Under the pieces are notes generated by a model. That model was not told where the DNA came from, did no database searches, and saw nothing but the letters and a program-made list of their open reading frames with translations. The position numbers were made by a program, and so were the translations under genes. Positions 1-64,000 of a DNA stretch of 64,000 nucleotides are shown here, in pieces. Location: positions 3,005,501 through 3,069,500 of the forward strand of contig NZ_CP076361.1 in NCBI RefSeq assembly GCF_018798885.1. The letters run 5' to 3'. Every line of letters begins with the position of its first letter. Position 1 is the first letter of the stretch. The stretch is from Gemmobacter fulvus (lineage in GTDB: Bacteria > Pseudomonadota > Alphaproteobacteria > Rhodobacterales > Rhodobacteraceae).

Positions 1-635
1 CTGTCGGCTGGGAATATGATGCGGTGGCCGAGATTGCCAAGCGGCTGAACCTCACCGTCACCTATGAGAATACCAGCTGGGATGCGATGATCCCTGCTGT
101 CTCGGGCGGGCAGTATGACATGGGCATGACCGGCATCACCATCCGTGACGACCGCAAGGAGCAGGTGGATTTTTCCGATCCCTATATGCGGTCGGAAATG
201 GTCATGCTGGTGCGGGGCGACGAGGCGCGCTTCACCGATGCCAAGAGCTTTGGGGCCAATGCCGATCTGCTGATGGCGGCGCAGCCGGGTACCACGCCTT
301 TCTACGTCGGGGTCTATGAGGTGCTGGATGGCAATGAGGCCAATCCGCGCATCAAGATGTTTGAAACCTTCGGGGCCGGGGTCGAGGCGCTGCGCAGCGG
401 TGATGTCGATCTGGTGCTGACCGATGGCACGGCGGCGAATGGCTATGTGGCGGCCTCGGAAGGGGCGCTGAAGATCGTGGGCGAAAAGCTTGGGGCCGAG
501 GATTTCGGCTTCATCTTCCCGAAAGGCTCGGATCTGGTGGCGCCGGTCAATGCGGCGATTGCGGCGATGACGGCGGATGGCACCATGACGGCGCTGAACA
601 CCAAATGGTTCCTCGAATACAAGATGGGTCAGTAA
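1..635 (+). CDS. Amino-acid ABC transporter substrate-binding protein, 5' truncated
   Basis: The reading frame is open from base 3 to the TAA at 633-635, so the gene starts before the window; signal peptide and N-terminal lobe are missing. The visible part reads like the periplasmic SBP_bac_3 family, which binds polar amino acids: it has a [21 protein letters not shown] segment, the usual family stretch in which the protein describes the ligand cleft, and ends in a short NTKWFLEY helix typical of the C-terminus. It delivers ligand to a membrane permease such as the one 36 bp downstream. The exact ligand cannot be told. The partner ATPase is not in the window and may lie upstream. Confidence 0.85.
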
Positions 636-651
636 GCGCTGAACAGGAGGC

Positions 652-669
652 GCGGGGCTGCGGCCCCGC
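652..669 (+). other. Hairpin between binding-protein and permease genes
   Basis: A perfect 7-bp stem (GCGGGGC pairing with GCCCCGC) with a TGCG loop. An AGGAGG Shine-Dalgarno sequence at 645-650 lies just before it and the likely permease start at 672 just after it. There is no T-run. It may stabilise the upstream message or bring the ribosome site close to the start codon; that role is inference. Confidence 0.55.
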
Positions 670-671
670 CC

Positions 672-1484
672 TTGCACCCCGACATGCCCCCTCCCGCCTC
701 TTCCCCCGACAAGGATTTCCCCTGGTGGCTGGTCGTGCTGGCCGCGATCGGGCTCTGGCTGTTTTACGAGGTCTGGGCCAGCCCGATCTATGCCAAGGTG
801 ATGGCCACGCTGGCCAAGGGCATCTGGATCACGCTGCTGGTGACCTTTGTCGCGTTTTTTGCGGCGGCGGTCATGGGCCTGGGGCTGGCGGTGGCCGGGC
901 AGTCGCGCTTCCTTGTGCTGCGGCAGGCGGCGCGCTTTTACATTGAGGTGGTGCGCGGTGTGCCGATCATCGTGCTGCTGCTGTATGTCGCCTTTGCGGC
1001 GGTGCCTGCGGCGGTGATCGGCTGGAACTGGCTGGCCGAGCCGCTGGGGTTGACGCTGGCCAAGGCGCGCGATGTGCCGCTGCTGTGGCGGGCGGTGATT
1101 GCGCTGACCATCGCCTATTCCGCCTTTCTGGCCGAGGTGTTCCGGGCCGGGCTGGCGTCGGTGCATCACGGGCAGATCGAGGCGGCGCAGGCGCTGGGTC
1201 TCACGGGCTGGCACCGCTTTCGCTTCATCGTGTTCCCGCAGGCCTTCCGCACCATTCTGCCGCCTTTGGGCAATGACTTCGTGGCGATGGTGAAAGACAG
1301 CTCGCTGGTGTCCGTTCTGGGCGTTGCCGATGTCACGCAGCTTGGCAAAGTTACGGCGGCGGGAAATTTTCGGTATTTCGAGACTTATAATACTGTTGCA
1401 CTGATCTATCTGACCATGACCGTGACCTTGTCCCTGCTGCTGCGGCGGTTAGAGGCGCGGTTGCGGGCCAAGGATGCGCGATAA
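672..1484 (+). CDS. Amino-acid ABC transporter permease (HisM/GlnP type)
   Basis: A 270-residue inner-membrane permease of the polar amino-acid uptake family. Hydrophobic segments lie near residues 15-32, 42-68, 85-112, 135-155 and 235-255. The cytoplasmic EAA loop that contacts the ATPase is visible as FRAGLASVHHGQIEAAQALG, followed by the family-typical FIVFPQAFRTILPPLGND. It follows the binding-protein gene by 36 bp and should share its transcript. The start is uncertain: TTG at 672 is placed directly after the hairpin, and an in-frame ATG lies at 684. The only clear ribosome site, AGGAGG at 645-650, is upstream of the hairpin. Only one permease is present here; many relatives use two. Confidence 0.88.
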   Translation: MHPDMPPPASSPDKDFPWWLVVLAAIGLWLFYEVWASPIYAKVMATLAKGIWITLLVTFVAFFAAAVMGLGLAVAGQSRFLVLRQAARFYIEVVRGVPIIVLLLYVAFAAVPAAVIGWNWLAEPLGLTLAKARDVPLLWRAVIALTIAYSAFLAEVFRAGLASVHHGQIEAAQALGLTGWHRFRFIVFPQAFRTILPPLGNDFVAMVKDSSLVSVLGVADVTQLGKVTAAGNFRYFETYNTVALIYLTMTVTLSLLLRRLEARLRAKDAR

Positions 1485-1554
1485 CCGGCGTCCGGGGAAG
1501 GTGTTGGGTTTTTGTGGGGCCGCGCGCGGGCGTGTGCCTGAAGGAGTTGTATTG

Positions 1555-3573
1555 ATGACGAATCCGCTGCTGACTGCATGGGTCACGCCCTTTGGTTTGC
1601 CACCGTTTCAGGCCATCCGCGATGCGGATTTTGCTCCGGCCTTCGAGGCGGGTCTGGCCGAAGCGCGGGCGGCCATCGCCGCCATCGCCGACAGCAGTGC
1701 GCCGCCCAGTTTTGCCAATACGATTGATGCGCTGGAACTGGCGGAAGCCACGCTCGACCGGGTGTCGGGGGTGTTCTACAATCTGGCGGGGGCCGACAGC
1801 ACCGAGGCGCGCGAGGCGCTGATGCGCGATCTGGCCCCGAAGCTGAGCGCGTTTTCGTCCGAGGTGACGAACAACAAGGCCCTGTTTGCGCGGATCGACG
1901 CGCTCTGGCAGGGGCGCAAGGCGCTGCGGCTGACGCCGGAACAGGCGCGGGTGCTCGATCTCTATCGCCAGATGTTCGTGCGCGCGGGTGCGCAACTGGA
2001 GGGCGATGCAGCGGCGCGGCTGACCGAGGTCAAATCGCGTCTGGCGGTTCTGGGCACCACTTTCAGCCAGAATATTCTGGCCGAAGAGCGTGATTGGTTC
2101 ATGGAACTGAGCGAGGCTGATCTGGCGGGCCTGCCGGAGTTTGTGGTGGATACGGCGCGGGCGGCGGGGGCAGAAAAGGGGGCGGCGGGTCCGGTGGTCA
2201 CGCTGAATCGCTCGCTGATCGTGCCCTTCCTGCAATTCTCACCCAACCGCGAGTTGCGCCGCCGCGCCTATGAGGCCTGGGTGGCGCGCGGGGCCAATGG
2301 CAATGCGCAGGACAATCGCGGTGTGGCGGCAGAAATCCTGGCGCTGCGGGCCGAACGCGCGACGCTGCTGGGCTATGGCAGCTTTGCCGATTACAAGCTG
2401 GAGCCGGAGATGGCGAAAACGCCAGCCGCCGTGCGCAACCTGCTGATGCGGGTCTGGCAGCCCGCGCGCGCCAAGGCGATGGCCGATGCGGGCGTGCTGG
2501 AGCGGATGATGGAGGCCGAGGGCATCGCCGGGCCGCTGGAGCCCTGGGACTGGCGCTATTACTCCGAAAAGCGCCGTCATGCCGAACATGATCTGGATGA
2601 GGCGGCGCTGAAACCCTATCTGAGCCTCGACGCGATGATCGCGGCGCAATTCGACTGTGCTGCCCGGCTGTTCCATCTGCAATTCACCCCGCTGGATGCA
2701 CCGATGTATCACCCGGATGTGCGCGCCTGGGAGGTCAGCCGCGACGGCGAACATATTGCGGTGTTCATCGGCGATTACTTTGCGCGCGGCTCCAAACGCT
2801 CGGGCGCGTGGTGTTCTGCGATGCGGTCGCAGCGCAAGCTGGGTGGGGTGGTGACCCCGGTTGTGGTCAATGTCTGCAATTTCGCCAAAGGCACGCCCGC
2901 GCTGTTGTCTTATGACGATGCGCGCACGCTGTTTCACGAATTCGGCCATGCCCTGCATCAGATGCTGTCGGATGTGACCTATGGTTTCATCAGCGGCACA
3001 TCGGTTGCGCGCGATTTCGTGGAACTGCCCAGCCAGCTTTATGAACACTGGCTGGAAGTGCCCGAGGTGTTGCAGACCCATGCGCGCCACTGGAAAAGCG
3101 CCGAGCCGATGCCCGCCGAAATGCTTCAGCGGCTGTTGGCGGCAGGCACCTATGATCAGGGCTTTGCCACGGTGGAATTCATTGCCTCGGCCATGGTGGA
3201 TCTGGCCTTCCACGAAGGGCCGCCCCCCGCCGATCCGATGCAGAAACAGGCCGAGGTGCTGGAGGCGCTGGGGATGCCTCATGCCATCCGCATGCGCCAC
3301 GCGACACCGCATTTTGCCCATGTGTTTTCGGGCGATGGCTATAGCTCGGGCTATTACAGCTATATGTGGTCCGAGGTCATGGATGCCGATGCTTTTGCAG
3401 CCTTCGAAGAGGCAGGCGATGCTTTCGATCCGGTCACGGCGGTCAAGCTGGAGCGGTTCATCCTCTCGGCAGGCGGCAGCCAGCCTGCGGAAGACCTCTA
3501 TGTGCAATTCCGCGGCAAGATGCCGGGCGTGGACGCGCTTCTGAAAGGGCGCGGCCTGCTGGACCCGGTATAA
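1555..3573 (+). CDS. M3-family zinc metallopeptidase, Dcp-like
   Basis: A 672-residue cytoplasmic peptidase of the thimet/oligopeptidase family, which cuts short peptides. The zinc site HEFGH is at about residue 461 inside FHEFGHALHQ, with the downstream family block SGTSVARDFVELPSQLYEHW and the substrate-side GYSSGYYSYMWSEVMDADAF near the C-terminus. The RDFVELPSQ..EHW form is closer to peptidyl-dipeptidase Dcp than to oligopeptidase A. Length fits Dcp. The start was chosen at ATG 1555, preceded by AAGGAG at 1541-1546; an upstream in-frame ATG at 1474 would overlap the permease and adds an unconserved-looking tail. Dipeptidyl carboxypeptidase versus endo-oligopeptidase activity cannot be separated from sequence alone. 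Confidence 0.9.
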   Translation: MTNPLLTAWVTPFGLPPFQAIRDADFAPAFEAGLAEARAAIAAIADSSAPPSFANTIDALELAEATLDRVSGVFYNLAGADSTEAREALMRDLAPKLSAFSSEVTNNKALFARIDALWQGRKALRLTPEQARVLDLYRQMFVRAGAQLEGDAAARLTEVKSRLAVLGTTFSQNILAEERDWFMELSEADLAGLPEFVVDTARAAGAEKGAAGPVVTLNRSLIVPFLQFSPNRELRRRAYEAWVARGANGNAQDNRGVAAEILALRAERATLLGYGSFADYKLEPEMAKTPAAVRNLLMRVWQPARAKAMADAGVLERMMEAEGIAGPLEPWDWRYYSEKRRHAEHDLDEAALKPYLSLDAMIAAQFDCAARLFHLQFTPLDAPMYHPDVRAWEVSRDGEHIAVFIGDYFARGSKRSGAWCSAMRSQRKLGGVVTPVVVNVCNFAKGTPALLSYDDARTLFHEFGHALHQMLSDVTYGFISGTSVARDFVELPSQLYEHWLEVPEVLQTHARHWKSAEPMPAEMLQRLLAAGTYDQGFATVEFIASAMVDLAFHEGPPPADPMQKQAEVLEALGMPHAIRMRHATPHFAHVFSGDGYSSGYYSYMWSEVMDADAFAAFEEAGDAFDPVTAVKLERFILSAGGSQPAEDLYVQFRGKMPGVDALLKGRGLLDPV

Positions 3574-3725
3574 GCGCCACGCCAAAGACATGAGCCTGCC
3601 CCGGCACGTCTGGGGCGGGCTGGTACCGGTCGTCGTGTGACGGATAGGGCCTATTTTAGGCCAGCAGAGTGAATAGGTCAGCTCATCGCTTCAGCATGGG
3701 TCTTGCTGTCATCACTGGGGGATAA

Positions 3726-3815
3726 TGGCGGAGAGACAGGGATTCGAACCCTGGGTCGGCGCAAACCGACAACGGTTTTCGAGACCGCCGCATTCGACCA
3801 CTCTGCCACCTCTCC
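3726..3815 (-). tRNA. tRNA-Ser (anticodon CGA)
   Basis: Read on the minus strand it starts GGAGAGGTGGCAGAGTGG, has an anticodon stem GCGGT/ACCGT with loop CT-CGA-AA, a long variable arm (class II), a GGTTCGAATCC T-arm and an acceptor 3' strand that pairs with the first bases and ends in an encoded CCA (complement of 3726-3728). The 90-nt length and long variable arm fit tRNA-Ser. CGA reads the UCG codon, which is common in this high-GC genome. Confidence 0.95.
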
Positions 3816-4097
3816 GCGTCAGGGGTCTTCGTGAGGCGGGGATTTAGCGAAGCTTCGCGGGGCTTGCAAGCCCATTCGGCGGTTTCTTTTTACAGATCTG
3901 ATAGAAAGGCGAATATCAGGGTGACGGGCTGTGGCGTGGGGGGACGGAGCGGGCGACGACATGCCGGTTTTGTGTCCCTCTGACAGCGTCAACGCAGCGT
4001 GGCACACGAAAAATTTTACCGGCCAAAGCTGGCGCGGCCTGACGCGAGGGGTTAGCTCTGGGCAAACCGCTGCGGGCGGGTGTTGCCGGAGGATATC

Positions 4098-4994
4098 ATG
4101 GGTCACGGGTCTTTTCTGCGTCTGTCTGTGCTGGCAGCGATGCTGGCGGCCTCTGCCCTGACCCCGGTGGCGGGGGCGCGTGCTGAAGGGGTGGTGCCGC
4201 CCGCGTCGCAATCCGCCCCGGCGGATGCCCGTGCCGCGATTCTGCATCTGTCAGAGGTGATGCAGATGGGCGGTGTGGTCGAGGTGATGCGCGCCGAAGG
4301 CATGGATTATGGCACGCTGCTGCGGGACGAGATGTTTCCGGGCAAGGGCGGTTCGGAATGGGCGGCGACGGTGGCGTTGACCTATGATCCCGCGCGGATG
4401 CGGGCGGAGTTCGAGGACAAGCTGGTGGCCGAATTGCTGGCCTCGCCCGAAACGGTGCAGGTGGGGCTGGCGTTCTTTGGCGATGCGCGCGGCCAGAAGA
4501 TCCTGTCGCTGGAGCTGGAGGCGCGCCGCGCGCTGATGGATGACGCGGCGGAGGCGGCGGCCAAGGCGGCTGTGGCCGATATGGAGGCCGAAGGCTCGCC
4601 ACGGCTCGACGCGCTGCGCCGCTTTGCTGCGGCGAATGATCTGGTGGAAATGAATGTGATGGGGGCGCTGAACGCCAATCTGGCGTTCTACAAGGGTCTG
4701 TCGGCGGGTGGCGCCTTCGGGTCGGCGATGACCGAAGAGGATATGCTGGCCGATGTCTGGGGCCAGGAGGCCGATGTCCGGGCCGAAACGGAAGAATGGC
4801 TGTGGTCCTATCTGTCGCTGGCCTATCAGCCGCTGTCGGACGAGGAATTGCAGGCCTATCACGATTTTTCCGAAACGCCGGAAGGGCAGAAGCTGAATGC
4901 GGCGGTGTTCGCAGCCTTTGATGTCAGCTTTGTGCGGATCAGCGAAGATCTGGGCCGGGCGGCGGCGCGGGCGATGCAGGGCGAGGATATCTGA
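4098..4994 (+). CDS. DUF2059 domain exported protein
   Basis: A 298-residue protein with an N-terminal signal peptide (basic MGHGSFLR then a hydrophobic run ending near AGARA, residue 29), so probably periplasmic. The C-terminal third, with YQPLSDEELQAYHDFSETPEG, matches the DUF2059 style: a helical repeat of unknown function seen in many proteobacterial envelope proteins; an earlier copy-like segment surrounds residues 80-150. No catalytic motif is visible. Start at ATG 4098 with GGAGG at 4088-4092. It stands alone, between tRNA-Ser and the rplU promoter. Function unknown. Confidence 0.8.
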   Translation: MGHGSFLRLSVLAAMLAASALTPVAGARAEGVVPPASQSAPADARAAILHLSEVMQMGGVVEVMRAEGMDYGTLLRDEMFPGKGGSEWAATVALTYDPARMRAEFEDKLVAELLASPETVQVGLAFFGDARGQKILSLELEARRALMDDAAEAAAKAAVADMEAEGSPRLDALRRFAAANDLVEMNVMGALNANLAFYKGLSAGGAFGSAMTEEDMLADVWGQEADVRAETEEWLWSYLSLAYQPLSDEELQAYHDFSETPEGQKLNAAVFAAFDVSFVRISEDLGRAAARAMQGEDI

Positions 4995-5023
4995 GGGCCG
5001 GGCGCCGCGCGCCAGAACTGTTC

Positions 5024-5052
5024 TTGACAGCGCGGCCCCGATCCCTGATAAG
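5024..5052 (+). promoter_or_regulatory. Sigma-70 type promoter for rplU-rpmA
   Basis: A perfect TTGACA at 5024-5029 is followed after 16-17 bp by TGATAA/GATAAG at 5046-5052. This is the clearest housekeeping promoter in the window and lies about 150 bp ahead of rplU, consistent with high ribosomal-protein expression and a long 5' leader. Confidence 0.75.
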
Positions 5053-5201
5053 CCCGCATCCCGGAGAGGCGCGAGTCTGTCTGGGGTATTTCTTTTGTAA
5101 CGTCCCGATGCGGGGCGCGCTGTCCGAGGCGGGGAAACCCACAAACTTGATCCGGCAACGGGGCAGGCCACAGGATGCGGAAACCTTGGAAGGAAAGACC
5201 C
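5053..5201 (+). promoter_or_regulatory. Structured 5' leader of rplU-rpmA
   Basis: About 150 untranslated bases separate the promoter from rplU. CCCGCATC at 5053-5060 pairs perfectly with GATGCGGG at 5107-5114, closing a domain of about 62 nt right at the expected RNA 5' end. Ribosomal-protein leaders often bind a ribosomal protein for feedback control; whether this one does is inference. No ORF is seen here. Confidence 0.45.
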
Positions 5202-5657
5202 ATGTTCGCGGTCCTCAAGACAGGCGGCAAGCAATACAAAGTGCAGGCTGGTGACATCCTGCGCGTTGAAAAGCTCGCTGCAAATGCTGGCGACAAAGTC
5301 CAGTTCAATGAAATTCTGATGGTTGGCGGCGAAACCGTCACGCTCGGCGTGCCGACCGTGGCCGGTGCTGCGGTGCAGGCCGAAGTGATCGCCCAGATCA
5401 AGGGCGAGAAGGTCATCCATTTCGTCAAGCGTCGCCGCAAGCACAGCTCGCAGCGCACCAAAGGCCACCGTCAGCAGCTGACCCTGCTGCGCGTGACCGA
5501 CGTCCTGGCCACCGGCGCAGATGCCACCGGCGTTCTGGCTGCCACCGGCACCGCCGATGCACGCCGCGCCGCCCACAACGCTTCGGCTGCTCCGGCGGCA
5601 GAGGCACCCGCAAAGCCGAAGCGCGCCCGCAAGGCCGCTGACGCCGCAGCCGAATAA
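5202..5657 (+). CDS. rplU: 50S ribosomal protein L21
   Basis: Ribosomal large-subunit protein L21, which binds 23S rRNA. The first ~100 residues carry the family pattern: [18 protein letters not shown] at the start and the RNA-binding [17 protein letters not shown] stretch near residue 77-93. The 151-residue length exceeds the ~103 of most bacterial L21; the extra C-terminus is a low-complexity Ala-rich and basic tail ending [14 protein letters not shown], common in Rhodobacteraceae. ATG 5202 follows GGAAGGAAAG and begins exactly at the conserved N-terminus; an in-frame upstream start at 5175 is less likely. rpmA follows after 13 bp in the same operon. Confidence 0.96.
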
Positions 5658-5670
5658 GGAGGAGCACCCC

Positions 5671-5940
5671 ATGGCACATAAAAAGGCAGGCGGTTCGTCC
5701 CGCAACGGTCGTGACTCGGCTGGTCGTCGTCTTGGCGTGAAGCTCTATGGCGGCCAGGCTGCCATTCCGGGCAACATCATCGTGCGTCAGCGCGGCACCA
5801 CCTTCTTCCCGGGCAACGGCGTCGGCATGGGTGTGGATCACACCATTTTCGCCACCGTCGAAGGCAAGGTGAACTTCAAGAAGGGCCTCAAGGGCCGCAC
5901 CTTCATTTCGGTTCTCCCAGTTGCGGAGGCGGCCGAATAA
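5671..5940 (+). CDS. rpmA: 50S ribosomal protein L27
   Basis: An 89-residue L27, whose N-terminal tail reaches the peptidyl-transferase centre. It begins [18 protein letters not shown] and includes [10 protein letters not shown] and [12 protein letters not shown], all diagnostic. The mature N-terminus follows Met directly, with no cleavable Firmicute-type extension. AAGGAGGAG lies just upstream of ATG 5671. It is the last gene of the rplU operon; an intrinsic terminator follows at 5972. Confidence 0.97.
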
Positions 5941-5971
5941 GCCGAACCTTTACAGGTTGACTTGTAAACGG

Positions 5972-5999
5972 GGGATCGGCTGCAAAGCCGGTCCCTTTT
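5972..5999 (+). terminator. Intrinsic terminator after rpmA
   Basis: A 10-bp stem (GGGATCGGCT with AGCCGGTCCC, one T-G pair), GCAA tetraloop and a TTTT run directly after. It ends the rplU-rpmA transcript 32 bp past the rpmA stop. Confidence 0.88.
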
Positions 6000-6505
6000 C
6001 CATTTCCGGGGTCTTTGTCCGGGGCGGGGGATCGGCGCAGGCGGTGGGGCAAACCCGCCGCATCACGCGGATGTCAGGATCAGACCCATGTTTTTTGCGA
6101 TCACTGTCGGCACGGATTTTCCGGCACCTGGCCTAGCGCCGGGGGCAGTTTTGCACGGTTTCGGGATGGCGTATTCCGCCCCATCCCCCTTGCCGCTGTC
6201 GGCTGGGCATCCCACCTCTGACCTGATGCTGCCGGATGCGGCGGTGGTTGTGCGGGCGAAGGTGGCGGGCTATGCACGCGCAAAAGTTGTGATGCGCCGA
6301 TGCGCCCGTGACTCCATTCATGCGACAAAGGCGGTGACATGACGGCCCGCGCCATGCTTTCGCCAGACGCGAAAGGAAATCGTCATTGTTCTGCCTCAGG
6401 ACTATGGCAGGACGGAAGTGAATTCCCATTTAACAAGATGGGATTGAAAGGTGACAGGGGGCGGGCCGCAGGCACGCTCTCCATGCGCTTCGAAGGAGGG
6501 AAGCC
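6000..6505. other. Gene-poor stretch, no convincing gene
   Basis: About 500 bases between the rpmA terminator and an acetyltransferase. Open frames exist on both strands but none has a good ribosome site, conserved-looking protein or neighbour support. A weak CtrA-like match (TGAA, 7 bases, TTAAC) lies at 6419-6434, and TCCCAT/ATGGGA forms a small inverted repeat at 6424-6443. Otherwise I see nothing. Confidence 0.5.
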
Positions 6506-7108
6506 ATGACGTTGGACGTGACAGGTATGGATCGGATTGCAGCAGAGGCCGGGGTCATCGGCTTTGGCCAGACCCATGAGGGGCAGATCGGGGCGGGCCG
6601 TTTCGTGCTGCGCCCGGTGCGCAAATCCGATGCCGGTCTGTTTGCCATGTATGCGGGCGACCGCCGCGTGGCCGAGGCGACCCGCTCCATCCCGCATCCG
6701 CTGCCGCCCGGTGCGGCAGAAGCGTTTGTGACACGGGCCACCTCGGGCAAGGGGGCCGAGGATGTCTGGGTTCTGGACGGGTCTGCCACCGGGCTTGCCG
6801 AAGTGCTGGGCGTCATCAGCCTCAAGCGGATGGACGAGACGAAATATGATCGCGGCCAGAGCGAGATCGGCTATTGGGTCGCCCCGGCGTTCTGGAACAC
6901 TGGCTTTGCCTCCGAGGCGGTGCGGGCGCTGGTGATGGCCAATCCGCAGGGCAACCGCACGATCTTTGCCGAGGTGTTTCAGGACAACCCGGGCTCGGCG
7001 CGGGTGCTGACCAATGCGGGCTTCCAGTATCTGGGCGATGCCGAGACCTTCAGCGTGGCGCGCAACAACCGCGTGCCCACTTGGACCTATCTGCGCAAGC
7101 TGGATTGA
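6506..7108 (+). CDS. GNAT acetyltransferase, RimJ/RimL type
   Basis: A 200-residue GNAT-fold enzyme that would move an acetyl group from acetyl-CoA to an amine. From about residue 33 it has the RimJ/RimL opening GRFVLRPVRKSDAGLFAMYAG, the strand-turn IGYWVAPAFWNTGFASEAVRAL that forms the acetyl-CoA pyrophosphate site, and the tail segment NPGSARVLTNAGFQYLGDAE. The residues before 30 are not part of the domain. ATG 6506 has a strong GAAGGAGGG upstream. Its position between rpmA and obgE is common in this family of bacteria. Substrate (ribosomal protein alanine or a small amine) is not known. Confidence 0.85.
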   Translation: MTLDVTGMDRIAAEAGVIGFGQTHEGQIGAGRFVLRPVRKSDAGLFAMYAGDRRVAEATRSIPHPLPPGAAEAFVTRATSGKGAEDVWVLDGSATGLAEVLGVISLKRMDETKYDRGQSEIGYWVAPAFWNTGFASEAVRALVMANPQGNRTIFAEVFQDNPGSARVLTNAGFQYLGDAETFSVARNNRVPTWTYLRKLD

Positions 7109-7168
7109 CCGTGACCGAAGGGGCAGGCTCTGCCTGCCCCCGCGATGCCGCAACAGGCAGGAGAGACC

Positions 7169-7675
7169 ATGCAGATCCGTGAGGCCTGCGCCGAAGATGC
7201 CGGGGGACTGGCCGCGATTTACAATGACGCCGTGCGCCACACCACTGCCATCCTGATGGAGGGCGAGGTGGATGCGGCGAACCGCATCGCCTGGATGCAG
7301 GCGCGGCAGGCCATGGGCTATCCTGTGCTGGTGGCGGCAGAGGCCGGGCAGGTGCTGGGCTATGCCAGCTTTGGCGACTGGCGGCCCTTTGACGGCTTTC
7401 GGGGCACGGTGGAAAACTCGGTCTATGTGCATCCCGAGGCGCGGGGCCGGGGGGTGGCGGCGGCGCTGATGCCCGCGCTGATCGCGGCGGCGCGGGGCTG
7501 CGGCAAACACATGATCGTGGCCGCGATCACCTCGGAAAACGCGGCCTCGCTGGCGCTGCACCACCGGCACGGCTTTGTGCAATCGGCGCATATGCGGCAG
7601 GTCGGGCAGAAGTTCGGGCGCTGGCTGGACCTGATCTTCATGGAATTGCGGCTGGACGACCGACCACAGCCCTGA
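7169..7675 (+). CDS. GNAT acetyltransferase, phosphinothricin-acetyltransferase-like
   Basis: A 168-residue GNAT enzyme that starts MQIREACAEDAGGLAAIYNDAVRHTTA, the pattern of the Pat/MnaT group acting on phosphinothricin, methionine sulfone or related amino acids. The acetyl-CoA loop is VYVHPEARGRGVAAALM near residues 88-105 and the tail SENAASLALHHRHGFVQSAHMRQVGQKFGRW is also typical. ATG 7169 has a GGAG site; an in-frame start at 7145 is less supported. It follows the other acetyltransferase by 60 bp. Activity against a specific amino acid is inference from family resemblance. Confidence 0.85.
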   Translation: MQIREACAEDAGGLAAIYNDAVRHTTAILMEGEVDAANRIAWMQARQAMGYPVLVAAEAGQVLGYASFGDWRPFDGFRGTVENSVYVHPEARGRGVAAALMPALIAAARGCGKHMIVAAITSENAASLALHHRHGFVQSAHMRQVGQKFGRWLDLIFMELRLDDRPQP

Positions 7676-7718
7676 GAAAAGGCCTGTTTCCTCAGGCCGC
7701 AGCCATCGCTGCGCTTGA

Positions 7719-9922
<2,204 letters not shown>

Positions 9923-9928
9923 CGCGAC

Positions 9929-9977
9929 CGGGGGTTTCACACCGGACCCCCGTGGGATATTTTTGCCAAGATGAAAG
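9929..9977 (+). repeat. Hairpin plus ATATTT interspersed element, copy 1
   Basis: CGGGGGT at 9929-9935 pairs with ACCCCCG at 9946-9952; the right arm runs into GGGATATTTTTGCCAAGATGAA (bases 9954-9975). A closely similar hairpin plus motif is found at 28324-28376. It sits between proB and proA. The ATG inside it (9971) is in frame with proA but is probably part of the element and not the true start. Confidence 0.6.
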
Positions 9978-9985
9978 GGCAGGCG

Positions 9986-11242
9986 ATGGAAGACGTAGGC
10001 AAGCTGATGCGCGAGATCGGGGTCAAGGCCCGCGAGGCGGCGGCGGAGCTTGCGTTTGCGCCAGCCGAGGCCAAGGCGGCGGCGCTGGAGGCGGCAGCCG
10101 AGGCCGTCTGGGCGGGGCGCGCCACGATCATCGCGGCCAATGAGCGGGATCTGCAGTTCGGGCGCGACAAGGGCCTGTCGGCGGCGATGATGGACCGACT
10201 GATGCTGGACGAGGCGCGGATCGGCGGCATTGTGGCGGCGCTGCGCGCGGTGGCAGCCCAGCCGGATCCGGTTGGCCGGGTGCTGGCCGAATGGGACCGC
10301 CCGACCGGCCTGCATATTCAGCGCGTGGCGACACCTTTGGGGGTGGTCGGCGTCATCTATGAAAGCCGTCCGAATGTGACGGCGGATGCGGGGGCGCTCT
10401 GCCTCAAGGCCGGCAATGCGGTGATCCTGCGCGGTGGCAGCGAAAGTTTCCATTCTTCGGCGGCGATCCATGCGTGCATGGTGGCTGGGTTGCGCGCGGC
10501 GGGCCTGCCTGAGGCGGCGGTGCAGCTGGTGCCCACGCGCGACCGCGCCGCCGTGACTGCGATGTTGCAGGCGGTGGAATTCATTGACGTGATCGTGCCG
10601 CGTGGCGGCAAGGGGCTGGTTGGTCTGGTCCAGCGCGAGGCGCGGGTGCCGGTCTTTGCGCATCTGGAGGGCATCTGTCATGTCTATGCCGATGGCGGTG
10701 CCGATCTGGAAAAGGCGCGCCGTGTGGTGCTGAATGCCAAGACCCGCCGCACCGGGATTTGCGGATCGGCGGAATGTCTGCTGATCGACCGCGCGTTTTA
10801 TGCGCAACACGGGGCCGTGCTGATCGAGGATCTGCTGGTGGCGGGGGTCGAGGTGCGGGCCGAGGGCGAGCTGGCGGCGCTGCCGGGGGTCACCGCAGCG
10901 CAGCCGGGCGATTTCGGCTGTGAGTTCCTTGACATGATCATCGCGGTCAAGCTGGTGGATGGGGTGGATGGCGCGATTGCGCATATCCGCCACTATGGAT
11001 CGAACCATACCGAAAGCATCCTGACCGAGGATGATGCGGTGGCGGCGCGGTTTTTCCAGCGTCTCGATTCCGCGATCCTGATGCGTAATGCCTCCACCCA
11101 GTTTGCTGATGGCGGCGAGTTTGGCATGGGCGGCGAGATCGGCATTGCTACCGGCAAGATGCACGCGCGCGGGCCGGTCGGGGCGGAGCAACTGACCTCG
11201 TTCAAATATCTTGTAACCGGCGATGGCACGGTGCGCGCCTGA
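9986..11242 (+). CDS. proA: Gamma-glutamyl phosphate reductase
   Basis: Second proline-synthesis enzyme, reducing gamma-glutamyl phosphate with NADPH to glutamate semialdehyde. The aldehyde-dehydrogenase-like fold shows [33 protein letters not shown] (residues about 115-148) and the catalytic cysteine segment [15 protein letters not shown] near residue 255; the C-terminus has [22 protein letters not shown]. Length 418 is standard. ATG 9986 is preferred because AGGGCAGG lies just before it; an in-frame ATG at 9971 is inside a repeated intergenic element. It forms the proBA operon with the preceding kinase. Confidence 0.95.
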
Positions 11243-11251
11243 GGCACCGCG

Positions 11252-11275
11252 CCCCCCGCAGGCAGCTGCGGGGGG
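11252..11275. terminator. GC-rich hairpin between convergent proA and chpT
   Basis: CCCCCCGCAG pairs with CTGCGGGGGG around a GCAG loop, a perfect 10-bp stem. No T-run follows on either strand, so this is a likely but atypical shared terminator between two converging genes. Confidence 0.5.
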
Positions 11276-11303
11276 GGCCTGTTCCGTCAGGGGTTGGCGG
11301 CGA

Positions 11304-11900
11304 TCAGAAGCTCAGCCGGATTTCACCGTCGCGAATTTCGACCAGCAGGCTGCGGCCAAGGCGGCTAAGCTCTTCTGGCAGCAGGGCAAAATGAACCTGG
11401 GCCGCACTGACCTCGAACCGGGCGGCGGGGTTGGACAGCACCTCCCACAGATCGGGGTCGATTTTCATGCGGGGCGCGGTGCCGGTCAGCACGCAGCGGG
11501 TTTCGCTGCGTTCGATGCTGATGCGCCCGCCATAGGCCATCGCGGTTTCAAGGCACATGAACAGCAGGAAGGCGATCTTGACTTCGTGTCGGGGCAGGTC
11601 TGTCGGGCCGGACCAATCGACCGACAGCCGCCCGCCGCGGGTCAGATCTGCCAGAATGGCCTGCACCTCGGGGCGGCCGATCCGCTGATCGGCGGAGGAA
11701 GCGCCAAAGCCGATGCGGAAGAAGCGGATGCGCGCGCTGGCATTGGCCACGCTTTCGGCAATCAGTGCAATTTCGGGGCCTTTGGTCGCGCCATCCATGA
11801 TCAGCAACTCCACCCCATTGCCGATGGCCCCGATGGGGCTGATAAGATCATGGCAGATTCGGGAGCCGAGAAGGGCGTTCAGGTCGGTGCGGTCTGACAT
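11304..11900 (-). CDS. chpT: Histidine phosphotransferase ChpT
   Basis: A 198-residue phosphotransferase of the CckA-ChpT-CtrA relay. It takes phosphate from hybrid kinase CckA and passes it to the cell-cycle regulator CtrA (and to CpdR). The helix SRICHDLISPIGAIGNGVELL carries the phospho-accepting His at residue 17, and the C-terminal half is a degenerate HATPase-like fold, as known for the family. The start is ATG at 11900 with the conserved LNALLGSRICHDL just after; ten residues further upstream in frame look unconserved. Its gene faces the DUF3553 gene with only 45 bp between. Candidate CtrA sites occur elsewhere in the window (53588 and 63653). Confidence 0.88.
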   Translation of the reverse strand: MSDRTDLNALLGSRICHDLISPIGAIGNGVELLIMDGATKGPEIALIAESVANASARIRFFRIGFGASSADQRIGRPEVQAILADLTRGGRLSVDWSGPTDLPRHEVKIAFLLFMCLETAMAYGGRISIERSETRCVLTGTAPRMKIDPDLWEVLSNPAARFEVSAAQVHFALLPEELSRLGRSLLVEIRDGEIRLSF

Positions 11901-11945
11901 TCTGGCTCCGGTAGCGCGGCGCGCGGGCACGAGGGATGAAAACGG

Positions 11946-12131
11946 ATGGATCAGGGACTCAACGCATTACTGGAGCCGGGCATGATGGTCCGTCATCCGA
12001 TCGAGGCGGATTGGGGACTGGGCCAGGTGCAATCGAACATAGGCACGCGGATCACTGTCAATTTTGAACATCGCGGCAAGGTCGTAATTGACGGTCGGCA
12101 GGTGGCCTTGGTCCGCGTGTTCGATTACTGA
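11946..12131 (+). CDS. DUF3553 small protein
   Basis: A 61-residue protein that is nearly all DUF3553: GMMVRHPIEADWGLGQVQSNIGTRITVNFEHRGKVVID. This is a small beta-rich domain also found attached to helicases, where it may bind nucleic acid; as a free protein its role is unknown. It is divergent from chpT, a pairing I believe is common in this family. ATG 11946 follows GAGGGATG. Short length is normal for the stand-alone form. Confidence 0.82.
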   Translation: MDQGLNALLEPGMMVRHPIEADWGLGQVQSNIGTRITVNFEHRGKVVIDGRQVALVRVFDY

Positions 12132-12279
12132 CCGCAGCATAGGACAGGGGGCGGGGCGTTTTCAACCCCGGATTGCATGACCTGATCCGGGCAGGCGCGT
12201 TCGGGGGAGTGCCTTGCATTGGCGCGGGCCTGCCCCTAAGACCGGACCGGAACCAAAACAGCGCGGAGGCACGGCAGGC

Positions 12280-13065
12280 ATGACGGAGGAGACACCATCC
12301 TTCGCGCTGCGATTGGCGGCCGATGCCCGCGATCTGCGCGCGGCGCAACGCCTGCGCTATGAGGTGTTCGTGGGCGAGATGGGCAGTGACGGCCCGATGG
12401 TGGATCATGCGGCGCGGCTGGAATGTGATGAGTTCGATGCGCTGTGTGACCATCTGTTGCTGATCGACCCGCGGCGCGATGCGCAGGCCTTGCAGGATGT
12501 GGTTGGTGTCTACCGGCTGTTGCCGGGCGACCGTCTGGTGCCGGGGCAGGAATTCTATTCGGAACAGGAATATGACCTGACGGCGCTGCGCGGCAGCGGG
12601 CGGCGTCTGCTGGAACTGGGCCGGTCCTGCGTGCATCCAGATTATCGCGGCGGGGCGGCGATGATGCTGATGTGGAACCATCTGGCCGAATATGTGCTGG
12701 AGCGCGGGGTGGAGCTGATGTTCGGCACGGCGTCGTTTCCGGGCACGGATGTGGCGGCGCTGGCGCAGCCGCTGGGCTATCTGTGGCACAACCATCTGGC
12801 TCCCGAAAGCCTGCGCGCCGAGGCCCGTGCGCCGCATCGCGTGGCGATGGGCGATCTGCCGCCCGAGGCGATTGACCGCCGTGCTGCCATGCAGGCCACC
12901 CCGGCGCTGATCAAGGCCTATCTGCGGTTGGGCGGTTTTGTCGGGGATGGGGCCTGGGTCGACCATGCCTTCAACACCACGGATGTTCTGCTGGTGATGG
13001 ATACGGCGCGCATGTCCCTGAAACACCGCGACTATTACACCCGCCGGCAAGGAGAGGGCGCATGA
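12280..13065 (+). CDS. olsB: Ornithine N-acyltransferase OlsB
   Basis: A 261-residue GNAT-type acyltransferase that transfers a 3-hydroxy fatty acid from acyl carrier protein to ornithine, the first step of ornithine-lipid synthesis. Typical features are AQRLRYEVFVGEMG near residue 24, VVGVYRLLPGDR, FYSEQEYDLTAL and the motif LELGRSCVHPDYRGG around residue 113-127. ATG 12280 has GGAGG at 12265-12269; an in-frame start at 12214 is unlikely. Its 3' end overlaps olsA by 4 nt (ATGA), so the two make a single operon for a phosphate-free membrane lipid. Ornithine lipids often rise when phosphate is scarce. Confidence 0.9.
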   Translation: MTEETPSFALRLAADARDLRAAQRLRYEVFVGEMGSDGPMVDHAARLECDEFDALCDHLLLIDPRRDAQALQDVVGVYRLLPGDRLVPGQEFYSEQEYDLTALRGSGRRLLELGRSCVHPDYRGGAAMMLMWNHLAEYVLERGVELMFGTASFPGTDVAALAQPLGYLWHNHLAPESLRAEARAPHRVAMGDLPPEAIDRRAAMQATPALIKAYLRLGGFVGDGAWVDHAFNTTDVLLVMDTARMSLKHRDYYTRRQGEGA

Positions 13066-13889
13066 GCGACTGGACCCAATCGCGCATGGAGGTGCCGCGC
13101 GTCGGCCCCTTGGGCTGGCTGCTGGTGGCGCTGCGTGGCACGGCGCTTGCGCTTGTCACCTATGGCTGCCTGCTGCTGTTCCTGCTGGTGCGGCTGCTGG
13201 AGCGCCCCTTGTTCGGGCTGGCGCGCCCCTGGACCCCCTATATCACCCAAGGCGTCTGCCGCAGCGCGCTGTTCATCATGGGCTTTGGTTACAGCGTGCG
13301 GGGGCGGCCGATGGCCGAGCGCGGCGCGATTGTCGCCAATCATGTGGGCTGGATGGATATCTTCACGCTCAACGCCGCCGACCGGGTGTATTTCGTGTCG
13401 AAGGATGATGTGGCGGATTGGCCGGGTATCGGCATTCTGGCGCGCGTCACCGGCACCATGTTCATCGCCCGCAAAAGCACCGAGGCGAAGGTGCAGCAGC
13501 AGATGATGGAGGACCGGCTGCGCGCCGGGCATCGGTTGCTGTTTTTCCCCGAGGGCACCTCGACCGATTCCATCCGGGTTCTGCCGTTCAAGACGCCGTT
13601 GTTTCAGGCGTTTTTCACCCATGGGCTGGACCGGGTGATGTATATTCAGCCGGTGACCGTGGTTTATCACGCGCCGCTGGGCCGCGATCCGCGTTATTAC
13701 GGCTGGTGGTCGGACATGAGCTTTGCTGCGCATCTGCTGATGGTGCTGGCCACGCCACGACAGGGCCGGGTGGAGGTGCTGTTTCACCCGCCGGTGCCGG
13801 TGGACGGGTTCGAGAACCGCAAGCAGCTGGCGGCCTATTGCGAAACGGTGATCCGCACTGCGCATCCGCTGGCAGGCCCGCGTGGGTAG
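13062..13889 (+). CDS. olsA: Lyso-ornithine lipid acyltransferase OlsA (PlsC family)
   Basis: A 275-residue membrane-associated acyltransferase that adds the second fatty acid to lyso-ornithine lipid. There is a hydrophobic segment near residues 16-45, then the PlsC catalytic motif NHVGWMD (H and D spaced as HX4D) near residue 92-98 and the FFPEGTSTDS block near residue 161-170 that binds the acceptor. ATG 13062 lies in the 4-nt overlap with olsB, which makes OlsA more likely than a general lysophosphatidate acyltransferase, though dual activity is known in some Rhodobacter species. Confidence 0.9.
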   Translation: MSDWTQSRMEVPRVGPLGWLLVALRGTALALVTYGCLLLFLLVRLLERPLFGLARPWTPYITQGVCRSALFIMGFGYSVRGRPMAERGAIVANHVGWMDIFTLNAADRVYFVSKDDVADWPGIGILARVTGTMFIARKSTEAKVQQQMMEDRLRAGHRLLFFPEGTSTDSIRVLPFKTPLFQAFFTHGLDRVMYIQPVTVVYHAPLGRDPRYYGWWSDMSFAAHLLMVLATPRQGRVEVLFHPPVPVDGFENRKQLAAYCETVIRTAHPLAGPRG

Positions 13890-13961
13890 GCGGGCGCAGT
13901 CGGCCTCTGGCGCAATATGCGACGAAATTGCGACGCGGGCGGCAGCGCCGCTGCGGATGAC

Positions 13962-13969
13962 TTGATCAA
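13962..13969. promoter_or_regulatory. TTGATCAA palindrome ahead of gntR gene
   Basis: TTGATCAA lies 46 bp before the GntR-family gene start. The same 8-mer core occurs in longer palindromes ahead of the omega-transaminase (15298) and gabT (62486). Likely operator; the regulator that binds it is inferred to be the adjacent GntR protein. Confidence 0.5.
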
Positions 13970-14015
13970 ATCCATGCTCGCCCCATATGGTGCGGCCAGA
14001 TGCGGAGGGGTGTTC

Positions 14016-14696
14016 ATGGATGATGTGACGGCAGGGCAGGCAGAGGCGGCGCGCAAGGTGCCGACCCATGAGGTGACCTATGGCCGTCTGCGCGACATGG
14101 TGCTGTTCGGTGCTTTGGCACCGGGGCAGGCCGTGACCATTCAGGGCCTGATCCGCGATCTGGACGCCGGCATGACCCCGGTGCGCGAGGCGATCCGGCG
14201 CCTCACCGCCGAAGGGGCGCTGGTGTTGCAGGGCAACCGCCGGGTCAGCGTGCCAAAAATGACCCTGGCCTTGCTGGACCAGTTAGGCTATGCGCGCCTT
14301 GCCATCGAGCCGAAACTGGCCGAACTGGCCTGTGCGCGGCTGACGCCCGAACGTATCGCGCGGCTGGTGGCGATTGATGCGCTGATCGAACCGGCCATTC
14401 ATGCGGGTGATGTGCAGGCCTATCTGGCCCAGAACCACGCCTTCCACTTCACACTGTATGAAGCAGCCGAGGCGGCGGCGCTGGAAGATATTGCGCGCTC
14501 GCTGTGGCTGCGCTTCGGCCCGTCGCTGCGGGTGGTTTGCGGGCGCTATATCAGCTCCGGCCTGCCGGACCGCCATGCCGAGGCGCTGGCCGCCATGCAG
14601 GCGGGCGATGCCGCAGCGCTGGTGCGCGCCATGCAGGAAGATATTGCGCAGGGTCTGGAACAGGTCCGCGCGGCGCTGGCGGCGGGTGAGTTTTGA
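14016..14696 (+). CDS. GntR-family transcriptional regulator, FadR/FCD subgroup
   Basis: A 226-residue DNA-binding regulator. The winged helix-turn-helix covers about residues 15-80 (VTYGRLRDMVLFGALAPGQAVT ... DLDAGMTPVREAIRRLTAEGAL) and is followed by an all-helical FCD effector domain with ligand-side residues in HAFHFTLYEAA and DRHAEALAAM. ATG 14016 has a GCGGAGGGG site; upstream in-frame bases to 13917 give no domain sequence. Its stop overlaps the next gene, and the omega-transaminase follows on the same strand. A TTGATCAA site lies in its own promoter, pointing to autoregulation. Effector unknown; an amine or amino acid is a reasonable guess from the neighbours. Confidence 0.85.
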   Translation: MDDVTAGQAEAARKVPTHEVTYGRLRDMVLFGALAPGQAVTIQGLIRDLDAGMTPVREAIRRLTAEGALVLQGNRRVSVPKMTLALLDQLGYARLAIEPKLAELACARLTPERIARLVAIDALIEPAIHAGDVQAYLAQNHAFHFTLYEAAEAAALEDIARSLWLRFGPSLRVVCGRYISSGLPDRHAEALAAMQAGDAAALVRAMQEDIAQGLEQVRAALAAGEF

Positions 14697-15265
14697 ACCG
14701 GGCGCGGGCAGGGCTTCTGGGGGTTGCGGTCTGCATCGCCGGACCGGCGCAGGCCGACGCGGTGCTGCAAGGGCAGGCGGCGTGGCGGGTTCTGCCCGCA
14801 CTCTATGCGCAATGCGCCCAGCACGCATCGCGCTACAGAACCCCGACGGGGGAGGGGCTGCCGTCGTGCTTTGCAACCTATCTCACCTCTCATGACGAAA
14901 CCGAGCTGTGCGGCATCCCCTTGTCGCTGCAGGCAATCTACACGGATCGTGAAAGCGGCGCAGAGACGCTGGCGGCCTGCCTGCCCAAGATCCTGTTCGG
15001 GGATATGCCGGTGCGGGTTGAACGGGTCAGACTTCAGCCCAAGCCTGCTGCGGCAAGAGAGGCGGATGGGCCTTGGCAGTTTTCCTTTACCTTCGAGGTG
15101 CAGGATGACTGTGCGCAAGCGGCCAGACTGAAAGTGGTGCTGAACGCGACCGAGGATGAGAGTTCGGTTCTGGTGGTGGGCCGGGTGCCGTGGGACTGCG
15201 TGGTGCAGGGGCATCTGGCCTTGGCAGAGATGCGTCCGACCGATGCCCTGCCAGTGCCTGACTAA
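14693..15265 (+). CDS. Small exported protein of unknown function
   Basis: A 190-residue product that overlaps the regulator stop by 4 nt and would start with TTG at 14693. Its N-terminus (MNRARAGLLGVAVCIAGPAQA) looks like a signal peptide with cleavage near residue 22. Several cysteines (in QCAQH, SCFATY, ELCGIP, ACLP, DDCA, DCVVQ) suggest a periplasmic disulfide-bonded fold. I do not recognise a family. Being co-transcribed with a regulator and upstream of a transaminase gives no direct hint. The TTG start is chosen from the overlap and signal peptide; no better start is visible. Confidence 0.6.
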   Translation: MNRARAGLLGVAVCIAGPAQADAVLQGQAAWRVLPALYAQCAQHASRYRTPTGEGLPSCFATYLTSHDETELCGIPLSLQAIYTDRESGAETLAACLPKILFGDMPVRVERVRLQPKPAAAREADGPWQFSFTFEVQDDCAQAARLKVVLNATEDESSVLVVGRVPWDCVVQGHLALAEMRPTDALPVPD

Positions 15266-15281
15266 GCTGCGTCAGGCCCGA

Positions 15282-15297
15282 AATACGTTGACGTATT
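15282..15297. promoter_or_regulatory. AATACGT-TG-ACGTATT palindrome
   Basis: A perfect 7-bp inverted repeat with a 2-bp spacer, 104 bp ahead of the omega-transaminase and immediately next to the TTGATCAA palindrome. No other copy was seen in the window. Probably a binding site for a second regulator; which one is unknown. Confidence 0.45.
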
Positions 15298-15311
15298 AAT
15301 TTGATCAAATT
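15298..15311. promoter_or_regulatory. AATTTGATCAAATT palindrome, candidate GntR operator
   Basis: A perfect 14-bp palindrome built on TTGATCAA, about 90 bp before the omega-transaminase start. It matches the core ahead of the gntR gene (13962) and gabT (62486). Confidence 0.55.
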
Positions 15312-15401
15312 GTTGCGCCGCCCTGCGGAACCGCCTATGCTGTCCGGGTAACGTGGTGTCGAATCCCTTGCGGGGTCCACCGGAACCCGAACGAGGCTGA
15401 C

Positions 15402-16799
15402 ATGAACAAGATCACCAATCACCTGCCCACGGCCGAGCTTCAGGCGCTGGATGCGGCCCACCATATGCACCCGTTCACCTCGGACGGCGAACTGGCCAAG
15501 AAGGGCGTGCGGGTGATCACCGGGGCCAAGGGGGTCTGGCTGAAGGATAGCGAAGGCAACCGGATCATCGACGGCATGGCCGGGCTGTGGTGTGTGAATG
15601 TCGGGTATGGCCGTCACGAACTGGCGCAGGCTGCCGCGCGTCAGATCGAAGAGCTGAGCTATTACAACACCTTCTTCATGACAACGCATGTGCCCGCCAT
15701 CGCGCTGGCCGCCAAGCTGGCCGAACTGGCCCCCGGCGATCTGAACCATGTGTTCTTCGCTTCTTCGGGGTCCGAGGCCAATGATACCAATATCCGCCTC
15801 GTGCGCCGCTATTGGGAAATCAAGGGCCAGCCGGAAAAGCGTGTGATCATCGCCCGCAAGAACGGCTACCACGGCTCCACCATGGGCGGCGGTTCGCTGG
15901 GCGGCATGACCTATATCCATGCGGCGGGTGGCAAGATCGACGGGATCGAACATATCGGCCAGCCGCATTGGTGGGCCGAGGGCGGCGACATGACGCCCGA
16001 AGACCTCGGCCTGCTGCGCGCGCGCGAGCTGGAAGAGAAGATCCTTGAACTGGGCGTGGACAAGGTTGCCGCCTTCATCGGCGAGGCGGTGCAGGGGGCC
16101 GGCGGCGTGATCATTCCGCCCAGCACCTATTGGCCGGAAATCCAGCGCATCTGTGACAAATACGGCATCCTGCTGATCGTGGACGAGGTGATCACCGGAT
16201 TTGGCCGCACCGGAAACTGGTTCGGCAGCCAGACCTATGGCATCAAGCCGCATATCATGACCATCGCCAAGGGCCTGTCCTCCGGCTATCAGCCGATCGG
16301 CGGCTCGATCGTCTGTGACGAGATCGCGCATGTGATCGGCAATGCCGAGGATGACTTCAACCACGGCTATACCTATTCCGGGCATCCGGTGGCGGCAGCG
16401 GTAGCGCTGGAGAATCTGCGGATCATCGAGGAAGAGAACATCATCGGCCATGTGCGCGATGTGGCGCATCCCTATCTGGCCGAACGCTGGCACGCGCTGG
16501 CCGATCATCCGATGGTGGGGCAGACCAATCTTGTCGGCCTGATGGGCTCGCTGGTGCTGACGCCGAACAAGGCGACCCGTGCGCGCTTTGCGGGCAAGCA
16601 GGGCACCATCGGCTTCCGGGTGCGCGAGCGTTGCTTCAAGAACAATCTGATCATGCGCCATGTCTATGACCGCATGATCATCTCGCCGCCGCTGACCATC
16701 ACGCCGGAAGAGATCGACGTGCTGATCGAACGGGCAAAACTGTCGCTGGACGAAGCCTATAAAGCGGTCAAGGATGAAGGTCTGTTCGTGGCCGAATGA
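15402..16799 (+). CDS. Class III omega-aminotransferase (putrescine/amine:pyruvate type)
   Basis: A 465-residue PLP enzyme. It opens MNKITNHLPTAELQALDAAH, very like the Silicibacter pomeroyi omega-transaminase and putrescine-aminotransferase (SpuC-like) group. The cofactor site shows SSGSEANDTNIRLVRRYW near residue 125-142, IVDEVITGFGRTG near residue 262, and the Schiff-base Lys 290 in TIAKGLSSG. It would move an amino group from an amine such as putrescine or beta-alanine to pyruvate. A TTGATCAA palindrome lies upstream, as it does for gabT at 61-62 kb, which suggests amine breakdown towards GABA. Exact substrate is inference. A terminator follows at 16864. Confidence 0.88.
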   Translation: MNKITNHLPTAELQALDAAHHMHPFTSDGELAKKGVRVITGAKGVWLKDSEGNRIIDGMAGLWCVNVGYGRHELAQAAARQIEELSYYNTFFMTTHVPAIALAAKLAELAPGDLNHVFFASSGSEANDTNIRLVRRYWEIKGQPEKRVIIARKNGYHGSTMGGGSLGGMTYIHAAGGKIDGIEHIGQPHWWAEGGDMTPEDLGLLRARELEEKILELGVDKVAAFIGEAVQGAGGVIIPPSTYWPEIQRICDKYGILLIVDEVITGFGRTGNWFGSQTYGIKPHIMTIAKGLSSGYQPIGGSIVCDEIAHVIGNAEDDFNHGYTYSGHPVAAAVALENLRIIEEENIIGHVRDVAHPYLAERWHALADHPMVGQTNLVGLMGSLVLTPNKATRARFAGKQGTIGFRVRERCFKNNLIMRHVYDRMIISPPLTITPEEIDVLIERAKLSLDEAYKAVKDEGLFVAE

Positions 16800-16863
16800 G
16801 GCTGCGGCAATAGCACAGTGATTCGGGGATTCGCGCGTAAGCGAACCCTTCCGGGGCCGATCA

Positions 16864-16895
16864 ACGGGCGCGATCTTTCGCGCCCGTTTCCTTTT
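16864..16895 (+). terminator. Intrinsic terminator after omega-transaminase
   Basis: A 10-bp perfect stem ACGGGCGCGA with TCGCGCCCGT, a TCTT loop, then TTTCCTTTT. It lies 65 bp past the transaminase stop. Confidence 0.85.
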
Positions 16896-16947
16896 GCGGC
16901 GCTTTGCGCCTGTAAAGGATCGTTCCGCGCGAAAAATCATGAAGAAA

Positions 16948-16965
16948 ATGTAACAGCCATGTAAC
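16948..16965 (+). promoter_or_regulatory. Direct repeat ATGTAAC-N4-ATGTAAC, Pho-box-like
   Basis: Two identical 7-mers with an 11-bp period, the geometry of a PhoB box (consensus 7-mer CTGTCAT with 4-bp spacer), although the letters differ from consensus. A second loose match, GTTCCAT-N4-CTGTCAC, lies at 17016-17033, closer to the gene start. Candidate phosphate control of the following ABC operon. Confidence 0.35.
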
Positions 16966-17094
16966 CGACTCGTTGCGCGGTGGAATTTTCCGCGCTTAGA
17001 TCAGTGGGGCGGGCAGTTCCATCAAACTGTCACACGACAAGAATAAGACGGAAAAGTCACGAAACCGGGCATCCTGTGCCCAAGGGAGATGAAG

Positions 17095-18198
17095 ATGACG
17101 CTCACGAAATCCACCGCCGCGCTGACGCTGGCGGCTCTGCTGGCCTCCACCGGGTTGGTCAGCGCACAAAGCCTTGCCGAGATCGAAGCTGCGGCGAAGG
17201 CCGAAGGGATGCTGACCACCATCGCGCTGCCGCACAGCTGGTGTGGCTATGGCGAAGTCATCGCCGGCTTCAAGGCGAAATACCCCGAAATTCAGGTGAA
17301 CGAACTGAACCCGGATGCGGGTTCGGCTGACGAAGTGGAAGCGGTGAAGGCCAACAAGGACAACAAGGGCCCGCAAGCGCCGGACGTTGTCGATGTGGGT
17401 CTGTCGTTCGGGCCGTCGATGAAGGCCGAAGGCCTGCTTCAGCCCTACAAGGTCTCCACCTGGGACGAGATCCCCGACAGCATCAAGGATGCCGAAGGCT
17501 ATTGGTATGGCGACTATTACGGCGTCATGTCCTTCCTCGTGAACAAGGATCTGGTGGCCAATACCCCGGCGGACTGGGCGGATCTGCTCAAGCCGGAATA
17601 TGCAGGGCAGGTGGCGCTTGCCGGTGACCCGCGCGCCTCGAACCAGGCGATCCTCGCCGTTCTGGCCGCTGGCCTGTCGAAAGGGGCAGCCCCGGGCGAA
17701 GCCGCTGGCAAGGCCGGTCTGGAATACTTTGCCGAGGTCAACAAGGCAGGCAACTTCGTTCCGGTCATCGCCAAGGCAGGCACCGTGGCCCAGGGCGCAA
17801 CCCCGATTGCCGTGATGTGGGACTATAACGCGCTGGCCGCCAAGGACGAACTGGCAGGCAACCCGCCGGTCGAAATCGTGGTTCCGGCGACGGGCGTTCT
17901 GGCCGGTGTCTATGTGCAGGGCATTTCGGCCTATGCACCGCATCCGAATGCCGCGAAACTCTGGATGGAATACCTCTATTCGGATGAAGGTCAGAACCTC
18001 TGGCTGAAGGGCTACTGCCACCCGGCGCGCTTCAACGCGATGGTCAAGGCTGGCAAGGTTCCGCAAGAGCTGATCGACGCGCTGCCGCCGGCCGCCGCCT
18101 ATGAAGCCGCCGTCTTCCCGACGCTGGAAGAGGTGGATGGCAACAAGGCTGCCGTCACCGGCGGCTGGGATGCCGTTGTGGGCGCGAACGTCCAGTAA
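17095..18198 (+). CDS. ABC transporter periplasmic binding protein (AfuA/PhnS-like)
   Basis: A 367-residue substrate-binding protein with a clear signal peptide (MTLTKSTAALTLAALLAS... ending near VSAQ). The mature part fits the Fe3+/thiamine/aminoethylphosphonate-type SBP_bac_6 group: KYPEIQVNELNPDAGSADEVEAV, a YGDYYGVMSFLVNKDLV strand and DWADLLKPEYAGQVALAGDP. ATG 17095 is chosen because AGGGAG at 17083-17088 lies 6 nt before it; ATG 17089 abuts the site. It heads a four-gene importer. Ligand is uncertain: iron, a phosphonate, an organophosphate or a polyamine are all possible in this family. The Pho-box-like repeat upstream slightly favours a phosphorus compound. Confidence 0.85.
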   Translation: MTLTKSTAALTLAALLASTGLVSAQSLAEIEAAAKAEGMLTTIALPHSWCGYGEVIAGFKAKYPEIQVNELNPDAGSADEVEAVKANKDNKGPQAPDVVDVGLSFGPSMKAEGLLQPYKVSTWDEIPDSIKDAEGYWYGDYYGVMSFLVNKDLVANTPADWADLLKPEYAGQVALAGDPRASNQAILAVLAAGLSKGAAPGEAAGKAGLEYFAEVNKAGNFVPVIAKAGTVAQGATPIAVMWDYNALAAKDELAGNPPVEIVVPATGVLAGVYVQGISAYAPHPNAAKLWMEYLYSDEGQNLWLKGYCHPARFNAMVKAGKVPQELIDALPPAAAYEAAVFPTLEEVDGNKAAVTGGWDAVVGANVQ

Positions 18199-18220
18199 CC
18201 GGACCTGATACCCCGGATGC

Positions 18221-18251
18221 CACCCCGGCCCGATCCGTTCGGGCCGGGGTG
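18221..18251 (+). other. Long intercistronic hairpin after the binding-protein gene
   Basis: A perfect 13-bp stem (CACCCCGGCCCGA with TCGGGCCGGGGTG) and 5-nt loop between the binding protein and first permease, with no T-run. Such hairpins usually protect the upstream message from 3' exonucleases so that binding protein is made in excess. Confidence 0.75.
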
Positions 18252-18289
18252 TGCGATATAATGATCCTCCAACAGGACAGCCTGACCGG

Positions 18290-19180
18290 ATGACAACACC
18301 CCATGCCCCGCCGCCCCGCCGCCCGCTGCTGCACCGATTGCCGCTGACATGGCTGGGCATTCTGCCCTTCCTCATCTTTGTCACCCTGTTTCTGATCCTG
18401 CCGACGATGCATATCGTGATCGGCGCGTTTCAGACGCGGGAGGGCGGGTTCACCCTGCAGAACCTGCGGGATCTGAACACAGGCACCATTCCCTCGTCCT
18501 ACTGGGTTTCGATCAAGATCAGCGCGGCCTCTGCCGCCCTGGGCTGTCTGATCGGCTTTGGCATGGCCGCCGCCGTGACCTTTGGCGCGGTGCCGCGCTG
18601 GATCAAGGCACCGCTGATGACGTTCTCGGGCGTTGCGTCGAATTTTGCCGGGGTGCCGCTGGCTTTTGCCTTTCTGGCGACCTTCGGGCCGGTGGGTCTG
18701 GTCACGCTGTTTTTGCGCAATAACTTCGGCATCGTGCTGAGCCGCGATCTGGGGTTCAACATCCTCAGCTTCTGGGGGCTGACCATCACCTATCTGTTCT
18801 TCCAGATCCCGCTGATGATCCTGATCATCACCCCGGCGCTGGAGGGGCTGAAACGGGAATGGCGCGAGGCGGCAGAGGTTCTGGGGGCCACCGGCGCGCA
18901 ATACTGGCGCATGGTGGCGCTGCCGATCCTGTTTCCGTCATTGCTGGGCACCTTTGCGCTGCTGTTCGCCAATGCCTTCGGTGCGGTGGCAACCGCCATC
19001 GCGCTGACCGGATCGGGGCTGAACATTGTGCCGATCCAGCTGTTTGCGCAGATCCGCGGCGACGTGCTGGGCAACCCGAACCTCGGGTATGCCATGGCCT
19101 TCGGCATGATCGTGATCACCGGCATCGCCAATGTCCTTTATATCTGGCTGCGGATGCGCGCCGAAAGGTGGATGAAATGA
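18290..19180 (+). CDS. ABC transporter permease 1
   Basis: A 296-residue inner-membrane permease with about six hydrophobic segments, the first at residues ~18-42 (WLGILPFLIFVTLFLILPTMHIVIG). The coupling loop EWREAAEVLGATGAQYWRMVALPILFPSLLG near residue 198-228 contacts the ATPase. Start ATG 18290 gives MTTPHAPPPRRPLLHRL; an upstream in-frame ATG at 18251 lies at the end of the hairpin. It overlaps permease 2 by 4 nt (ATGA). It is of the PotB/AfuB style in which two separate permeases form the channel. Confidence 0.9.
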   Translation: MTTPHAPPPRRPLLHRLPLTWLGILPFLIFVTLFLILPTMHIVIGAFQTREGGFTLQNLRDLNTGTIPSSYWVSIKISAASAALGCLIGFGMAAAVTFGAVPRWIKAPLMTFSGVASNFAGVPLAFAFLATFGPVGLVTLFLRNNFGIVLSRDLGFNILSFWGLTITYLFFQIPLMILIITPALEGLKREWREAAEVLGATGAQYWRMVALPILFPSLLGTFALLFANAFGAVATAIALTGSGLNIVPIQLFAQIRGDVLGNPNLGYAMAFGMIVITGIANVLYIWLRMRAERWMK

Positions 19181-19968
19181 GCCTTTGGGCGCGTCTCACA
19201 GGCTGGATCGTGGTGATCTTCGGCCTGATGTATTTCCTGATCCCGCTGATGGGGCTGACGGAGTTTTCGCTGAAAGCGCGGCGGGGCGTCTATTCGCTGG
19301 ATGCCTATGCCAAGGTGATCGGCGACCCCGAGTTTCAGGCGACCTTCGGGTATTCGGTGTTCATGGCGCTGGTGACTATCGTGCTGGGCGTGCTGATCGT
19401 GGTTCCGACCGCCTTCTGGGTGCGGCTGAAGATGCCCTGGGCCCGGCCTTATGTCGAATTCATCACGCTGATGCCGCTGGTCATTCCGGCCATCGTCATC
19501 GTGTTCGGGTACATCCGGCTTTACAACACCTCGAGCTGGCTGCCGCTGACCGGATCGGCAATGGGCACCAATCTGCTGCTGGCCTTTGGCTATACCACGC
19601 TGGCGCTGCCCTATATGTATCGCGCGGTGGATACCGGGTTGCGCACGATTGACGTGGCAACGCTGACCGAGGCGGCGCAAAGCCTTGGTGCAGGCTGGGC
19701 CACCATTCTGGGCCGGGTGATCCTGCCCAATGTGCTGGTCGCGGTGCTGTCGGGCGCGTTTCTGACCTTCGCCATCGTGATCGGCGAATTCACCTTGGCC
19801 GCACTGCTCGACCGCCCGGCGTTCGGGCCATATCTGCAACGGATCGGGGCGAACAAACCGTATGAGCCTTTCGCGCTGGCGGTGATTTCCTTTGGTATCA
19901 CCTGGGCCTGCATGGGGCTGATCCAGCTTGTCACCCGCTTCTCCAAACATACGAAAGCGCAACGCTGA
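19177..19968 (+). CDS. ABC transporter permease 2
   Basis: A 263-residue permease, PotC/AfuC-style partner of the previous one. Hydrophobic segments lie near residues 8-26, 60-86, 97-118, 128-150, 190-215 and 235-255. The EAA loop is TLTEAAQSLGAGWATILGRV, near residue 162-181. It starts in a 4-nt overlap with permease 1 and ends in a 1-nt TGATG overlap with the ATPase gene, so the three are translationally coupled. Confidence 0.9.
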   Translation: MSLWARLTGWIVVIFGLMYFLIPLMGLTEFSLKARRGVYSLDAYAKVIGDPEFQATFGYSVFMALVTIVLGVLIVVPTAFWVRLKMPWARPYVEFITLMPLVIPAIVIVFGYIRLYNTSSWLPLTGSAMGTNLLLAFGYTTLALPYMYRAVDTGLRTIDVATLTEAAQSLGAGWATILGRVILPNVLVAVLSGAFLTFAIVIGEFTLAALLDRPAFGPYLQRIGANKPYEPFALAVISFGITWACMGLIQLVTRFSKHTKAQR

Positions 19969-21017
19969 TGGCCTTTCTTGAGATTTCGCATCTGGAAAAA
20001 TCCTTTGGTTCCAATCGGGTGGTGAAGGATTTCAACCTCGACGTGGAGAAGGGCGAGTTCATCTCGCTGCTCGGCCCTTCGGGCTGCGGCAAGACGACGG
20101 TGCTGCGCATGGTGGCGGGGTTTGAACATCCGTCGACCGGGGTGATCCGCATTGGCGGGGCCGATGTGGTGGGCAAACGCCCAAACCAGCGCAATATCGG
20201 CATGGTGTTTCAGGCCTATGCGCTGTTTCCCAATCTGACCGTGGCGCAGAATGTGGGCTTCGGACTGAAGATCAAGGGAATGGCCAAGGCGGCGATTGAT
20301 GCCCGCGTGGCCGAGATGCTGGCGCTGATCGGCCTGCCCGATCTTGGCGCGCGCTATCCGTTCCAGCTGTCGGGCGGGCAACAACAGCGCGTCGCCCTGG
20401 CGCGGGCTTTGGCACCCAAGCCGCAGGTCTTGCTGCTGGACGAACCGCTGAGCGCGCTGGATGCCAAGGTCCGCGTGTCCTTGCGGACCGAGATCCGGGC
20501 GATTCAGCGCGATCTGGGCATCACCACGATCTTCGTGACCCATGATCAGGAAGAGGCGCTGTCGATTTCGGACCGGATCGTGGTGATGAATGGCGGCATT
20601 GCCGATCAGGTCGGATCCCCCTTCGAGATCTACAATCGTCCGACCACAAGATTCGTTGCGAATTTCGTCGGCCAGATCAATGCGTTCGAGGCCGAAGTTG
20701 ATGTCGCCTCCGAAGGGCGCGTGCGCATGGCAGGGGTGCCGGTGCAACTGGCCGGGCCGGTGTCCGGCAGCCGCGTCACGCTGGCGACCCGCCCCGAGGC
20801 CCTGCATCTGGGCCGCACGGCGGGCAAGGATGTCGTCTTGCCTGCCACGGTGACAGAGGTGCATTTTCTGGGGTCGGTGATCCGGCTGCGCGCCGATGTG
20901 GCCGGGGTGTCGGTGGCGCTGGACACATTCAACCGTGCCGACCAGCCGCCGCCCGCCATCGGCGCGCCGGTAGAGCTGAGCCTTTCGTCGCGCGATCTGA
21001 TCGTCTTGGGGGCCTGA
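19968..21017 (+). CDS. ABC transporter ATPase (PotA/AfuC family)
   Basis: A 349-residue ATP-binding subunit. Walker A GPSGCGKTT is near residue 36-44, Q-loop VFQAYALFPNLTV, signature LSGGQQQRVALARALAP near 135, Walker B VLLLDEPLSALDAKVR near 157 and switch VTHDQEEAL near 189-197. After residue ~240 there is a TOBE_2-type regulatory domain (TLATRPEALHLGR). It completes a four-gene importer with the binding protein and two permeases. The family covers polyamine, iron and phosphonate importers. Confidence 0.92.
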   Translation: MAFLEISHLEKSFGSNRVVKDFNLDVEKGEFISLLGPSGCGKTTVLRMVAGFEHPSTGVIRIGGADVVGKRPNQRNIGMVFQAYALFPNLTVAQNVGFGLKIKGMAKAAIDARVAEMLALIGLPDLGARYPFQLSGGQQQRVALARALAPKPQVLLLDEPLSALDAKVRVSLRTEIRAIQRDLGITTIFVTHDQEEALSISDRIVVMNGGIADQVGSPFEIYNRPTTRFVANFVGQINAFEAEVDVASEGRVRMAGVPVQLAGPVSGSRVTLATRPEALHLGRTAGKDVVLPATVTEVHFLGSVIRLRADVAGVSVALDTFNRADQPPPAIGAPVELSLSSRDLIVLGA

Positions 21018-21081
21018 GGCAGAAACACGGGTTGCGCCGGCAGGGCCGAATTGTCATGTCTATGGCAATGGGGGGCTGCTG

Positions 21082-21585
21082 ATGCGGATCGGATATGTAT
21101 TCTTGCCAGAGCGCGGCGCCACCGACCGCTTGCTGAGCGATCTTGCGCTGCGGCTTCTGGCCGAGGGCGTGGCGCTCGCCGGGGCGGTGCAAAGCAACAG
21201 CAGCTGCGATCTGCATTGCGACATGGATCTGCGGGTCTTGCCCGATGGGCCGGTGGTGCGGATCAGCCAGCGGCTTGGCACGGCCTCGCAGGGCTGTCGG
21301 CTGGATGCAGGCGCGCTGGAGGCGGCGGTGATGGAAGTGGCGGCGCGGCTGGACGGGGCGCAGGTGCTGATCGTGAACAAATTCGGCAAACACGAATCCG
21401 AAGGCCGTGGCTTCCGGCAGATGCTGGCCGATGTGGCGGCGGCGGGCATGCCGGTGCTGATCGGCATCAATAGTATGAACCGGCAGGCCTTCTTCGATTT
21501 CGCGGGCGATCTGGCCGAAGCGGTGGAGGCCACGCCCGAGGCGGTTCTGGCCTGGTCGCGCTCTGTTCTGGCGGAGGCGGCATGA
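21082..21585 (+). CDS. DUF2478 family protein
   Basis: A 167-residue protein starting MRIGYVFLPERGATDRLLSDLALRLL, with QVLIVNKFGKHESEGRGFRQ near residue 93-112 and ending with a helix. This matches DUF2478, a NTPase-like family often found beside molybdate or molybdopterin genes. Its canonical P-loop is not obvious: the N-terminal loop reads ERGATDRLL and lacks GxxxxGKS, so nucleotide binding is doubtful. Start ATG 21082 lies 64 bp after the ABC operon. The stop overlaps mogA by 4 nt (ATGA), tying it to molybdenum cofactor work. Confidence 0.75.
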   Translation: MRIGYVFLPERGATDRLLSDLALRLLAEGVALAGAVQSNSSCDLHCDMDLRVLPDGPVVRISQRLGTASQGCRLDAGALEAAVMEVAARLDGAQVLIVNKFGKHESEGRGFRQMLADVAAAGMPVLIGINSMNRQAFFDFAGDLAEAVEATPEAVLAWSRSVLAEAA

Positions 21586-22109
21586 GCGCGCGCATCGCGG
21601 TTCTGACCGTCTCTGACCGGGCCTTTGCCGGCACCTATGAGGACAAGGGCGGCCCGGCGATCGAGGCCTGGCTGCGGCGGGCCATCACCTCGCCGGTGGA
21701 GATTTGCCGCGAAATCGTGCCCGACGGGCGCGCGGTGGTGGCGGAGGCCTTTCGCCGCTGGGCGGATGAGAAGGGGGCCGATCTGATCCTTGCCACCGGC
21801 GGCACTGGGCCCAGCCCGCGCGATCTGACGCCCGAGGCCATGGCCGATGTGGTCGAACGCGACTTTCCCGGCTTTGGCGAATTGATGCGCGCGGTCAGCC
21901 TGCGCGAAGTGCCGACCGCCATCCTGTCGCGGCAGGGGGCGGGCACGCGGGGCCGCTGTCTGATCATCACGCTGCCCGGCAAGCCTTCGGCCATCGGCAC
22001 TTGTCTGGATGCGGTTTTTCCGGCGGTGCCCTATTGTCTGGATCTGATGGAGGCCGGGCGGATCGAGACGGATCCCGCCATCTGCGCCGCCTTCCGCCCC
22101 AAGGTCTGA
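21582..22109 (+). CDS. mog: Molybdopterin adenylyltransferase
   Basis: A 175-residue MoaB/Mog-family enzyme that adenylates molybdopterin before molybdenum insertion. It has AVLTVSDRAFAGTYEDKGGPAIEAWL at the N-terminus, the nucleotide site LILATGGTGPSPRDLTPEA at residues ~68-86 and LPGKPSAIGTCLDAVFP near 130. The TPEA motif and the YEDKGGP variant fit Mog better than MoaB, but that is not certain. It is translationally coupled to DUF2478; modABC lies 9 kb away. The cofactor serves enzymes such as nitrate reductase, not present here. Confidence 0.9.
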   Translation: MSARIAVLTVSDRAFAGTYEDKGGPAIEAWLRRAITSPVEICREIVPDGRAVVAEAFRRWADEKGADLILATGGTGPSPRDLTPEAMADVVERDFPGFGELMRAVSLREVPTAILSRQGAGTRGRCLIITLPGKPSAIGTCLDAVFPAVPYCLDLMEAGRIETDPAICAAFRPKV

Positions 22110-22130
22110 CGGCCAAAGTCTGACGGCCCC

Positions 22131-22826
22131 TCAGCCCGCGCGGCGGCGCAGGCTGTCGGCGATCAGGGCGGCCACATCCGCATGTTCCCCGATGGCGGGC
22201 AGCAGCGTCCCGGCAAAGCCTGCTTCGGCCAAAGCCTCGGGCAGATCTTCGGCCACATGGCCCGCGCGGGTGGCAAACAGCGGCAGGCACAGGGCCGGGC
22301 CGTCGATCCGGGCGGCATCGCGCAGAAACGGTTCTTCTTCGACATAGCCGGTGATGACGGAGCGGAACCGGGTCTGCTGGCGCAGGGTCGCTGCATGGGC
22401 TTCGGTGATGCTGGCCGAGGCGCGCGACACCCGCGATCCATGCGCCGCCAGCAGCAGGCTTGTCTCTGCCTCGGCCAGACCCCGCGCCGCGGCGGCCTGT
22501 TGCGCGGTGCGGGCCAGCAGGGCAGGCATCTGCGGCTCATGGCCAAAGGCGGGCACTTGCTGCGGTTGCGCCATGCCTGCGGCGGCCAGCCGTTTCGGCA
22601 GTTGCTGCCGGGTGAACCAGCCTTCGGCCATGAAGAACGGATAGATCCAGGCGTCGGGTAGCGCGGCAACAGCCGCCTCCAGCGCGCCGGGCAGGGCCAG
22701 CGTCGTGCCACGGATGCGCCAGCCGGGCAGCCACAGCGCCACGCGCACCGCCAGCGCCTGCATCGCCGCCTCTTGCGGCAGCGGATCGGCGGGGGAGCCA
22801 TGGGCAATGATCAGGGCATCGGGCAT
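22131..22826 (-). CDS. Sirohydrochlorin chelatase-like protein (CbiX/SirB type)
   Basis: A 231-residue class II chelatase-type protein that in relatives inserts Co or Fe into sirohydrochlorin for cobalamin or siroheme. Two repeats are visible: LIIAHGSPADP at residues ~5-15 and LLLAAHGSRVS near residue 130, each with the chelatase histidine, so it has a tandem-domain structure. A further metal-binding CLPLFATRAGHVAEDLPEAL lies near 186-205. Start ATG 22826 begins exactly at the HGS domain; upstream in-frame sequence is the antisense of other DNA and was not used. It converges on mog. Which metal it uses is not known. Confidence 0.82.
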   Translation of the reverse strand: MPDALIIAHGSPADPLPQEAAMQALAVRVALWLPGWRIRGTTLALPGALEAAVAALPDAWIYPFFMAEGWFTRQQLPKRLAAAGMAQPQQVPAFGHEPQMPALLARTAQQAAAARGLAEAETSLLLAAHGSRVSRASASITEAHAATLRQQTRFRSVITGYVEEEPFLRDAARIDGPALCLPLFATRAGHVAEDLPEALAEAGFAGTLLPAIGEHADVAALIADSLRRRAG

Positions 22827-23037
22827 GAGATCTGGTCCAGAGGGAGGGGCAGAGGATAGGCGGCAGGCGGCGCTTGTCCAGTGGCCGCGCGGCGCAGATT
22901 TGCGGGGCCACAGGCATCGCCGGTGTCGGCTGCGGCTTTTCAGCGGCGATGCTGCCGGGTTATAGAGAAGGCGCGCGGGCCGCCCCGGTGCCGCGGCCCG
23001 CTGTCTGACGCTCTGCCATTCCCAGAAAGTGATTGCC

Positions 23038-23808
23038 ATGCAAGATCTGCCGCTCTTCCCCGATCTGTCCGGTGCTTCGGTGTTCATCACCGGCGGCGGC
23101 TCCGGTATCGGGGCCTTCCTGACCGAAGGTTTCCTGCGGCAGGGGGCGAAAGTGGCCTTCGTGCAGCGGTCGGATGCGACCGGCTTTTGTGACGAGATGG
23201 AAGCGGCCACCGGGCAGCGACCGCTGTTCCTGCCCTGTGACATCACCGATACGCCCGCCTTGCAGGCGGCCATCGCGGCGGCGGCGGCGGCACATGGGCC
23301 GGTGACGGTGCTGGTGAACAATGCCGCCAATGACAAACGCCATGCCACGCTGGAGGTGACCGAAGAGTTCTGGGACTGGTCGCAGGCGATCAACCTCAAG
23401 AGCTATTTCTTTGCGGCGCAGGCGGTCATTCCCGGCATGGTGGCGGCGGGCGGCGGCTCCATCGTGAATTTCACCTCCATCAGCTATATGATGGGCAATG
23501 CGGGCTACCCCGCCTATACGACGGCAAATTCCGCGATCAACGGCATGACGCGCAGCCTTGCGCGCGAATTCGGGCCGTCGCGCATCCGCGTCAATGCGCT
23601 GGCCCCGGGATGGGTGCTGACGCAGAAGCAGAAAGACCTCTGGGTCACGCCCGAAGGCCTGCAGGCGCATCTGGATCGCCAATGCCTGTCCGATCCGCTG
23701 GAGCCTGCCGATATCGTCGGCGGGGTGCTGTTCCTGGCCTCGCGCGCATCGAAGATGATGACGGGGCAGGCGCTGGTGATCGACGGCGGCGTGGTGGTCA
23801 CCGGATGA
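23038..23808 (+). CDS. SDR sugar dehydrogenase with altered active site (Y-x3-N)
   Basis: A 256-residue short-chain dehydrogenase. The NAD(P) loop is TGGGSGIGAF near residue 19-28 and NNAAN near residue 96-100; substrate segment YMMGNAGYPAYTTANSAINGMT. Catalytic Ser and Tyr160 are present, but the Lys expected at residue 164 is Asn (codon AAT at 23527-23529). It begins at ATG 23038; an in-frame GTG at 23029 is possible. It overlaps dgoK by 4 nt, so it is the head of a sugar operon with kinase, aldolase and lactonase, and probably oxidises galactose or a related aldose at C1. Activity with Asn at this position is uncertain. Confidence 0.8.
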   Translation: MQDLPLFPDLSGASVFITGGGSGIGAFLTEGFLRQGAKVAFVQRSDATGFCDEMEAATGQRPLFLPCDITDTPALQAAIAAAAAAHGPVTVLVNNAANDKRHATLEVTEEFWDWSQAINLKSYFFAAQAVIPGMVAAGGGSIVNFTSISYMMGNAGYPAYTTANSAINGMTRSLAREFGPSRIRVNALAPGWVLTQKQKDLWVTPEGLQAHLDRQCLSDPLEPADIVGGVLFLASRASKMMTGQALVIDGGVVVTG

Positions 23809-24731
23809 GCGGCGACGGCGGATCGCGGGGCGGCCTGCCGGATCTGCACTGGATCGCGGTGGATTGGGGCAGCACGCATCTGCGGGCCACCGCATTGGGG
23901 CCAGAGGGCGTGCTGGCCGAGGCCGGGTCCGAGGATGGCATGGCGCGGCTGGCCACGCCCAAGGCGTTTGAACCTGCGCTGCTGGCGCTGATCGGTGACT
24001 GGCTGCCGCAGGGTCGGCAGGTGCCGGTGCTGGCCTGCGGCATGGTGGGCGCGCGGCAGGGCTGGCGCGAGGCCCCCTATCGCGCAACCCCCTGCGCGCC
24101 GCTGGATCCGGCGGCGCTGATGGCGGTGCCCTGCCACGATCCGCGCCTGTCCCTGCGCATCGTGCCGGGGCTGATGCAGGCCCGGCCTGCCGATGTGATG
24201 CGCGGCGAAGAGGTGCAGATTGCCGGTGCGCTGGCGGTGCGGCCCGGCTTTGACGGGGTGATCTGCCTGCCCGGCACCCATAGCAAATGGGTGCATGTCA
24301 GTGCGGGCGAGGTGGTCAGTTTCCAGACCTTCCTGACCGGCGAGATGTTTGCGCTGCTGTCGCAGGTGTCGGTGCTGCGCCATGGCATCGCCGCCGAGGG
24401 CTGGGATGCCGCCGCCTTTGCCGAGGCCCTGTCAGAAGCCCAGTCGCGCCCCGAGCGGCTGGCGGCGCGGCTGTTCAGCCTGCGCGCCGAGGCGCTGCTG
24501 GAGGGCCTGTCGCCGGTGACCGCGCGGGCGCGGCTGTCGGGCCTGCTGATCGGGGCAGAGCTGGCGGCGGCGCGGCCCTATTGGCTGGGGCAGCCGGTGC
24601 TGCTGATCGGCGCCGAAGCGGTTGCGGCCCCCTATGCGCAGGCTCTGGCGGCGCAGGGGATCACGGCAGAACATCTGCCGGGGGCAGCGTGCAGTCTGGC
24701 CGGGCTGTCGCGCCTCTGGGCCTGCCTGTGA
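23805..24731 (+). CDS. dgoK: 2-dehydro-3-deoxygalactonokinase
   Basis: A 308-residue kinase that phosphorylates 2-keto-3-deoxygalactonate with ATP in galactonate breakdown. The family start [15 protein letters not shown] is near residue 16-30, with [14 protein letters not shown] and the ligand segment [13 protein letters not shown] near residue 148-160. Start ATG 23805 is inside the SDR stop (ATGA), and its end overlaps the aldolase start, so the operon is tightly coupled. Length is normal (about 290-310). Confidence 0.9.
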
Positions 24732-25333
24732 GCCTGCCGATCATCGCCATCCTGCGCGGCATCACCCCGGCAGAGGTTGTCGCGGTGGCCGAGGCGCTGA
24801 TGGCCGCTGGCATCACGCAGATCGAGGTGCCGCTCAATTCCCCCGATGCGTTGCGTTCGATGGCGGCGCTGGTCGCGGCCTGTGGCGACCGGGCGCTGAT
24901 CGGGGCGGGCACGGTGCTGACAGTGAATGATGTGATGCAGGTGGCCGCATTGGGCGGGCGGCTGATCGTGTCGCCCAATTGCGATGCGGCGGTGATCCGC
25001 GCCACCCGCGCGCAAGGCCTGCTGAGCTGGCCCGGCGTGATGACCCCGACCGAGGCCTTTCAGGCGATTGCCGCCGGAGCCTCGGGGCTGAAGCTGTTTC
25101 CGGCGACGCTGGTTGGCCCGGCGGGGCTGGCGGCGATGCGGGCGGTCCTGCCCGATACGGTGCCCGTCTATGCCGTGGGCGGGGCCGGACCTGAAACCTT
25201 TGCCGCCTGGCTGCGGGCCGGGGCGGATGGCTTTGGCATCGGCACGGCCCTTTACAGCCCCGGTCGCGCGCCGGATGATGTGGCCGCCCGCGCGGTGCGG
25301 CTTGTGACTGCCTATCGAGAGGCCCTGACATGA
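24728..25333 (+). CDS. dgoA: 2-dehydro-3-deoxy-6-phosphogalactonate aldolase
   Basis: A 201-residue class I aldolase splitting KDPGal to pyruvate and glyceraldehyde-3-phosphate. [20 protein letters not shown] starts the barrel; [11 protein letters not shown] and the Schiff-base lysine segment [12 protein letters not shown] (Lys near residue 120) are present. It starts with GTG at 24728 within the dgoK stop (GTGA overlap); a longer upstream in-frame ATG would run through dgoK and is rejected. The related Entner-Doudoroff KDPG aldolase (Eda) looks similar, but the dgoK partner favours KDPGal. Confidence 0.9.
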
Positions 25334-26181
25334 TCTTTGACCCCCGCCCCTGTGATCTTGGCGAAGGCCCGCTGTGGCACCCGCTTCGCGGCCAGCTGTT
25401 CTGGTTCGACATCACCGGCCAGCGCATGTTGTCGCAGCACCGGGGCGAGGCGCTGCAATGGCGCTTTCCCGAAATGGTATCGGCGGCGGGCTGGGTCAGC
25501 CGCGATGTGCTGCTGATTGCGGGCGAGCGTGATCTGTTCCTGTTCGATGTCGAAACCGAAGAAACCGAAAGCCTGATCGAGCTGGAGGCCGACAACCGGC
25601 TGACCCGGTCCAATGATGGCCGCGCCGATCCGCTGGGCGGGTTCTGGATCGGCACGATGGGCAAGAGCGCCGAAGCGGGCGCGGGCGCCATCTATCGCTA
25701 TTACCGGGGCGAGTTGCGCTGCCTGTTCAAGGGCATCTCGATCACCAATGCGATCTGTTTCAGCCCCGATGGCCGGGTGGCGCATTTCACCGATACCAAG
25801 ACCAGCCGGGTGATGCGGGTGGCGCTGGATGCGGCGGGCTGGCCACAGGGCACGCCCGAGCTGTATCTGGATCTGACCGCTGATCCCTCGGGGCCGGATG
25901 GGGCGGTGATCGACGCGGCGGGGCTCATGTGGCTGGCGCAATGGGGCGCGGGGCGGGTCAGCGCCTTTGCGCCCGATGGCACATTGGTGCGGCAGGTCGA
26001 ATTTGCCTCGCCGCATACCTCTTGCCCGGCCTTTGGCGGGCCGGGGCTGACCACGCTGTTCTGCACCACCGCATTGCAGGGCATGGATGCGGCGGCGCGG
26101 GCGGCCTATCCGCAGGCGGGCGGCACTTTCGCGCTGGCGGATGTGGCACAGGGGCAGGCCGAGCATCAGGTCTTGCTGTAA
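25330..26181 (+). CDS. SMP-30/gluconolactonase family lactonase
   Basis: A 283-residue beta-propeller lactonase that would open an aldonolactone made by the dehydrogenase. It has the N-terminal [11 protein letters not shown]-like [21 protein letters not shown], metal ligand [17 protein letters not shown] at residues ~96-112 and [12 protein letters not shown]. Overlaps the aldolase stop by 4 nt. This makes dehydrogenase-kinase-aldolase-lactonase one operon; only the dehydratase step of a De Ley-Doudoroff route is missing from the window. Confidence 0.88.
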
Positions 26182-26269
26182 GCCGCGCCGCTTGCTGCCG
26201 ACACGCGGCCAGCCCATATAGGGGGCACCGCCCTCGGGATGCCGGGTGGGGCAGGGCATGGGGATGACA

Positions 26270-27712
26270 ATGGCCGATTTCAGCTTTGACAACAGCTATG
26301 CCCGCGATCTGGCGGGTATGTATGTGGCGCAGCGCCCCGCCGCCGTGGCCGCCCCCCGGCTGCTGCGGCTGAATACCGCGCTGGCCGAAGAGCTGGGGCT
26401 GGACCCGGTGGCGCTGGCCCCGGTTGCCGCCGAGGTGTTTTCCGGCGCGCACCTGCCCGAAGGGGCCGAACCGATTGCACAGGCCTATGCCGGGCATCAG
26501 TTCGGCGGCTTTTCCACGCAACTGGGCGATGGGCGGGCGCTGCTGCTGGGCGAGGTGATCGACAGTCACGGTGCCCGGCGCGACATTGCCCTGAAAGGCT
26601 CGGGCCGCACGCCGTTTTCGCGGGGCGGCGACGGGCTGGCGGCGGTGGGGCCGGTCTTGCGCGAATATCTGATCGGCGAGGCGATGGCGGCGCTGGGCGT
26701 GCCGACAACGCGGGCGCTGGCGGCGGTGGCCACGGGCGGGCAGGTCTGGCGCGACAGCGGTGCCTTGCCGGGGGCGGTGCTGACCCGTGTGGCGTCCAGC
26801 CATCTGCGGGTGGGCACGTTCCAGTTCTTTGCCGCACGCGGGCAGGCCGATATGGTGCAGCGGCTGGCCGATTACGCCATGGCCCGGCATGACCCTGAAC
26901 TGCGGGGGGCAGAGCGGCCTTATCTGGCGTTTTTCGATGCGGTTGTGGCGCGGCAGGCGCGGCTGATTGCGCAATGGATGGGGCTTGGCTTCATCCATGG
27001 GGTGATGAACACCGACAATATGACGATCTCGGGCGAGACGATTGATTACGGCCCCTGCGCCTTCATGGAGGCCTATGCCCCCGGCACGGTGTTTTCCTCG
27101 ATCGACCGGCAGGGCCGTTATGCCTATGGCAACCAGCCCGCGATTCTGGGGTGGAACCTTGCCCGGCTGGCCGAGACGCTGTTGCCGCTGTTTGATGCCG
27201 ATGAGAAAACCGCCGTCGATCTGGCCAATGCCCGGCTGGAGGGCATCGCGGCGCTGTATCAGGCCGAATGGCTGGCGGTGATGCGCGGCAAGCTGGGGCT
27301 GGCAGGGGAAGATGCGGGCGATGCGGCGCTGGCCGAAGGGTTTCTGGCGGCGCTGACCGGCACGGATTTCACCCGCGGCTTCGGGGCGCTGGCCGATGCG
27401 GTCCGCGATCCGGGCCGGTTGCACGGGCTGTTCGGCGACCGCGCGGCGCTGGAACGCTGGCTGCCACAGTGGCAGGCGCGGCTGGCTCCCGATGCCCCGG
27501 CTCGCATCCGTGCCGCCAATCCGATCTACATTCCCCGCAATCAGCGGGTGGAAGAGGCGCTGAGCGCCGCCGAGGCCGGGGATATGGCGCCGTTTGAACG
27601 GCTGCTGGCGGTAATCACCGATCCTTATACCGAACGGCCGGGGCTGGAGGCCTATGCCCTGCCTGCCCCCGAGGCCTTTGCCGACACGTTCCGCACCTTC
27701 TGCGGCACATGA
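26270..27712 (+). CDS. selO: Protein adenylyltransferase SelO (YdiU/UPF0061)
   Basis: A 480-residue pseudokinase-fold enzyme that AMPylates proteins, in relatives as part of the oxidative stress response. It has [11 protein letters not shown] at the start, [21 protein letters not shown] near residue 74-94, [14 protein letters not shown] near 112-125, and the active-site [24 protein letters not shown] near 243-266. The C-terminus is FCGT, without a selenocysteine. The start ATG 26270 is preferred because GGGG precedes it by 6 nt; ATG 26258, ATG 26264 and GTG 26246 are also in frame. The next gene's first ATG overlaps its stop. Confidence 0.9.
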
Positions 27713-27756
27713 ATGTGCGATTGACCGGGCTTGCGTCTCGCGGCAATCATGGCGCC

Positions 27757-28314
27757 ATGAACAGCCGCTCTGACATCCATGACCGTTTGGCGGCCAGCCT
27801 GCGCGAAGCGCGCAAGGCGCGCGGGCTGAGCCTTGATGCCGTGGCCAAACTGTCAGGCGTCAGCCGCTCGATGGTGAGCCAGATCGAACGCGGCGAAAGC
27901 TCTCCCACGGTGGCGACGCTGTGGAACCTGACACAGGCGCTTCAGGTCGATTTTGCCGGGCTGCTGGAGGGCAAACCTTCGGGCGGGATCGAGGTGACGC
28001 GGGCCTCGGCGGCGCCGGTGATTGCCGGGCGCGGCACCGGCGTGCGCATCCGCATCCTGTCGCCCGCCGAGGCGGTGGGCGAGCATGAGGTCTATGAGCT
28101 GAATTTCGCGCCCGGCGGCGCGCTGGTGTCGGATCCGCACAGCCCCGGCTGCCGCGAACATCTGACGGTGATCGAAGGCAGTCTGCGCGTGACCAGCGGC
28201 GAGGACATGCAGGATCTGGGGATGGGCGATACCGCGCGCTATGCGGCGGACCGCGATCACGCAATCCGGGCAGAGGGTGCTGCCCGCGCCATTCTGATCG
28301 TGCAGGACAGTTGA
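27757..28314 (+). CDS. XRE-family regulator with cupin sensor domain
   Basis: A 185-residue regulator. The helix-turn-helix covers residues ~8-63 (LREARKARGLSLDAVAKLSGVSRSMVSQIERGESSPTVATLWNL), and a C-terminal cupin barrel (LNFAPGGALVSDPHSPGCREHLTVIEGSLRV) binds a small effector. This class often controls an adjacent amino-acid pathway. It lies just before kbl-tdh, separated by a repeat and two TCCG-N6-CGGA sites, so it probably governs threonine breakdown; effector unknown. Start: ATG 27757 is chosen, as residues from ATG 27709 (within the selO stop) are not domain sequence; neither has a good ribosome site. Confidence 0.82.
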   Translation: MNSRSDIHDRLAASLREARKARGLSLDAVAKLSGVSRSMVSQIERGESSPTVATLWNLTQALQVDFAGLLEGKPSGGIEVTRASAAPVIAGRGTGVRIRILSPAEAVGEHEVYELNFAPGGALVSDPHSPGCREHLTVIEGSLRVTSGEDMQDLGMGDTARYAADRDHAIRAEGAARAILIVQDS

Positions 28315-28323
28315 TCCGGCGGA

Positions 28324-28376
28324 GCGGGGGGCTGTCTGCCCCCCGCACCCCCCGAGGATATTTGGACCAAAGTGAA
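28324..28376 (+). repeat. Hairpin plus ATATTT interspersed element, copy 2
   Basis: GCGGGGGGC at 28324-28332 pairs with GCCCCCCGC at 28338-28346. The right arm is followed by a C-rich tail, then GAGGATATTTGGACCAAAGTGAA. The tail resembles the copy at 9929-9977 (hairpin, then GATATTT, then CCAA, then TGAA). It also ends the XRE regulator transcript, without a T-run. Confidence 0.6.
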
Positions 28377-28403
28377 TGTAATCCGTTTTAGCGGATTACA
28401 TTC
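28374..28403. promoter_or_regulatory. 12-bp inverted repeat, upstream kbl operator
   Basis: GAATGTAATCCG and CGGATTACATTC are perfect inverted arms around a 6-bp centre. The inner core TCCG-N6-CGGA is found again at 28441. Located 64-93 bp before kbl and just after the XRE-cupin gene, it is a strong candidate operator for that regulator. A TTGACG promoter box lies at 28411. Confidence 0.65.
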
Positions 28404-28440
28404 CGCTATCTTGACGTGATCACGGTTTTGCGGCAAATGT

Positions 28441-28454
28441 TCCGATATAACGGA
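28441..28454. promoter_or_regulatory. Second TCCG-N6-CGGA operator
   Basis: TCCG-ATATAA-CGGA lies 59 bp after the first core, just upstream of the kbl ribosome site. The pair of matching spacers suggests cooperative binding. Confidence 0.55.
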
Positions 28455-28466
28455 TGGGGTTCTGTA

Positions 28467-29663
28467 ATGACGGATATGGATCGGGCGGCGTTTCTGGCGC
28501 ATCTGGGCGGGGTATTGGCAGGGATCGACGCGGAGGGGTTGATGAAACGCGAGCGGCTGATCCACGGGCCGCAGGGCGCGCATGTCGAGGTGGCGGGGCG
28601 CAAGCTGTTGAACCTTTGCGCCAACAATTACCTCGGGCTCGCGGATGATCCGCGGCTGGTGGCGGCGGCGCAGGCGGCGATGGCGGAGCAGGGTTATGGC
28701 ATGGCCTCGGTGCGCTTCATCTGCGGCACGCAGGATCTGCACCGGGCGCTGGAGACGCGGATCGCGCAGTTTCTGGGGCAGGAGGACAGCATCCTGTTCG
28801 CGGCCTGTTTCGATGCCAATGGCGGGCTGTTCGAGCCGCTGCTGGGGCCGGAGGATGCGGTGATTTCCGACAGTCTGAACCATGCCAGCATCATTGACGG
28901 CATCCGGCTGTGCAAGGCCAGGCGCTATCGTTACGCCAATTCCGATATGGCGGATCTGGAGGCACAGTTGCAGGCCGCGCGGGCCGAGGGTGCGCGCTTC
29001 ATCCTGATTGCAACCGATGGTGTGTTCTCGATGGACGGGTATCTGGCGAAACTGGGCGAGATCAAGGGTTTGGCTGACCGCTATGGCGCCATGGTTATGG
29101 TGGATGATTGCCATGCCACCGGATTCATGGGGCCGCAGGGGCGCGGCACGCCCGCACTTGCGGGGGTGCAGGTGGATATTCTGACCGGCACTTTGGGCAA
29201 GGCGCTGGGCGGCGCTTTGGGCGGCTATATTGCCGGGCCGCAGCCGGTGATTGATCTGCTGCGGCAAAGGGCGCGGCCCTATCTGTTCTCCAACGCCTTG
29301 CCACCTGCGGTGGTGGCGGCGGGGCTGGCAGCGCTGGATATTGTCGAGGCGGCGGATGATCTGCGGGGGCAGTTGTTTGAAAACGCGGCCTATTGGCGGG
29401 CAGGTTTGACAGATGCGGGGTTCCGGCTGTTGCCGGGTGAGCATCCGATCATTCCAGTGATGCTGGGCGATGCCAAGCTCGCGCAGGCCATGGCGGCGGC
29501 GTTGTATGACCGGGGCGTTTATGTGGCCGGGTTCTTCTTCCCGGTGGTGCCGAAGGGGCAGGCGCGCATCCGCACGCAGATGAATGCGCGGCTGAGCAGG
29601 GACGATCTGGATTTTGCGCTCGATGCCTTCCGGGCGGCGGGCAAGGCCGTGGGGGCGATCTGA
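28467..29663 (+). CDS. kbl: Glycine C-acetyltransferase (2-amino-3-ketobutyrate CoA ligase)
   Basis: A 398-residue PLP enzyme turning 2-amino-3-ketobutyrate and CoA to glycine and acetyl-CoA. It has [14 protein letters not shown] near residue 50-63, [28 protein letters not shown] near 211-225 and the cofactor Lys245 in [17 protein letters not shown] 28467 follows GGATGGGG. Its stop overlaps tdh in TGATG. Threonine dehydrogenase and this enzyme form the two-step threonine-to-glycine pathway. Upstream operators probably control it. Confidence 0.95.
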
Positions 29664-30700
29664 TGAGCAATGAAATGAAGGCTTTGGCCAAGACCAGACC
29701 CGAGGTTGGTTTGTGGCAGGTGACGCGTCCGGTGCCCGAGATCGGGCCGGATGATGTGCTGATCCGCATCCGCAAGACCGGGATCTGCGGCACCGACATC
29801 CATATCTGGAACTGGGATGACTGGGCGGCGCGCACCGTGCCGCTGGACCTTGTGACGGGTCATGAGTTTGCGGGCGAGATTGTGGAACTGGGCCGCAATG
29901 TGACGGATCTGGCGATTGGTCAGCGCTGTTCGGGAGAGGGGCATCTGATCGGGCGGCACTCGCGCCAGTCCCGCGCGGGCAAGTTCCATCTGGACCCGGA
30001 GACGCGGGGCATTGGCGTGAACGAGCAGGGAGCTTTCGCGCAGTACCTGCGGCTGCCCGCCTTCAATGTGGTGCCACTGCCGGATGCGATTGATGACGAG
30101 ATCGGCGCGATCCTTGATCCCTTGGGCAATGCGGTGCATACGGCGCTGAGCTTTGATCTGGTGGGCGAGGATGTGCTGATCACCGGGGCAGGCCCCATTG
30201 GCATCATGGCGGCGGCGGTGGCGCGGCATGTCGGCGCGCGCCATGTGGTGATCACCGATGTGAACCCGGCGCGGCTGGAGCTGGCGGCGCAAGTTGCCGA
30301 TGTGGTGCCGGTGAATGTGGCCACCGAGGATTTGCGCGATGTGCAGGCCCGGCTGAAGATGACCCAGGGCTTTGACGTAGGCATGGAAATGAGCGGCAAT
30401 CAGCGCGCACTGGACCAGATGGTCGAGGCGCTGGTGATGGGCGGGCGCATCGCCATTCTGGGCATCCCGCCGGGGAAAAGCCCGGTGGACTGGAGCCGCA
30501 TCGTGTTCAAGGCCATCACCATCAAGGGCGTCTATGGCCGCGAGATCTTCGAGACCTGGTACAAGATGATCGCCATGCTGGAAAACGGGCTGGATATCCG
30601 CAAGGTGATCACCCATCGCTTCAAGGCCGGTGATTTCGTGGACGGGTTCGAGGTGATGCGCTCGGGCCAGTCTGGCAAGGTGGTGCTGGACTGGGGCTGA
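29663..30700 (+). CDS. tdh: L-threonine 3-dehydrogenase
   Basis: A 345-residue zinc alcohol-dehydrogenase family enzyme that oxidises threonine to 2-amino-3-ketobutyrate with NAD. It has catalytic zinc ligands in [16 protein letters not shown] (Cys about residue 38) and GHEFAGEI (His-Glu about 63), NAD-binding [20 protein letters not shown] near residue 173-192 and the Tdh-typical [14 protein letters not shown]. Coupled to kbl through a 1-nt overlap and together they are an operon. Confidence 0.95.
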
Positions 30701-30706
30701 GCCGCC

Positions 30707-31795
30707 TCAGCGCCCGCCGATATCATCGGGGGCGACCGACACGGCCTTGATCACGGCAAAGACCTGATCCCCGGCGGCGAGGTTCAGCATGGTGACAGAG
30801 CGGCGGGTCAGGCGCGCGAGCAACCGCGTGCCGCCCGCATCCATCTGCACCATCGCGCCGGGGCCATCGCCAAGGCGGATGTCGTGCAGCGTGACCGGCA
30901 GGATGTTCAGCGCCGACAGGCCCACCGGGCGTTGGCGGGCCAGCATCACATCCTGCGCAAGGATGCGCAACCGCAGCGGGCTACCGATGGCGGACGGCAC
31001 ATGCGGCAGCCAGAGCGGACCTGCCGGGCTGTCGAGCCGGGTCAGACCGTCGGCCTCATGCGCGGCGACCGTTGCCGCCAGCAGCGCCCCCGCCGCGCGG
31101 ATCCCCAGCGCGGGCGCAGTGGCCGGATCTGACAGAACCTCGGTTGCCGGGCCGCAATGGCGCACCCGTCCGGCCTCGATCAGCACAACCGTGGTGGCCA
31201 GCCGCGCCACCTCGGCCACCGAATGGCTGACATAGAGCATCGGCAGGCCCATCTCGTCGCGCAGACGTTCCAGATAGGGCAGGATTTCGGCCTTGCGTGC
31301 CTCATCCAGCGCGGCAAGCGGTTCGTCCAGCAACAGCAGGCGCGGGTTGGACAGGATCGCGCGCCCGATGGCAACACGCTGCGTTTCGCCGCCCGAGAGC
31401 AGGGCAGGGCGGCGGGACAGCAAGGCAGAGAGGCCCAGCAGATCGACCACCCGCTCAAGACTTGCGCCGCTGCCGTTGCGCGGGGCGAACCAGCGGCCAT
31501 AGAGCAGGTTCTGCCGCACCGTCAGATGCGGAAACAGCCGCGCGTCCTGAAACACATACCCGATGCGGCGGCGATGCGGCGGCAGCATCCGACCGCTGCC
31601 GGTATCCAGCAGAACCTGACCGTCGAGCGTGATGCGGCCCGTATCGGGGCGCAGCAGCCCGGCGACGGCGTTGACAATGGTGGTCTTTCCCGCGCCGGAG
31701 CGTCCGAACAGGGTGGTGATGCCCGGCGGCGCGTCAAAGGCCACATCGAGGGTGAAGCCGGGCAGCGCATGGCGCAGGTGTAGCGATAGGCTCAT
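30707..31795 (-). CDS. modC: Molybdate ABC transporter ATPase ModC
   Basis: A 362-residue ATP-binding subunit of the molybdate importer. It has Walker A GRSGAGKTT near residue 30-38, VFQDARLFPHLTV, the signature LLSGGETQRVAIGRAILS near 125, and Walker B LLLLDEPLAALD. The C-terminal part from ~280 is a MOP/TOBE-like domain (SALNILPVTLHDIRLGDG), as in ModC. Start ATG 31795 overlaps the modB stop by 4 nt. Its stop is 7 bp from the tdh stop on the opposite strand. It lies last in the modABC operon. Confidence 0.93.
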   Translation of the reverse strand: MSLSLHLRHALPGFTLDVAFDAPPGITTLFGRSGAGKTTIVNAVAGLLRPDTGRITLDGQVLLDTGSGRMLPPHRRRIGYVFQDARLFPHLTVRQNLLYGRWFAPRNGSGASLERVVDLLGLSALLSRRPALLSGGETQRVAIGRAILSNPRLLLLDEPLAALDEARKAEILPYLERLRDEMGLPMLYVSHSVAEVARLATTVVLIEAGRVRHCGPATEVLSDPATAPALGIRAAGALLAATVAAHEADGLTRLDSPAGPLWLPHVPSAIGSPLRLRILAQDVMLARQRPVGLSALNILPVTLHDIRLGDGPGAMVQMDAGGTRLLARLTRRSVTMLNLAAGDQVFAVIKAVSVAPDDIGGR

Positions 31796-32490
31796 CGTCC
31801 GGCCACCCGGCGGGCCATGGCACGGGCCAGCCATTCCGAGGCGAGCAGCGCCGTCATCGCCACCGCCACCGCAATCGCCACCAGCCGCAGCGCCGGGGCC
31901 TCGCCCCCCGGCACTTGCAGAAAGGCATAGATGGCCGAGGGCAGGGTCTGGGTCTGGCCGGGGATATTGGAGACGAAGGTGATCGTCGCGCCGAATTCAC
32001 CCATCGCCTTGGCGAAGGCGAGGATGGCCCCGGCGATGATGCCCGGCAGGATCAGCGGCAGGGTGACGGTGACAAAGACCCAAGGGCGGGGCGCGCCCAA
32101 GGTGGCGGCGGCCTGTTCCAGCTTCGGGTCCACCGCCTCGATTGCCAGCCGGATTGCCCGCACCATCAGCGGAAAGGCCATGACGGCGGCGGCCAGAACC
32201 GCCCCGGTCCAGCGAAAGGCCAGCACGATGCCGAACCATTGGTCCAGCACCTGCCCCACCGCGCCCTTGCGCCCGAAGGTCAGCAGCAGCAGATAGCCGG
32301 TGACGACCGGCGGCAGGATCAGCGGCAGATGCACCAGACCGTTCAGCAGTTGTTTGCCCGGAAAGCGCCCACGCGCCAGCGCATAGGCGATGGCAATGCC
32401 GAAGGGCAGGCTGAGCAGCGTCGACCACACCGCCACGCGCAGCGACAAGGCCACCGCCTGCCATTCTTCGGGGGAAAGCCAGTCGGCCAT
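31792..32490 (-). CDS. modB: Molybdate ABC transporter permease ModB
   Basis: A 232-residue permease with about five hydrophobic segments, including SLPFGIAIAYALAR, LPLILPPVVTGYLLLLTFG and LAAAVMAFPLMVRAIRL. The coupling loop VDPKLEQAAATLGAPRPWVFVTVTLPLILPG near residue 134-164 is the ModB pattern. It follows modA by 7 bp on the minus strand and overlaps modC. Confidence 0.93.
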   Translation of the reverse strand: MADWLSPEEWQAVALSLRVAVWSTLLSLPFGIAIAYALARGRFPGKQLLNGLVHLPLILPPVVTGYLLLLTFGRKGAVGQVLDQWFGIVLAFRWTGAVLAAAVMAFPLMVRAIRLAIEAVDPKLEQAAATLGAPRPWVFVTVTLPLILPGIIAGAILAFAKAMGEFGATITFVSNIPGQTQTLPSAIYAFLQVPGGEAPALRLVAIAVAVAMTALLASEWLARAMARRVAGR

Positions 32491-32497
32491 GGCGCCT

Positions 32498-33268
32498 TTA
32501 CTTCAACACAGTGAATCCCTGTTCTTCAAACACGGCCTGTGCCCCCGGTGTCGAGAGGAAATCGAGAAAATCCTGTGCTTCCGGTGTGCCGGGGGCGATC
32601 ACGGCGGCGGGATAGGTGATCGGGGCATGGCTGTCGGCGGGGAAGGTGCCGATGACCGAAACCTGATTGTCGGCCGCATCATCGGCAATCGCATCCGAGG
32701 CATAAACGATCCCCAGCGGCGCCTCGCCGGTGGACACCAGCGCCAGTGCCGAGCGCACGTTTTCGGCCTGCGCCACATCGGCCTCCACGCTGGCCCAGAG
32801 TCCGAGCTGTTCCAGCGCGGCCTTGCCATACTGGCCCGCAGGCACGGAATCGACCATCGCCATCGCCAGTTTGCCGCCGCCAAGCATTGCCTTCAGATCC
32901 AGCGCTGCGTCGATCTCTACCGGGGGGACGGCATCGCCATGCGCCACCAAAACCAGCGTATTGCCCAGCAGGTCGCGGCGGCTGTCCTGCACGATCAGGC
33001 CATCGGCTTGCAGCGTGTCCATCCAGTTCACCGCCGCCGAGACGAACAGATCAGCCGGGGCCCCGGCCTGAATCTGTTTCGCCAGTTTCGAGGATCCTTC
33101 ATAGGAAATCGTGGCACTATGCCCGGTTTGCGCGGCCCAGTCGGCGGCAATCGGGTCCAGCGCGTTTTTCAGTGATGCGGCGGCGAAGACCGTGATCTCG
33201 GCGGCCTGGGCACCGAGGGGCAGTGCGAGGCAAAGCGCGAGGCCGAGGGCGGACGGGATGCGGGACAT
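32498..33268 (-). CDS. modA: Molybdate-binding periplasmic protein ModA
   Basis: A 256-residue binding protein with a signal peptide (MSRIPSALGLALCLALPLGAQA, cleaved near residue 22). Mature segment EITVFAAASLKNALDPIA, SYEGSSKLAKQIQAGAPADLFVSA and the ligand-side PLGIVYASDA are the ModA family pattern. AGGAGG precedes ATG 33268, and a Mo-box-like inverted repeat lies just upstream. Confidence 0.95.
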   Translation of the reverse strand: MSRIPSALGLALCLALPLGAQAAEITVFAAASLKNALDPIAADWAAQTGHSATISYEGSSKLAKQIQAGAPADLFVSAAVNWMDTLQADGLIVQDSRRDLLGNTLVLVAHGDAVPPVEIDAALDLKAMLGGGKLAMAMVDSVPAGQYGKAALEQLGLWASVEADVAQAENVRSALALVSTGEAPLGIVYASDAIADDAADNQVSVIGTFPADSHAPITYPAAVIAPGTPEAQDFLDFLSTPGAQAVFEEQGFTVLK

Positions 33269-33280
33269 GAAACCTCCTGA

Positions 33281-33303
33281 CGATATGTTTCGTCGGATAT
33301 AAC
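33281..33303 (-). promoter_or_regulatory. Mo-box-like inverted repeat before modA
   Basis: CGATATG and ATATAAC flank a 9-bp centre, giving an imperfect palindrome like ModE binding sites (ATAT-type half sites). It is immediately upstream of the modA ribosome site, so bound ModE would block the operon when molybdate is plentiful. Confidence 0.55.
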
Positions 33304-33329
33304 ACTTGCCGATGCCGGGAAGGCAAGGG

Positions 33330-33740
33330 TTATTTCCCGTCAGACATATCGTTCGGACTGTCGGCAGCCGGGGGAGGTCTCAGCAGGGCCGACAGCGCGG
33401 CCAGATCGGCGGCCCCGGCCTGCGCCGCCGCCGCGGTGATCGCATGGTAATGGCGCAGCACCGCCGAACCTGTCGCGGTCAGCTTTGCGCCTCCGCCGCC
33501 CGGCCCGCCGCGCGCGCTGTCCACCAGCGGGGCGGCAAAGGCGGCATTCATCTCTTCGACCAGCATCCAGGCGCGTTTGTAGCTCATGCCCATCTGCCGC
33601 CCGGCGGCAGAAATGGAGCCGCTGTCGTGGATCCGTTCCAGCAACTCGGCCTTGCCCGGCCCCAGCATTGCGCCCGGACCAAGGACGATGCGCAGGCGCA
33701 GGCGGGGGGCGGGCGGGGTGGAGGCGGGATCAGGACTCAT
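33330..33740 (-). CDS. modE: ModE-like molybdate-dependent regulator, short form
   Basis: A 136-residue winged-helix protein with LGPGKAELLERIHDSGSISAAGRQMGMSYKRAWMLVEEMNAAF, the ModE DNA-binding half. The C-terminal Mop (TOBE) molybdate-binding domains of E. coli ModE are missing, as in the short ModE-like forms. It is 61 bp upstream of modA, same strand, with the Mo-box between. How it senses molybdate without Mop domains is unclear; it may act with ModC or bind through a dimer surface. Confidence 0.82.
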   Translation of the reverse strand: MSPDPASTPPAPRLRLRIVLGPGAMLGPGKAELLERIHDSGSISAAGRQMGMSYKRAWMLVEEMNAAFAAPLVDSARGGPGGGGAKLTATGSAVLRHYHAITAAAAQAGAADLAALSALLRPPPAADSPNDMSDGK

Positions 33741-33866
33741 GCGGGGATGTTCCCAAGCGGTGCCGCGCGATGCAAGGCCCGAACGCGCGCTGCACTACGA
33801 CGAATGGCGTATGTCGCGCGGTCAGCGGGGGCGCTAAGCCAAAAGGGGGCTGCGAGGAGGCGGAAG

Positions 33867-34817
33867 ATGCTGGCAAAGGAGATGCGGGCGCATCATGTGG
33901 CGGTCGAGGCGGCGCTGGCGGCGGGCGAGGCGGCCCGGTCGGCCATTGTCGCGTCATGGAACCGCTCGGTCCGGGTGCATGGCCTGGACCCGGCGCTACG
34001 CCGCCCGTCGGAACGCCTGACCCAGTCGGAATTCGCCGAAGTGACCGAGGCGATGGCCCCGGTGCTGCACGCCGCCCGCCCCAGCCTTGACCGGCTGTTT
34101 CAGGTGGTGGGCGGGCTGGGGGCCTGTGTGATCCTGGCCGACCGGCATGGCGTGCCGGTGGACCGGCGCGGCCACCCTTCGGAAGATCTGGATTTTGCGG
34201 GTTTTGGCCTGTGGACCGGCACCCGCTGGTCCGAGGCAGAGGCGGGCACCAATGGCATCGGCACCTGTCTGGCCGAAGGTCGGGCGGTGACGATCTGCCG
34301 CGACCAGCATTTCCTGTCGGCCAATATCGGCCTCACCTGCATGAGCGCGCCGCTGCATGATGCCGATGGTCGGCTGGTGGCGGTGCTGGATGTCTCGTCG
34401 GCCAAACCCGATCTCTCCGAGGCGGTGGCGGGGCTGATCAGCCATGCGGTGCTGGAGGCCGCGCGCAGGATCGAAGCCGATCTGTTCCGCGCCGCCTTTC
34501 CCGAAGCGCGGCTGCTGCTGGCACCGGGGCTGGACCGGGGGGCGGGGGCCTTGCTCGCGGTGGATGCCGAAGAGCTGGTGATCGGCGCGACCCGCGCCGC
34601 CCGCGCCCATTTCGGCCTGAAGGGCGATCTGACCCGCCGCCCGGTGCCTGCCGCCGATCTGCTGGGCGTGGCCTCGGCCAATACGCTGGAGGCGGGCGAG
34701 CGCGCGGTGATGGCACGGGCGCTGGCGCGGGTGGGCGGCAATGTTTCGGCGGCGGCGCGGGATCTGGGCATCAGCCGCGCCACCTTTCACCGCAAACTGG
34801 GCAACCGGCTGCGGTGA
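33867..34817 (+). CDS. GAF-Fis regulator, AcoR-like without AAA domain
   Basis: A 316-residue regulator. N-terminal helices start ASWNRSVRVHGLDP, then a GAF sensor (about residues 75-190; AGTNGIGTCLAEGRAVTICRDQHFLSANIGLTCMSAPLHDADGRLVAVLDVS), and a C-terminal Fis helix-turn-helix ALARVGGNVSAAARDLGISRATFHRKL. The usual central AAA+ domain that engages sigma-54 in AcoR is absent (no GAFTGA or Walker A), so it probably acts directly on sigma-70 promoters. ATG 33867 has GAGGAGG 6 nt upstream. It is next to an aldehyde dehydrogenase whose promoter holds inverted repeats, its likely target. Confidence 0.85.
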   Translation: MLAKEMRAHHVAVEAALAAGEAARSAIVASWNRSVRVHGLDPALRRPSERLTQSEFAEVTEAMAPVLHAARPSLDRLFQVVGGLGACVILADRHGVPVDRRGHPSEDLDFAGFGLWTGTRWSEAEAGTNGIGTCLAEGRAVTICRDQHFLSANIGLTCMSAPLHDADGRLVAVLDVSSAKPDLSEAVAGLISHAVLEAARRIEADLFRAAFPEARLLLAPGLDRGAGALLAVDAEELVIGATRAARAHFGLKGDLTRRPVPAADLLGVASANTLEAGERAVMARALARVGGNVSAAARDLGISRATFHRKLGNRLR

Positions 34818-34829
34818 ACATCCGCCGCG

Positions 34830-34868
34830 CCATCTGTCGCAGATCTGAGACAGATGGCCGATGCGACA
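34830..34868 (+). promoter_or_regulatory. Nested inverted repeats ahead of aldehyde dehydrogenase
   Basis: CCATCTGTC (34830-34838) and GACAGATGG (34849-34857) are 9-bp perfect inverted arms around a 10-bp centre. CTGTCGCA (34834-34841) also pairs with TGCGACAG (34862-34869). So three related half-sites (two TGCGACA and one TGAGACA) are stacked here. Best candidate site for the adjacent GAF-Fis regulator. Confidence 0.6.
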
Positions 34869-34956
34869 GACCGGCCCCCCCGTGACCGACTCGCGCCAAG
34901 GGGCCACCTTTCAATCATCGGCCGCGAGGAGGCGGCCCACAGAGGAGGAGAAGAAC

Positions 34957-36474
34957 ATGACCAAGGTCGAAACATTCGAGATCAAGGGCTCGCCGTTCCA
35001 GTCGCGCTATGACAATTTCATCGGCGGCAAATGGGTGGCCCCCAAATCCGGGCGCTATATGGAAAACCTGTCGCCCGTGACCGGGCAGGTGCTGTGCGAA
35101 GTGGCCCGTTCGGACGCCAGTGACATCGAAGCGGCGCTGGATGCCGCCCATGCCGCCCGCCGCGCCTGGGGGCAGACCTCCAGCACGCAGCGTTCGAACA
35201 TGCTGCTGAAAATCGCGGACCGGCTGGAGCAGAACCTCGACGCCATCGCGCTGGCCGAAACGCTGGACAATGGCAAACCGCTGCGCGAGACCATGGCCGC
35301 CGATATTCCGCTGGCGATTGACCATTTCCGGTATTTCGCCGGGGCGATCCGCGCGCAGGAAGGCTCCATCGGCCAGATCGACGATGATACCGTGGCCTAT
35401 CACTTCCACGAGCCGCTGGGCGTTGTCGGCCAGATCATTCCGTGGAACTTCCCGATCCTGATGGCGGCCTGGAAACTGGCCCCGGCGCTGGCCGCAGGCA
35501 ATTGCGTGGTGCTGAAACCGGCAGAACAGACCCCGGCGTCGATCCTGTTCCTGCTGGGCCTTATCGAGGATCTGCTGCCTGCGGGCGTGCTGAACGTCGT
35601 CAACGGCACCGGCATGGAGGCGGGCGCACCGCTGGCCGCCAGCCCGCGCATCGCCAAGATCGCCTTCACCGGCTCTACCCCGGTCGGCAAGGCGATCATG
35701 AAGGCCGCCGCCGACAATCTGACCAACATCACGCTGGAACTGGGTGGCAAATCGCCCAACATCTTCTTTGCCGATGTGATGAACGAAGACGACGATTACT
35801 TCGACAAGGCGCTGGAAGGCTTCACGCTGTTTGCGCTCAACCAGGGCGAGGTCTGCACCTGCCCGTCGCGCGCGCTGATCCAGGAATCGATCTATGACCG
35901 TTTCATGGAACGGGCGCTGAAACGGGTCGAGGCGATCCAGGCGGGTGATCCGCGCGCCGCAGGCACGATGATCGGCGCACAGGCCAGCCAGCAGCAGTAT
36001 GAAAAGATCCTGCGCTATATGGAAATCGGCCAGAACGAAGGCGCGAAAGTGCTGACGGGCGGGGCGGCAAACCATTTCGGCGGCGATCTGGCCAATGGCT
36101 ATTACATCAAGCCGACGGTGTTCGAGGGCACCAACAACATGCGGGTGTTCCAGGAAGAGATCTTTGGCCCTGTCGTGTCGGTGACCACCTTCAAGACCCC
36201 GGAAGAAGCCATCGAAATCGCCAATGACACGGTGTTCGGGCTGGGTGCCGGGGTCTGGAGCCGCGACATGAACACCGCCTACCGCGCCGGGCGCGGGATC
36301 GAGGCGGGCCGGGTCTGGACCAACTGCTATCATGCCTATCCGGCGGGGGCGGCCTTTGGCGGTTACAAACAGTCGGGCATCGGGCGCGAAACCCACAAGA
36401 TGATGCTGGACCACTATCAGGAAACCAAGAACCTGCTGGTGAGCTACAACCCGAAGAAACTCGGCTTCTTCTGA
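34957..36474 (+). CDS. NAD-dependent aldehyde dehydrogenase (AcoD/ExaC type)
   Basis: A 505-residue aldehyde dehydrogenase oxidising acetaldehyde or similar aldehydes. The NAD site is [34 protein letters not shown] near residue 160-195, the catalytic Glu in [12 protein letters not shown] near 265, and the catalytic Cys in [10 protein letters not shown] near residue 303-305. The CTCPSR form fits the acetaldehyde/chloroacetaldehyde ALDH group. ATG 34957 has AGGAGGAG upstream. It is 139 bp after the AcoR-like regulator gene. Two terminators follow. Confidence 0.92.
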
Positions 36475-36496
36475 TCACAGGCCGGATCTGACGACA

Positions 36497-36528
36497 GGGC
36501 CGGGGGGCATGTGCCTCCCGGCCCTTTT
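36497..36528 (+). terminator. Intrinsic terminator after aldehyde dehydrogenase
   Basis: A 12-bp GC-rich stem (GGGCCGGGGGGC with GCCTCCCGGCCC, one G-T pair), ATGT loop, then TTTT. It lies 22 bp after the stop. Confidence 0.85.
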
Positions 36529-36565
36529 GCCATGCGGTTCTGTGGTGTGATCGGGCGCGCAAAAC

Positions 36566-36596
36566 AAAAGGGGCAAGGTCTGGCCTTGCCCCTTTT
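36566..36596 (-). terminator. Bidirectional terminator between ALDH and suhB
   Basis: A 13-bp perfect stem AAAAGGGGCAAGG with CCTTGCCCCTTTT and a TCTGG loop. T-rich arms serve both strands, so it ends suhB and catches readthrough from the dehydrogenase. Confidence 0.85.
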
Positions 36597-36623
36597 GCGG
36601 GATGTCGGATGTGGAGGGCGGGA

Positions 36624-37412
36624 TTATTCGCCGCGGATGATCTTGCGGAAGGGTTCGAACAGCGGTTCGTTGGCGCAGATCACAGCGCCTTTCTCCAGCG
36701 GCTGATCGCCTTCGCGGATGGCCGACACCATGCCGCCCGCCTCTTTGACCAGCAGCAGGCCCGCGGCCATGTCCCAGGCGTTCAGGCCGCGCTCCCAGAA
36801 GCCGTCATAGCGGCCCGCCGCCACATAGGCGAGATCGAGCGAGGCCGCGCCCCAGCGGCGCACCCCCGAACAGACCGGCATCAGGCGGGCAAGGTCTTGC
36901 AGCGTCGCGGGCAGGGTGCCCCGGCCCCCGAAGGGCACGCCGGTGGCAAACACCGCGTCGATCATCTGCCGCCGCCCCGAGACGCGCATCCGCGCTTCGT
37001 TCATCCAAGCCCCGGCGCCTTTTTCAGCCCAGTACATTTCGTCCTTCGCGGCATCGAACACCACGGCCGAGACAATCTCGCCCTTGTGTTCCAGCGCGAT
37101 CGACACGGCCCAATGCGGCAGGCCGTGCAGGAAGTTGGTGGTGCCATCCAGCGGATCGACGATCCAGCGGCGGGTCGGATCCTGCCCGGCGGTCTCGCCG
37201 GTTTCTTCGCCCAGAAAGCCGTAGGTCGGGCGCGCACCCATCAGCTCGTCGCGGATGATGCGCTCGGCCTCGCGGTCGGCCTTGGTGACGAAATCGCCGG
37301 GGCCCTTGGCAGAGACCTGAAGGTTCTCGACCTCGCGGAAGTCTTTCACAAGGCTGCGCCCGGCCTTGCGGGCCGCCTTGATCATTACGTTCAGGTTGGC
37401 GCTGCCTTGCAT
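36624..37412 (-). CDS. suhB: Inositol-1-monophosphatase family protein (SuhB-like)
   Basis: A 262-residue Mg-dependent phosphatase. It has ADREAERIIRDEL, the EE motif FLGEETGE near residue 66-73, WIVDPLDGTTNFLHGLPHW near residue 83-101 (the metal-binding DP-DGT signature) and the second motif NAWDMAAGLLLVKEAGG near 207-223. ATG 37412 gives MQGSANLNVMIKAARKAG. SuhB acts on inositol phosphate and has an RNA-polymerase role in E. coli. Neighbours give no pathway. Confidence 0.9.
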   Translation of the reverse strand: MQGSANLNVMIKAARKAGRSLVKDFREVENLQVSAKGPGDFVTKADREAERIIRDELMGARPTYGFLGEETGETAGQDPTRRWIVDPLDGTTNFLHGLPHWAVSIALEHKGEIVSAVVFDAAKDEMYWAEKGAGAWMNEARMRVSGRRQMIDAVFATGVPFGGRGTLPATLQDLARLMPVCSGVRRWGAASLDLAYVAAGRYDGFWERGLNAWDMAAGLLLVKEAGGMVSAIREGDQPLEKGAVICANEPLFEPFRKIIRGE

Positions 37413-37577
37413 GGGCGGACTCCTTGGGCGGGGACGGCGATTATCGGATTTCAAGTGTTCAAGCGGCGGCTTCTACACGGCTGTGCCCCCTTTGTGAAGG
37501 CCCCAAGGCGGCAGTAGGGCCTGTCGTAAAAGGGTCATGTGCCTGTGGTTGGGTGCGCGCGACCGCAGGAGATGCAG

Positions 37578-38495
37578 ATGACTGAAAGCCAAGACCTTCC
37601 GGGCCGCGACTGGCTGGCCGCCGAACTCGCCGATGCGCTGGACGAGGAATACGAACTCGAACTGGAAGATGCCGTCGTTTCGGAAGAAATCGCCCGGATC
37701 TACAAGCAGAACCACCCCGATGCACTGGACCGTGCCACTTATATGCACGCGCTGATCCGGCTTCAGTCCGAGCTGATCAAGTTGCAGGACTGGGTGGTGC
37801 ATCACAAAGAAAAGGTCGTTGTGATTTTCGAAGGCCGCGATTCCGCCGGCAAGGGCGGCGTGATCAAGCGCATCTCGCAGCGCCTCAACCCGCGCGTGGT
37901 GCGCACGGTGGCGCTGCCGGCGCCGTCGGACCGGGAAAAGAGCCAGTGGTATTTCCAGCGCTATGTGCCGCATCTGCCCGCCGGGGGCGAAATCGTGCTG
38001 TTCGACCGCAGCTGGTACAACCGTGCCGGGGTCGAACGGGTGATGGGCTTTGCCGAGGACGCGCAGGTCGAGCAGTTCTTCCATGACGTGCCCGAGTTCG
38101 AGCGCATGTTGGTGCGGTCGGGAATCCGGGTGGTGAAATACTGGTTCTCGATCACCGATGAAGAACAGCAGATGCGCTTTCTGATGCGGATCCATGATCC
38201 GATGAAACAGTGGAAACTGTCACCGATGGATCTGCAAAGCCGGGTCCGCTGGGAGATCTATACCAAGGCCAAGGAAGAGATGATGGCGCGCACCAACATC
38301 CCCGAAGCGCCGTGGTATATCGTCGAGGGCAATGACAAGAAGCGCGCCCGGCTGAACTGCATCGACCATCTTTTGGGCCTGTTCCCTTATGAACCCGTCC
38401 CGCATGAAGAGATCACGCTGCCCGAGCGGATCTTCAATCCCGACTACGAACGGGCCGTCCTGCCGCCCGAGCTTTATGTGCCGCGCAAATATTGA
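37578..38495 (+). CDS. ppk2: Polyphosphate kinase 2
   Basis: A 305-residue PPK2 family enzyme moving phosphate between polyphosphate and nucleoside diphosphates. It has the P-loop FEGRDSAGKGGVIKR near residue 84-98, the family EKSQWYFQRYVPHLPAGGEIVLFDRSWYNRAGVERVMGF (residues ~120-158) and a C-terminal KKRARLNCIDHLL. ATG 37578 has AGGAGA; ATG 37572 is 2 codons upstream. Divergent from suhB. Length fits a one-domain PPK2. Preference for ADP or GDP cannot be stated with confidence. Confidence 0.93.
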   Translation: MTESQDLPGRDWLAAELADALDEEYELELEDAVVSEEIARIYKQNHPDALDRATYMHALIRLQSELIKLQDWVVHHKEKVVVIFEGRDSAGKGGVIKRISQRLNPRVVRTVALPAPSDREKSQWYFQRYVPHLPAGGEIVLFDRSWYNRAGVERVMGFAEDAQVEQFFHDVPEFERMLVRSGIRVVKYWFSITDEEQQMRFLMRIHDPMKQWKLSPMDLQSRVRWEIYTKAKEEMMARTNIPEAPWYIVEGNDKKRARLNCIDHLLGLFPYEPVPHEEITLPERIFNPDYERAVLPPELYVPRKY

Positions 38496-38508
38496 TTGCC
38501 CCAATCCG

Positions 38509-38538
38509 CCTCTCCCCGTTTGCCCGAACGGGGGGAGG
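38509..38538. terminator. Hairpin between convergent ppk2 and RTX gene
   Basis: A 12-bp stem (CCTCTCCCCGTT with AACGGGGGGAGG, one T-G pair) with TGCCCG loop. No T-run follows, so it is a probable shared barrier and not a classic terminator. Confidence 0.5.
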
Positions 38539-38549
38539 TCGCCTTGCAC

Positions 38550-39491
38550 TCAGAGCAGCAAGTCAGCGGCGGCAAGGGCGCTGACATCCAGCAGCCCGAT
38601 GCGGAAATCCGCGATGCCATCGCCGTTCACATCGCCCGACAGGATCTGATCCGCAAAGCGCAGCTGCCCGGCGCGGCCGCTGAACGCATCATCCTCGATA
38701 AAGCGGAAGGCCTGATTGCCTGCCCGCCCCGCCACCGCATCCATGCCGCGCAGATCGAGCCGGTCGCCCTGCGCGGTGCTGAAATCCTGCACAAGGTCGA
38801 TGGCATCTTCGGCCATGGCGGCCTCACTGACGCTGCGCCACACAAAGACATCGGCCCCGCCGCGCCCGGCCAGCTGATCCAGCCCCATGCCGCCGGTCAG
38901 GCGGTTGGTCCCCGCTGTGCCGAACAGCGCATCATCCGCGCCCGAGCCGATCACATCCTCGATCCCGATCAGGGTTTCAAAGCGGTTGGCCCCGGTCTGC
39001 GCCTGTCGCGCGCCCAGATCGACGGTGACGCCGCTGCCGCCCTGCGTGTTGTCGAAATCGCGCTCGGCATAGCTGATGCTGTCGCGGCCCGCGCCGCCCT
39101 CATAGCGGTTCTGCCAACCGACGGTCAGAAACCGGTCATTGCCTGTGCCGCCCTTGTAGAGGCTGGCAAAGGTGGTGACGGCGATGAAATCATTGCCCGC
39201 GCCACCCAGAACCGTGTCGGAACGGTCTGTGGCAAAGCTGCCGAAGCCGCCGCCCGCATAGGTGTCATTGCCGCTGCCCAGCCGGATCAGGCTGCCGTTT
39301 TCGGCCAGATTGATCACCACATCCGCGCCCGCGCCGGCATCCACCACTGTGCCGCCGCCGAAATCATCATTGCGGGTCAGCTCTACCCGGTCATTGCCGC
39401 CCAACATGCGCAGGGTGATGCCGATGTTCTGGGCGCTGCCGCCCTGGGTGAAGGTGTCGGCGCCATTGGTGAAGGTCAGGGTGCGGGGCAT
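38550..39491 (-). CDS. RTX-type calcium-binding secreted protein
   Basis: A 313-residue protein with scattered RTX nonapeptide-like repeats (GGxGxDxxx): GAGADVVINLAENG, LGSGNDTYAGGG, LGGAGNDFIAV, GGTGNDRFLTV, GGAGRDSISYA, GGMGLDQLAGRGGADVFVW. The C-terminus has an EF-hand-like DVNGDGIADFRI, and no N-terminal signal peptide is seen, as expected for type I secretion. ATG 39491 has CAGGAGA. No catalytic domain is visible. No type I secretion genes are nearby. Function unknown; adhesin or matrix role is a guess. Confidence 0.82.
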   Translation of the reverse strand: MPRTLTFTNGADTFTQGGSAQNIGITLRMLGGNDRVELTRNDDFGGGTVVDAGAGADVVINLAENGSLIRLGSGNDTYAGGGFGSFATDRSDTVLGGAGNDFIAVTTFASLYKGGTGNDRFLTVGWQNRYEGGAGRDSISYAERDFDNTQGGSGVTVDLGARQAQTGANRFETLIGIEDVIGSGADDALFGTAGTNRLTGGMGLDQLAGRGGADVFVWRSVSEAAMAEDAIDLVQDFSTAQGDRLDLRGMDAVAGRAGNQAFRFIEDDAFSGRAGQLRFADQILSGDVNGDGIADFRIGLLDVSALAAADLLL

Positions 39492-39567
39492 CGGAGTCTC
39501 CTGTGATGGGGTGTCCCCTGATCGCATGGGGGGAGGGCGTTGGCTGTTCCCTTGGAAACAGCAGGGG

Positions 39568-40473
39568 TCAGCCGCGCTGCAACTTCACCGCCTCGGTGCG
39601 GATCAGGCGCAGGAAATGCGCCATATAGGGCTGGGTCGCATCCTCGCTGCGGGTGGCGGCATACATGCGTTTGGTCACATCGCCGGGGGCCAGCGGGCGC
39701 AGGGCGTAATCCGGGTGATCCTTGACGCTGCGCAGCACCCAGTCGGGCAGCACGGCCACGCCGCGATTCGACCCCACCAGCATCAGGATCACCGCGGTCA
39801 GTTCGGCCTGCCTCAGCCCGCGCGGCTCCACCCGGGCCGGGGTCAGCAATTCGGTGAACACATCCAGACGGTCGCGGTTCACCGGATAGGTGATCAGGAT
39901 CTGGTCGCGCAGATCCTCGGCGGCGATCATCGGCAGGGCGGCAATCGGATTGCTGGCCGCCGCAACCAGCGTCGGGTGATAATCGAACAGCGGATTGAAG
40001 ATGATGCCGGGCAGATCGACCGGGTTGGACGAAATCACCAGATCCACCTCTTCGCGGTCCAGCGCGGGCAGGGCGTCAAAGGCCAGCCCCGCGCGGATAT
40101 CCACATCGACATCGGGCCAGGCGTGGCGGAATTTCTCCAGCACCGGGAACAGCCAGTCGAAACAGGCGTGACATTCCAGCGTGATGTGCAGCCGCCCGGT
40201 CTTGCCCGACAGCAGGGCGCGGAACTCTTCCTCCAGTGCCTCCACCTCGGGCAGCACCCGTTCGGCCAGCCGCAGCATCCGCTGCCCCGCCGCAGACAGC
40301 TTCAATGGCTTGGAGCGGCGCACGAACAGCTCCACGCCCGCCTGATCCTCCAGCCCCTTCACCTGATGGCTGAGCGCGCTTTGCGTCATGTTCAGCAGAT
40401 CGGCGGCGCGGGCCAGCCCGCCACATTCATGGATCGCGCGGATGGTGCGCAGGTGGCGCAGCTCGAAGTACAT
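39568..40473 (-). CDS. metR: LysR-family regulator MetR-like
   Basis: A 301-residue LysR regulator: N-terminal helix-turn-helix LRTIRAIHECGGLARAADLLNMTQSALSHQVKGLEDQAGV (residues ~8-47) and a C-terminal effector domain including LECHACFDWLFPVLEKFRHAWPDVDV, the MetR subgroup pattern. The effector in relatives is homocysteine. It is divergent from metF, and two MetR-type palindromes lie between, one overlapping its start codon, so it likely autoregulates. Coordinates start from ATG 40473. Confidence 0.9.
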   Translation of the reverse strand: MYFELRHLRTIRAIHECGGLARAADLLNMTQSALSHQVKGLEDQAGVELFVRRSKPLKLSAAGQRMLRLAERVLPEVEALEEEFRALLSGKTGRLHITLECHACFDWLFPVLEKFRHAWPDVDVDIRAGLAFDALPALDREEVDLVISSNPVDLPGIIFNPLFDYHPTLVAAASNPIAALPMIAAEDLRDQILITYPVNRDRLDVFTELLTPARVEPRGLRQAELTAVILMLVGSNRGVAVLPDWVLRSVKDHPDYALRPLAPGDVTKRMYAATRSEDATQPYMAHFLRLIRTEAVKLQRG

Positions 40474-40486
40474 GAGTAAACCTCAT
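40472..40486. promoter_or_regulatory. MetR site 1 (ATGAG-N5-CTCAT)
   Basis: A perfect ATGAG-TAAAC-CTCAT palindrome, matching the ATGAR-N5-YTCAT pattern I associate with alphaproteobacterial MetR. It overlaps the metR start codon. Confidence 0.6.
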
Positions 40487-40502
40487 ATTGATCTTGAGTA
40501 TT

Positions 40503-40517
40503 ATGAATTTGTCTCAC
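40503..40517. promoter_or_regulatory. MetR site 2 (ATGAA-N5-CTCAC)
   Basis: ATGAA-TTTGT-CTCAC, one mismatch from a perfect palindrome, 31 bp centre-to-centre from site 1 and 45 bp before metF. Confidence 0.5.
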
Positions 40518-40561
40518 ATCCACTTTTCCGGCACAAGAGAGCCATCAAACAGGAGCCGAAA

Positions 40562-41428
40562 ATGCCCACGCCCCGTATCTCTTTCGAGTTTTTCCCGCCG
40601 CAGACGCTCGATGCGTCGTTCAAGCTGTGGGAAACGGTGCAGATGCTCGCGCCCCTGAAACCCACCTTCGCCAGCGTCACCTATGGCGCAGGCGGCACCA
40701 CCCGCAAGCTGACCCATGAGGCGGTGACGACCATCGGCCGCACCTCGGGTCTGAATGTCGCGGCGCATCTGACCTGTGTGGATGCCACCAAGGCCGAAAC
40801 GCTGGAAATCGCGCAGGCCTATGCCGATGCCGGGGTGCGTGAAATCGTGGCGCTGCGTGGCGATGCGCCGAAAGGGGCCGTGCGTTTTACGCCGCATCCC
40901 GAAGGCTTTGCCAATTCGGTGGAGCTGATCGAGGCGCTGGCAGCCACCGGCAATTTTACCCTGCGCGTCGGGGCCTATCCCGAACCGCATCCCGATGCCG
41001 CCGACACGCTGGCCGATGTGCGCTGGCTGAAGCGCAAGCTGGATGCGGGTGCCTCTTCGGCGATCACGCAATTCTTCTTTGAGGCCGAAACCTTCCTGCG
41101 CTTCCGCGATCTCTGCGTGAAGGAAGGCATCACCGCGCCGATCCTGCCGGGCATCCTGCCGATCGAGAATTTTGCAGGCGTCAAGAAATTCTCGGCTCGC
41201 TGCGGTGCGCATGTGCCGCAATGGCTCGACGAGGCCTATACGGTGGCGAAACGCGATGGCCGCGAGGAATTGCTGTCGGTCGCGCTCTGCACCGAACTCT
41301 GTGACACGCTTCTGTCGGAAGGGGTGGAAGATCTGCATTTCTACACCCTGAACCGTCCGCATCTGACCCGTGATGTCTGCCACGCGCTGGGCATCACCCC
41401 CGAGGTGGCGCTGGAAAAGGTGGCCTGA
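40562..41428 (+). CDS. metF: Methylenetetrahydrofolate reductase
   Basis: A 288-residue FAD enzyme reducing 5,10-methylene-THF to 5-methyl-THF for methionine synthesis. It has ISFEFFPPQT at the start, FASVTYGAGGTTRKLTHE near residue 38-55, ALRGDAPKG near residue 97, GAYPEPHPDA and NFAGVKKFSARCG. ATG 40562 has AGGAG and follows the MetR sites. Length is that of bacterial MetF. A terminator follows. Confidence 0.95.
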   Translation: MPTPRISFEFFPPQTLDASFKLWETVQMLAPLKPTFASVTYGAGGTTRKLTHEAVTTIGRTSGLNVAAHLTCVDATKAETLEIAQAYADAGVREIVALRGDAPKGAVRFTPHPEGFANSVELIEALAATGNFTLRVGAYPEPHPDAADTLADVRWLKRKLDAGASSAITQFFFEAETFLRFRDLCVKEGITAPILPGILPIENFAGVKKFSARCGAHVPQWLDEAYTVAKRDGREELLSVALCTELCDTLLSEGVEDLHFYTLNRPHLTRDVCHALGITPEVALEKVA

Positions 41429-41449
41429 CAGGCATTTCCAGCATACCTG

Positions 41450-41485
41450 CGCCCGGACCCTCAGGAGGGGCCGGGCGTTTTTTTT
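41450..41485 (+). terminator. Intrinsic terminator after metF
   Basis: A stem of CGCCCGG pairing CCGGGCG with a bulge and three more GC pairs, then eight T residues at 41478-41485. Strong terminator. Confidence 0.92.
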
Positions 41486-41494
41486 ATGCCCGGA

Positions 41495-42973
41495 TCAATG
41501 CGCGGCCAGCCCGGCCTCGCCGCCGTCCTTGTCATGCTGGCCCAGCTTGTCGACAAGGCTTCGGGTGGCCGCGTTCATGCCGGTGACAGTCACCTCGGTA
41601 CCGCCCCGGCGCAGGCGGAACACCGTCTGATCCAGCGCCGCGACCGAAGAAATATCCCAGATATGCGCCTCTGACAGATCAATCACCACGCGGGCCGGGC
41701 GTTCGTGAAAATCGAAGGCCTGCATGAAGGTTTCCGCCGAGGCGAAGAACAGCTGCCCCTCCAGCCGGTAGATCCGCACGCCGTCTTCCAGCGTGCTGGT
41801 GACGCGGAACAGATGGGCGATTTTCCAGGCAAAGAACACGCCCGACAGCAAGACCCCCGCCAGCACCCCCAGCGCGAGGTTGTGGGTCCAGACCACGATC
41901 ACCACCGTGACCAGCATCACGATGGAGGAACTGGCCGGATGGCGGCGCAGATCGCGCAGCGAGCCCCAGCTGAATGTGCCGATGGAGACCATGACCATGA
42001 TGGCAACCAGCGCCGCCATCGGGATCCGCGCCACCCAATCGCCCAGAAACACGCAAAAGATCAGCAGCATCACGCCGGCAAAGCCGCAAGACAGCCGGGT
42101 GCGCCCCCCGGATTTCACGTTGATGATGGATTGCCCGATCATCGCACAGCCGGCCATGCCGCCGATGAAGCCGGTGACGGTATTGGCCAGACCCTGCCCG
42201 AGACATTCGCGATTCTTGTCCGAGGTGGTTTCGGTCATCTCGTCGACGATGTTCTGGGTCATCAGGGATTCCAGCAGGCCCACCGCCGCCACCGCCACCG
42301 CATAGGGCAGGATGATCTGCAAGGTTTCCAGCGTCAGCGGAATGTCCGGCAGCAGGAAGACCGGCAGGGTATCGGGCAGTGCGCCCATGTCACCGACCGT
42401 GCGCAGATCCAGCCCGAAGCCCAGCGTGATCGCTGTCAGCACAAGGATACAAACCAGCGGCGAGGGGATGGCCGTGGTCAGGCGCGGAAACAGATAGATG
42501 ATCGCAAGCCCGGCGGCGACCATGACATAGGTCAGCGGCGGCACGCCGATCAGCTCGGGCAGTTGCGCCAGAAAGATCAGGATGGCCAGCGCGTTGACAA
42601 AGCCGGTCATCACCGACCGCGACACGAAGCGCATCACCTGACCCAGCTTCAGCAGCCCGGCAAGGATCTGGATCAGCCCGGCCAGAATGGTGGTGGCCAG
42701 CAGATATTGCAGCCCGTGGTCGCGCACCAGCGTCACCATCAGAACGGCGGTGGCCGCCGTTGCCGCCGAAATCATCGCGGGCCGCCCGCCCGCAATCGCC
42801 GTCACCACGGCAATGGAGAACGAGGCATAGAGGCCGATCTTCGGATCGACGCCCGCAATCAGTGAAAAGGCGATGGCTTCGGGAATCAGCGCCAGCGCCA
42901 CCACAAGGCCCGACAGCAAATCGCCACGGATATTGCCCGTCCACTGACGGGCATAGGAAATGGAGGGGATCAT
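41495..42973 (-). CDS. SulP family anion transporter with STAS domain
   Basis: A 492-residue membrane transporter for sulfate, bicarbonate or similar anions. SulP opening DLLSGLVVALALIPEAIAFSLIAGVDP near residue 18-45 and about ten hydrophobic segments follow; the SulP-type GQGLANTVTGFIGGMAGCAMIGQSIINVKSGGRTRLS lies near 250-287. The C-terminus has a STAS domain (RVVIDLSEAHIWDISSVAALDQTV). ATG 42973 begins MIPSISYARQW; upstream in-frame sequence is not conserved in appearance. Ribosome site is weak. Substrate is not known. Confidence 0.88.
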   Translation of the reverse strand: MIPSISYARQWTGNIRGDLLSGLVVALALIPEAIAFSLIAGVDPKIGLYASFSIAVVTAIAGGRPAMISAATAATAVLMVTLVRDHGLQYLLATTILAGLIQILAGLLKLGQVMRFVSRSVMTGFVNALAILIFLAQLPELIGVPPLTYVMVAAGLAIIYLFPRLTTAIPSPLVCILVLTAITLGFGLDLRTVGDMGALPDTLPVFLLPDIPLTLETLQIILPYAVAVAAVGLLESLMTQNIVDEMTETTSDKNRECLGQGLANTVTGFIGGMAGCAMIGQSIINVKSGGRTRLSCGFAGVMLLIFCVFLGDWVARIPMAALVAIMVMVSIGTFSWGSLRDLRRHPASSSIVMLVTVVIVVWTHNLALGVLAGVLLSGVFFAWKIAHLFRVTSTLEDGVRIYRLEGQLFFASAETFMQAFDFHERPARVVIDLSEAHIWDISSVAALDQTVFRLRRGGTEVTVTGMNAATRSLVDKLGQHDKDGGEAGLAAH

Positions 42974-43248
42974 GTAAGGGTCCGGTCTTCCGCCGCGCCT
43001 GTGCGCGATGCGGTCTTCGGTTGTCCGGCGGATCGGCGGCCGGAAGAGCCACCCGGAATTGCACCGGGTCCAGTCTGCTGCGGGCCGCATAACAAAGCTT
43101 TGGCGCAGAGACAAGTTTTGCGGCTGCGGCGGGCCATTGGGGGGCCGTGTTTATGAGGGCGCTGTTTCCGGCGGTGGCGCGGCGCACAGGCTTGCCCCCG
43201 TCTGCCAAGCCGCTATCCTGCACGCCTCATTACCCCAAAGGCAGCCGC

Positions 43249-43692
43249 ATGAAGCCCGTCCACATCCTCAACGGTCCGAACCTCAACCTGCTGGGTCTGC
43301 GCCAGCCCGAGATTTACGGGCATGAAACGCTGGCCGATGTGGCGGCGCGCTGTGCGGCGCTGGCGGCAGAGCTGGGTCACACCACGCAATTCCTGCAATC
43401 CAACCACGAGGGGCAGCTGGTCGACTGGATCCACGCGGCGCGGGCCGAGGCTTCGGCCATCATCATCAATCCGGCGGCCTATACCCATACATCGGTGGCG
43501 ATCCTCGATGCGCTGCACACCTTTGAAGGGCCGGTGATCGAGGTGCATATCTCCAACGTGCACAAGCGCGAAAGCTTCCGCCATCATTCCTATGTGTCGC
43601 TGCGGGCCGAGGGCGTGATCGCGGGCTGCGGCACCGAAGGCTATCTTCTGGCGCTGCGCCGTGTGGCCAGCCTGCTGGGGGCGGGTGCATGA
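43249..43692 (+). CDS. aroQ: 3-dehydroquinate dehydratase, type II
   Basis: A 147-residue type II dehydroquinase in the shikimate pathway. It has [19 protein letters not shown] near residue 5-23 (with catalytic Tyr in the flexible loop), [15 protein letters not shown] near 53, [16 protein letters not shown] and [20 protein letters not shown] near 99-118. ATG 43249 is right at the domain start. It overlaps the next gene by 4 nt. Confidence 0.95.
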
Positions 43693-44453
43693 CCCTGCCG
43701 GTGAATGCATTCAAACGCGCGCTGGCCGAGGGGCGGCAACAGATCGGCCTGTGGAACTCCATCCCCGGCTCGCTGACGGCGGAATTGCTGGCGGGCTGCG
43801 GTTTTGACTGGATCGTGATCGACACCGAACATGCGCTGACCGATATTCCCGACACGCTGGCGATGATGCAGTCAATGGCGGCCTATCCCGTCAGCGCGGT
43901 GGTGCGCCCGGCCAGCAATGACGCGGTGCTGATCAAGCGCGTGCTGGATCTGGGGGCGCAGACCCTGATGATTCCCTATGTGCAGACCGAGGCCGAAGCC
44001 CGCGCCGCCGTTGCCGCGATGCGCTATGCGCCGCGCGGCATCCGGGGTGTGGCGGGGCTGACCCGCGCCTCGCGGTTTGGGCAGGTGGCCGATTACGCGC
44101 AGCGCGCCGAAGACGAGCTGTGCCTGATCGTGCAGGTGGAAACCGCGAGCGCTTTGGACGAGATTGAGGCGATTGCCGCGGTGGACGGGGTGCATGGCAT
44201 CTTTATCGGCCCCGCCGATCTGGCGGCCTCGATGGGCTATCCGGGGCAGGCGGCGCATCCCGAGGTGGTGGCGGCCATCGAGCTTGCGATCAAGCGCATT
44301 GTGACGGCGGGCAAACCTGCGGGCATCCTGACCCTATCGCCCGATTTCGCGGTGACCTGCATGGGCTGGGGCACGCGGTTCACGGCGGTCGGCATGGATC
44401 TGTCGCTGCTGGCGCAGGCGGCGCGCGGCCTTGCCCGGCAGTTCACACCCTGA
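43689..44453 (+). CDS. HpcH/HpaI family aldolase
   Basis: A 254-residue class II pyruvate aldolase of the 4-hydroxy-2-oxoheptanedioate/2-keto-3-deoxy-sugar acid group. It has [33 protein letters not shown] near residue 20-52, [28 protein letters not shown] near 77-104, [17 protein letters not shown] and [17 protein letters not shown] near 173-190 (metal-binding segment). It overlaps aroQ by 4 nt and precedes the acyl-CoA ligase by 8 bp. Substrate unknown; link to aroQ is probably only positional. Confidence 0.88.
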
Positions 44454-44461
44454 GCGCGGGG

Positions 44462-45631
44462 ATGGCGCAGTTTCGCTGGCACCCCGCCGCGCAGGCATCG
44501 GAGGGCGGCGAACAGGTGCAGGCCGGTGACGCGCGCCCCATCGGGCAGGCGCTTGTGCTGCCGGACCGGCCCGCCCTGCGCGCCTTGCAGGCGGCGCTTG
44601 GCGCTCAGGTGTTCCGCATCGGGGCCGAGGATGCACCGCCGCCCGATCCCGGCGCTGTGCCGCTGTTTGAAACGCTGTCGGGCGGCACATCCGGCGCGCC
44701 GAAGCGGATCCGCCGCACGCAGGCCTCGTGGATTGCCAGCTTTGCGGTGAATGCCCGGCTTTTCGGCCTTGGCCCTGGCTGTGCGGCGGCGGTGCTGGGG
44801 CGGCTGGTGCATTCGCTGGCGCTCTATGGCGCGATCGAGACGCTGCATCTGGGCGGCAGGTTGCACCTGCTGGATCGTCAGCGCCCGGATCGGCAGCGCG
44901 CGGCACTGGCACAGCACCGGGTTCAGGTGCTTTACGCGACGCCCGCACAATTGCGGCTGATGACCGAGGCGGGCGGGGCCGCCTTGCCCGATCTGCGGCT
45001 GATCCTTGTGGGCGGATCGAAGCTGGATCAGGCCCTGCGCGCCAGCCTTGTGGCGATGACCCCGGCGCGGGTGGTGGAGTTTTACGGCGCGGCGGAAACC
45101 AGCTTTATCACGCTGGCCGATGACACCACGCCGCCAGACAGCGTGGGCCGCCCCTATCCGGGGGTGGAGATCGCGGTGCAGGACGGCGAGATCCGGGTGC
45201 GGTCGCCCTATCTGGCGCTGGGCTATGGCGATGCAGACAGCGATATCTGGCACGACGGCTGGGTCTCGGTCGGCGAACATGGGCGCATGGCCGAGGGGTT
45301 GCTTTATCTGGCCGGGCGGGCCTCGCGCATGGTGAAGATCGCCGATCAGGCGGTCTATCCCGAAGAGATCGAGGCGCTGTTGCTTGCCCTGCCGGGCATC
45401 TGCCGCGCCGCCTGTCTGCCCGCAGCCGATCCGCTGCGCGGTCATGTGCTGGTGGCGGTGCTGATGGGCGATGGCGCGCAGGCGGGGGATATTCTGGCGC
45501 AGCTGCGCGCCCGGCTGGGGCCGCTGAAGGCCCCGCGCCGCTTGATCTGGCGCAGCAACTGGCCGGTGCTGCCCTCGGGTAAGACCGATCTTGCCGCGCT
45601 TGCGGCGGATCTTGCCGGAGCGGGGGCATGA
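44462..45631 (+). CDS. Short AMP-binding acyl-CoA ligase-like enzyme
   Basis: A 389-residue adenylate-forming enzyme, shorter than the usual 500-550 with the N-terminal subdomain reduced. ATP motif LSGGTSGAPKRI is near residue 75-86; FYGAAETS near 204; the hinge segment LAGRASRMVKIADQAVYPEEIE near 281-302; and the catalytic Lys in LPSGKTDLAAL near residue 375. The usual TGD is SVGE here. It should activate an acid as acyl-AMP and probably load CoA. Overlaps the thiolase by 4 nt, so they act together. Substrate unknown. ATG 44462. Confidence 0.82.
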   Translation: MAQFRWHPAAQASEGGEQVQAGDARPIGQALVLPDRPALRALQAALGAQVFRIGAEDAPPPDPGAVPLFETLSGGTSGAPKRIRRTQASWIASFAVNARLFGLGPGCAAAVLGRLVHSLALYGAIETLHLGGRLHLLDRQRPDRQRAALAQHRVQVLYATPAQLRLMTEAGGAALPDLRLILVGGSKLDQALRASLVAMTPARVVEFYGAAETSFITLADDTTPPDSVGRPYPGVEIAVQDGEIRVRSPYLALGYGDADSDIWHDGWVSVGEHGRMAEGLLYLAGRASRMVKIADQAVYPEEIEALLLALPGICRAACLPAADPLRGHVLVAVLMGDGAQAGDILAQLRARLGPLKAPRRLIWRSNWPVLPSGKTDLAALAADLAGAGA

Positions 45632-46710
45632 GCGCCCATATCATCGCGGCGCGTCGCTCGCCGGTCATGCCGCGCGGCGGGGCGTTTCGCGCGCTGCTGC
45701 CGCATGAACTGGCCGCCCCGGTGATCCGCGCCACGCTGGCGGATGCCGGGCTGGCTGTGGATCAGGTGGATGAGCTGATCCTGTCGAATGCGCTGGGGGC
45801 GGGTGGCAATCCGGCGCGGTTGGCGGCGCTTGCAGCGGGCCTGCCAGAGCGGGTGGCGGGGCTGACGATTGATCGGCAATGTGCCGGGGGGCTGGATGCG
45901 ATCCGGCTGGCGGCGGCGATGGTCGTGGCCGGGCAGGCCGAAGTGGTGCTGGCGGGCGGGGCGGAAAGCTATTCGCGCCGTCCGCTGCGTTTCGCCACAG
46001 CACCGGGGCAGGACCCGCAGCCCTATAACCAGCCGCCCTTCACCCCATGGCCGGAGCGGGACCCCGACATGACGGCTGCCGCTGCCGCGCTTGCCACCCG
46101 GCTGGGTATCTCGCGCGCGCGGCAAGAGGCCTGGGCGATGCGCAGCCATCAGCGGGCGCTGGACGCCGATCTGCCCGAACTGCTGGCCTTTGCCGAAGCC
46201 GCACGGGACGGGTTTCCACGCCAGCTGACCCCGGCGTTGCTGGCGCGGGCGAGGCTGCTGGCGGGCGGGATCACCAGCGCCACTACGGCGGTGGCCGCCG
46301 ATGCCAGCGCCTTTGTGCTGGTGGTCTCCGCCCGGCTGGCGGCGCAGGCGGCGCGGGCGGTGCAGATCCGCGCCAGTGCCACGCTGGGGGCGGCCCCGGA
46401 CGAGCCGGGCCTGTCGCCCGTGCCCGCGATCCGGGCGGTGCTGGCCAAGGCCGGGCTGGAGGCTCGCGATCTGGCGCAGGTGGAGCTGATGGAGGCCTAT
46501 GCGGTGCAGGCGCTGGCCTGCATGGATGCCTGCGGCCTGCCCGAGGATCGGGTGAACCTGAACGGCGGCGCGCTGGCCCGTGGCCATCCCATCGGGGCCT
46601 CGGGCACCATCTTGGCGACGCGCCTGTTCCATGATCTGCGGCAGGGCCATGGGCTTGCCGCGATTGCGGCGGCGGGGGGCATCGGGTCTGCACTGATCCT
46701 CAGCGCATGA
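45628..46710 (+). CDS. Divergent thiolase-family protein
   Basis: A 360-residue thiolase-fold protein. The nucleophile Cys85 is in IDRQCAGGLDAIR and His320 in GGALARGHPIGASG, both as in acetyl-CoA acyltransferases. But the C-terminal CxG motif is replaced by AAAGGIGSA (Cys to Ala near residue 347), and NEAF reads MEAYA (Asn to Met near residue 288). So the second catalytic Cys and the oxyanion Asn are missing, and normal thiolysis or condensation is doubtful. It is coupled to the acyl-CoA ligase and converges on bioY. A decarboxylase-, synthase- or hydrolase-like activity is possible. Confidence 0.8.
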   Translation: MSAHIIAARRSPVMPRGGAFRALLPHELAAPVIRATLADAGLAVDQVDELILSNALGAGGNPARLAALAAGLPERVAGLTIDRQCAGGLDAIRLAAAMVVAGQAEVVLAGGAESYSRRPLRFATAPGQDPQPYNQPPFTPWPERDPDMTAAAAALATRLGISRARQEAWAMRSHQRALDADLPELLAFAEAARDGFPRQLTPALLARARLLAGGITSATTAVAADASAFVLVVSARLAAQAARAVQIRASATLGAAPDEPGLSPVPAIRAVLAKAGLEARDLAQVELMEAYAVQALACMDACGLPEDRVNLNGGALARGHPIGASGTILATRLFHDLRQGHGLAAIAAAGGIGSALILSA

Positions 46711-46736
46711 AAAAGGGCGGCCCTGCGGCCGCCCCC
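46709..46736 (-). terminator. Intrinsic terminator for bioMNY
   Basis: On the minus strand, GGGCGGCC pairs with GGCCGCCC around a 4-nt loop and is followed by TTTTT. It begins just after the bioY stop and overlaps the thiolase stop codon. Confidence 0.82.
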
Positions 46737-46759
46737 AAAGTTGACTGCGGGCGCTGATC

Positions 46760-47302
46760 TCAGGCGCGCGACAGCACGGCCGCCGGGCGCACCTTGGCCA
46801 AGCCTTGAGTGATGGCCGCCGCGATCCCGGCTTTCAGCACGTCGCCAGCCAGGAAGGGCGCAGCCAGCAGGGCGGCTTCCGGCAGGGTCTTGCCCAGCAC
46901 AACCGCCATGCCGATGGTGCCCAGAACCGACATGATCACGATGCCGCCCAGCACGGCGCCGGCAAAGCTTGCCACCCCGATCGGCGCCGACCAGCGTTCG
47001 ACAACCCAGCCCGCGACGAAGGCCGAAATCGGGAAGGCGATCAGATAACCGACCGACGGCCCGGCAAAGACACCAAGCCCACCCCGGCCCCCGGACAGCA
47101 GCGGCAGACCCACCGCGACCAGCGCCAGAAACAGCAGCACGGCCAGCGCGCCGCGCTTGGACCCCAGCACGGTGCCGCAAAGCATGATGCCCAAAGACTG
47201 GGCGGTGATCGGCACGCCCGAGATGAGGTCGATCTTGGGCACAAGGCCCAGAACGGCGATCAGTGCCGCAAACAGGGCGATATGGGTGAGGTTGCGTTCC
47301 AT
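46760..47302 (-). CDS. bioY: Biotin transporter substrate-binding subunit BioY
   Basis: A 180-residue integral membrane S-component that binds biotin. Hydrophobic segments cover most of the length; diagnostic blocks are PITAQSLGIMLCGTVLGSKRGALAVLLFL near residue 31-59 and GRGGLGVFAGPSVGYLIAFPISAFVAGW near 72-99, and FLAGDVLKAGIAA. It lies with EcfT (bioN) and EcfA (bioM) in one minus-strand operon. ATG 47302. Confidence 0.93.
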   Translation of the reverse strand: MERNLTHIALFAALIAVLGLVPKIDLISGVPITAQSLGIMLCGTVLGSKRGALAVLLFLALVAVGLPLLSGGRGGLGVFAGPSVGYLIAFPISAFVAGWVVERWSAPIGVASFAGAVLGGIVIMSVLGTIGMAVVLGKTLPEAALLAAPFLAGDVLKAGIAAAITQGLAKVRPAAVLSRA

Positions 47303-47311
47303 TCGAGTCTC

Positions 47312-47908
47312 CTAAAGGCCGCCGCGCGCGCGCAGGGCTTCGGCCACATGGTCTGCATCATCCAGCGCCAGCAGAACCACCGGCAGAACGATGCGCGCAC
47401 CCACCCGTTTCGGGCTGCGCGCGCGCCATGCCTGCATCAGTTGCGACATCTTGTCCAGCAAAACCGGCGTAAAGCGGATGACCATGGCCATGGCGAGCGC
47501 AACCATGCGCGGGTTGACCCCGATGTGGCGCAGCGGTTGCAACAGCCGCTCCACCAACGCCAGCATGGCATCCAGACGGGTTGTCATCGTCACCAGATTG
47601 GCCAGCGCCACGGCAAAACCCATGCGCCCGGCGATGATCAGGCCGCGCGCAATCTCGTCCTGCCACAGATGCCACAGCGCGAGGATGAGAAAGAACGGCC
47701 AGAGCGGGCGCAGCATTGCCAGCCCGTGCCGTGCAAAGCGCAACCCCAAGGCGAGATAGAGCGCCAGCAGCGCCAGCAGCGCCGCGCCCATCACCCATGG
47801 GCTCTGCACCGGAAACACCAGCGCCGTTCCCAGCGCCATCAGCCCCAGCTTGACCCCCACCGGCCAGCGGTGCAGCCATGTCTCAATCGGTGAGGTCAGC
47901 GTCAGCAT
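47312..47908 (-). CDS. bioN: Energy-coupling factor permease BioN (EcfT)
   Basis: A 198-residue T-component joining BioY to the ATPase. Hydrophobic segments near residues 14-60 and 75-110, and the C-terminal coupling region with arginine-rich AWRARSPKRVG, RFTPVLLDKMSQLMQAWRAR pattern. Start ATG 47908 (or ATG 47911) overlaps the end of bioM by 26-29 nt. It is shorter than many EcfT but complete; its job is inferred largely from the bioM and bioY neighbours. Confidence 0.88.
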   Translation of the reverse strand: MLTLTSPIETWLHRWPVGVKLGLMALGTALVFPVQSPWVMGAALLALLALYLALGLRFARHGLAMLRPLWPFFLILALWHLWQDEIARGLIIAGRMGFAVALANLVTMTTRLDAMLALVERLLQPLRHIGVNPRMVALAMAMVIRFTPVLLDKMSQLMQAWRARSPKRVGARIVLPVVLLALDDADHVAEALRARGGL

Positions 47909-48602
47909 CATCCGCCCCCAAACGCGCCATTTCGGCCCGGAACGCGGCCAGAACCTCTGCCGCCGCACCATCGCGGGCCACGCGGCCCGCCTCCAGCCAG
48001 ATCACCCGGTCACAGGCCGCCACCGCATCGGGATCATGGCTGATTACCACCAGCCGTTGCGGCAAGGCGGCCAGCCGCCGGGTCAGCCGCATCTGCATCG
48101 GCAGGTCCAGCGCGGCGAAAGGTTCGTCCAGCAGGATGGTTTCGGGGGCCATCAGCAGCACCGACAGCAGGCACAGATATTGCCGCTGCCCCTGGCTCAG
48201 CGTCTGGACCGAGCGCGCGGCCCAATCGGCGCGGCCCTCGGCGGACAGAGCCGCCTGCACCCGCGCCATCGCCTCGGCGGTGGACAGGCCCATCTGGCGC
48301 AGGCCGAAGGCCAGCTCTTCCTCGACCGTCGGAAAGATGATCTGGTGGTCCGGGTTCTGGAACAGGATGCCGATGCGCGACAGCACGCCGCGCCGATCCT
48401 GCGCCGGATCCATGTCCCCCAGCCGCACCTGCCCCGAACTCGGCGCGATCAGCCCGGCGATCAGCCGCAGCAAGGTGGTCTTGCCTGATCCGTTGCGCCC
48501 GATGATGCCGATCCGCGCCTCGGTCAGATGCAGGGAAATGCCGTGCAGGATCGGTTTGCCCGCAACGGCATATGCCACATCCTGCACCGAAATCCCGTTC
48601 AT
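47883..48602 (-). CDS. bioM: Energy-coupling factor ATPase BioM (EcfA)
   Basis: A 239-residue ABC ATPase. Walker A GRNGSGKTT near residue 35-43, LFQNPDHQIIFPTVEEELAFG near 79 (typical EcfA Q-loop), signature LSQGQRQYLCLL near 134, Walker B ILLDEPFAALD near 156 and H-loop ISHDPD near 188. First gene of bioMNY on the minus strand. ATG 48602. Confidence 0.93.
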   Translation of the reverse strand: MNGISVQDVAYAVAGKPILHGISLHLTEARIGIIGRNGSGKTTLLRLIAGLIAPSSGQVRLGDMDPAQDRRGVLSRIGILFQNPDHQIIFPTVEEELAFGLRQMGLSTAEAMARVQAALSAEGRADWAARSVQTLSQGQRQYLCLLSVLLMAPETILLDEPFAALDLPMQMRLTRRLAALPQRLVVISHDPDAVAACDRVIWLEAGRVARDGAAAEVLAAFRAEMARLGADDADADLTD

Positions 48603-48686
48603 GCGCCCTCCGCCTTTGCGCCGGAATAGCCGCCATGCCGCAGCCGCACAATGCCAAATGCCTGCGGCGAGCGGGTGCCTTGCGGC

Positions 48687-49883
48687 TCAGCGCACGCCGA
48701 TCCCGGCCCGCATCAGGGTGCGGCGCAGCGGGGCGATGGAATAGAACGCATCCAGCGCCCCCGCCCGCAGGTCGCGCAGCGGCTGTGCGCCCAGCATCGA
48801 GGCACGGTTCAGCAGGTCAATGCCGCTGACGCGCGCCTGCACATCCAGATGGCGCTTGCGGTGATAGGCATCGAGCATCGCCACCGACCCCAGCGAAGCG
48901 CGATCTGCCAGCGCAAGATCCAGCAGGACGGTCAGATCGGCCAGGCTCATGTTCAGGCCCTGCGCGCCGATGGGCGGCATCACATGCGCGGCCTCGGCCA
49001 TCAGCGCACTGCGCTCGCCCGCCATGCGCGCGGCGATCTGGGCAATGATTGGCCATTGCGTCAGGCGGCTGATCAGGCGCAGCGGGCCAAGCAGGCCGCA
49101 GGACCGCTCCATCATCTCGGCCTCGAAATCCGCCACCGGAAGGGCGGCGCGCCGGTCGATCTCGGCGGCGTGATCCATCCAGACCACGGCAGAGCAGGGC
49201 TGGCCGTCGCGGTCGGGCAGCGGCACGAAGGTGAAGGGGCCGCCCGCGCGGTGGATCTCGGTCGAGATGTTCTGGTGCGGGATCGGATGCCGCACGGCGA
49301 AGGCCAGCGCCTTCTGCCCATAGCGCAGGGTCTTGACCGGGATGCCAAGCGCTGTGCGCACCAGACTGTCGCGGCCATCCGCACCGATCAGAAGCCGCGC
49401 CGACAGCCGCTGCCCATCCGACAGCGTGACCAGCGCCGCCGATTCGCGGGTCAGCACAGCGGCGGTTGAGAGGCCGGGCAGAAAGCGCACGTTCGGCAAT
49501 TCGGCCAGCCGCGCCACCATTTCCCGCCGGAGCAACCAGTTCGGCAGGTTCCAGCCAAAGGGCTGATCCGACAGATCGGCGGCGTTGAAATCCTTGACCA
49601 CCCGCGGTTCGGCCACCGGCCCGCCCGCATCGACGATACGCATGATCTGAAGCGCAGCAGCATGGGGTGCCAGCCGCGCCCAGAGGCCCGCCGTCTCCAG
49701 CACCGGGATCGAGGGGTGCAGGAAGGCGGTGCTGCGCAGATCCGATCCGGCGGCGTCCGCCTCGGTCACCGGCGGGTTCGGCTCCACGCAGACCACCTGA
49801 AACCCGGCAGAGCCAAAGGCGCAGGCGGCGGCCAACCCGGCAACGCCGCCGCCGGAAATCAGGATATCGGTCTCGTCACGCAT
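48687..49883 (-). CDS. UbiH/UbiF-family FAD hydroxylase
   Basis: A 398-residue FAD monooxygenase with ISGGGVAGLAAACAFGSAGFQVVCVE near residue 8-33 (FAD fingerprint), RLLIGADGRDSLVRTALGI near residue 159-177 and the C-terminal GAQGLNMSLADLTVLLDLALADRAS. It would hydroxylate a ubiquinone precursor ring. ATG 49883 with GAGGA upstream. Whether it is UbiH, UbiF or UbiI cannot be decided from this sequence. Next to it is a small membrane protein gene. Confidence 0.85.
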   Translation of the reverse strand: MRDETDILISGGGVAGLAAACAFGSAGFQVVCVEPNPPVTEADAAGSDLRSTAFLHPSIPVLETAGLWARLAPHAAALQIMRIVDAGGPVAEPRVVKDFNAADLSDQPFGWNLPNWLLRREMVARLAELPNVRFLPGLSTAAVLTRESAALVTLSDGQRLSARLLIGADGRDSLVRTALGIPVKTLRYGQKALAFAVRHPIPHQNISTEIHRAGGPFTFVPLPDRDGQPCSAVVWMDHAAEIDRRAALPVADFEAEMMERSCGLLGPLRLISRLTQWPIIAQIAARMAGERSALMAEAAHVMPPIGAQGLNMSLADLTVLLDLALADRASLGSVAMLDAYHRKRHLDVQARVSGIDLLNRASMLGAQPLRDLRAGALDAFYSIAPLRRTLMRAGIGVR

Positions 49884-49960
49884 CGCCAGCTCCTCTGCAT
49901 TGGGTCTGGATACGGCAGAAGCGGCGGGGCGTCCACGCGACACCGCGCCCTGGGGCCGCG

Positions 49961-50182
49961 TCAGGCGCGCGTGATGGCGATCAGGATCACGAACATCACC
50001 GCCACCATGACCAGCGCCACCATGGTCAGCGCCACCAGACCCCAGGTCTTGACCGCCAGCACGACCAGCGTGACGGCGATGGTCAGCAGATAGAAGATCA
50101 CATTCACATCACGGGCGATGTCGCGCGCAATGAAGCCGATCAGGGGCAGGCGGCTGAAGCTGATGGCGGGCAGGGCGGTCAT
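49961..50182 (-). CDS. Small two-segment membrane protein
   Basis: A 73-residue protein with two close hydrophobic stretches (about residues 27-47 and 50-70; FYLLTIAVTLVVLAV and ALTMVALVMVAVMFVILIAI). RBS GGAGA precedes ATG 50182. I do not recognise a family; an inner-membrane assembly or stress protein is possible. Kept because of its ribosome site and membrane pattern. Confidence 0.65.
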   Translation of the reverse strand: MTALPAISFSRLPLIGFIARDIARDVNVIFYLLTIAVTLVVLAVKTWGLVALTMVALVMVAVMFVILIAITRA

Positions 50183-50256
50183 GGCAGTCTCCGGATTGCT
50201 GTGCGGCCACTATGCCGCCTCCGAAAATCTGCATCCAGAATACACCTTGTCGCAGG

Positions 50257-50904
50257 TCACGCCAGAAGCTGCGACAGAAAGCCGCTGAGGTCTGCCGTAT
50301 GGTGCTGGATATGCGGGGCCGTCACCGGCGCGGGGGCCACATGCACGGTGCGCATCCCCAGCGCATGCGGCACGGCAAGGTTGCGCGGATCATCCTCGAA
50401 CATCGCGGCGCGCGGCGGATCAACGCCATCCTGCGCAAAGACTGCCTCAAAGGCGGCACGGTCGGGCTTGGGGCGGAAACCGGCATGTTCCACACCGTAA
50501 ATCGCATCAAACACCCCGGCCAAGCCCCGCGCCGCCAAGACTTTTTCGGCATAGGGGGCCGAGCCGTTGGTATAGACGATGCGCCGCCCGGGCAGTGCCC
50601 GGATTTGGGCAGCCAGATGCGGATCGGGGATCAGCGCGTCAAAGCTGATGTCATGTACCGCGTGCAGATAGCCGTCGGGCGGCATTTCATGTTCTGCCAT
50701 CAGCCCGGCCAGAGTGGTGCCGTAAAGCTGCCAGTAATGCTGGCGCAGGCGGTTCGCCTCGGGTTTGTCCACACCCAGCGTGTGCATCACCCAATCGGTC
50801 ATCTTCACTTCGATCTGGTCGAAAAGCCGGGCTTCGGGCGGATAAAGCGTGTTGTCGAGGTCAAAGACCCAGTGGCGGACATGAGAGAACTGCTGCGCGA
50901 TCAT
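50257..50904 (-). CDS. HAD phosphatase, pyrimidine 5'-nucleotidase type
   Basis: A 215-residue HAD enzyme. Motif I WVFDLDNTLYPP near residue 12-23, motif II VYTNGSAPYAEKVLAARGL near 109, motif III GFRPKPDRAAF and motif IV FEDDPRNL near 173. The DNTLYPP plus KMTDWV cap fits the YjjG/SDT1-like 5'-nucleotidase group that hydrolyses pyrimidine nucleotides. ATG 50904. Standing alone. Confidence 0.87.
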   Translation of the reverse strand: MIAQQFSHVRHWVFDLDNTLYPPEARLFDQIEVKMTDWVMHTLGVDKPEANRLRQHYWQLYGTTLAGLMAEHEMPPDGYLHAVHDISFDALIPDPHLAAQIRALPGRRIVYTNGSAPYAEKVLAARGLAGVFDAIYGVEHAGFRPKPDRAAFEAVFAQDGVDPPRAAMFEDDPRNLAVPHALGMRTVHVAPAPVTAPHIQHHTADLSGFLSQLLA

Positions 50905-51014
50905 GCCCCCAGTCTACCGCAGAGTGGCATTGCGGGCAAGGTTGCGGCAAATGCCGGTTGAAACGCAGCGCGGCCCCGGCATAGTGTCGCGCCACTGTTA
51001 CGAAAGGGCCCGCC

Positions 51015-51650
51015 GTGCAGAAAGACGCCTATACGCTGATCCTCGAAGCCATCGAAGCGGGGGTCTACAAACCCGGCGACCGGCTGGTGGAATCAGAACT
51101 GGCCGAGCGGCTGGGCGTGTCGCGCACCCCGGTGCGCGAGGCGTTGCAGCGGCTGGAAACCCAATCCATGCTGACGCGTGACGGGCGCAGCCTGATCGTC
51201 GCCACGCTGGATCACAACCAGCTGGCAGAGCTTTACGCGGTGCGGACCGAGCTGGAAGGGCTGGCCGCGCGGCTGGCGGCCCGTCATGCGACAGATGAAG
51301 AGATCAGCGTGCTGAAATCCATGGTCGAGGAGGACCGGCAGTTGCTGGGCGGTGATCCGCGCAATCTGAGCCGGGCCAACAAGCGGTTTCACAAGCAGAT
51401 CCACCTCGCCTCGCACAACCGCTTTCTGGTGCAGCAGCTTGATCTGGTGCATCGGTCGATGGCGTTGATGGCCAATACCTCTTTCGCCGCCGAAGGCCGC
51501 GACGAGGTGGCGATGGCGGAACATGACGACATCGTGCGCGCCATTGCCGCACGCGATGGTGATGCGGCCTATGCAGCGCTGCGGGCGCATATCTCCAAGG
51601 CGTTTGAAACCCGGCTCAGGGTGGATGCGGGTGAGCTGAAGCTGCGCTAG
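51015..51650 (+). CDS. GntR-family regulator, FCD subgroup
   Basis: A 211-residue regulator with a GTG start at 51015 (MQKDAYTLILEAIEAGVYKPGDRLVESELAERLGVSRTPVREALQRLETQ). FCD domain from about residue 75 with AELYAVRTELEGLAARLAARHAT, FHKQIHLASHN and DIVRAIAARDGDAAYAALRAHI. No clear operator is seen. Its 3' end overlaps the convergent glycosyltransferase by 35 nt. Target unknown. Confidence 0.82.
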   Translation: MQKDAYTLILEAIEAGVYKPGDRLVESELAERLGVSRTPVREALQRLETQSMLTRDGRSLIVATLDHNQLAELYAVRTELEGLAARLAARHATDEEISVLKSMVEEDRQLLGGDPRNLSRANKRFHKQIHLASHNRFLVQQLDLVHRSMALMANTSFAAEGRDEVAMAEHDDIVRAIAARDGDAAYAALRAHISKAFETRLRVDAGELKLR

Positions 51651-53547
51651 GTGCGGGCATCTCTGGCGGGGCGAAATGGCCGTGGCTGGTCTTGTCCCAC
51701 CAGAAGGGTTTGGTGACCAGTTCCCACGCGGCCTTGTAGGAGGCCAGCGAGCCGAGCGGGAAATAGAGATGCAGCACCGGCGCCCAGAGAGGATGGATCC
51801 GGTTCGGCGTCATCCGCAACGACACCAGCGTCACCGCCAGCAACATCACCTCGGTAAAGAGGAAGATCGTGGCGATACTGTCATAAAGCAGCGGCGGCAG
51901 ACTATCGACCAGCGGATGCGGCAGCCCCAGCGGCACGGCCCAGAACGTCCAGAGCAGCGGCGCCAGCAGGAACTGTGACAGGGTGGTCAGGAAAAACACC
52001 TGAAAGCCGATGAACTTCCACCAGCCCAGCTGCCGCAGCAGCAAGGCGGGCTGCCGCATATGCACGGCATAGGTCATCATATAACCTTTCAGCCAGCGCG
52101 ACCGCTGCCGGACCCAGGGCAGGACGCGGCAATTGGCCTCTTCAAAGGTGGTGGTGGCGATCAGCTCGGTCCTAAAGCCGTGGCGGGCCAGCCGCATCCC
52201 CAGATCGGCATCTTCGGTGACGTTGAACGCATCCCAGCCGCCCAGCTGCTCCAGCGCCGCGCGGCGGAAAAACAGCGTGGTGCCGCCCAAAGGAATGGCA
52301 AGGCCCAGACGCTCCAGCCCCGGCAGGATGATGCGGAACCAGGTGGCATATTCCATGGTAAAACAGCGGCTGAGCCAGTTGGTATGCGGATTGTAGAAAT
52401 CCAGCACGCCTTGCAGGCAGGCGACCTCGGCCCCGCGGTGATGAAACCTGTCGACCACGCGGCGGATCTGGTCGGGCTCGGGCGCGTCTTCGGCGTCATA
52501 GACGCCGATGATGCTGCCGCGACAGGCATCCAGCGCATAGTTCAGCGCGCGGGGTTTGGTTTTCAGCCGCCCATCGGGCACCACCACAACCCGCATCCAG
52601 GGCGGCAGGCAGGCGCGCTGCAAGGCGGCGCGGGTCAGGCTGTCCTCCTCCTCGACCACCAGCAGGATATCGAGCAATTCGCGCGGATAGTCCAACAGCC
52701 CCAGCCGCTGCACCAGACGCGGTGCAATCGTGCCCTCGCGATACAGCGCCACCATGACCGACACGATGGGCAGGCGCTGGATATGCACCGGCGGCCCTTC
52801 CGGTGGCGGGCGGCGCAGGGCGGCAAAGATGGCGGCGGTTTTCAACAGGGTGGCCAGCAGCAGCGTCAGCATGGCCCAGAAGGTCGCGGCACAGAGCAGC
52901 GAAAACGGTGCCAGCACCGCCCAGGACGCCAGCAGGATCACGCCACAGCGCGCCCAGAGCCCCTGTGTCTGGCCCCCCCAGTCGCGGCAGCTTTCGGCGG
53001 CGGCGACGCGCCGCTGCGCCGCGTGATCCAGCTGCGGGCCGCGCGCCAGCAGGATGGCCGCCTCGATCCGGTTGGCGGGCAGGACCGCCAGCGCGATCTT
53101 GCCAAAGGTGGCGTGCAGGCGCGGCTGGTTGCGGGCGAAGTCTTCGGGATGCGCGGTGGCGATCACGGTCACATCGCCCAGCCGCCGCCACGGCAGCAGG
53201 CTTTCGCGCAGGCAGGTCGCGGCCCCCAGCGCATCAATCAGCCGGGGATCGGGCGGGCAGGCCTGCACATCGGCCAGATCGGCGCCCCAATGCTGCGCCA
53301 TGGCGCGATAGAGCGCCGTCTCGGAGATCATGCCGCGCGACAGCAGGATGTCGGCCAATCGCCCGCGCCGCTGGCGGTGCAGCGTCAGCGCCTGCACCAT
53401 GTCATGCGGCGCGACCAGCCCGGCCCGCAGCAAGACCACGGCCAGCGTTTCGGCCGAGGGGGCCGCCTCCCGCGCCTGCCAACCCGGCAGAGCCACCGCA
53501 GCGGAGGTCACCGGATCGGGCAGAAGCTGAAGACGCGGAATGGCCAT
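51616..53547 (-). CDS. Glycosyltransferase family 2 with GspE-N (MshEN) domain
   Basis: A 643-residue membrane glycosyltransferase. Residues ~35-120 look like a GspE/MshEN N-terminal domain (VQALTLHRQRRGRLADILLSRGMISETALYRAMAQHWG), a module that binds c-di-GMP in MshE proteins. Then hydrophobic segments near 198-245, and a GT2 core with VYDAEDAPEPDQ near residue 349, TEDADLGMRLARHG near 442 and the processive QRSRWLKGY near 479. Several C-terminal membrane segments follow. It would make or export a polysaccharide. A CtrA-type site lies 40 nt before the ATG at 53547, and its 3' end overlaps gntR. Confidence 0.87.
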   Translation of the reverse strand: MAIPRLQLLPDPVTSAAVALPGWQAREAAPSAETLAVVLLRAGLVAPHDMVQALTLHRQRRGRLADILLSRGMISETALYRAMAQHWGADLADVQACPPDPRLIDALGAATCLRESLLPWRRLGDVTVIATAHPEDFARNQPRLHATFGKIALAVLPANRIEAAILLARGPQLDHAAQRRVAAAESCRDWGGQTQGLWARCGVILLASWAVLAPFSLLCAATFWAMLTLLLATLLKTAAIFAALRRPPPEGPPVHIQRLPIVSVMVALYREGTIAPRLVQRLGLLDYPRELLDILLVVEEEDSLTRAALQRACLPPWMRVVVVPDGRLKTKPRALNYALDACRGSIIGVYDAEDAPEPDQIRRVVDRFHHRGAEVACLQGVLDFYNPHTNWLSRCFTMEYATWFRIILPGLERLGLAIPLGGTTLFFRRAALEQLGGWDAFNVTEDADLGMRLARHGFRTELIATTTFEEANCRVLPWVRQRSRWLKGYMMTYAVHMRQPALLLRQLGWWKFIGFQVFFLTTLSQFLLAPLLWTFWAVPLGLPHPLVDSLPPLLYDSIATIFLFTEVMLLAVTLVSLRMTPNRIHPLWAPVLHLYFPLGSLASYKAAWELVTKPFWWDKTSHGHFAPPEMPAPSAASAHPHPP

Positions 53548-53587
53548 GCGAACCCTGTGCGATATGGCGCAAGGCTTCTCCAGAAAT

Positions 53588-53604
53588 GGTTAAGGCCGCG
53601 TTAA
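53588..53604 (-). promoter_or_regulatory. CtrA box, exact TTAA-N7-TTAAC
   Basis: On the minus strand TTAA-CGCGGCC-TTAACC, an exact match to the CtrA consensus, ends 40 nt before the glycosyltransferase start. Orientation and position suit CtrA control of that gene. chpT, needed for CtrA phosphorylation, is in the same window. Confidence 0.65.
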
Positions 53605-53645
53605 AACACGCGGCCTTTCGTTCACTACAGGCTTCGGGGCGGGCC

Positions 53646-54800
53646 TTATGCGGCGCGGCGGGCGCGCATCGCTTCGGCAAACCGCTCGAACAGATAGAAG
53701 CTGTCCTGCGGGCCGGGGCTGGCCTCGGGGTGGTGCTGCACCGAGAACACCGGCTTGCCATCGACGCGGAGGCCGCAATTGGTGCCGTCGAACAGCGAGA
53801 TATGGGTTTCGATCACCCCGGCGGGCAGGGTCTGGCTGTCCACAGTGAAACCGTGGTTCATCGAAGTGATTTCCACCTTGCCGGTGTCCTGATCCTTCAC
53901 CGGATGGTTGGCGCCATGGTGGCCATGACCCATCTTCACGGTCTGCGCGCCCAAGGCCAGCGCCAGCATCTGATGGCCAAGGCAGATGCCGAACACCGGC
54001 AGATCCGCCGCCAGCACGCCCTTGATCATCGGCACGGCATAGCTGCCGGTGGCCGCCGGATCGCCCGGACCGTTGGAGAGAAACACGCCTTCCGGGTTCA
54101 GCGCCAGCACATCCTCGGCGGTGGCGCTGGCCGGCAGCACCGTCACTTCGCAGCCCGCCGAAGCGAGGCAGCGCAGAATATTGCGCTTGGCACCATAGTC
54201 GATCGCCACCACGCGCAGGCCCGCGCCTTCGCGTTTGCTATAGCCTTCAGGCCAGGCCCACCGCATCTCATCCCAGCGGTAGGATTGCGCGCAGGTCACG
54301 TCCTTGGCCAGATCCAGCCCGACAAGGCCCTTCCAGGCGCGCGCCTTGGCCACCAGCGCCTCGATGTCGAAATTGCCATCGGGGTCATGCGCCAGTGCCA
54401 CATGCGGCGCGCCTTGCTGGCGGATCGCACGGGTCAGGCGGCGGGTATCAAGCCCGCCGATGCCGATGCGGCCCTTCGACACCATCCAGGTCTGAAGATC
54501 GGCGGTGGCGCGCCAGTTCGACGGCGCCGTGGGATCCCATTTCACCACCATGCCTGCCGCCACCGGCTCGGCGGTTTCGTCATCTTCCACCGTCACGCCG
54601 GTATTGCCGATATGCGGGAAGGTGAAGGTGACGATCTGGCTGGCATAGGAGGGATCGGTCATGATCTCCTGGTAACCGGTCATTGCGGTGTTGAACACCA
54701 GCTCTGCCACCGTTTCGCCTGTAGCGCCAAAGCCCTTGCCGTAAAAGATCGTACCGTCTGCGAGGGCAAGGCAGGCAGTTGGGACAGCGGTGCTGGGCAT
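53646..54800 (-). CDS. carA: Carbamoyl phosphate synthase small subunit
   Basis: A 384-residue glutaminase subunit that gives ammonia to the large subunit for arginine and pyrimidine synthesis. It has LADGTIFYGKGFGATGETVAELVFNTAMTGYQEI near residue 11-44 and the class I amidotransferase motif FGICLGHQMLALALG (nucleophile Cys near residue 272) with HHPEASPGPQD near 354. Length about 385 is standard. ATG 54800. The large subunit is not in the window. Confidence 0.95.
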   Translation of the reverse strand: MPSTAVPTACLALADGTIFYGKGFGATGETVAELVFNTAMTGYQEIMTDPSYASQIVTFTFPHIGNTGVTVEDDETAEPVAAGMVVKWDPTAPSNWRATADLQTWMVSKGRIGIGGLDTRRLTRAIRQQGAPHVALAHDPDGNFDIEALVAKARAWKGLVGLDLAKDVTCAQSYRWDEMRWAWPEGYSKREGAGLRVVAIDYGAKRNILRCLASAGCEVTVLPASATAEDVLALNPEGVFLSNGPGDPAATGSYAVPMIKGVLAADLPVFGICLGHQMLALALGAQTVKMGHGHHGANHPVKDQDTGKVEITSMNHGFTVDSQTLPAGVIETHISLFDGTNCGLRVDGKPVFSVQHHPEASPGPQDSFYLFERFAEAMRARRAA

Positions 54801-54909
54801 GATGCGACTCTCCGGGTAAACCGGGGGGAACCTAAGGGGAGGGCGGCTTTGGGTCAACCCCAATGCAGCCGCAGAAACCGTAAAAGTCTTGTGTAATGAT
54901 TTCAATGAC

Positions 54910-54938
54910 TTGGCATAAATTGGCCCGGTTGTGTTACA
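54910..54938 (+). promoter_or_regulatory. Possible promoter for yqeY
   Basis: TTGGCA at 54910-54915 and GTTACA at 54933-54938 with a 17-bp spacer; the -10 box is weak. It lies 52 bp before yqeY in the divergent gap with carA. Confidence 0.35.
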
Positions 54939-54990
54939 GGCCGTGACCGGGTAGAGTCGCAATCTGTTGAAACCTGGGGATGGGTATCGG

Positions 54991-55449
54991 ATGAGCTTGC
55001 GCGACCAGCTGCAAACAGCACTGAAAGAGGCGATGAAGGCGAAAGAGGCGGATCGTCTGTCGACGCTGCGCCTGATCAATGCCGCCATCAAGGACCGGGA
55101 GATCGCGCTGCGCGGTGAAAGCGAAGCGGCGGTGGTCGATGATGCCGCCATTCTTGCCATTCTGGGCCGCATGGTGAAACAGCGCCAGGAAAGCGCGCGC
55201 GCCTATGAAGAAGGCGGGCGGCTGGAACTGGCGGAAAAGGAACTGTCTGAAATCACGGTCATTTCGGAATTTCTGCCGCGCCAGCTGGACGGGGCCGAGG
55301 TCGGATCCGCCATTGATGCGGCGATTGCCGAGGCGGGGGCGACCAGCATCCGCGACATGGGCAAGGTGATGGCGGTGCTGAAGGGTAAATATACCGGCCA
55401 GATGGATTTCGGCGCGGTGGGCCCGATGGTCAAGGACAAGCTGGCCTGA
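54991..55449 (+). CDS. GatB/YqeY domain protein
   Basis: A 152-residue YqeY protein with LRDQLQTALKEAMKAKEADRLSTLRLINAAIKDREIA near residue 3-39, EKELSEITVISEFLPRQLD and the C-terminal TSIRDMGKVMAVLKGKYTGQMDFGAVGPMVKDKL. Its domain resembles the tail of the GatB amidotransferase that binds tRNA; free YqeY function is not settled. ATG 54991 begins the domain; an in-frame ATG at 54967 is upstream. Divergent from carA. Confidence 0.88.
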   Translation: MSLRDQLQTALKEAMKAKEADRLSTLRLINAAIKDREIALRGESEAAVVDDAAILAILGRMVKQRQESARAYEEGGRLELAEKELSEITVISEFLPRQLDGAEVGSAIDAAIAEAGATSIRDMGKVMAVLKGKYTGQMDFGAVGPMVKDKLA

Positions 55450-55472
55450 GGGCCAAGCCGGATCGCTGTGGG

Positions 55473-55498
55473 AAGGGGGCCGGTTCGGCCCCTTTTTT
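55473..55498 (+). terminator. Intrinsic terminator after yqeY
   Basis: A stem of GGGGCC with GGCCCC plus flanking AA-TT pairs and a TTTTTT run. Strong. Confidence 0.9.
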
Positions 55499-55523
55499 GT
55501 TGTGTGCTTGCTTGTCGAAGCGG

Positions 55524-56009
55524 TTAGCGCAGCGCCCTGAGCCGGGCCGACAGATCCTGCGCCAGGGCGAGTCGTTCGTCCTCTGACAGAAACGCGCCGA
55601 TCTCTACCTCGCGTGGGCCGCCATGCAGCGTCAGATACTGCGGCACCGGCCCGCCCGTTTCGTGCCGGATCACCCGCACCCAATGCGGATTGGCCTGCCA
55701 GTCCTTGCGCATCCCGCGCGGGCCACGGCGGATCAGGTTGATCCGGTCGGGGCCAAGGGTCAAATCCTCGACAATCTCGCCATCGCGATACGAGCGTTCC
55801 AGCGCCCACCAGATCGCGGCGATGGTCAGCAGCAGAAATGGCAGCAAGCCCCAGAGCACGGGCGAGCCGAGGACCGACAGCAAGGGCAGGCCGATCAGCA
55901 GGGCGGTGCCGCCGACAAACCAGACAAAGCCACGCCGCGGCAAGGACCGATGCGGCCAGAGCCGCAGCCGGTCGCCATCGGGGGTGGGGGGAAGCCATTC
56001 ATAGGGCAT
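55524..56009 (-). CDS. DUF2244 membrane protein
   Basis: A 161-residue protein with the DUF2244 layout: a short N-terminal soluble part, two adjacent hydrophobic segments (about residues 29-47 and 49-68) and a C-terminal domain with VEDLTLGPDRINLIRRGPRGMRKDWQANPHWVRV. Start ATG 56009 (MPYEWLPPTPDG) is used; ATG 56081 would overlap the ctaD terminator. It follows the oxidase subunit I on the minus strand, a common neighbour. Function unknown. Confidence 0.75.
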   Translation of the reverse strand: MPYEWLPPTPDGDRLRLWPHRSLPRRGFVWFVGGTALLIGLPLLSVLGSPVLWGLLPFLLLTIAAIWWALERSYRDGEIVEDLTLGPDRINLIRRGPRGMRKDWQANPHWVRVIRHETGGPVPQYLTLHGGPREVEIGAFLSEDERLALAQDLSARLRALR

Positions 56010-56079
56010 GGGCGGCGGACTCGGATATTGATCTGGGAGCGGTATATCAGGCGCGGCCGGGGTGCCGCCATCCCAATGC

Positions 56080-56108
56080 AAAAGGCCCCGGATCGCTCCG
56101 GGGCCTTT
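56080..56108 (-). terminator. Intrinsic terminator after ctaD
   Basis: A 12-bp perfect stem (AAAGGCCCCGGA with TCCGGGGCCTTT) and 4-nt loop; on the minus strand it is followed by T residues. It ends ctaD 15 bp past its stop. Confidence 0.88.
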
Positions 56109-56123
56109 GTGTTTGATCAGGAC

Positions 56124-57794
56124 TTAGTGTGCGTGGCCCTTGTCCCAGTCCTCACGCTTCGGCAGTTGCTCGAAGGTGTGTTCCGGCGGCGGGCAGGGCA
56201 GGGTCCATTCCAGCGTGTCGGCATATTCGTTCCAGTAGTTGTTCTCGGTGACGCGTTTGCCGAAGAACAGCGTGTAGAACACGATGCCGATGAAGAACAC
56301 GAAGGACACGAACGACAGGAAGGCACCGTAGCTGGAGAGTTTGTTGAAGTAGGCAAACGCCTCCGGGTAGTCGATGTAACGGCGCGGCATGCCCTGACGG
56401 CCCAGGAAGTGCTGGGGGAAGAAGGTCAGGTTGGAGCCGATGAACATGAGCCAGAAGTGCACCTTGCCTGCCCATTCCGGGTAGTGGCGGCCCGACATCT
56501 TGCCCATCCAGAAATAGATGCCGGCAAAGATCCCGAACACGGCGCCGAGGCTCATCACATAGTGGAAGTGTGCCACGACGTAATAGGTGTCGTGATAGGC
56601 GCGGTCGACCGAGGCCTGGCTCAGCACGATGCCGGTCACGCCGCCCACGGTGAACAGGAACAGGAAACCCTGTGCGAACAGCATCGGGGTTTTGAACTCG
56701 AGCGAGCCGCCCCACATGGTGGCAATCCACGAGAAGATCTTGATGCCGGTCGGCACGGCGATCACCATGGTGGCCATCATGAAGTAGCTTTGCTGCGTCA
56801 GCGACATGCCGACGGTGTACATGTGGTGCGCCCAGACGACAAAGCCCAGCACACCGATGCCGACCATCGCATAGACCATCGGCAGATAACCGAAGATCGG
56901 CTTGCGCGAGAAGGTGGCGATGACCTGGCTGATGATGCCGAAGGCGGGGAGTACGATGATATACACTTCGGGGTGGCCGAAGAACCACAGGATGTGCTGA
57001 TACAGGATCGGGTCACCGCCGCCCGAGGGCTGGAAGAAGGTGGTGCCGAAGTTCCGGTCGGTCAGCAGCATGGTGATGGCACCGGCCAGCACCGGCAGCG
57101 CCAGCAGGATCAGCCAGGCGGTCACGAAGATCGACCAGGCGAACAGCGGCACCTTGTGCATGGTCATGCCGGGGGCACGCATGTTGAGGAAGGTGGTGAT
57201 GATGTTGATGGCGCCCAGGATCGACGAGGCCCCCGACAGGTGGACCGCGAAGATCGCGAGGTCCATCGAATAGCCGCCTTCGTTGGTCGACAGCGGCGGG
57301 TAGAGCACCCAGCCCACGCCCGAACCCAGCTGGTCATTGCCGCCCGGCGAGAACACCGAGGCCACGGCGAGCGAGGTGCCCGCCACATAGAGCCAGTAGC
57401 TGAGGTTGTTCATGCGCGGGAAGGCCATGTCCGGCGCACCGATCTGCAGCGGCATGAAATAGTTGCCGAAACCGCCGAACAGCGCCGGAATGACGACGAA
57501 GAACATCATCAGGATGCCGTGGGCGGTGACCGTGACGTTCCACAGGTGGCCGTTGGGCGTGCAGGTCTGCGCGGCATCTGCCACGAAGCGCGTGCCTTCC
57601 ATGCACATGTACTGAACGCCCGGCTCCATCAGCTCGTAGCGCATGAAGACGGTGAACAGCACCGAAATCAGGCCGACGATACCGCCGGAGAAGAGATACA
57701 GGATCCCGATGTCTTTGTGGTTTGTCGACATGAACCAGCGGGTAAAGAACCCGCGGGTGTCATGGTCGTGGCCATGAATGGCTGCGTCGGCCAT
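56124..57794 (-). CDS. ctaD: Cytochrome c oxidase subunit I (aa3 type)
   Basis: A 556-residue heme-copper oxidase subunit I, the catalytic subunit that reduces oxygen and pumps protons. Twelve hydrophobic segments are expected. Key features: [26 protein letters not shown] (low-spin heme His), [20 protein letters not shown] (CuB His and Tyr; K-channel), [11 protein letters not shown] (CuB His pair) and [14 protein letters not shown] (heme ligands). It is the full length. A FnrL box lies about 105 bp upstream. Subunits II and III are elsewhere. Start ATG 57794 follows GGGAGG. Confidence 0.96.
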
Positions 57795-57898
57795 TGGCGC
57801 CTCCCGTTGCGTTGCTCGAAATGGGCGACCGGGAAGGAATCCCGCCGCCTGATGGCGCTATTTCTAGAGCGGGGATCAGGCGGCGGCAATTGCAGAGT

Positions 57899-57912
57899 TT
57901 GATGCAGATCAA
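57899..57912. promoter_or_regulatory. FNR/FnrL box before ctaD
   Basis: TTGAT-GCAG-ATCAA, a perfect TTGAT-N4-ATCAA FNR site, between cytochrome c and ctaD, about 105 bp ahead of ctaD. It suggests oxygen control of the aa3 oxidase. Confidence 0.75.
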
Positions 57913-57943
57913 AAAACCTGCGCGTCAGAGGTGCTTAGCTGCG

Positions 57944-58381
57944 TCAGTTCGCCGCAGGTTTGACCGAAGCCAGATAGGCGGCCATGTCTTCGCCGCCCTT
58001 GGCCAGCTTGAAGGTCATCTTGGATTTCGCCGAGGCGTCGCCCGTCTGCTCTTTCAGCCATTTGGCCGGATCGGCCACATAGGCGGCCAACAGCGCCTCG
58101 TCCCAGACGACGCCCTTGGCACCGACGGCGACAATCGACTCGCCGTATTTGTAATCGGCGACAGAGCCGACAGCACGGCCCACCACGCCATAAAGGTTCG
58201 GCCCGGTCTTGCCGCCCTTCTGGATCTCGGTGCCGTCATCAGCCACGATCATGTGGCAGGCCTTGCATTTCTTGAAATCGGCCTCGCCCTTGGCGGCGTC
58301 ACCTGCGGCAAGGGCCGGGGTGGCGAGGGCAAGGGGCAGGGCGGTCAGGGCCGCGAGCGCGGCAGCAGTCATCAGGTTCAT
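57944..58381 (-). CDS. cycA: Class I cytochrome c (c2/c550 type)
   Basis: A 145-residue soluble electron carrier with a signal peptide (MNLMTAAALAALTALPLALATPALA, cleaved near residue 26). Heme site CKACH is near residue 39-43 and the axial Met is in KSKMTFKL near residue 121-125. It would carry electrons from the bc1 complex to the oxidase. Placed just upstream of ctaD on the same strand, an order I recall from Paracoccus, which supports this role. ATG 58381. Confidence 0.93.
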   Translation of the reverse strand: MNLMTAAALAALTALPLALATPALAAGDAAKGEADFKKCKACHMIVADDGTEIQKGGKTGPNLYGVVGRAVGSVADYKYGESIVAVGAKGVVWDEALLAAYVADPAKWLKEQTGDASAKSKMTFKLAKGGEDMAAYLASVKPAAN

Positions 58382-58509
58382 GCGGTTTCCTCCAGTTGGC
58401 GAGCGGTCGCTAGCGGCAAACAGTTCGCAGGATGGCGCGAATGTTCAAGAGAGACGTAAGTCCAGCCTGTCTGCCTGGCCATGGGGCAGGGTGTCGCTGT
58501 TCTGGGCCT

Positions 58510-59181
58510 TCAGCCCGGTGGGGTGGGGCAGGTGGCGTGCATGGCGCTGTCGAAGGTGGCCATCAGGGCGGCGTCCAGATCAGCCATGGTGACCGGCAGG
58601 CCAAGGTCGACCAGACTGGTCACCCCATGCTCGCGGATGCCGCAGGGCACGATGCCGCTGAAATGGCTCAGGTCCGGTTCCACATTGATCGAGATGCCGT
58701 GAAAGCTGACCCAGCGGCGCAGCTTGATCCCAAGCGCCGCGATCTTGTCTTCGCGCGGGCTGCCATCCGGTCCGCGCGGCAGATCGGGGCGCTGCACCCA
58801 GACGCCGACGCGACCGGGGCGGATTTCGCCGGTCACGTTGAACTCGGCCAGTGCCGCGATCACCCAGTTTTCCAGCGCCCGCACGAAACAGCGCACATCC
58901 GCGCCACGCTGTTTCACATCTAGCATCACATAGACAATGCGCTGCCCCGGCCCGTGATAGGTATATTGCCCGCCGCGCCCGACCGCATGAACGGGAAAGC
59001 GGTCCGGTTCGACCAGATCGGCGGCCTTGGCCGAGGTGCCTGCGGTATAAAGCGGCGGGTGTTCCAGCAGCCAGATTGCCTCGGCGGCCTCGCCCCGGGC
59101 AATCGCCTCGGCGCGGGCCTCCATCGCGGCCAGCGTCTCGGTATAGGGGCTGAGCCCCGGCAGATGGCTCCACTCGACCAT
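58510..59181 (-). CDS. lipB: Octanoyltransferase LipB
   Basis: A 223-residue enzyme moving octanoate from acyl carrier protein to lipoyl-dependent proteins. It has [30 protein letters not shown] near residue 69-88 (His and substrate pocket), [22 protein letters not shown] near 147-168 with the catalytic Lys, and GIVPCGI near 177-183 with the catalytic Cys. ATG 59181 has AGGAG. Length is standard. LipA is not nearby. Confidence 0.93.
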
Positions 59182-59283
59182 GGCACTCCTTTGCGGCGGC
59201 GCCGCCGCGCTTTTCCTTCTCGCGCAATGGCGGGGCCGTGTTAGGCTGTCACAATTGAACAAGACGATTTAGGGAGACTTGCA

Positions 59284-60738
59284 ATGAAACTTAAGACAGT
59301 TGCAACCACATGTGTGGTGGCCGCGCTTGCGCTGGGTCAGGCCGAGCCGGTGCGCGCGGATGCAGGCGACGCGATTGCCGGGGCGATCATCGGGGGCCTG
59401 ATCGGCGGGGCCATCGTGAAGGACCAGCAGCGGCGCAAGGCCGCCAGCAAACCGCGCAGTTCCTCGAAATCCGCCGCCCCCAAAAGCACGATGTCCACCG
59501 CGCAGCGCGAATCCAACCGCGAGGTGCAGACCGCGCTCAATCACTTTGGCTTTCCGGTGGGCACGCCCGATGGCTCCATCGGGCCGAAAAGCCGCGCGGC
59601 CATCTCCAGCTATCAGGCGCTGCTCGGGTATCCGCCCACCGGCCAGCTGACGGATTACGAACGCACCCTGCTGGTGACATCCTATCACCGTGCCATTGCC
59701 GGCGGGCCGGTGATTGCGCAGACGGCGGCCACGCATCCGATGGGCATGAAGGGCCTGCTGCTGGTGCAGCGCGATGAAATGGCCGGGGTGCCCGCCGCCG
59801 TGCCGCAGGGCACGCTGGCCGCCGTGGCCCCGCCTGTGGCTGCCGCGGCAGCGCTGCCTGCGCTGGTGGCCGAACCTGCGCCGACGCCCGCGCCTGCCGC
59901 ACCGGCCCTGCCCAGCTTCATGGGGGCGACGATGGTGTCGCTCAGCTCGCATTGCAACACGGTCGCGCTCAAGACCAACAGCAATGGCGGCTATGTCACG
60001 GTCGCCAGCCTGACCGATCCGGTGCAGGCCCTGTCAGAGCAGTTCTGCCTGAGCCGGGCTATCGCGATCCAGCAGGGCGAAGAGATGGCGCGCACTGTGG
60101 CGGGCGTGACACCGGTGCAGATTGCCGATCAGTGCAAGGCCTTCGGGCCGGTCCTGAAGGATCATGTGACGGCGGTGTCGCTGAAATCCGCGACGGATGT
60201 CCTGTCGGGCGTGGCCAATTTCGTGGCCGGCAGTGGTATGTCGCCCGCGCAGTTGTCGGGCACCTCCAAGATCTGTCTGGGCGTTGGCTATGCGCAAGAT
60301 GACATGGAGGTGGCGCTTGGCTCGGCGCTGGTGCTGACCGCCCTGGGCGAGGCAGGCTATGCCGAACTGCCGGGGCACCATCTGGCCGAAGGGATCGGCG
60401 CGACGCGGCGGCCCGATCTGGCACAGGGCTGGTATGAAATGGCGCTGGGGGCCGCCGGGCAGGGCATGGCCCCGCTGGCCCCGGCCAGCGCCGAACGGCA
60501 GGATCTGATCCGCAAGGCGGTGTTCATGCTGGGGGGCCGCAGCGAGGCCCCCGCAGCCGCCGCCCCCGCGCTGCCGGTGCTGGTGGCCCCCGCCGCGCCC
60601 GAGGTCGTGGTGCAGGCCGCTCCCGCGCCGGTGCTGGCCCCGCCAACCCCCGCTGCCGCCCCCGCGTCGGCGCCGATGTCTGCCGCAAAGGCGGTGTCCT
60701 TTGCCACGGCGCTGCCCCGGTTGATGATGGGGCAGTGA
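59284..60738 (+). CDS. Exported peptidoglycan-binding domain protein
   Basis: A 484-residue protein with a signal peptide (MKLKTVATTCVVAALALG, cleaved near residue 26), then a glycine-rich hydrophobic stretch AIAGAIIGGLIGGAIV. A PG_binding_1 domain is near residues 77-135 (REVQTALNHFGFPVGTPDGSIGPKSRAAISSYQALLGYPPTG). The rest is Ala/Pro-rich linkers around a Cys-containing helical domain (residues ~220-390) of no known family, then a Pro/Ala tail. Probably a periplasmic envelope protein; no enzymatic motif seen. ATG 59284 with an AGGGAG-like site. Divergent from lipB. Confidence 0.75.
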   Translation: MKLKTVATTCVVAALALGQAEPVRADAGDAIAGAIIGGLIGGAIVKDQQRRKAASKPRSSSKSAAPKSTMSTAQRESNREVQTALNHFGFPVGTPDGSIGPKSRAAISSYQALLGYPPTGQLTDYERTLLVTSYHRAIAGGPVIAQTAATHPMGMKGLLLVQRDEMAGVPAAVPQGTLAAVAPPVAAAAALPALVAEPAPTPAPAAPALPSFMGATMVSLSSHCNTVALKTNSNGGYVTVASLTDPVQALSEQFCLSRAIAIQQGEEMARTVAGVTPVQIADQCKAFGPVLKDHVTAVSLKSATDVLSGVANFVAGSGMSPAQLSGTSKICLGVGYAQDDMEVALGSALVLTALGEAGYAELPGHHLAEGIGATRRPDLAQGWYEMALGAAGQGMAPLAPASAERQDLIRKAVFMLGGRSEAPAAAAPALPVLVAPAAPEVVVQAAPAPVLAPPTPAAAPASAPMSAAKAVSFATALPRLMMGQ

Positions 60739-60884
60739 TCCGCTGATCCGGCTGGGGGCGCGCGGCCAGTCTTGCGCGCCCTTTCAGGCGCTTGGGCGTG
60801 GCACAAATATTTCGGGGCTTGCGTGAAATCCCCCTTTTCTTCCGCGTGGGGCTTCGCTAAACACCGCGCACCAAGTCAGATCGT

Positions 60885-60971
60885 GCGGATGTGGCGGAAT
60901 TGGTAGACGCGCAGCGTTGAGGTCGCTGTGGGGTAACACCCGTGAAGGTTCGAGTCCTTTCATCCGCACCA
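60885..60971 (+). tRNA. tRNA-Leu (anticodon GAG)
   Basis: Starts GCGGATGTGGCGGAATTGG, has the anticodon stem CAGCG/CGCTG with loop TT-GAG-GT, a long variable arm, a GGTTCGAGTCC T-arm, an acceptor that closes with CATCCGC and encoded CCA at 60969-60971. The class II form and GAG fit tRNA-Leu reading CUC. Confidence 0.95.
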
Positions 60972-61152
60972 TTTTTCCTTCGCCATGAGTGGCTTGAGTG
61001 GAAAATGCCCTCCCAAACGTTTCGCACTGCTCAGATGCTCAGCCTTGACGGCTGCAGGACAAAACCCGCGTAGCGACGTGTTTTCCCGCCTCTACGCGTG
61101 GTTCGATCGTCCCGAGATGGGGGCGGGGGCAGTGTCATGCCCCCGCGGTCTG

Positions 61153-62430
61153 TCAGGCGGTCCGCGCCGCCGCCACAGCTTCTTCCAGAATGGCCATCGC
61201 CTCGGCAAAATGCGCATCAGGAATGGTGATCGGGGCCAGGAAGCGGATCACGTTGCCATATACACCGCAGGTCAGCAGCAGCAGGCCGCGCTTCAGCGCC
61301 TCCAGCCGCACGCGGCCGGTGAAACCGGCGTCCGGCTCCTTGTTGGCGGGGTTGGCAAATTCCACCGCCACCATGAAGCCGGGGCCCCGGATGTCGCTGA
61401 TTTCCGGCGTCACGGCGCGGATCGCCTCAAGTTTCTGCTTCAGGCGGCTGCCCAACTCGTTCGCGCGGCCACAGAGGTCTTCCTCCTCGATCACATCCAG
61501 CACGGCATGGGCGGCGGCAATGCCCAGCGGGTTGCCGCCATAGGTGCCGCCCAGCCCGCCCGGATGGGCCGCATCCATGATCTCGGCCCGGCCCGTCACC
61601 GCCGCCAGCGGCAGGCCGCCGGCCAGACCCTTGGCCATGGTGGTGATGTCGGCGGCCACGTCATAGCCGTGCATCGCAAACAGCGTGCCGGTGCGGGCAA
61701 AGCCGGTCTGCACCTCGTCGGCGATCATCACGATGCCATGCTCGTCGCAGAGCTTGCGGATGGCGCGCATCAGATCGGCGGGCGCGGGGTAGAAGCCGCC
61801 TTCGCCCTGCACGGGTTCAAAGATGATCGCAGCAACGCGGGCCGGATCGAGATCAGCCTTGAACAGCTTGGTGATTCCCGCCATCGCATCGGCGGTGGAA
61901 ATGCCATGCACATCCTGCGGGAAGGGAACGTGGAACACATCCGGCATCATCGCGCCGAAACCCTTCTTGTAGGGCTCCACCTTGCCGGTCAGCGTCATGC
62001 CCATGAAGGTCCGGCCATGGAAGGCCCCACCAAAGGCAATCACCGCATTGCGGCCGGTATGGATGCGCGCGATTTTCACCGCATTTTCCACGGCCTCGGC
62101 CCCGGTGGTCACAAACACGGTCTTCTTGGCAAAATCGCCGGGTACAGCGGCATTGAGCCGTTCTGCCAGACGGATGTAGTTTTCATAGGGCAGAACCTGA
62201 TGGCAGGTATGGGTGAATTTCTGCATCTGTGCTGCGACTGCCGCCATCACCCGCGGGTGGCAATGGCCGGTATTCACCACGGCGATGCCCGCCGCGAAGT
62301 CGATATAGCGGTTGCCCTCGATATCCCAGACCTCGGAGTTCAGTGCGCGTTCGGCATAAATCTGCGTCTGCATTCCGACACCGCGCGAAATGGCATCGTC
62401 ACGGCGCTTGGCGACTTCGGTATTCAGCAT
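61153..62430 (-). CDS. gabT: 4-aminobutyrate aminotransferase
   Basis: A 425-residue class III PLP aminotransferase converting GABA to succinate semialdehyde. It has IDFAAGIAVVNTGHCHPRV near residue 48-66, TTGAEAVENAVKIARIHTGR near 106, IFEPVQGEGGFYPAP near 205, IADEVQTGFARTG near 237 and the Schiff-base lysine in TTMAKGLAGGLPLAAV near residue 270. ATG 62430 follows GAGAGGA. A TTTTGATCAAAA palindrome is upstream. An AraC regulator follows at its 5' side. gabD is not in the window. Confidence 0.92.
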   Translation of the reverse strand: MLNTEVAKRRDDAISRGVGMQTQIYAERALNSEVWDIEGNRYIDFAAGIAVVNTGHCHPRVMAAVAAQMQKFTHTCHQVLPYENYIRLAERLNAAVPGDFAKKTVFVTTGAEAVENAVKIARIHTGRNAVIAFGGAFHGRTFMGMTLTGKVEPYKKGFGAMMPDVFHVPFPQDVHGISTADAMAGITKLFKADLDPARVAAIIFEPVQGEGGFYPAPADLMRAIRKLCDEHGIVMIADEVQTGFARTGTLFAMHGYDVAADITTMAKGLAGGLPLAAVTGRAEIMDAAHPGGLGGTYGGNPLGIAAAHAVLDVIEEEDLCGRANELGSRLKQKLEAIRAVTPEISDIRGPGFMVAVEFANPANKEPDAGFTGRVRLEALKRGLLLLTCGVYGNVIRFLAPITIPDAHFAEAMAILEEAVAAARTA

Positions 62431-62485
62431 GGTCTGTTCCTCTCGGGCCCGGAGTATCGGATCGGTATGGGGCGTTTCGCGCATC

Positions 62486-62499
62486 ATTTTGATCAAAAT
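62486..62499. promoter_or_regulatory. ATTTTGATCAAAAT palindrome before gabT
   Basis: A perfect 14-bp palindrome 56 bp before gabT with core TTGATCAA, the same core as ahead of the omega-transaminase (15298) and the GntR gene (13962). Confidence 0.6.
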
Positions 62500-62560
62500 T
62501 CTGCGGCGTTCAACCGGATTTGCGACATGCGATCCGGCGCAAAGCGGCAAGGCCGCCCAC

Positions 62561-63583
62561 TCAGCTGCCGAAATGCGAGAAACGATAGGGCGAGACGCCG
62601 TATTTCTTGCGGAAGCTCTTTGAGAAATGCGAACTGGAGGCATAACCGCAGGCCACGCTGACCTCGGTCACGCTCATGTCGGTTTCGGCCAGCAGCGCGC
62701 GGCCATGTTGCAGCCGCAGGTCATTCATGTAACGGACCGGCGTGACGCCAAGATAGCGGTTGAACAGCCGTTCGATCTGGCGGCGCGATACGCCCAGATG
62801 CGTGGCGCAGGCATCCAGATCGAATTCATCCTCGATCCGCGCTTCCAGAAAGGCTACGGCCTTGATCAGCTTTTCGTTGCGCGTGCCCAGGCGGGCCGCC
62901 AGCGAGGTGATCTGTTCATCCTCTTCGGTGCGCCGCTGGGTCAGCAGGCACATGTTCATCACCTCCTGGCTCAGCTGCGCGCCATAGCGGTCATGGATCA
63001 GCTTGAGCATCAGGTCGGCGGCGGCCACACCCCCGGCACAGGTGACAATGCGTTCGTCGATGCAGAACACCTGCCGGGCGGGTTCCAGATCGGGGAAGGT
63101 TTCGGTGAAGCCCGAGATGTTTTCCCAATGCAGGGTGAAGCGCCGCCCCTTGAGGATGCCCGCCCGCGCCAGCGCATAGGCGCCGGTGCAGAGCCCGCCC
63201 ACGGTGCGGCCCCGCCGCCACTGGCCGCGCACCCAGTCGCCCAGCGAATCGGTGATCTCCACTTCGGGCTGCACCCCGCCGCAGACCAGCACATGGCCCT
63301 GCGGCAGCGCCTCGGACAGCGGGCCGTCCGGCAGAACCGGCACGCCGTTGGAGCAGGCGACGGGTTTGCCATCCTCGGAATAGGTGCGCCAGCGGAACAG
63401 AATCTGCCCGGTCAGCTGATTGGCCACCCGCAGCGGCTCGATCGCGGCGGTAAAGGCCAGCATGGTAAAGCGCGGCACCAGAACAAAGGTCACCGAAAGG
63501 GGTTCGGTCACCTTGGGCAGCGTCACATGCGCAACGCCGCGCGCCACATATTTCCGGGCGTCAGTCTGGTCTGTCTCTGCCAT
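62561..63583 (-). CDS. GlxA-type AraC-family regulator
   Basis: A 340-residue regulator: N-terminal DJ-1/PfpI (GATase1-like) domain (TFVLVPRFTMLAFTAAIEPLRVANQL; GLCTGAYALARAGILKGRR; TCAGGVAAADLMLKL) and a C-terminal AraC domain (LDACATHLGVSRRQIERLFNRYLGVTPVRYMNDLRLQHG, AETDMSVTEVSVACGYASSSHFSKSFRKKYGVSPYRF). The group includes ArgR, GbdR and CdhR type regulators of amine and amino-acid breakdown. Gene order next to gabT (130 bp gap, same strand) suggests control of GABA or arginine use. ATG 63583. Confidence 0.87.
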   Translation of the reverse strand: MAETDQTDARKYVARGVAHVTLPKVTEPLSVTFVLVPRFTMLAFTAAIEPLRVANQLTGQILFRWRTYSEDGKPVACSNGVPVLPDGPLSEALPQGHVLVCGGVQPEVEITDSLGDWVRGQWRRGRTVGGLCTGAYALARAGILKGRRFTLHWENISGFTETFPDLEPARQVFCIDERIVTCAGGVAAADLMLKLIHDRYGAQLSQEVMNMCLLTQRRTEEDEQITSLAARLGTRNEKLIKAVAFLEARIEDEFDLDACATHLGVSRRQIERLFNRYLGVTPVRYMNDLRLQHGRALLAETDMSVTEVSVACGYASSSHFSKSFRKKYGVSPYRFSHFGS

Positions 63584-63652
63584 AGGCGCTGCCCTATCGC
63601 GCTGTGTGCGACTGCGCAAGCATAGCAATTTTCCGCAGGGGTGGGGCAGATC

Positions 63653-63669
63653 TTTACGGGCCATTAACC
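63653..63669 (+). promoter_or_regulatory. CtrA-like box ahead of dprA
   Basis: TTTA-CGGGCCA-TTAACC, one mismatch from the CtrA consensus, 41 nt before the dprA start, the same distance as the site ahead of the glycosyltransferase. Confidence 0.5.
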
Positions 63670-63710
63670 ACCGCTCCGCGATGCTGCCTGCATCTTAAAG
63701 GAGCAGAGCG

Positions 63711-64000
63711 ATGGCGGCGCGGCTGAACTGTGATCCGATCCCCCCGGCAGCGGTGCTGAGCGCGGAAGACCGGCTGGCGCGGCTGCGCCTGATCCGGTCG
63801 CGCCGCATCGGGGCGGTGACCTATCACCGCCTGCTGGCGGAACATGGCACCGCCGGGGCGGCGCTGGACGCCTTGCCCGAAATTGCCCGCGCGGCAGGGG
63901 TAGAGAATTACGCGGCCTGCCCGCCCGAGGTGGCTTTGCATGAAATGCGGGCGGCGCGTCTGGCCGGGGCAAGGATGCTGTGCCATGGCGAGGCGCTTTA
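63711..64000 (+). CDS. dprA: DprA/Smf N-terminal part, 3' truncated
   Basis: The frame starts at ATG 63711 (AAGGAG upstream) and stays open to the window end; 96 codons are seen. It reads LRLIRSRRIGAVTYHRLLAEHGTAGAALDALPEIARAAG, then KEMRAARLAG-like HEMRAARLAGARMLCHGEALY, which is the N-terminal helix-hairpin portion of DprA, before the Rossmann domain that loads RecA on single-stranded DNA. DprA is needed for DNA uptake and, in Rhodobacter capsulatus, for gene-transfer-agent reception. A CtrA-like site precedes it. Confidence 0.88.
   Translation, partial: MAARLNCDPIPPAAVLSAEDRLARLRLIRSRRIGAVTYHRLLAEHGTAGAALDALPEIARAAGVENYAACPPEVALHEMRAARLAGARMLCHGEAL

Follow-up and report, generated by a model that had tools for sequence, protein, structure and literature searches.

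The window analysed here is a 64,000-nt stretch of Gemmobacter fulvus DNA (GCF_018798885.1, NZ_CP076361.1, positions 3,005,501–3,069,500, forward strand). On its minus strand lies a glycosyltransferase (GT) gene (51616–53547, 643 aa) encoding an MshEN domain followed by a membrane GT2 synthase. Its neighbours within the window are carA, located upstream on the same strand (53646–54800, with a start picked by us), a convergent gene for a GntR/FCD regulator and a HAD hydrolase gene. Ahead of the GT gene is an exact TTAA-N7-TTAACC sequence, the CtrA box, at 53588–53604 on the minus strand (TTAACGCGGCCTTAACC), which ends 40 nt ahead of the start codon (ATG at 53547) and is overlapped by a 10-bp hairpin (53592–53617, minus strand), possibly the carA terminator. 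The second gene, dprA, lies 10 kb away on the plus strand and continues beyond the window (63711–64000; 381 aa in all); its product scores 239.5 bits against TIGR00732 (cut-off 191.15), in agreement with its assignment as DprA. It is preceded by a one-mismatch copy of the box with a sub-consensus left half (63653–63669, plus strand, TTTACGGGCCATTAACC), 41 nt ahead of the ATG at 63711. Both the sequences and the spacings are as the sequence-only reading had described them, and each box faces its gene. That reading had also placed ChpT at 11304; the histidine phosphotransferase encoded there (11304–11930, minus strand) does have ChpT models as its best families, but at 108 and 91 bits it does not reach the respective thresholds of 240 and 225, and we refer to it as ChpT-like. 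The regulator gene ctrA is present elsewhere in the G. fulvus genome (C1:526924–527595, 431 bits versus a cut-off of 350).

Within the window, the statistical significance of the boxes is weak: there are three matches with at most one mismatch versus 0.62 expected, and 3 of 100 shuffles reach three. The core motif alone also proves little, since exact TTAA-N7-TTAAC occurs 14 times in the whole genome versus 8 times for the reversed control. The stricter pattern TTHAY-N6-TTAACC, which was picked after the relatives' sequences had been seen, occurs 10 times versus 0 for the reversed control, with the GT and dprA sites accounting for two of the ten. The few strong sites in the genome include a palindromic one ahead of a CckA-like gene; an earlier prediction for Rhodobacterales had already put cckA and divL under CtrA (PMC2877005). 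What takes the GT and dprA sites beyond chance is their conservation in relatives. The third match in the window (6419–6434, plus strand; TGAATTCCCATTTAA at 6419–6433) has a single mismatch. Even with two mismatches and a distance of 200 nt allowed, none of 10 relatives shows a counterpart; we judge it a chance match and reject it as a CtrA box.

The GT box was scored in 107 distinct orthologous upstreams, after dropping two duplicates (L033 and L054) and three loci with too little upstream DNA (L105, L238 and L249); the GT genes of G008 (N-terminus missing) and G032 (contig edge) were not read, and G027, which has a weak partial match only, was counted as lacking the gene. Within 110 nt the box is exact in 89 of the 107 upstreams (0.10 in shuffles) and present with at most one mismatch in 99 (1.95 in shuffles), with the left half-site reading TTAA in 93 of these 99. 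The 7-nt spacer is conserved while the flanks vary: other spacers from 2 to 12 give at most five exact matches each, and in a 105-locus set the box does not occur in the first 220 coding bases. Among the eight loci lacking a box within 110 nt, four have an exact box 96–142 nt upstream and four have none. Since the relatives' start codons were picked by a script, box-to-start distances of 6–32 nt or above 60 nt probably reflect miscalled starts. The genomic setting is shared as well, with a carA match in 105 of 107 GT loci (including two duplicates), upstream of the GT gene in all 60 for which a position is listed.

For dprA, a box with at most one mismatch is found within 110 nt in 94 of 101 upstreams (1.93 in shuffles) and is missing from the other seven, so that for both genes the expectation of conservation in related genomes is borne out. 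In 89 of the 94 boxed loci the left half-site falls short of the consensus, a conserved feature of this family that sets it apart from published accounts of dprA; the weak box has probably been kept so that dprA responds at a different CtrA level. A 6-nt spacer with one mismatch also matches in 44 of the 101 upstreams, and 42 of these 44 are the TTTAC form read one base later, which makes 6- and 7-nt spacing indistinguishable for TTTAC-form boxes; 6-nt spacing is known from two R. sphaeroides promoters in the excerpted text of PMC6180460. Of the 97 genomes in which both upstreams are readable, 90 have the two boxes together, counting boxes that lie within 150 nt and differ from the motif at one position at most; G064 and G093 possess ctrA and lack both boxes.

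CtrA control of dprA, which had been put forward as established, agrees with published work: dprA is a known CtrA target, and CtrA-relay mutants of both P. inhibens and D. shibae express less of it (excerpts of PMC12363192). The dprA genes of these species and, by the title of a cited paper, of R. capsulatus correspond to that of G. fulvus in gene and in predicted regulator. In contrast to the CtrA box found here, the D. shibae gene is called LexA-controlled in the excerpted text of PMC6473078, which reports no CtrA site. A LexA-like GAAC/GTTC-N7 pair was seen in none of 39 dprA upstreams, and on this ground we reject LexA control of dprA.

Promoter geometry provides a further comparison. In the fla2 promoters of Rhodobacter (Cereibacter) sphaeroides, as described in the excerpts of PMC6180460, a TTAA-type box lies near −35, transcription starts 23–24 nt after the box by 5′-RACE, an A is found at −11 and the leader measures 12–33 nt. 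Counted from the first base of the box, position +28 is an A in 61 of 93 GT loci and 76 of 94 dprA loci (background 0.21–0.22), which fits an A at −11 and a start 23–24 nt after the box. In G. fulvus this places the predicted −10 elements at 53572–53577 for the GT (minus strand; A at 53576 as the predicted −11, predicted start about 53565) and at 63680–63685 for dprA (plus strand; A at 63681 as the predicted −11, predicted start about 63692), with predicted leaders of about 20 nt. The two sets differ in that the published G at −4 was not seen here, and in that the fla2 promoters serve flagellar genes, two of them with the 6-nt spacer, rather than a glycosyltransferase and dprA.

The domain content of the GT points to an exopolysaccharide synthase of the c-di-GMP type. 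The MshEN domain (53050–53457, minus strand, residues ~31–166) scores 31.5 bits against PF05157 (cut-off 23.1); the c-di-GMP-specific MshEN model NF053729 reaches 35.9 bits, under its cut-off of 38, in G. fulvus, where the two RLG..LxxxLxxQ motifs are degenerate (TLA/RLA, H for Q). Among five relatives, L026, L066 and L068 pass the cut-off of the same model, L064 stays under it and L018 is unlisted; since the motif is under cut-off in G. fulvus and unlisted in L018, c-di-GMP gating may have been lost in some species. The GT2 catalytic domain (51928–52764, minus strand, residues ~262–540) contains DAED, TEDADL and QRSRW, and thus all the DxD, TED and QxxRW motifs of a processive GT2 synthase. 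In a protein alignment of 46 rows (including two duplicates; L023 was omitted, and L060 also from alignment A1), DAED and QRSRW are invariant in all 46 and TED is intact in 45. The catalytic region matches BcsA cellulose synthase (PDB 4hg6 and others) with an E-value of 4.7e-14. The CelA model stays far below its cut-off (55 versus 699 bits). BcsA carries a PilZ domain, in place of which the GT has MshEN. The MshEN and GT2 domains, with the three GT2 motifs, are shared with NfrB of Escherichia coli, a c-di-GMP-activated exopolysaccharide synthase in the excerpts of PMC8669469. However, the domain order of NfrB is reversed relative to the N-terminal MshEN of the GT, its MshEN motif is not degenerate as in G. 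fulvus, the curated NfrB model gives the GT 34.3 bits versus a cut-off of 1170, and NfrB is flanked by nfrA-ybcH, whereas the GT adjoins carA and the convergent GntR gene with no nfrA-like gene alongside. Judged by these domains, the GT is an MshEN plus BcsA/NfrB-like synthase adjoining carA, and it likely makes an exopolysaccharide, with c-di-GMP as the ancestral control over output.

Collectively, we propose, with a probability of about 0.88, that CtrA binds both sites and thereby activates the two promoters, the GT being a c-di-GMP-tuned synthase and dprA a second target. Such a CtrA switch is very likely real, since the box is kept at the same position in most relatives examined; conservation, promoter geometry and the presence of ctrA, joined for dprA by the published mutants, strongly support the predicted CtrA control of both genes, as the earlier reading had it. 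Phosphorylated CtrA would bind the TTAA-N7-TTAAC box at around −39 to −25 and recruit RNA polymerase to a weak −10 element with the conserved A at −11, yielding the leader of about 20 nt. Since CtrA would activate the promoter of an enzyme with a c-di-GMP-type domain, CtrA would set the supply of the enzyme and c-di-GMP its activity, and the likely role of CtrA here is to supply a c-di-GMP-tuned surface-polysaccharide synthase within the swim-or-stick programme. The second target, dprA, would be read from a lower-grade box, sub-consensus across the family. In titles and abstract openings we found no literature linking this GT to CtrA.

If this reading is correct, the CtrA regulon of the family would have a family-wide, lineage-specific target in a surface-polysaccharide synthase, and the cell-cycle/quorum relay would be tied to c-di-GMP and surface life. 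With a full CtrA site fixed at the GT and a half-weakened one at dprA, the dose response would become directly testable, and the GT would offer a concrete gene for biofilm and gene-transfer-agent (GTA) work. A more far-reaching version, which we regard as unlikely, would place the carA-linked MshEN GT in the core of the regulon across the family, as a member not listed before; its single exopolysaccharide, under two gates (CtrA for transcription, c-di-GMP for the enzyme), would act both as adhesin and as docking surface for GTAs or phages, much as the NfrB polymer does for phage N4, and DNA processing would start at a different CtrA level behind the weaker dprA box.

The sequence-only reading had instead assigned the GT to the DNA-reception programme, with GT and dprA in one CtrA-driven route of GTA reception and the GT making or modifying the surface receptor. 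The joint presence of the boxes in 90 of 97 genomes fits this, as do the requirement for dprA in GTA reception in R. capsulatus, taken from a cited title, and the role of a capsule as GTA receptor. Yet the GT is not confined to genomes with the GTA marker PF13547: of eight that have ctrA but no match to this marker, seven retain the GT together with the two boxes, in a hand-compiled count that ignores shared ancestry. The NfrB/BcsA-like domains point to c-di-GMP-type exopolysaccharide synthesis, the two genes are 10 kb apart, and CtrA has other target classes besides DNA uptake (excerpts of PMC12363192). A GTA-specific role of the GT, or a joint role of both genes in DNA uptake, is thus not supported, and we consider this reading unlikely.

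CtrA occupancy itself might be questioned, since family genomes have many OmpR-type regulators (up to 26 matches each at a loose E-value), any of which could bind the box. We hold this to be very improbable: motif, spacing and geometry fit mapped CtrA promoters, a strong site precedes the CckA-like gene, and of the six genomes in which no ctrA match reaches 200 bits, five have no GT orthologue either (again compiled by hand and ignoring shared ancestry), the sixth (G018, 82% complete) having a GT with no box seen in its upstream. Equally improbable is that CtrA represses both promoters, which it can do when a half-site overlaps the −10 (excerpts of PMC6180460), because the boxes lie upstream of the inferred −10 at an activating distance and dprA goes down in the CtrA-relay mutants. 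That the GT site merely stems from the carA terminator hairpin and resembles a CtrA box by chance can be practically dismissed as a general cause: the perfect 10-bp stem does cover part of the box in G. fulvus, but the spacer-7 box persists in 89 of 107 loci while the flanks change, and 67 of 92 boxed loci lack a stem of at least 7 bp over it.

The predicted CtrA control of the GT appears to be bounded by the family. A GT match was found in 22 other-family genomes, five of them without the N-terminus; in the 17 whose upstreams were examined (N-terminus aligned in 11) there is no exact box, and we reject ancient CtrA control of the GT beyond the family. A further same-family genome, G131, has the exact box, and two genomes of one genus in another family (L192 and L193) carry a one-mismatch form.

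We read both candidate CtrA boxes (TTAA-N7-TTAAC(C)) directly in the window. The box of the glycosyltransferase gene (hereafter GT; 51616-53547, minus strand, 643 aa) occupies 53604-53588 on the minus strand (TTAACGCGGCCTTAACC), 40 nt before the ATG, and that of dprA occupies 63653-63669 on the plus strand (TTTACGGGCCATTAACC), 41 nt before the gene, both as the sequence-only reading had placed them. A strong hairpin downstream of carA (53592-53617) overlaps the GT box, likewise in some other genus members, and box and carA terminator may share DNA. An AraC-type regulator gene (62561-63664; best family GbdR, below cut-off) runs divergently from dprA, and the two share one intergenic region. Matches with at most one mismatch are in weak excess in the window (3 observed versus 0.62 expected; 3 of 100 shuffles reach that). 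Genome-wide, the exact TTAA-N7-TTAAC has 14 copies versus 8 of the reversed pattern, and the longer TTHAY-N6-TTAACC, picked after the relatives were viewed, has 10 versus 0. Given the weak window count and the modest core excess genome-wide, the decision rested on comparison with relatives; we consider CtrA control of both GT and dprA very likely (probability about 0.88).

GT was matched in all 11 genus genomes and in 94 of 100 family-sample genomes, where G027 counts only through a weak partial hit; named relatives with the gene are Pseudorhodobacter, Gemmobacter, Rhodobacter, Tabrizicola and Cochlodiniinecator. In 89 of 107 distinct upstreams an exact box lies no more than 110 nt from the start codon chosen, compared with 0.10 in shuffles of the same DNA (1.95 with up to one mismatch). 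The upstream of genus member G010 (L033) is identical to that of a Gemmobacter MAG (L018); together with the named relatives this suggests that the window comes from Gemmobacter or a close genus of Rhodobacteraceae. Among spacers of 2 to 12 nt, spacer 7 gives these 89 exact matches and any other at most 5; tolerating one mismatch brings the other spacers to at most 21 of 107. Four of the eight loci without a box in range carry an exact one 96-142 nt upstream. In an earlier set of 105 loci, 88 upstreams carried an exact box, and the first 220 coding bases of no locus did. carA was matched at 105 of 107 GT loci (a count with two duplicates included) and lies upstream of GT in all 60 with a printed position. 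Outside the family, no exact box was seen at 17 loci (11 with the N-terminus aligned) and a one-mismatch form was seen at two, both from one genus; one further family member carries the exact box. The full GT box looks like a family trait. The sequence-only reading depended on conservation of the sites in related genomes, and this was found: boxes with at most one mismatch precede GT in 99 of 107 upstreams and dprA in 94 of 101 readable ones (shuffles, 1.93).

For dprA, matched in 11/11 genus and 98/100 family genomes (a few by distant matches only), the 94 boxes deviate mostly on one side: 89 carry their one mismatch in the left half and 1 in the right half, and 4 are exact. The left halves are TTTA (43), TTCA (35), GTAA (8), TTAA (5), TAAA (2) and CTAA (1). 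When one mismatch is tolerated, 44 of 101 upstreams match at spacer 6 too; 42 of these are the TTTAC form shifted one base on, so the spacing there fits 6 nt as well as 7. In a phylogeny of 39 dprA proteins, where 15 of the 36 inner branches have good support, the left-half states, 'none' included, require at least 11 changes; despite this, TTAA appears in one row. We infer that selection may favour a sub-consensus dprA site. As for LexA, said to control dprA in D. shibae (PMC6473078), no LexA-like pair was seen in 39 dprA upstreams.

When aligned on the box, the GT and dprA promoters share one further conserved base, an A at +28 from the box start (61/93 GT and 76/94 dprA loci; background 0.21-0.22), which both window genes carry. 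By 5'-RACE in R. sphaeroides (PMC6180460), transcription starts 23-24 nt from the CtrA box end and position -11 is always an A. If +28 corresponds to -11, the predicted start falls 24-25 positions past the box end (final C counted or not), leaving a leader of ~20 nt. The published G at -4 was not seen in these promoters.

The genome of the window encodes CtrA (431 bits, cut-off 350). A palindromic CtrA-like site near 89940 of its main contig precedes a gene for a CckA-like histidine kinase, where CtrA feedback would place one, and another of the genome's few strong sites precedes a PAS protein, which we guess to be DivL; an earlier prediction put cckA and divL of Rhodobacterales under CtrA (PMC2877005). 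GT is absent from 5 of 6 family genomes lacking a 200-bit ctrA match versus 2 of 94 with one, counts from related genomes and hence not independent events. The remaining genome of the six, G018, is 82% complete; no box was seen upstream of its divergent GT. In the opposite direction, G064 and G093 carry ctrA but neither box, possibly through early branching before the control arose, joint loss or miscalled starts. Relay mutants of P. inhibens and D. shibae have lower dprA (PMC12363192); sections 10 and 11 of that paper name no glycosyltransferase in their text.

Pfam assigns GT2 domains and MshEN to the protein. A 43-sequence profile matches BcsA among solved structures (E about 5e-14) and the MshEN-type domains of PilF, PilB and MshE (5htl, 4.9e-11). 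DAED and QRSRW are invariant in 46/46 rows and TED is intact in 45. The window protein scores 35.9 with the c-di-GMP model (cut-off 38) and has H at both glutamine positions of the MshEN motif; of five relatives, L026, L066 and L068 exceed the cut-off, L064 is below it and L018 is not listed. L018, L064 and L066 keep the box or a one-mismatch form while their MshEN motif grade varies. By architecture the nearest studied protein is NfrB (PMC8669469); unlike NfrB, GT falls far below the NfrB model cut-off, and no nfrA-like gene was found among its neighbours.

The sequence-only reading had further suggested that GT may belong with dprA to one cell-surface or DNA-reception programme; the comparison does not support a shared DNA-reception programme. 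The gene-transfer-agent marker PF13547 was found in 87 of 100 genomes, that of the window included; of the eight ctrA-positive genomes without it, seven keep GT, all with both boxes within one mismatch (GT box exact in five). Neither box is therefore tied to gene-transfer agents, as far as one marker tells. GT is most likely a polysaccharide synthase in a swim-or-stick programme. A second polysaccharide gene, for a WbaP-like sugar transferase (main contig, near 2304843-2305760), has a CtrA-like TTAA-N7-TTAA site ~185 nt before it. Of 10 genus genomes, 4 show this site exactly and 3 with one mismatch, at a nearly constant place, which fits broader CtrA control of surface polysaccharide. Elsewhere on this contig, two strong CtrA-like sites ~320 bp apart near its end (3369671-3370007) have no clear gene downstream, and two overlapping CtrA-like boxes (4701-4728) lie 52 and 41 nt before the gene of a 417-aa RTX-type calcium-binding protein.
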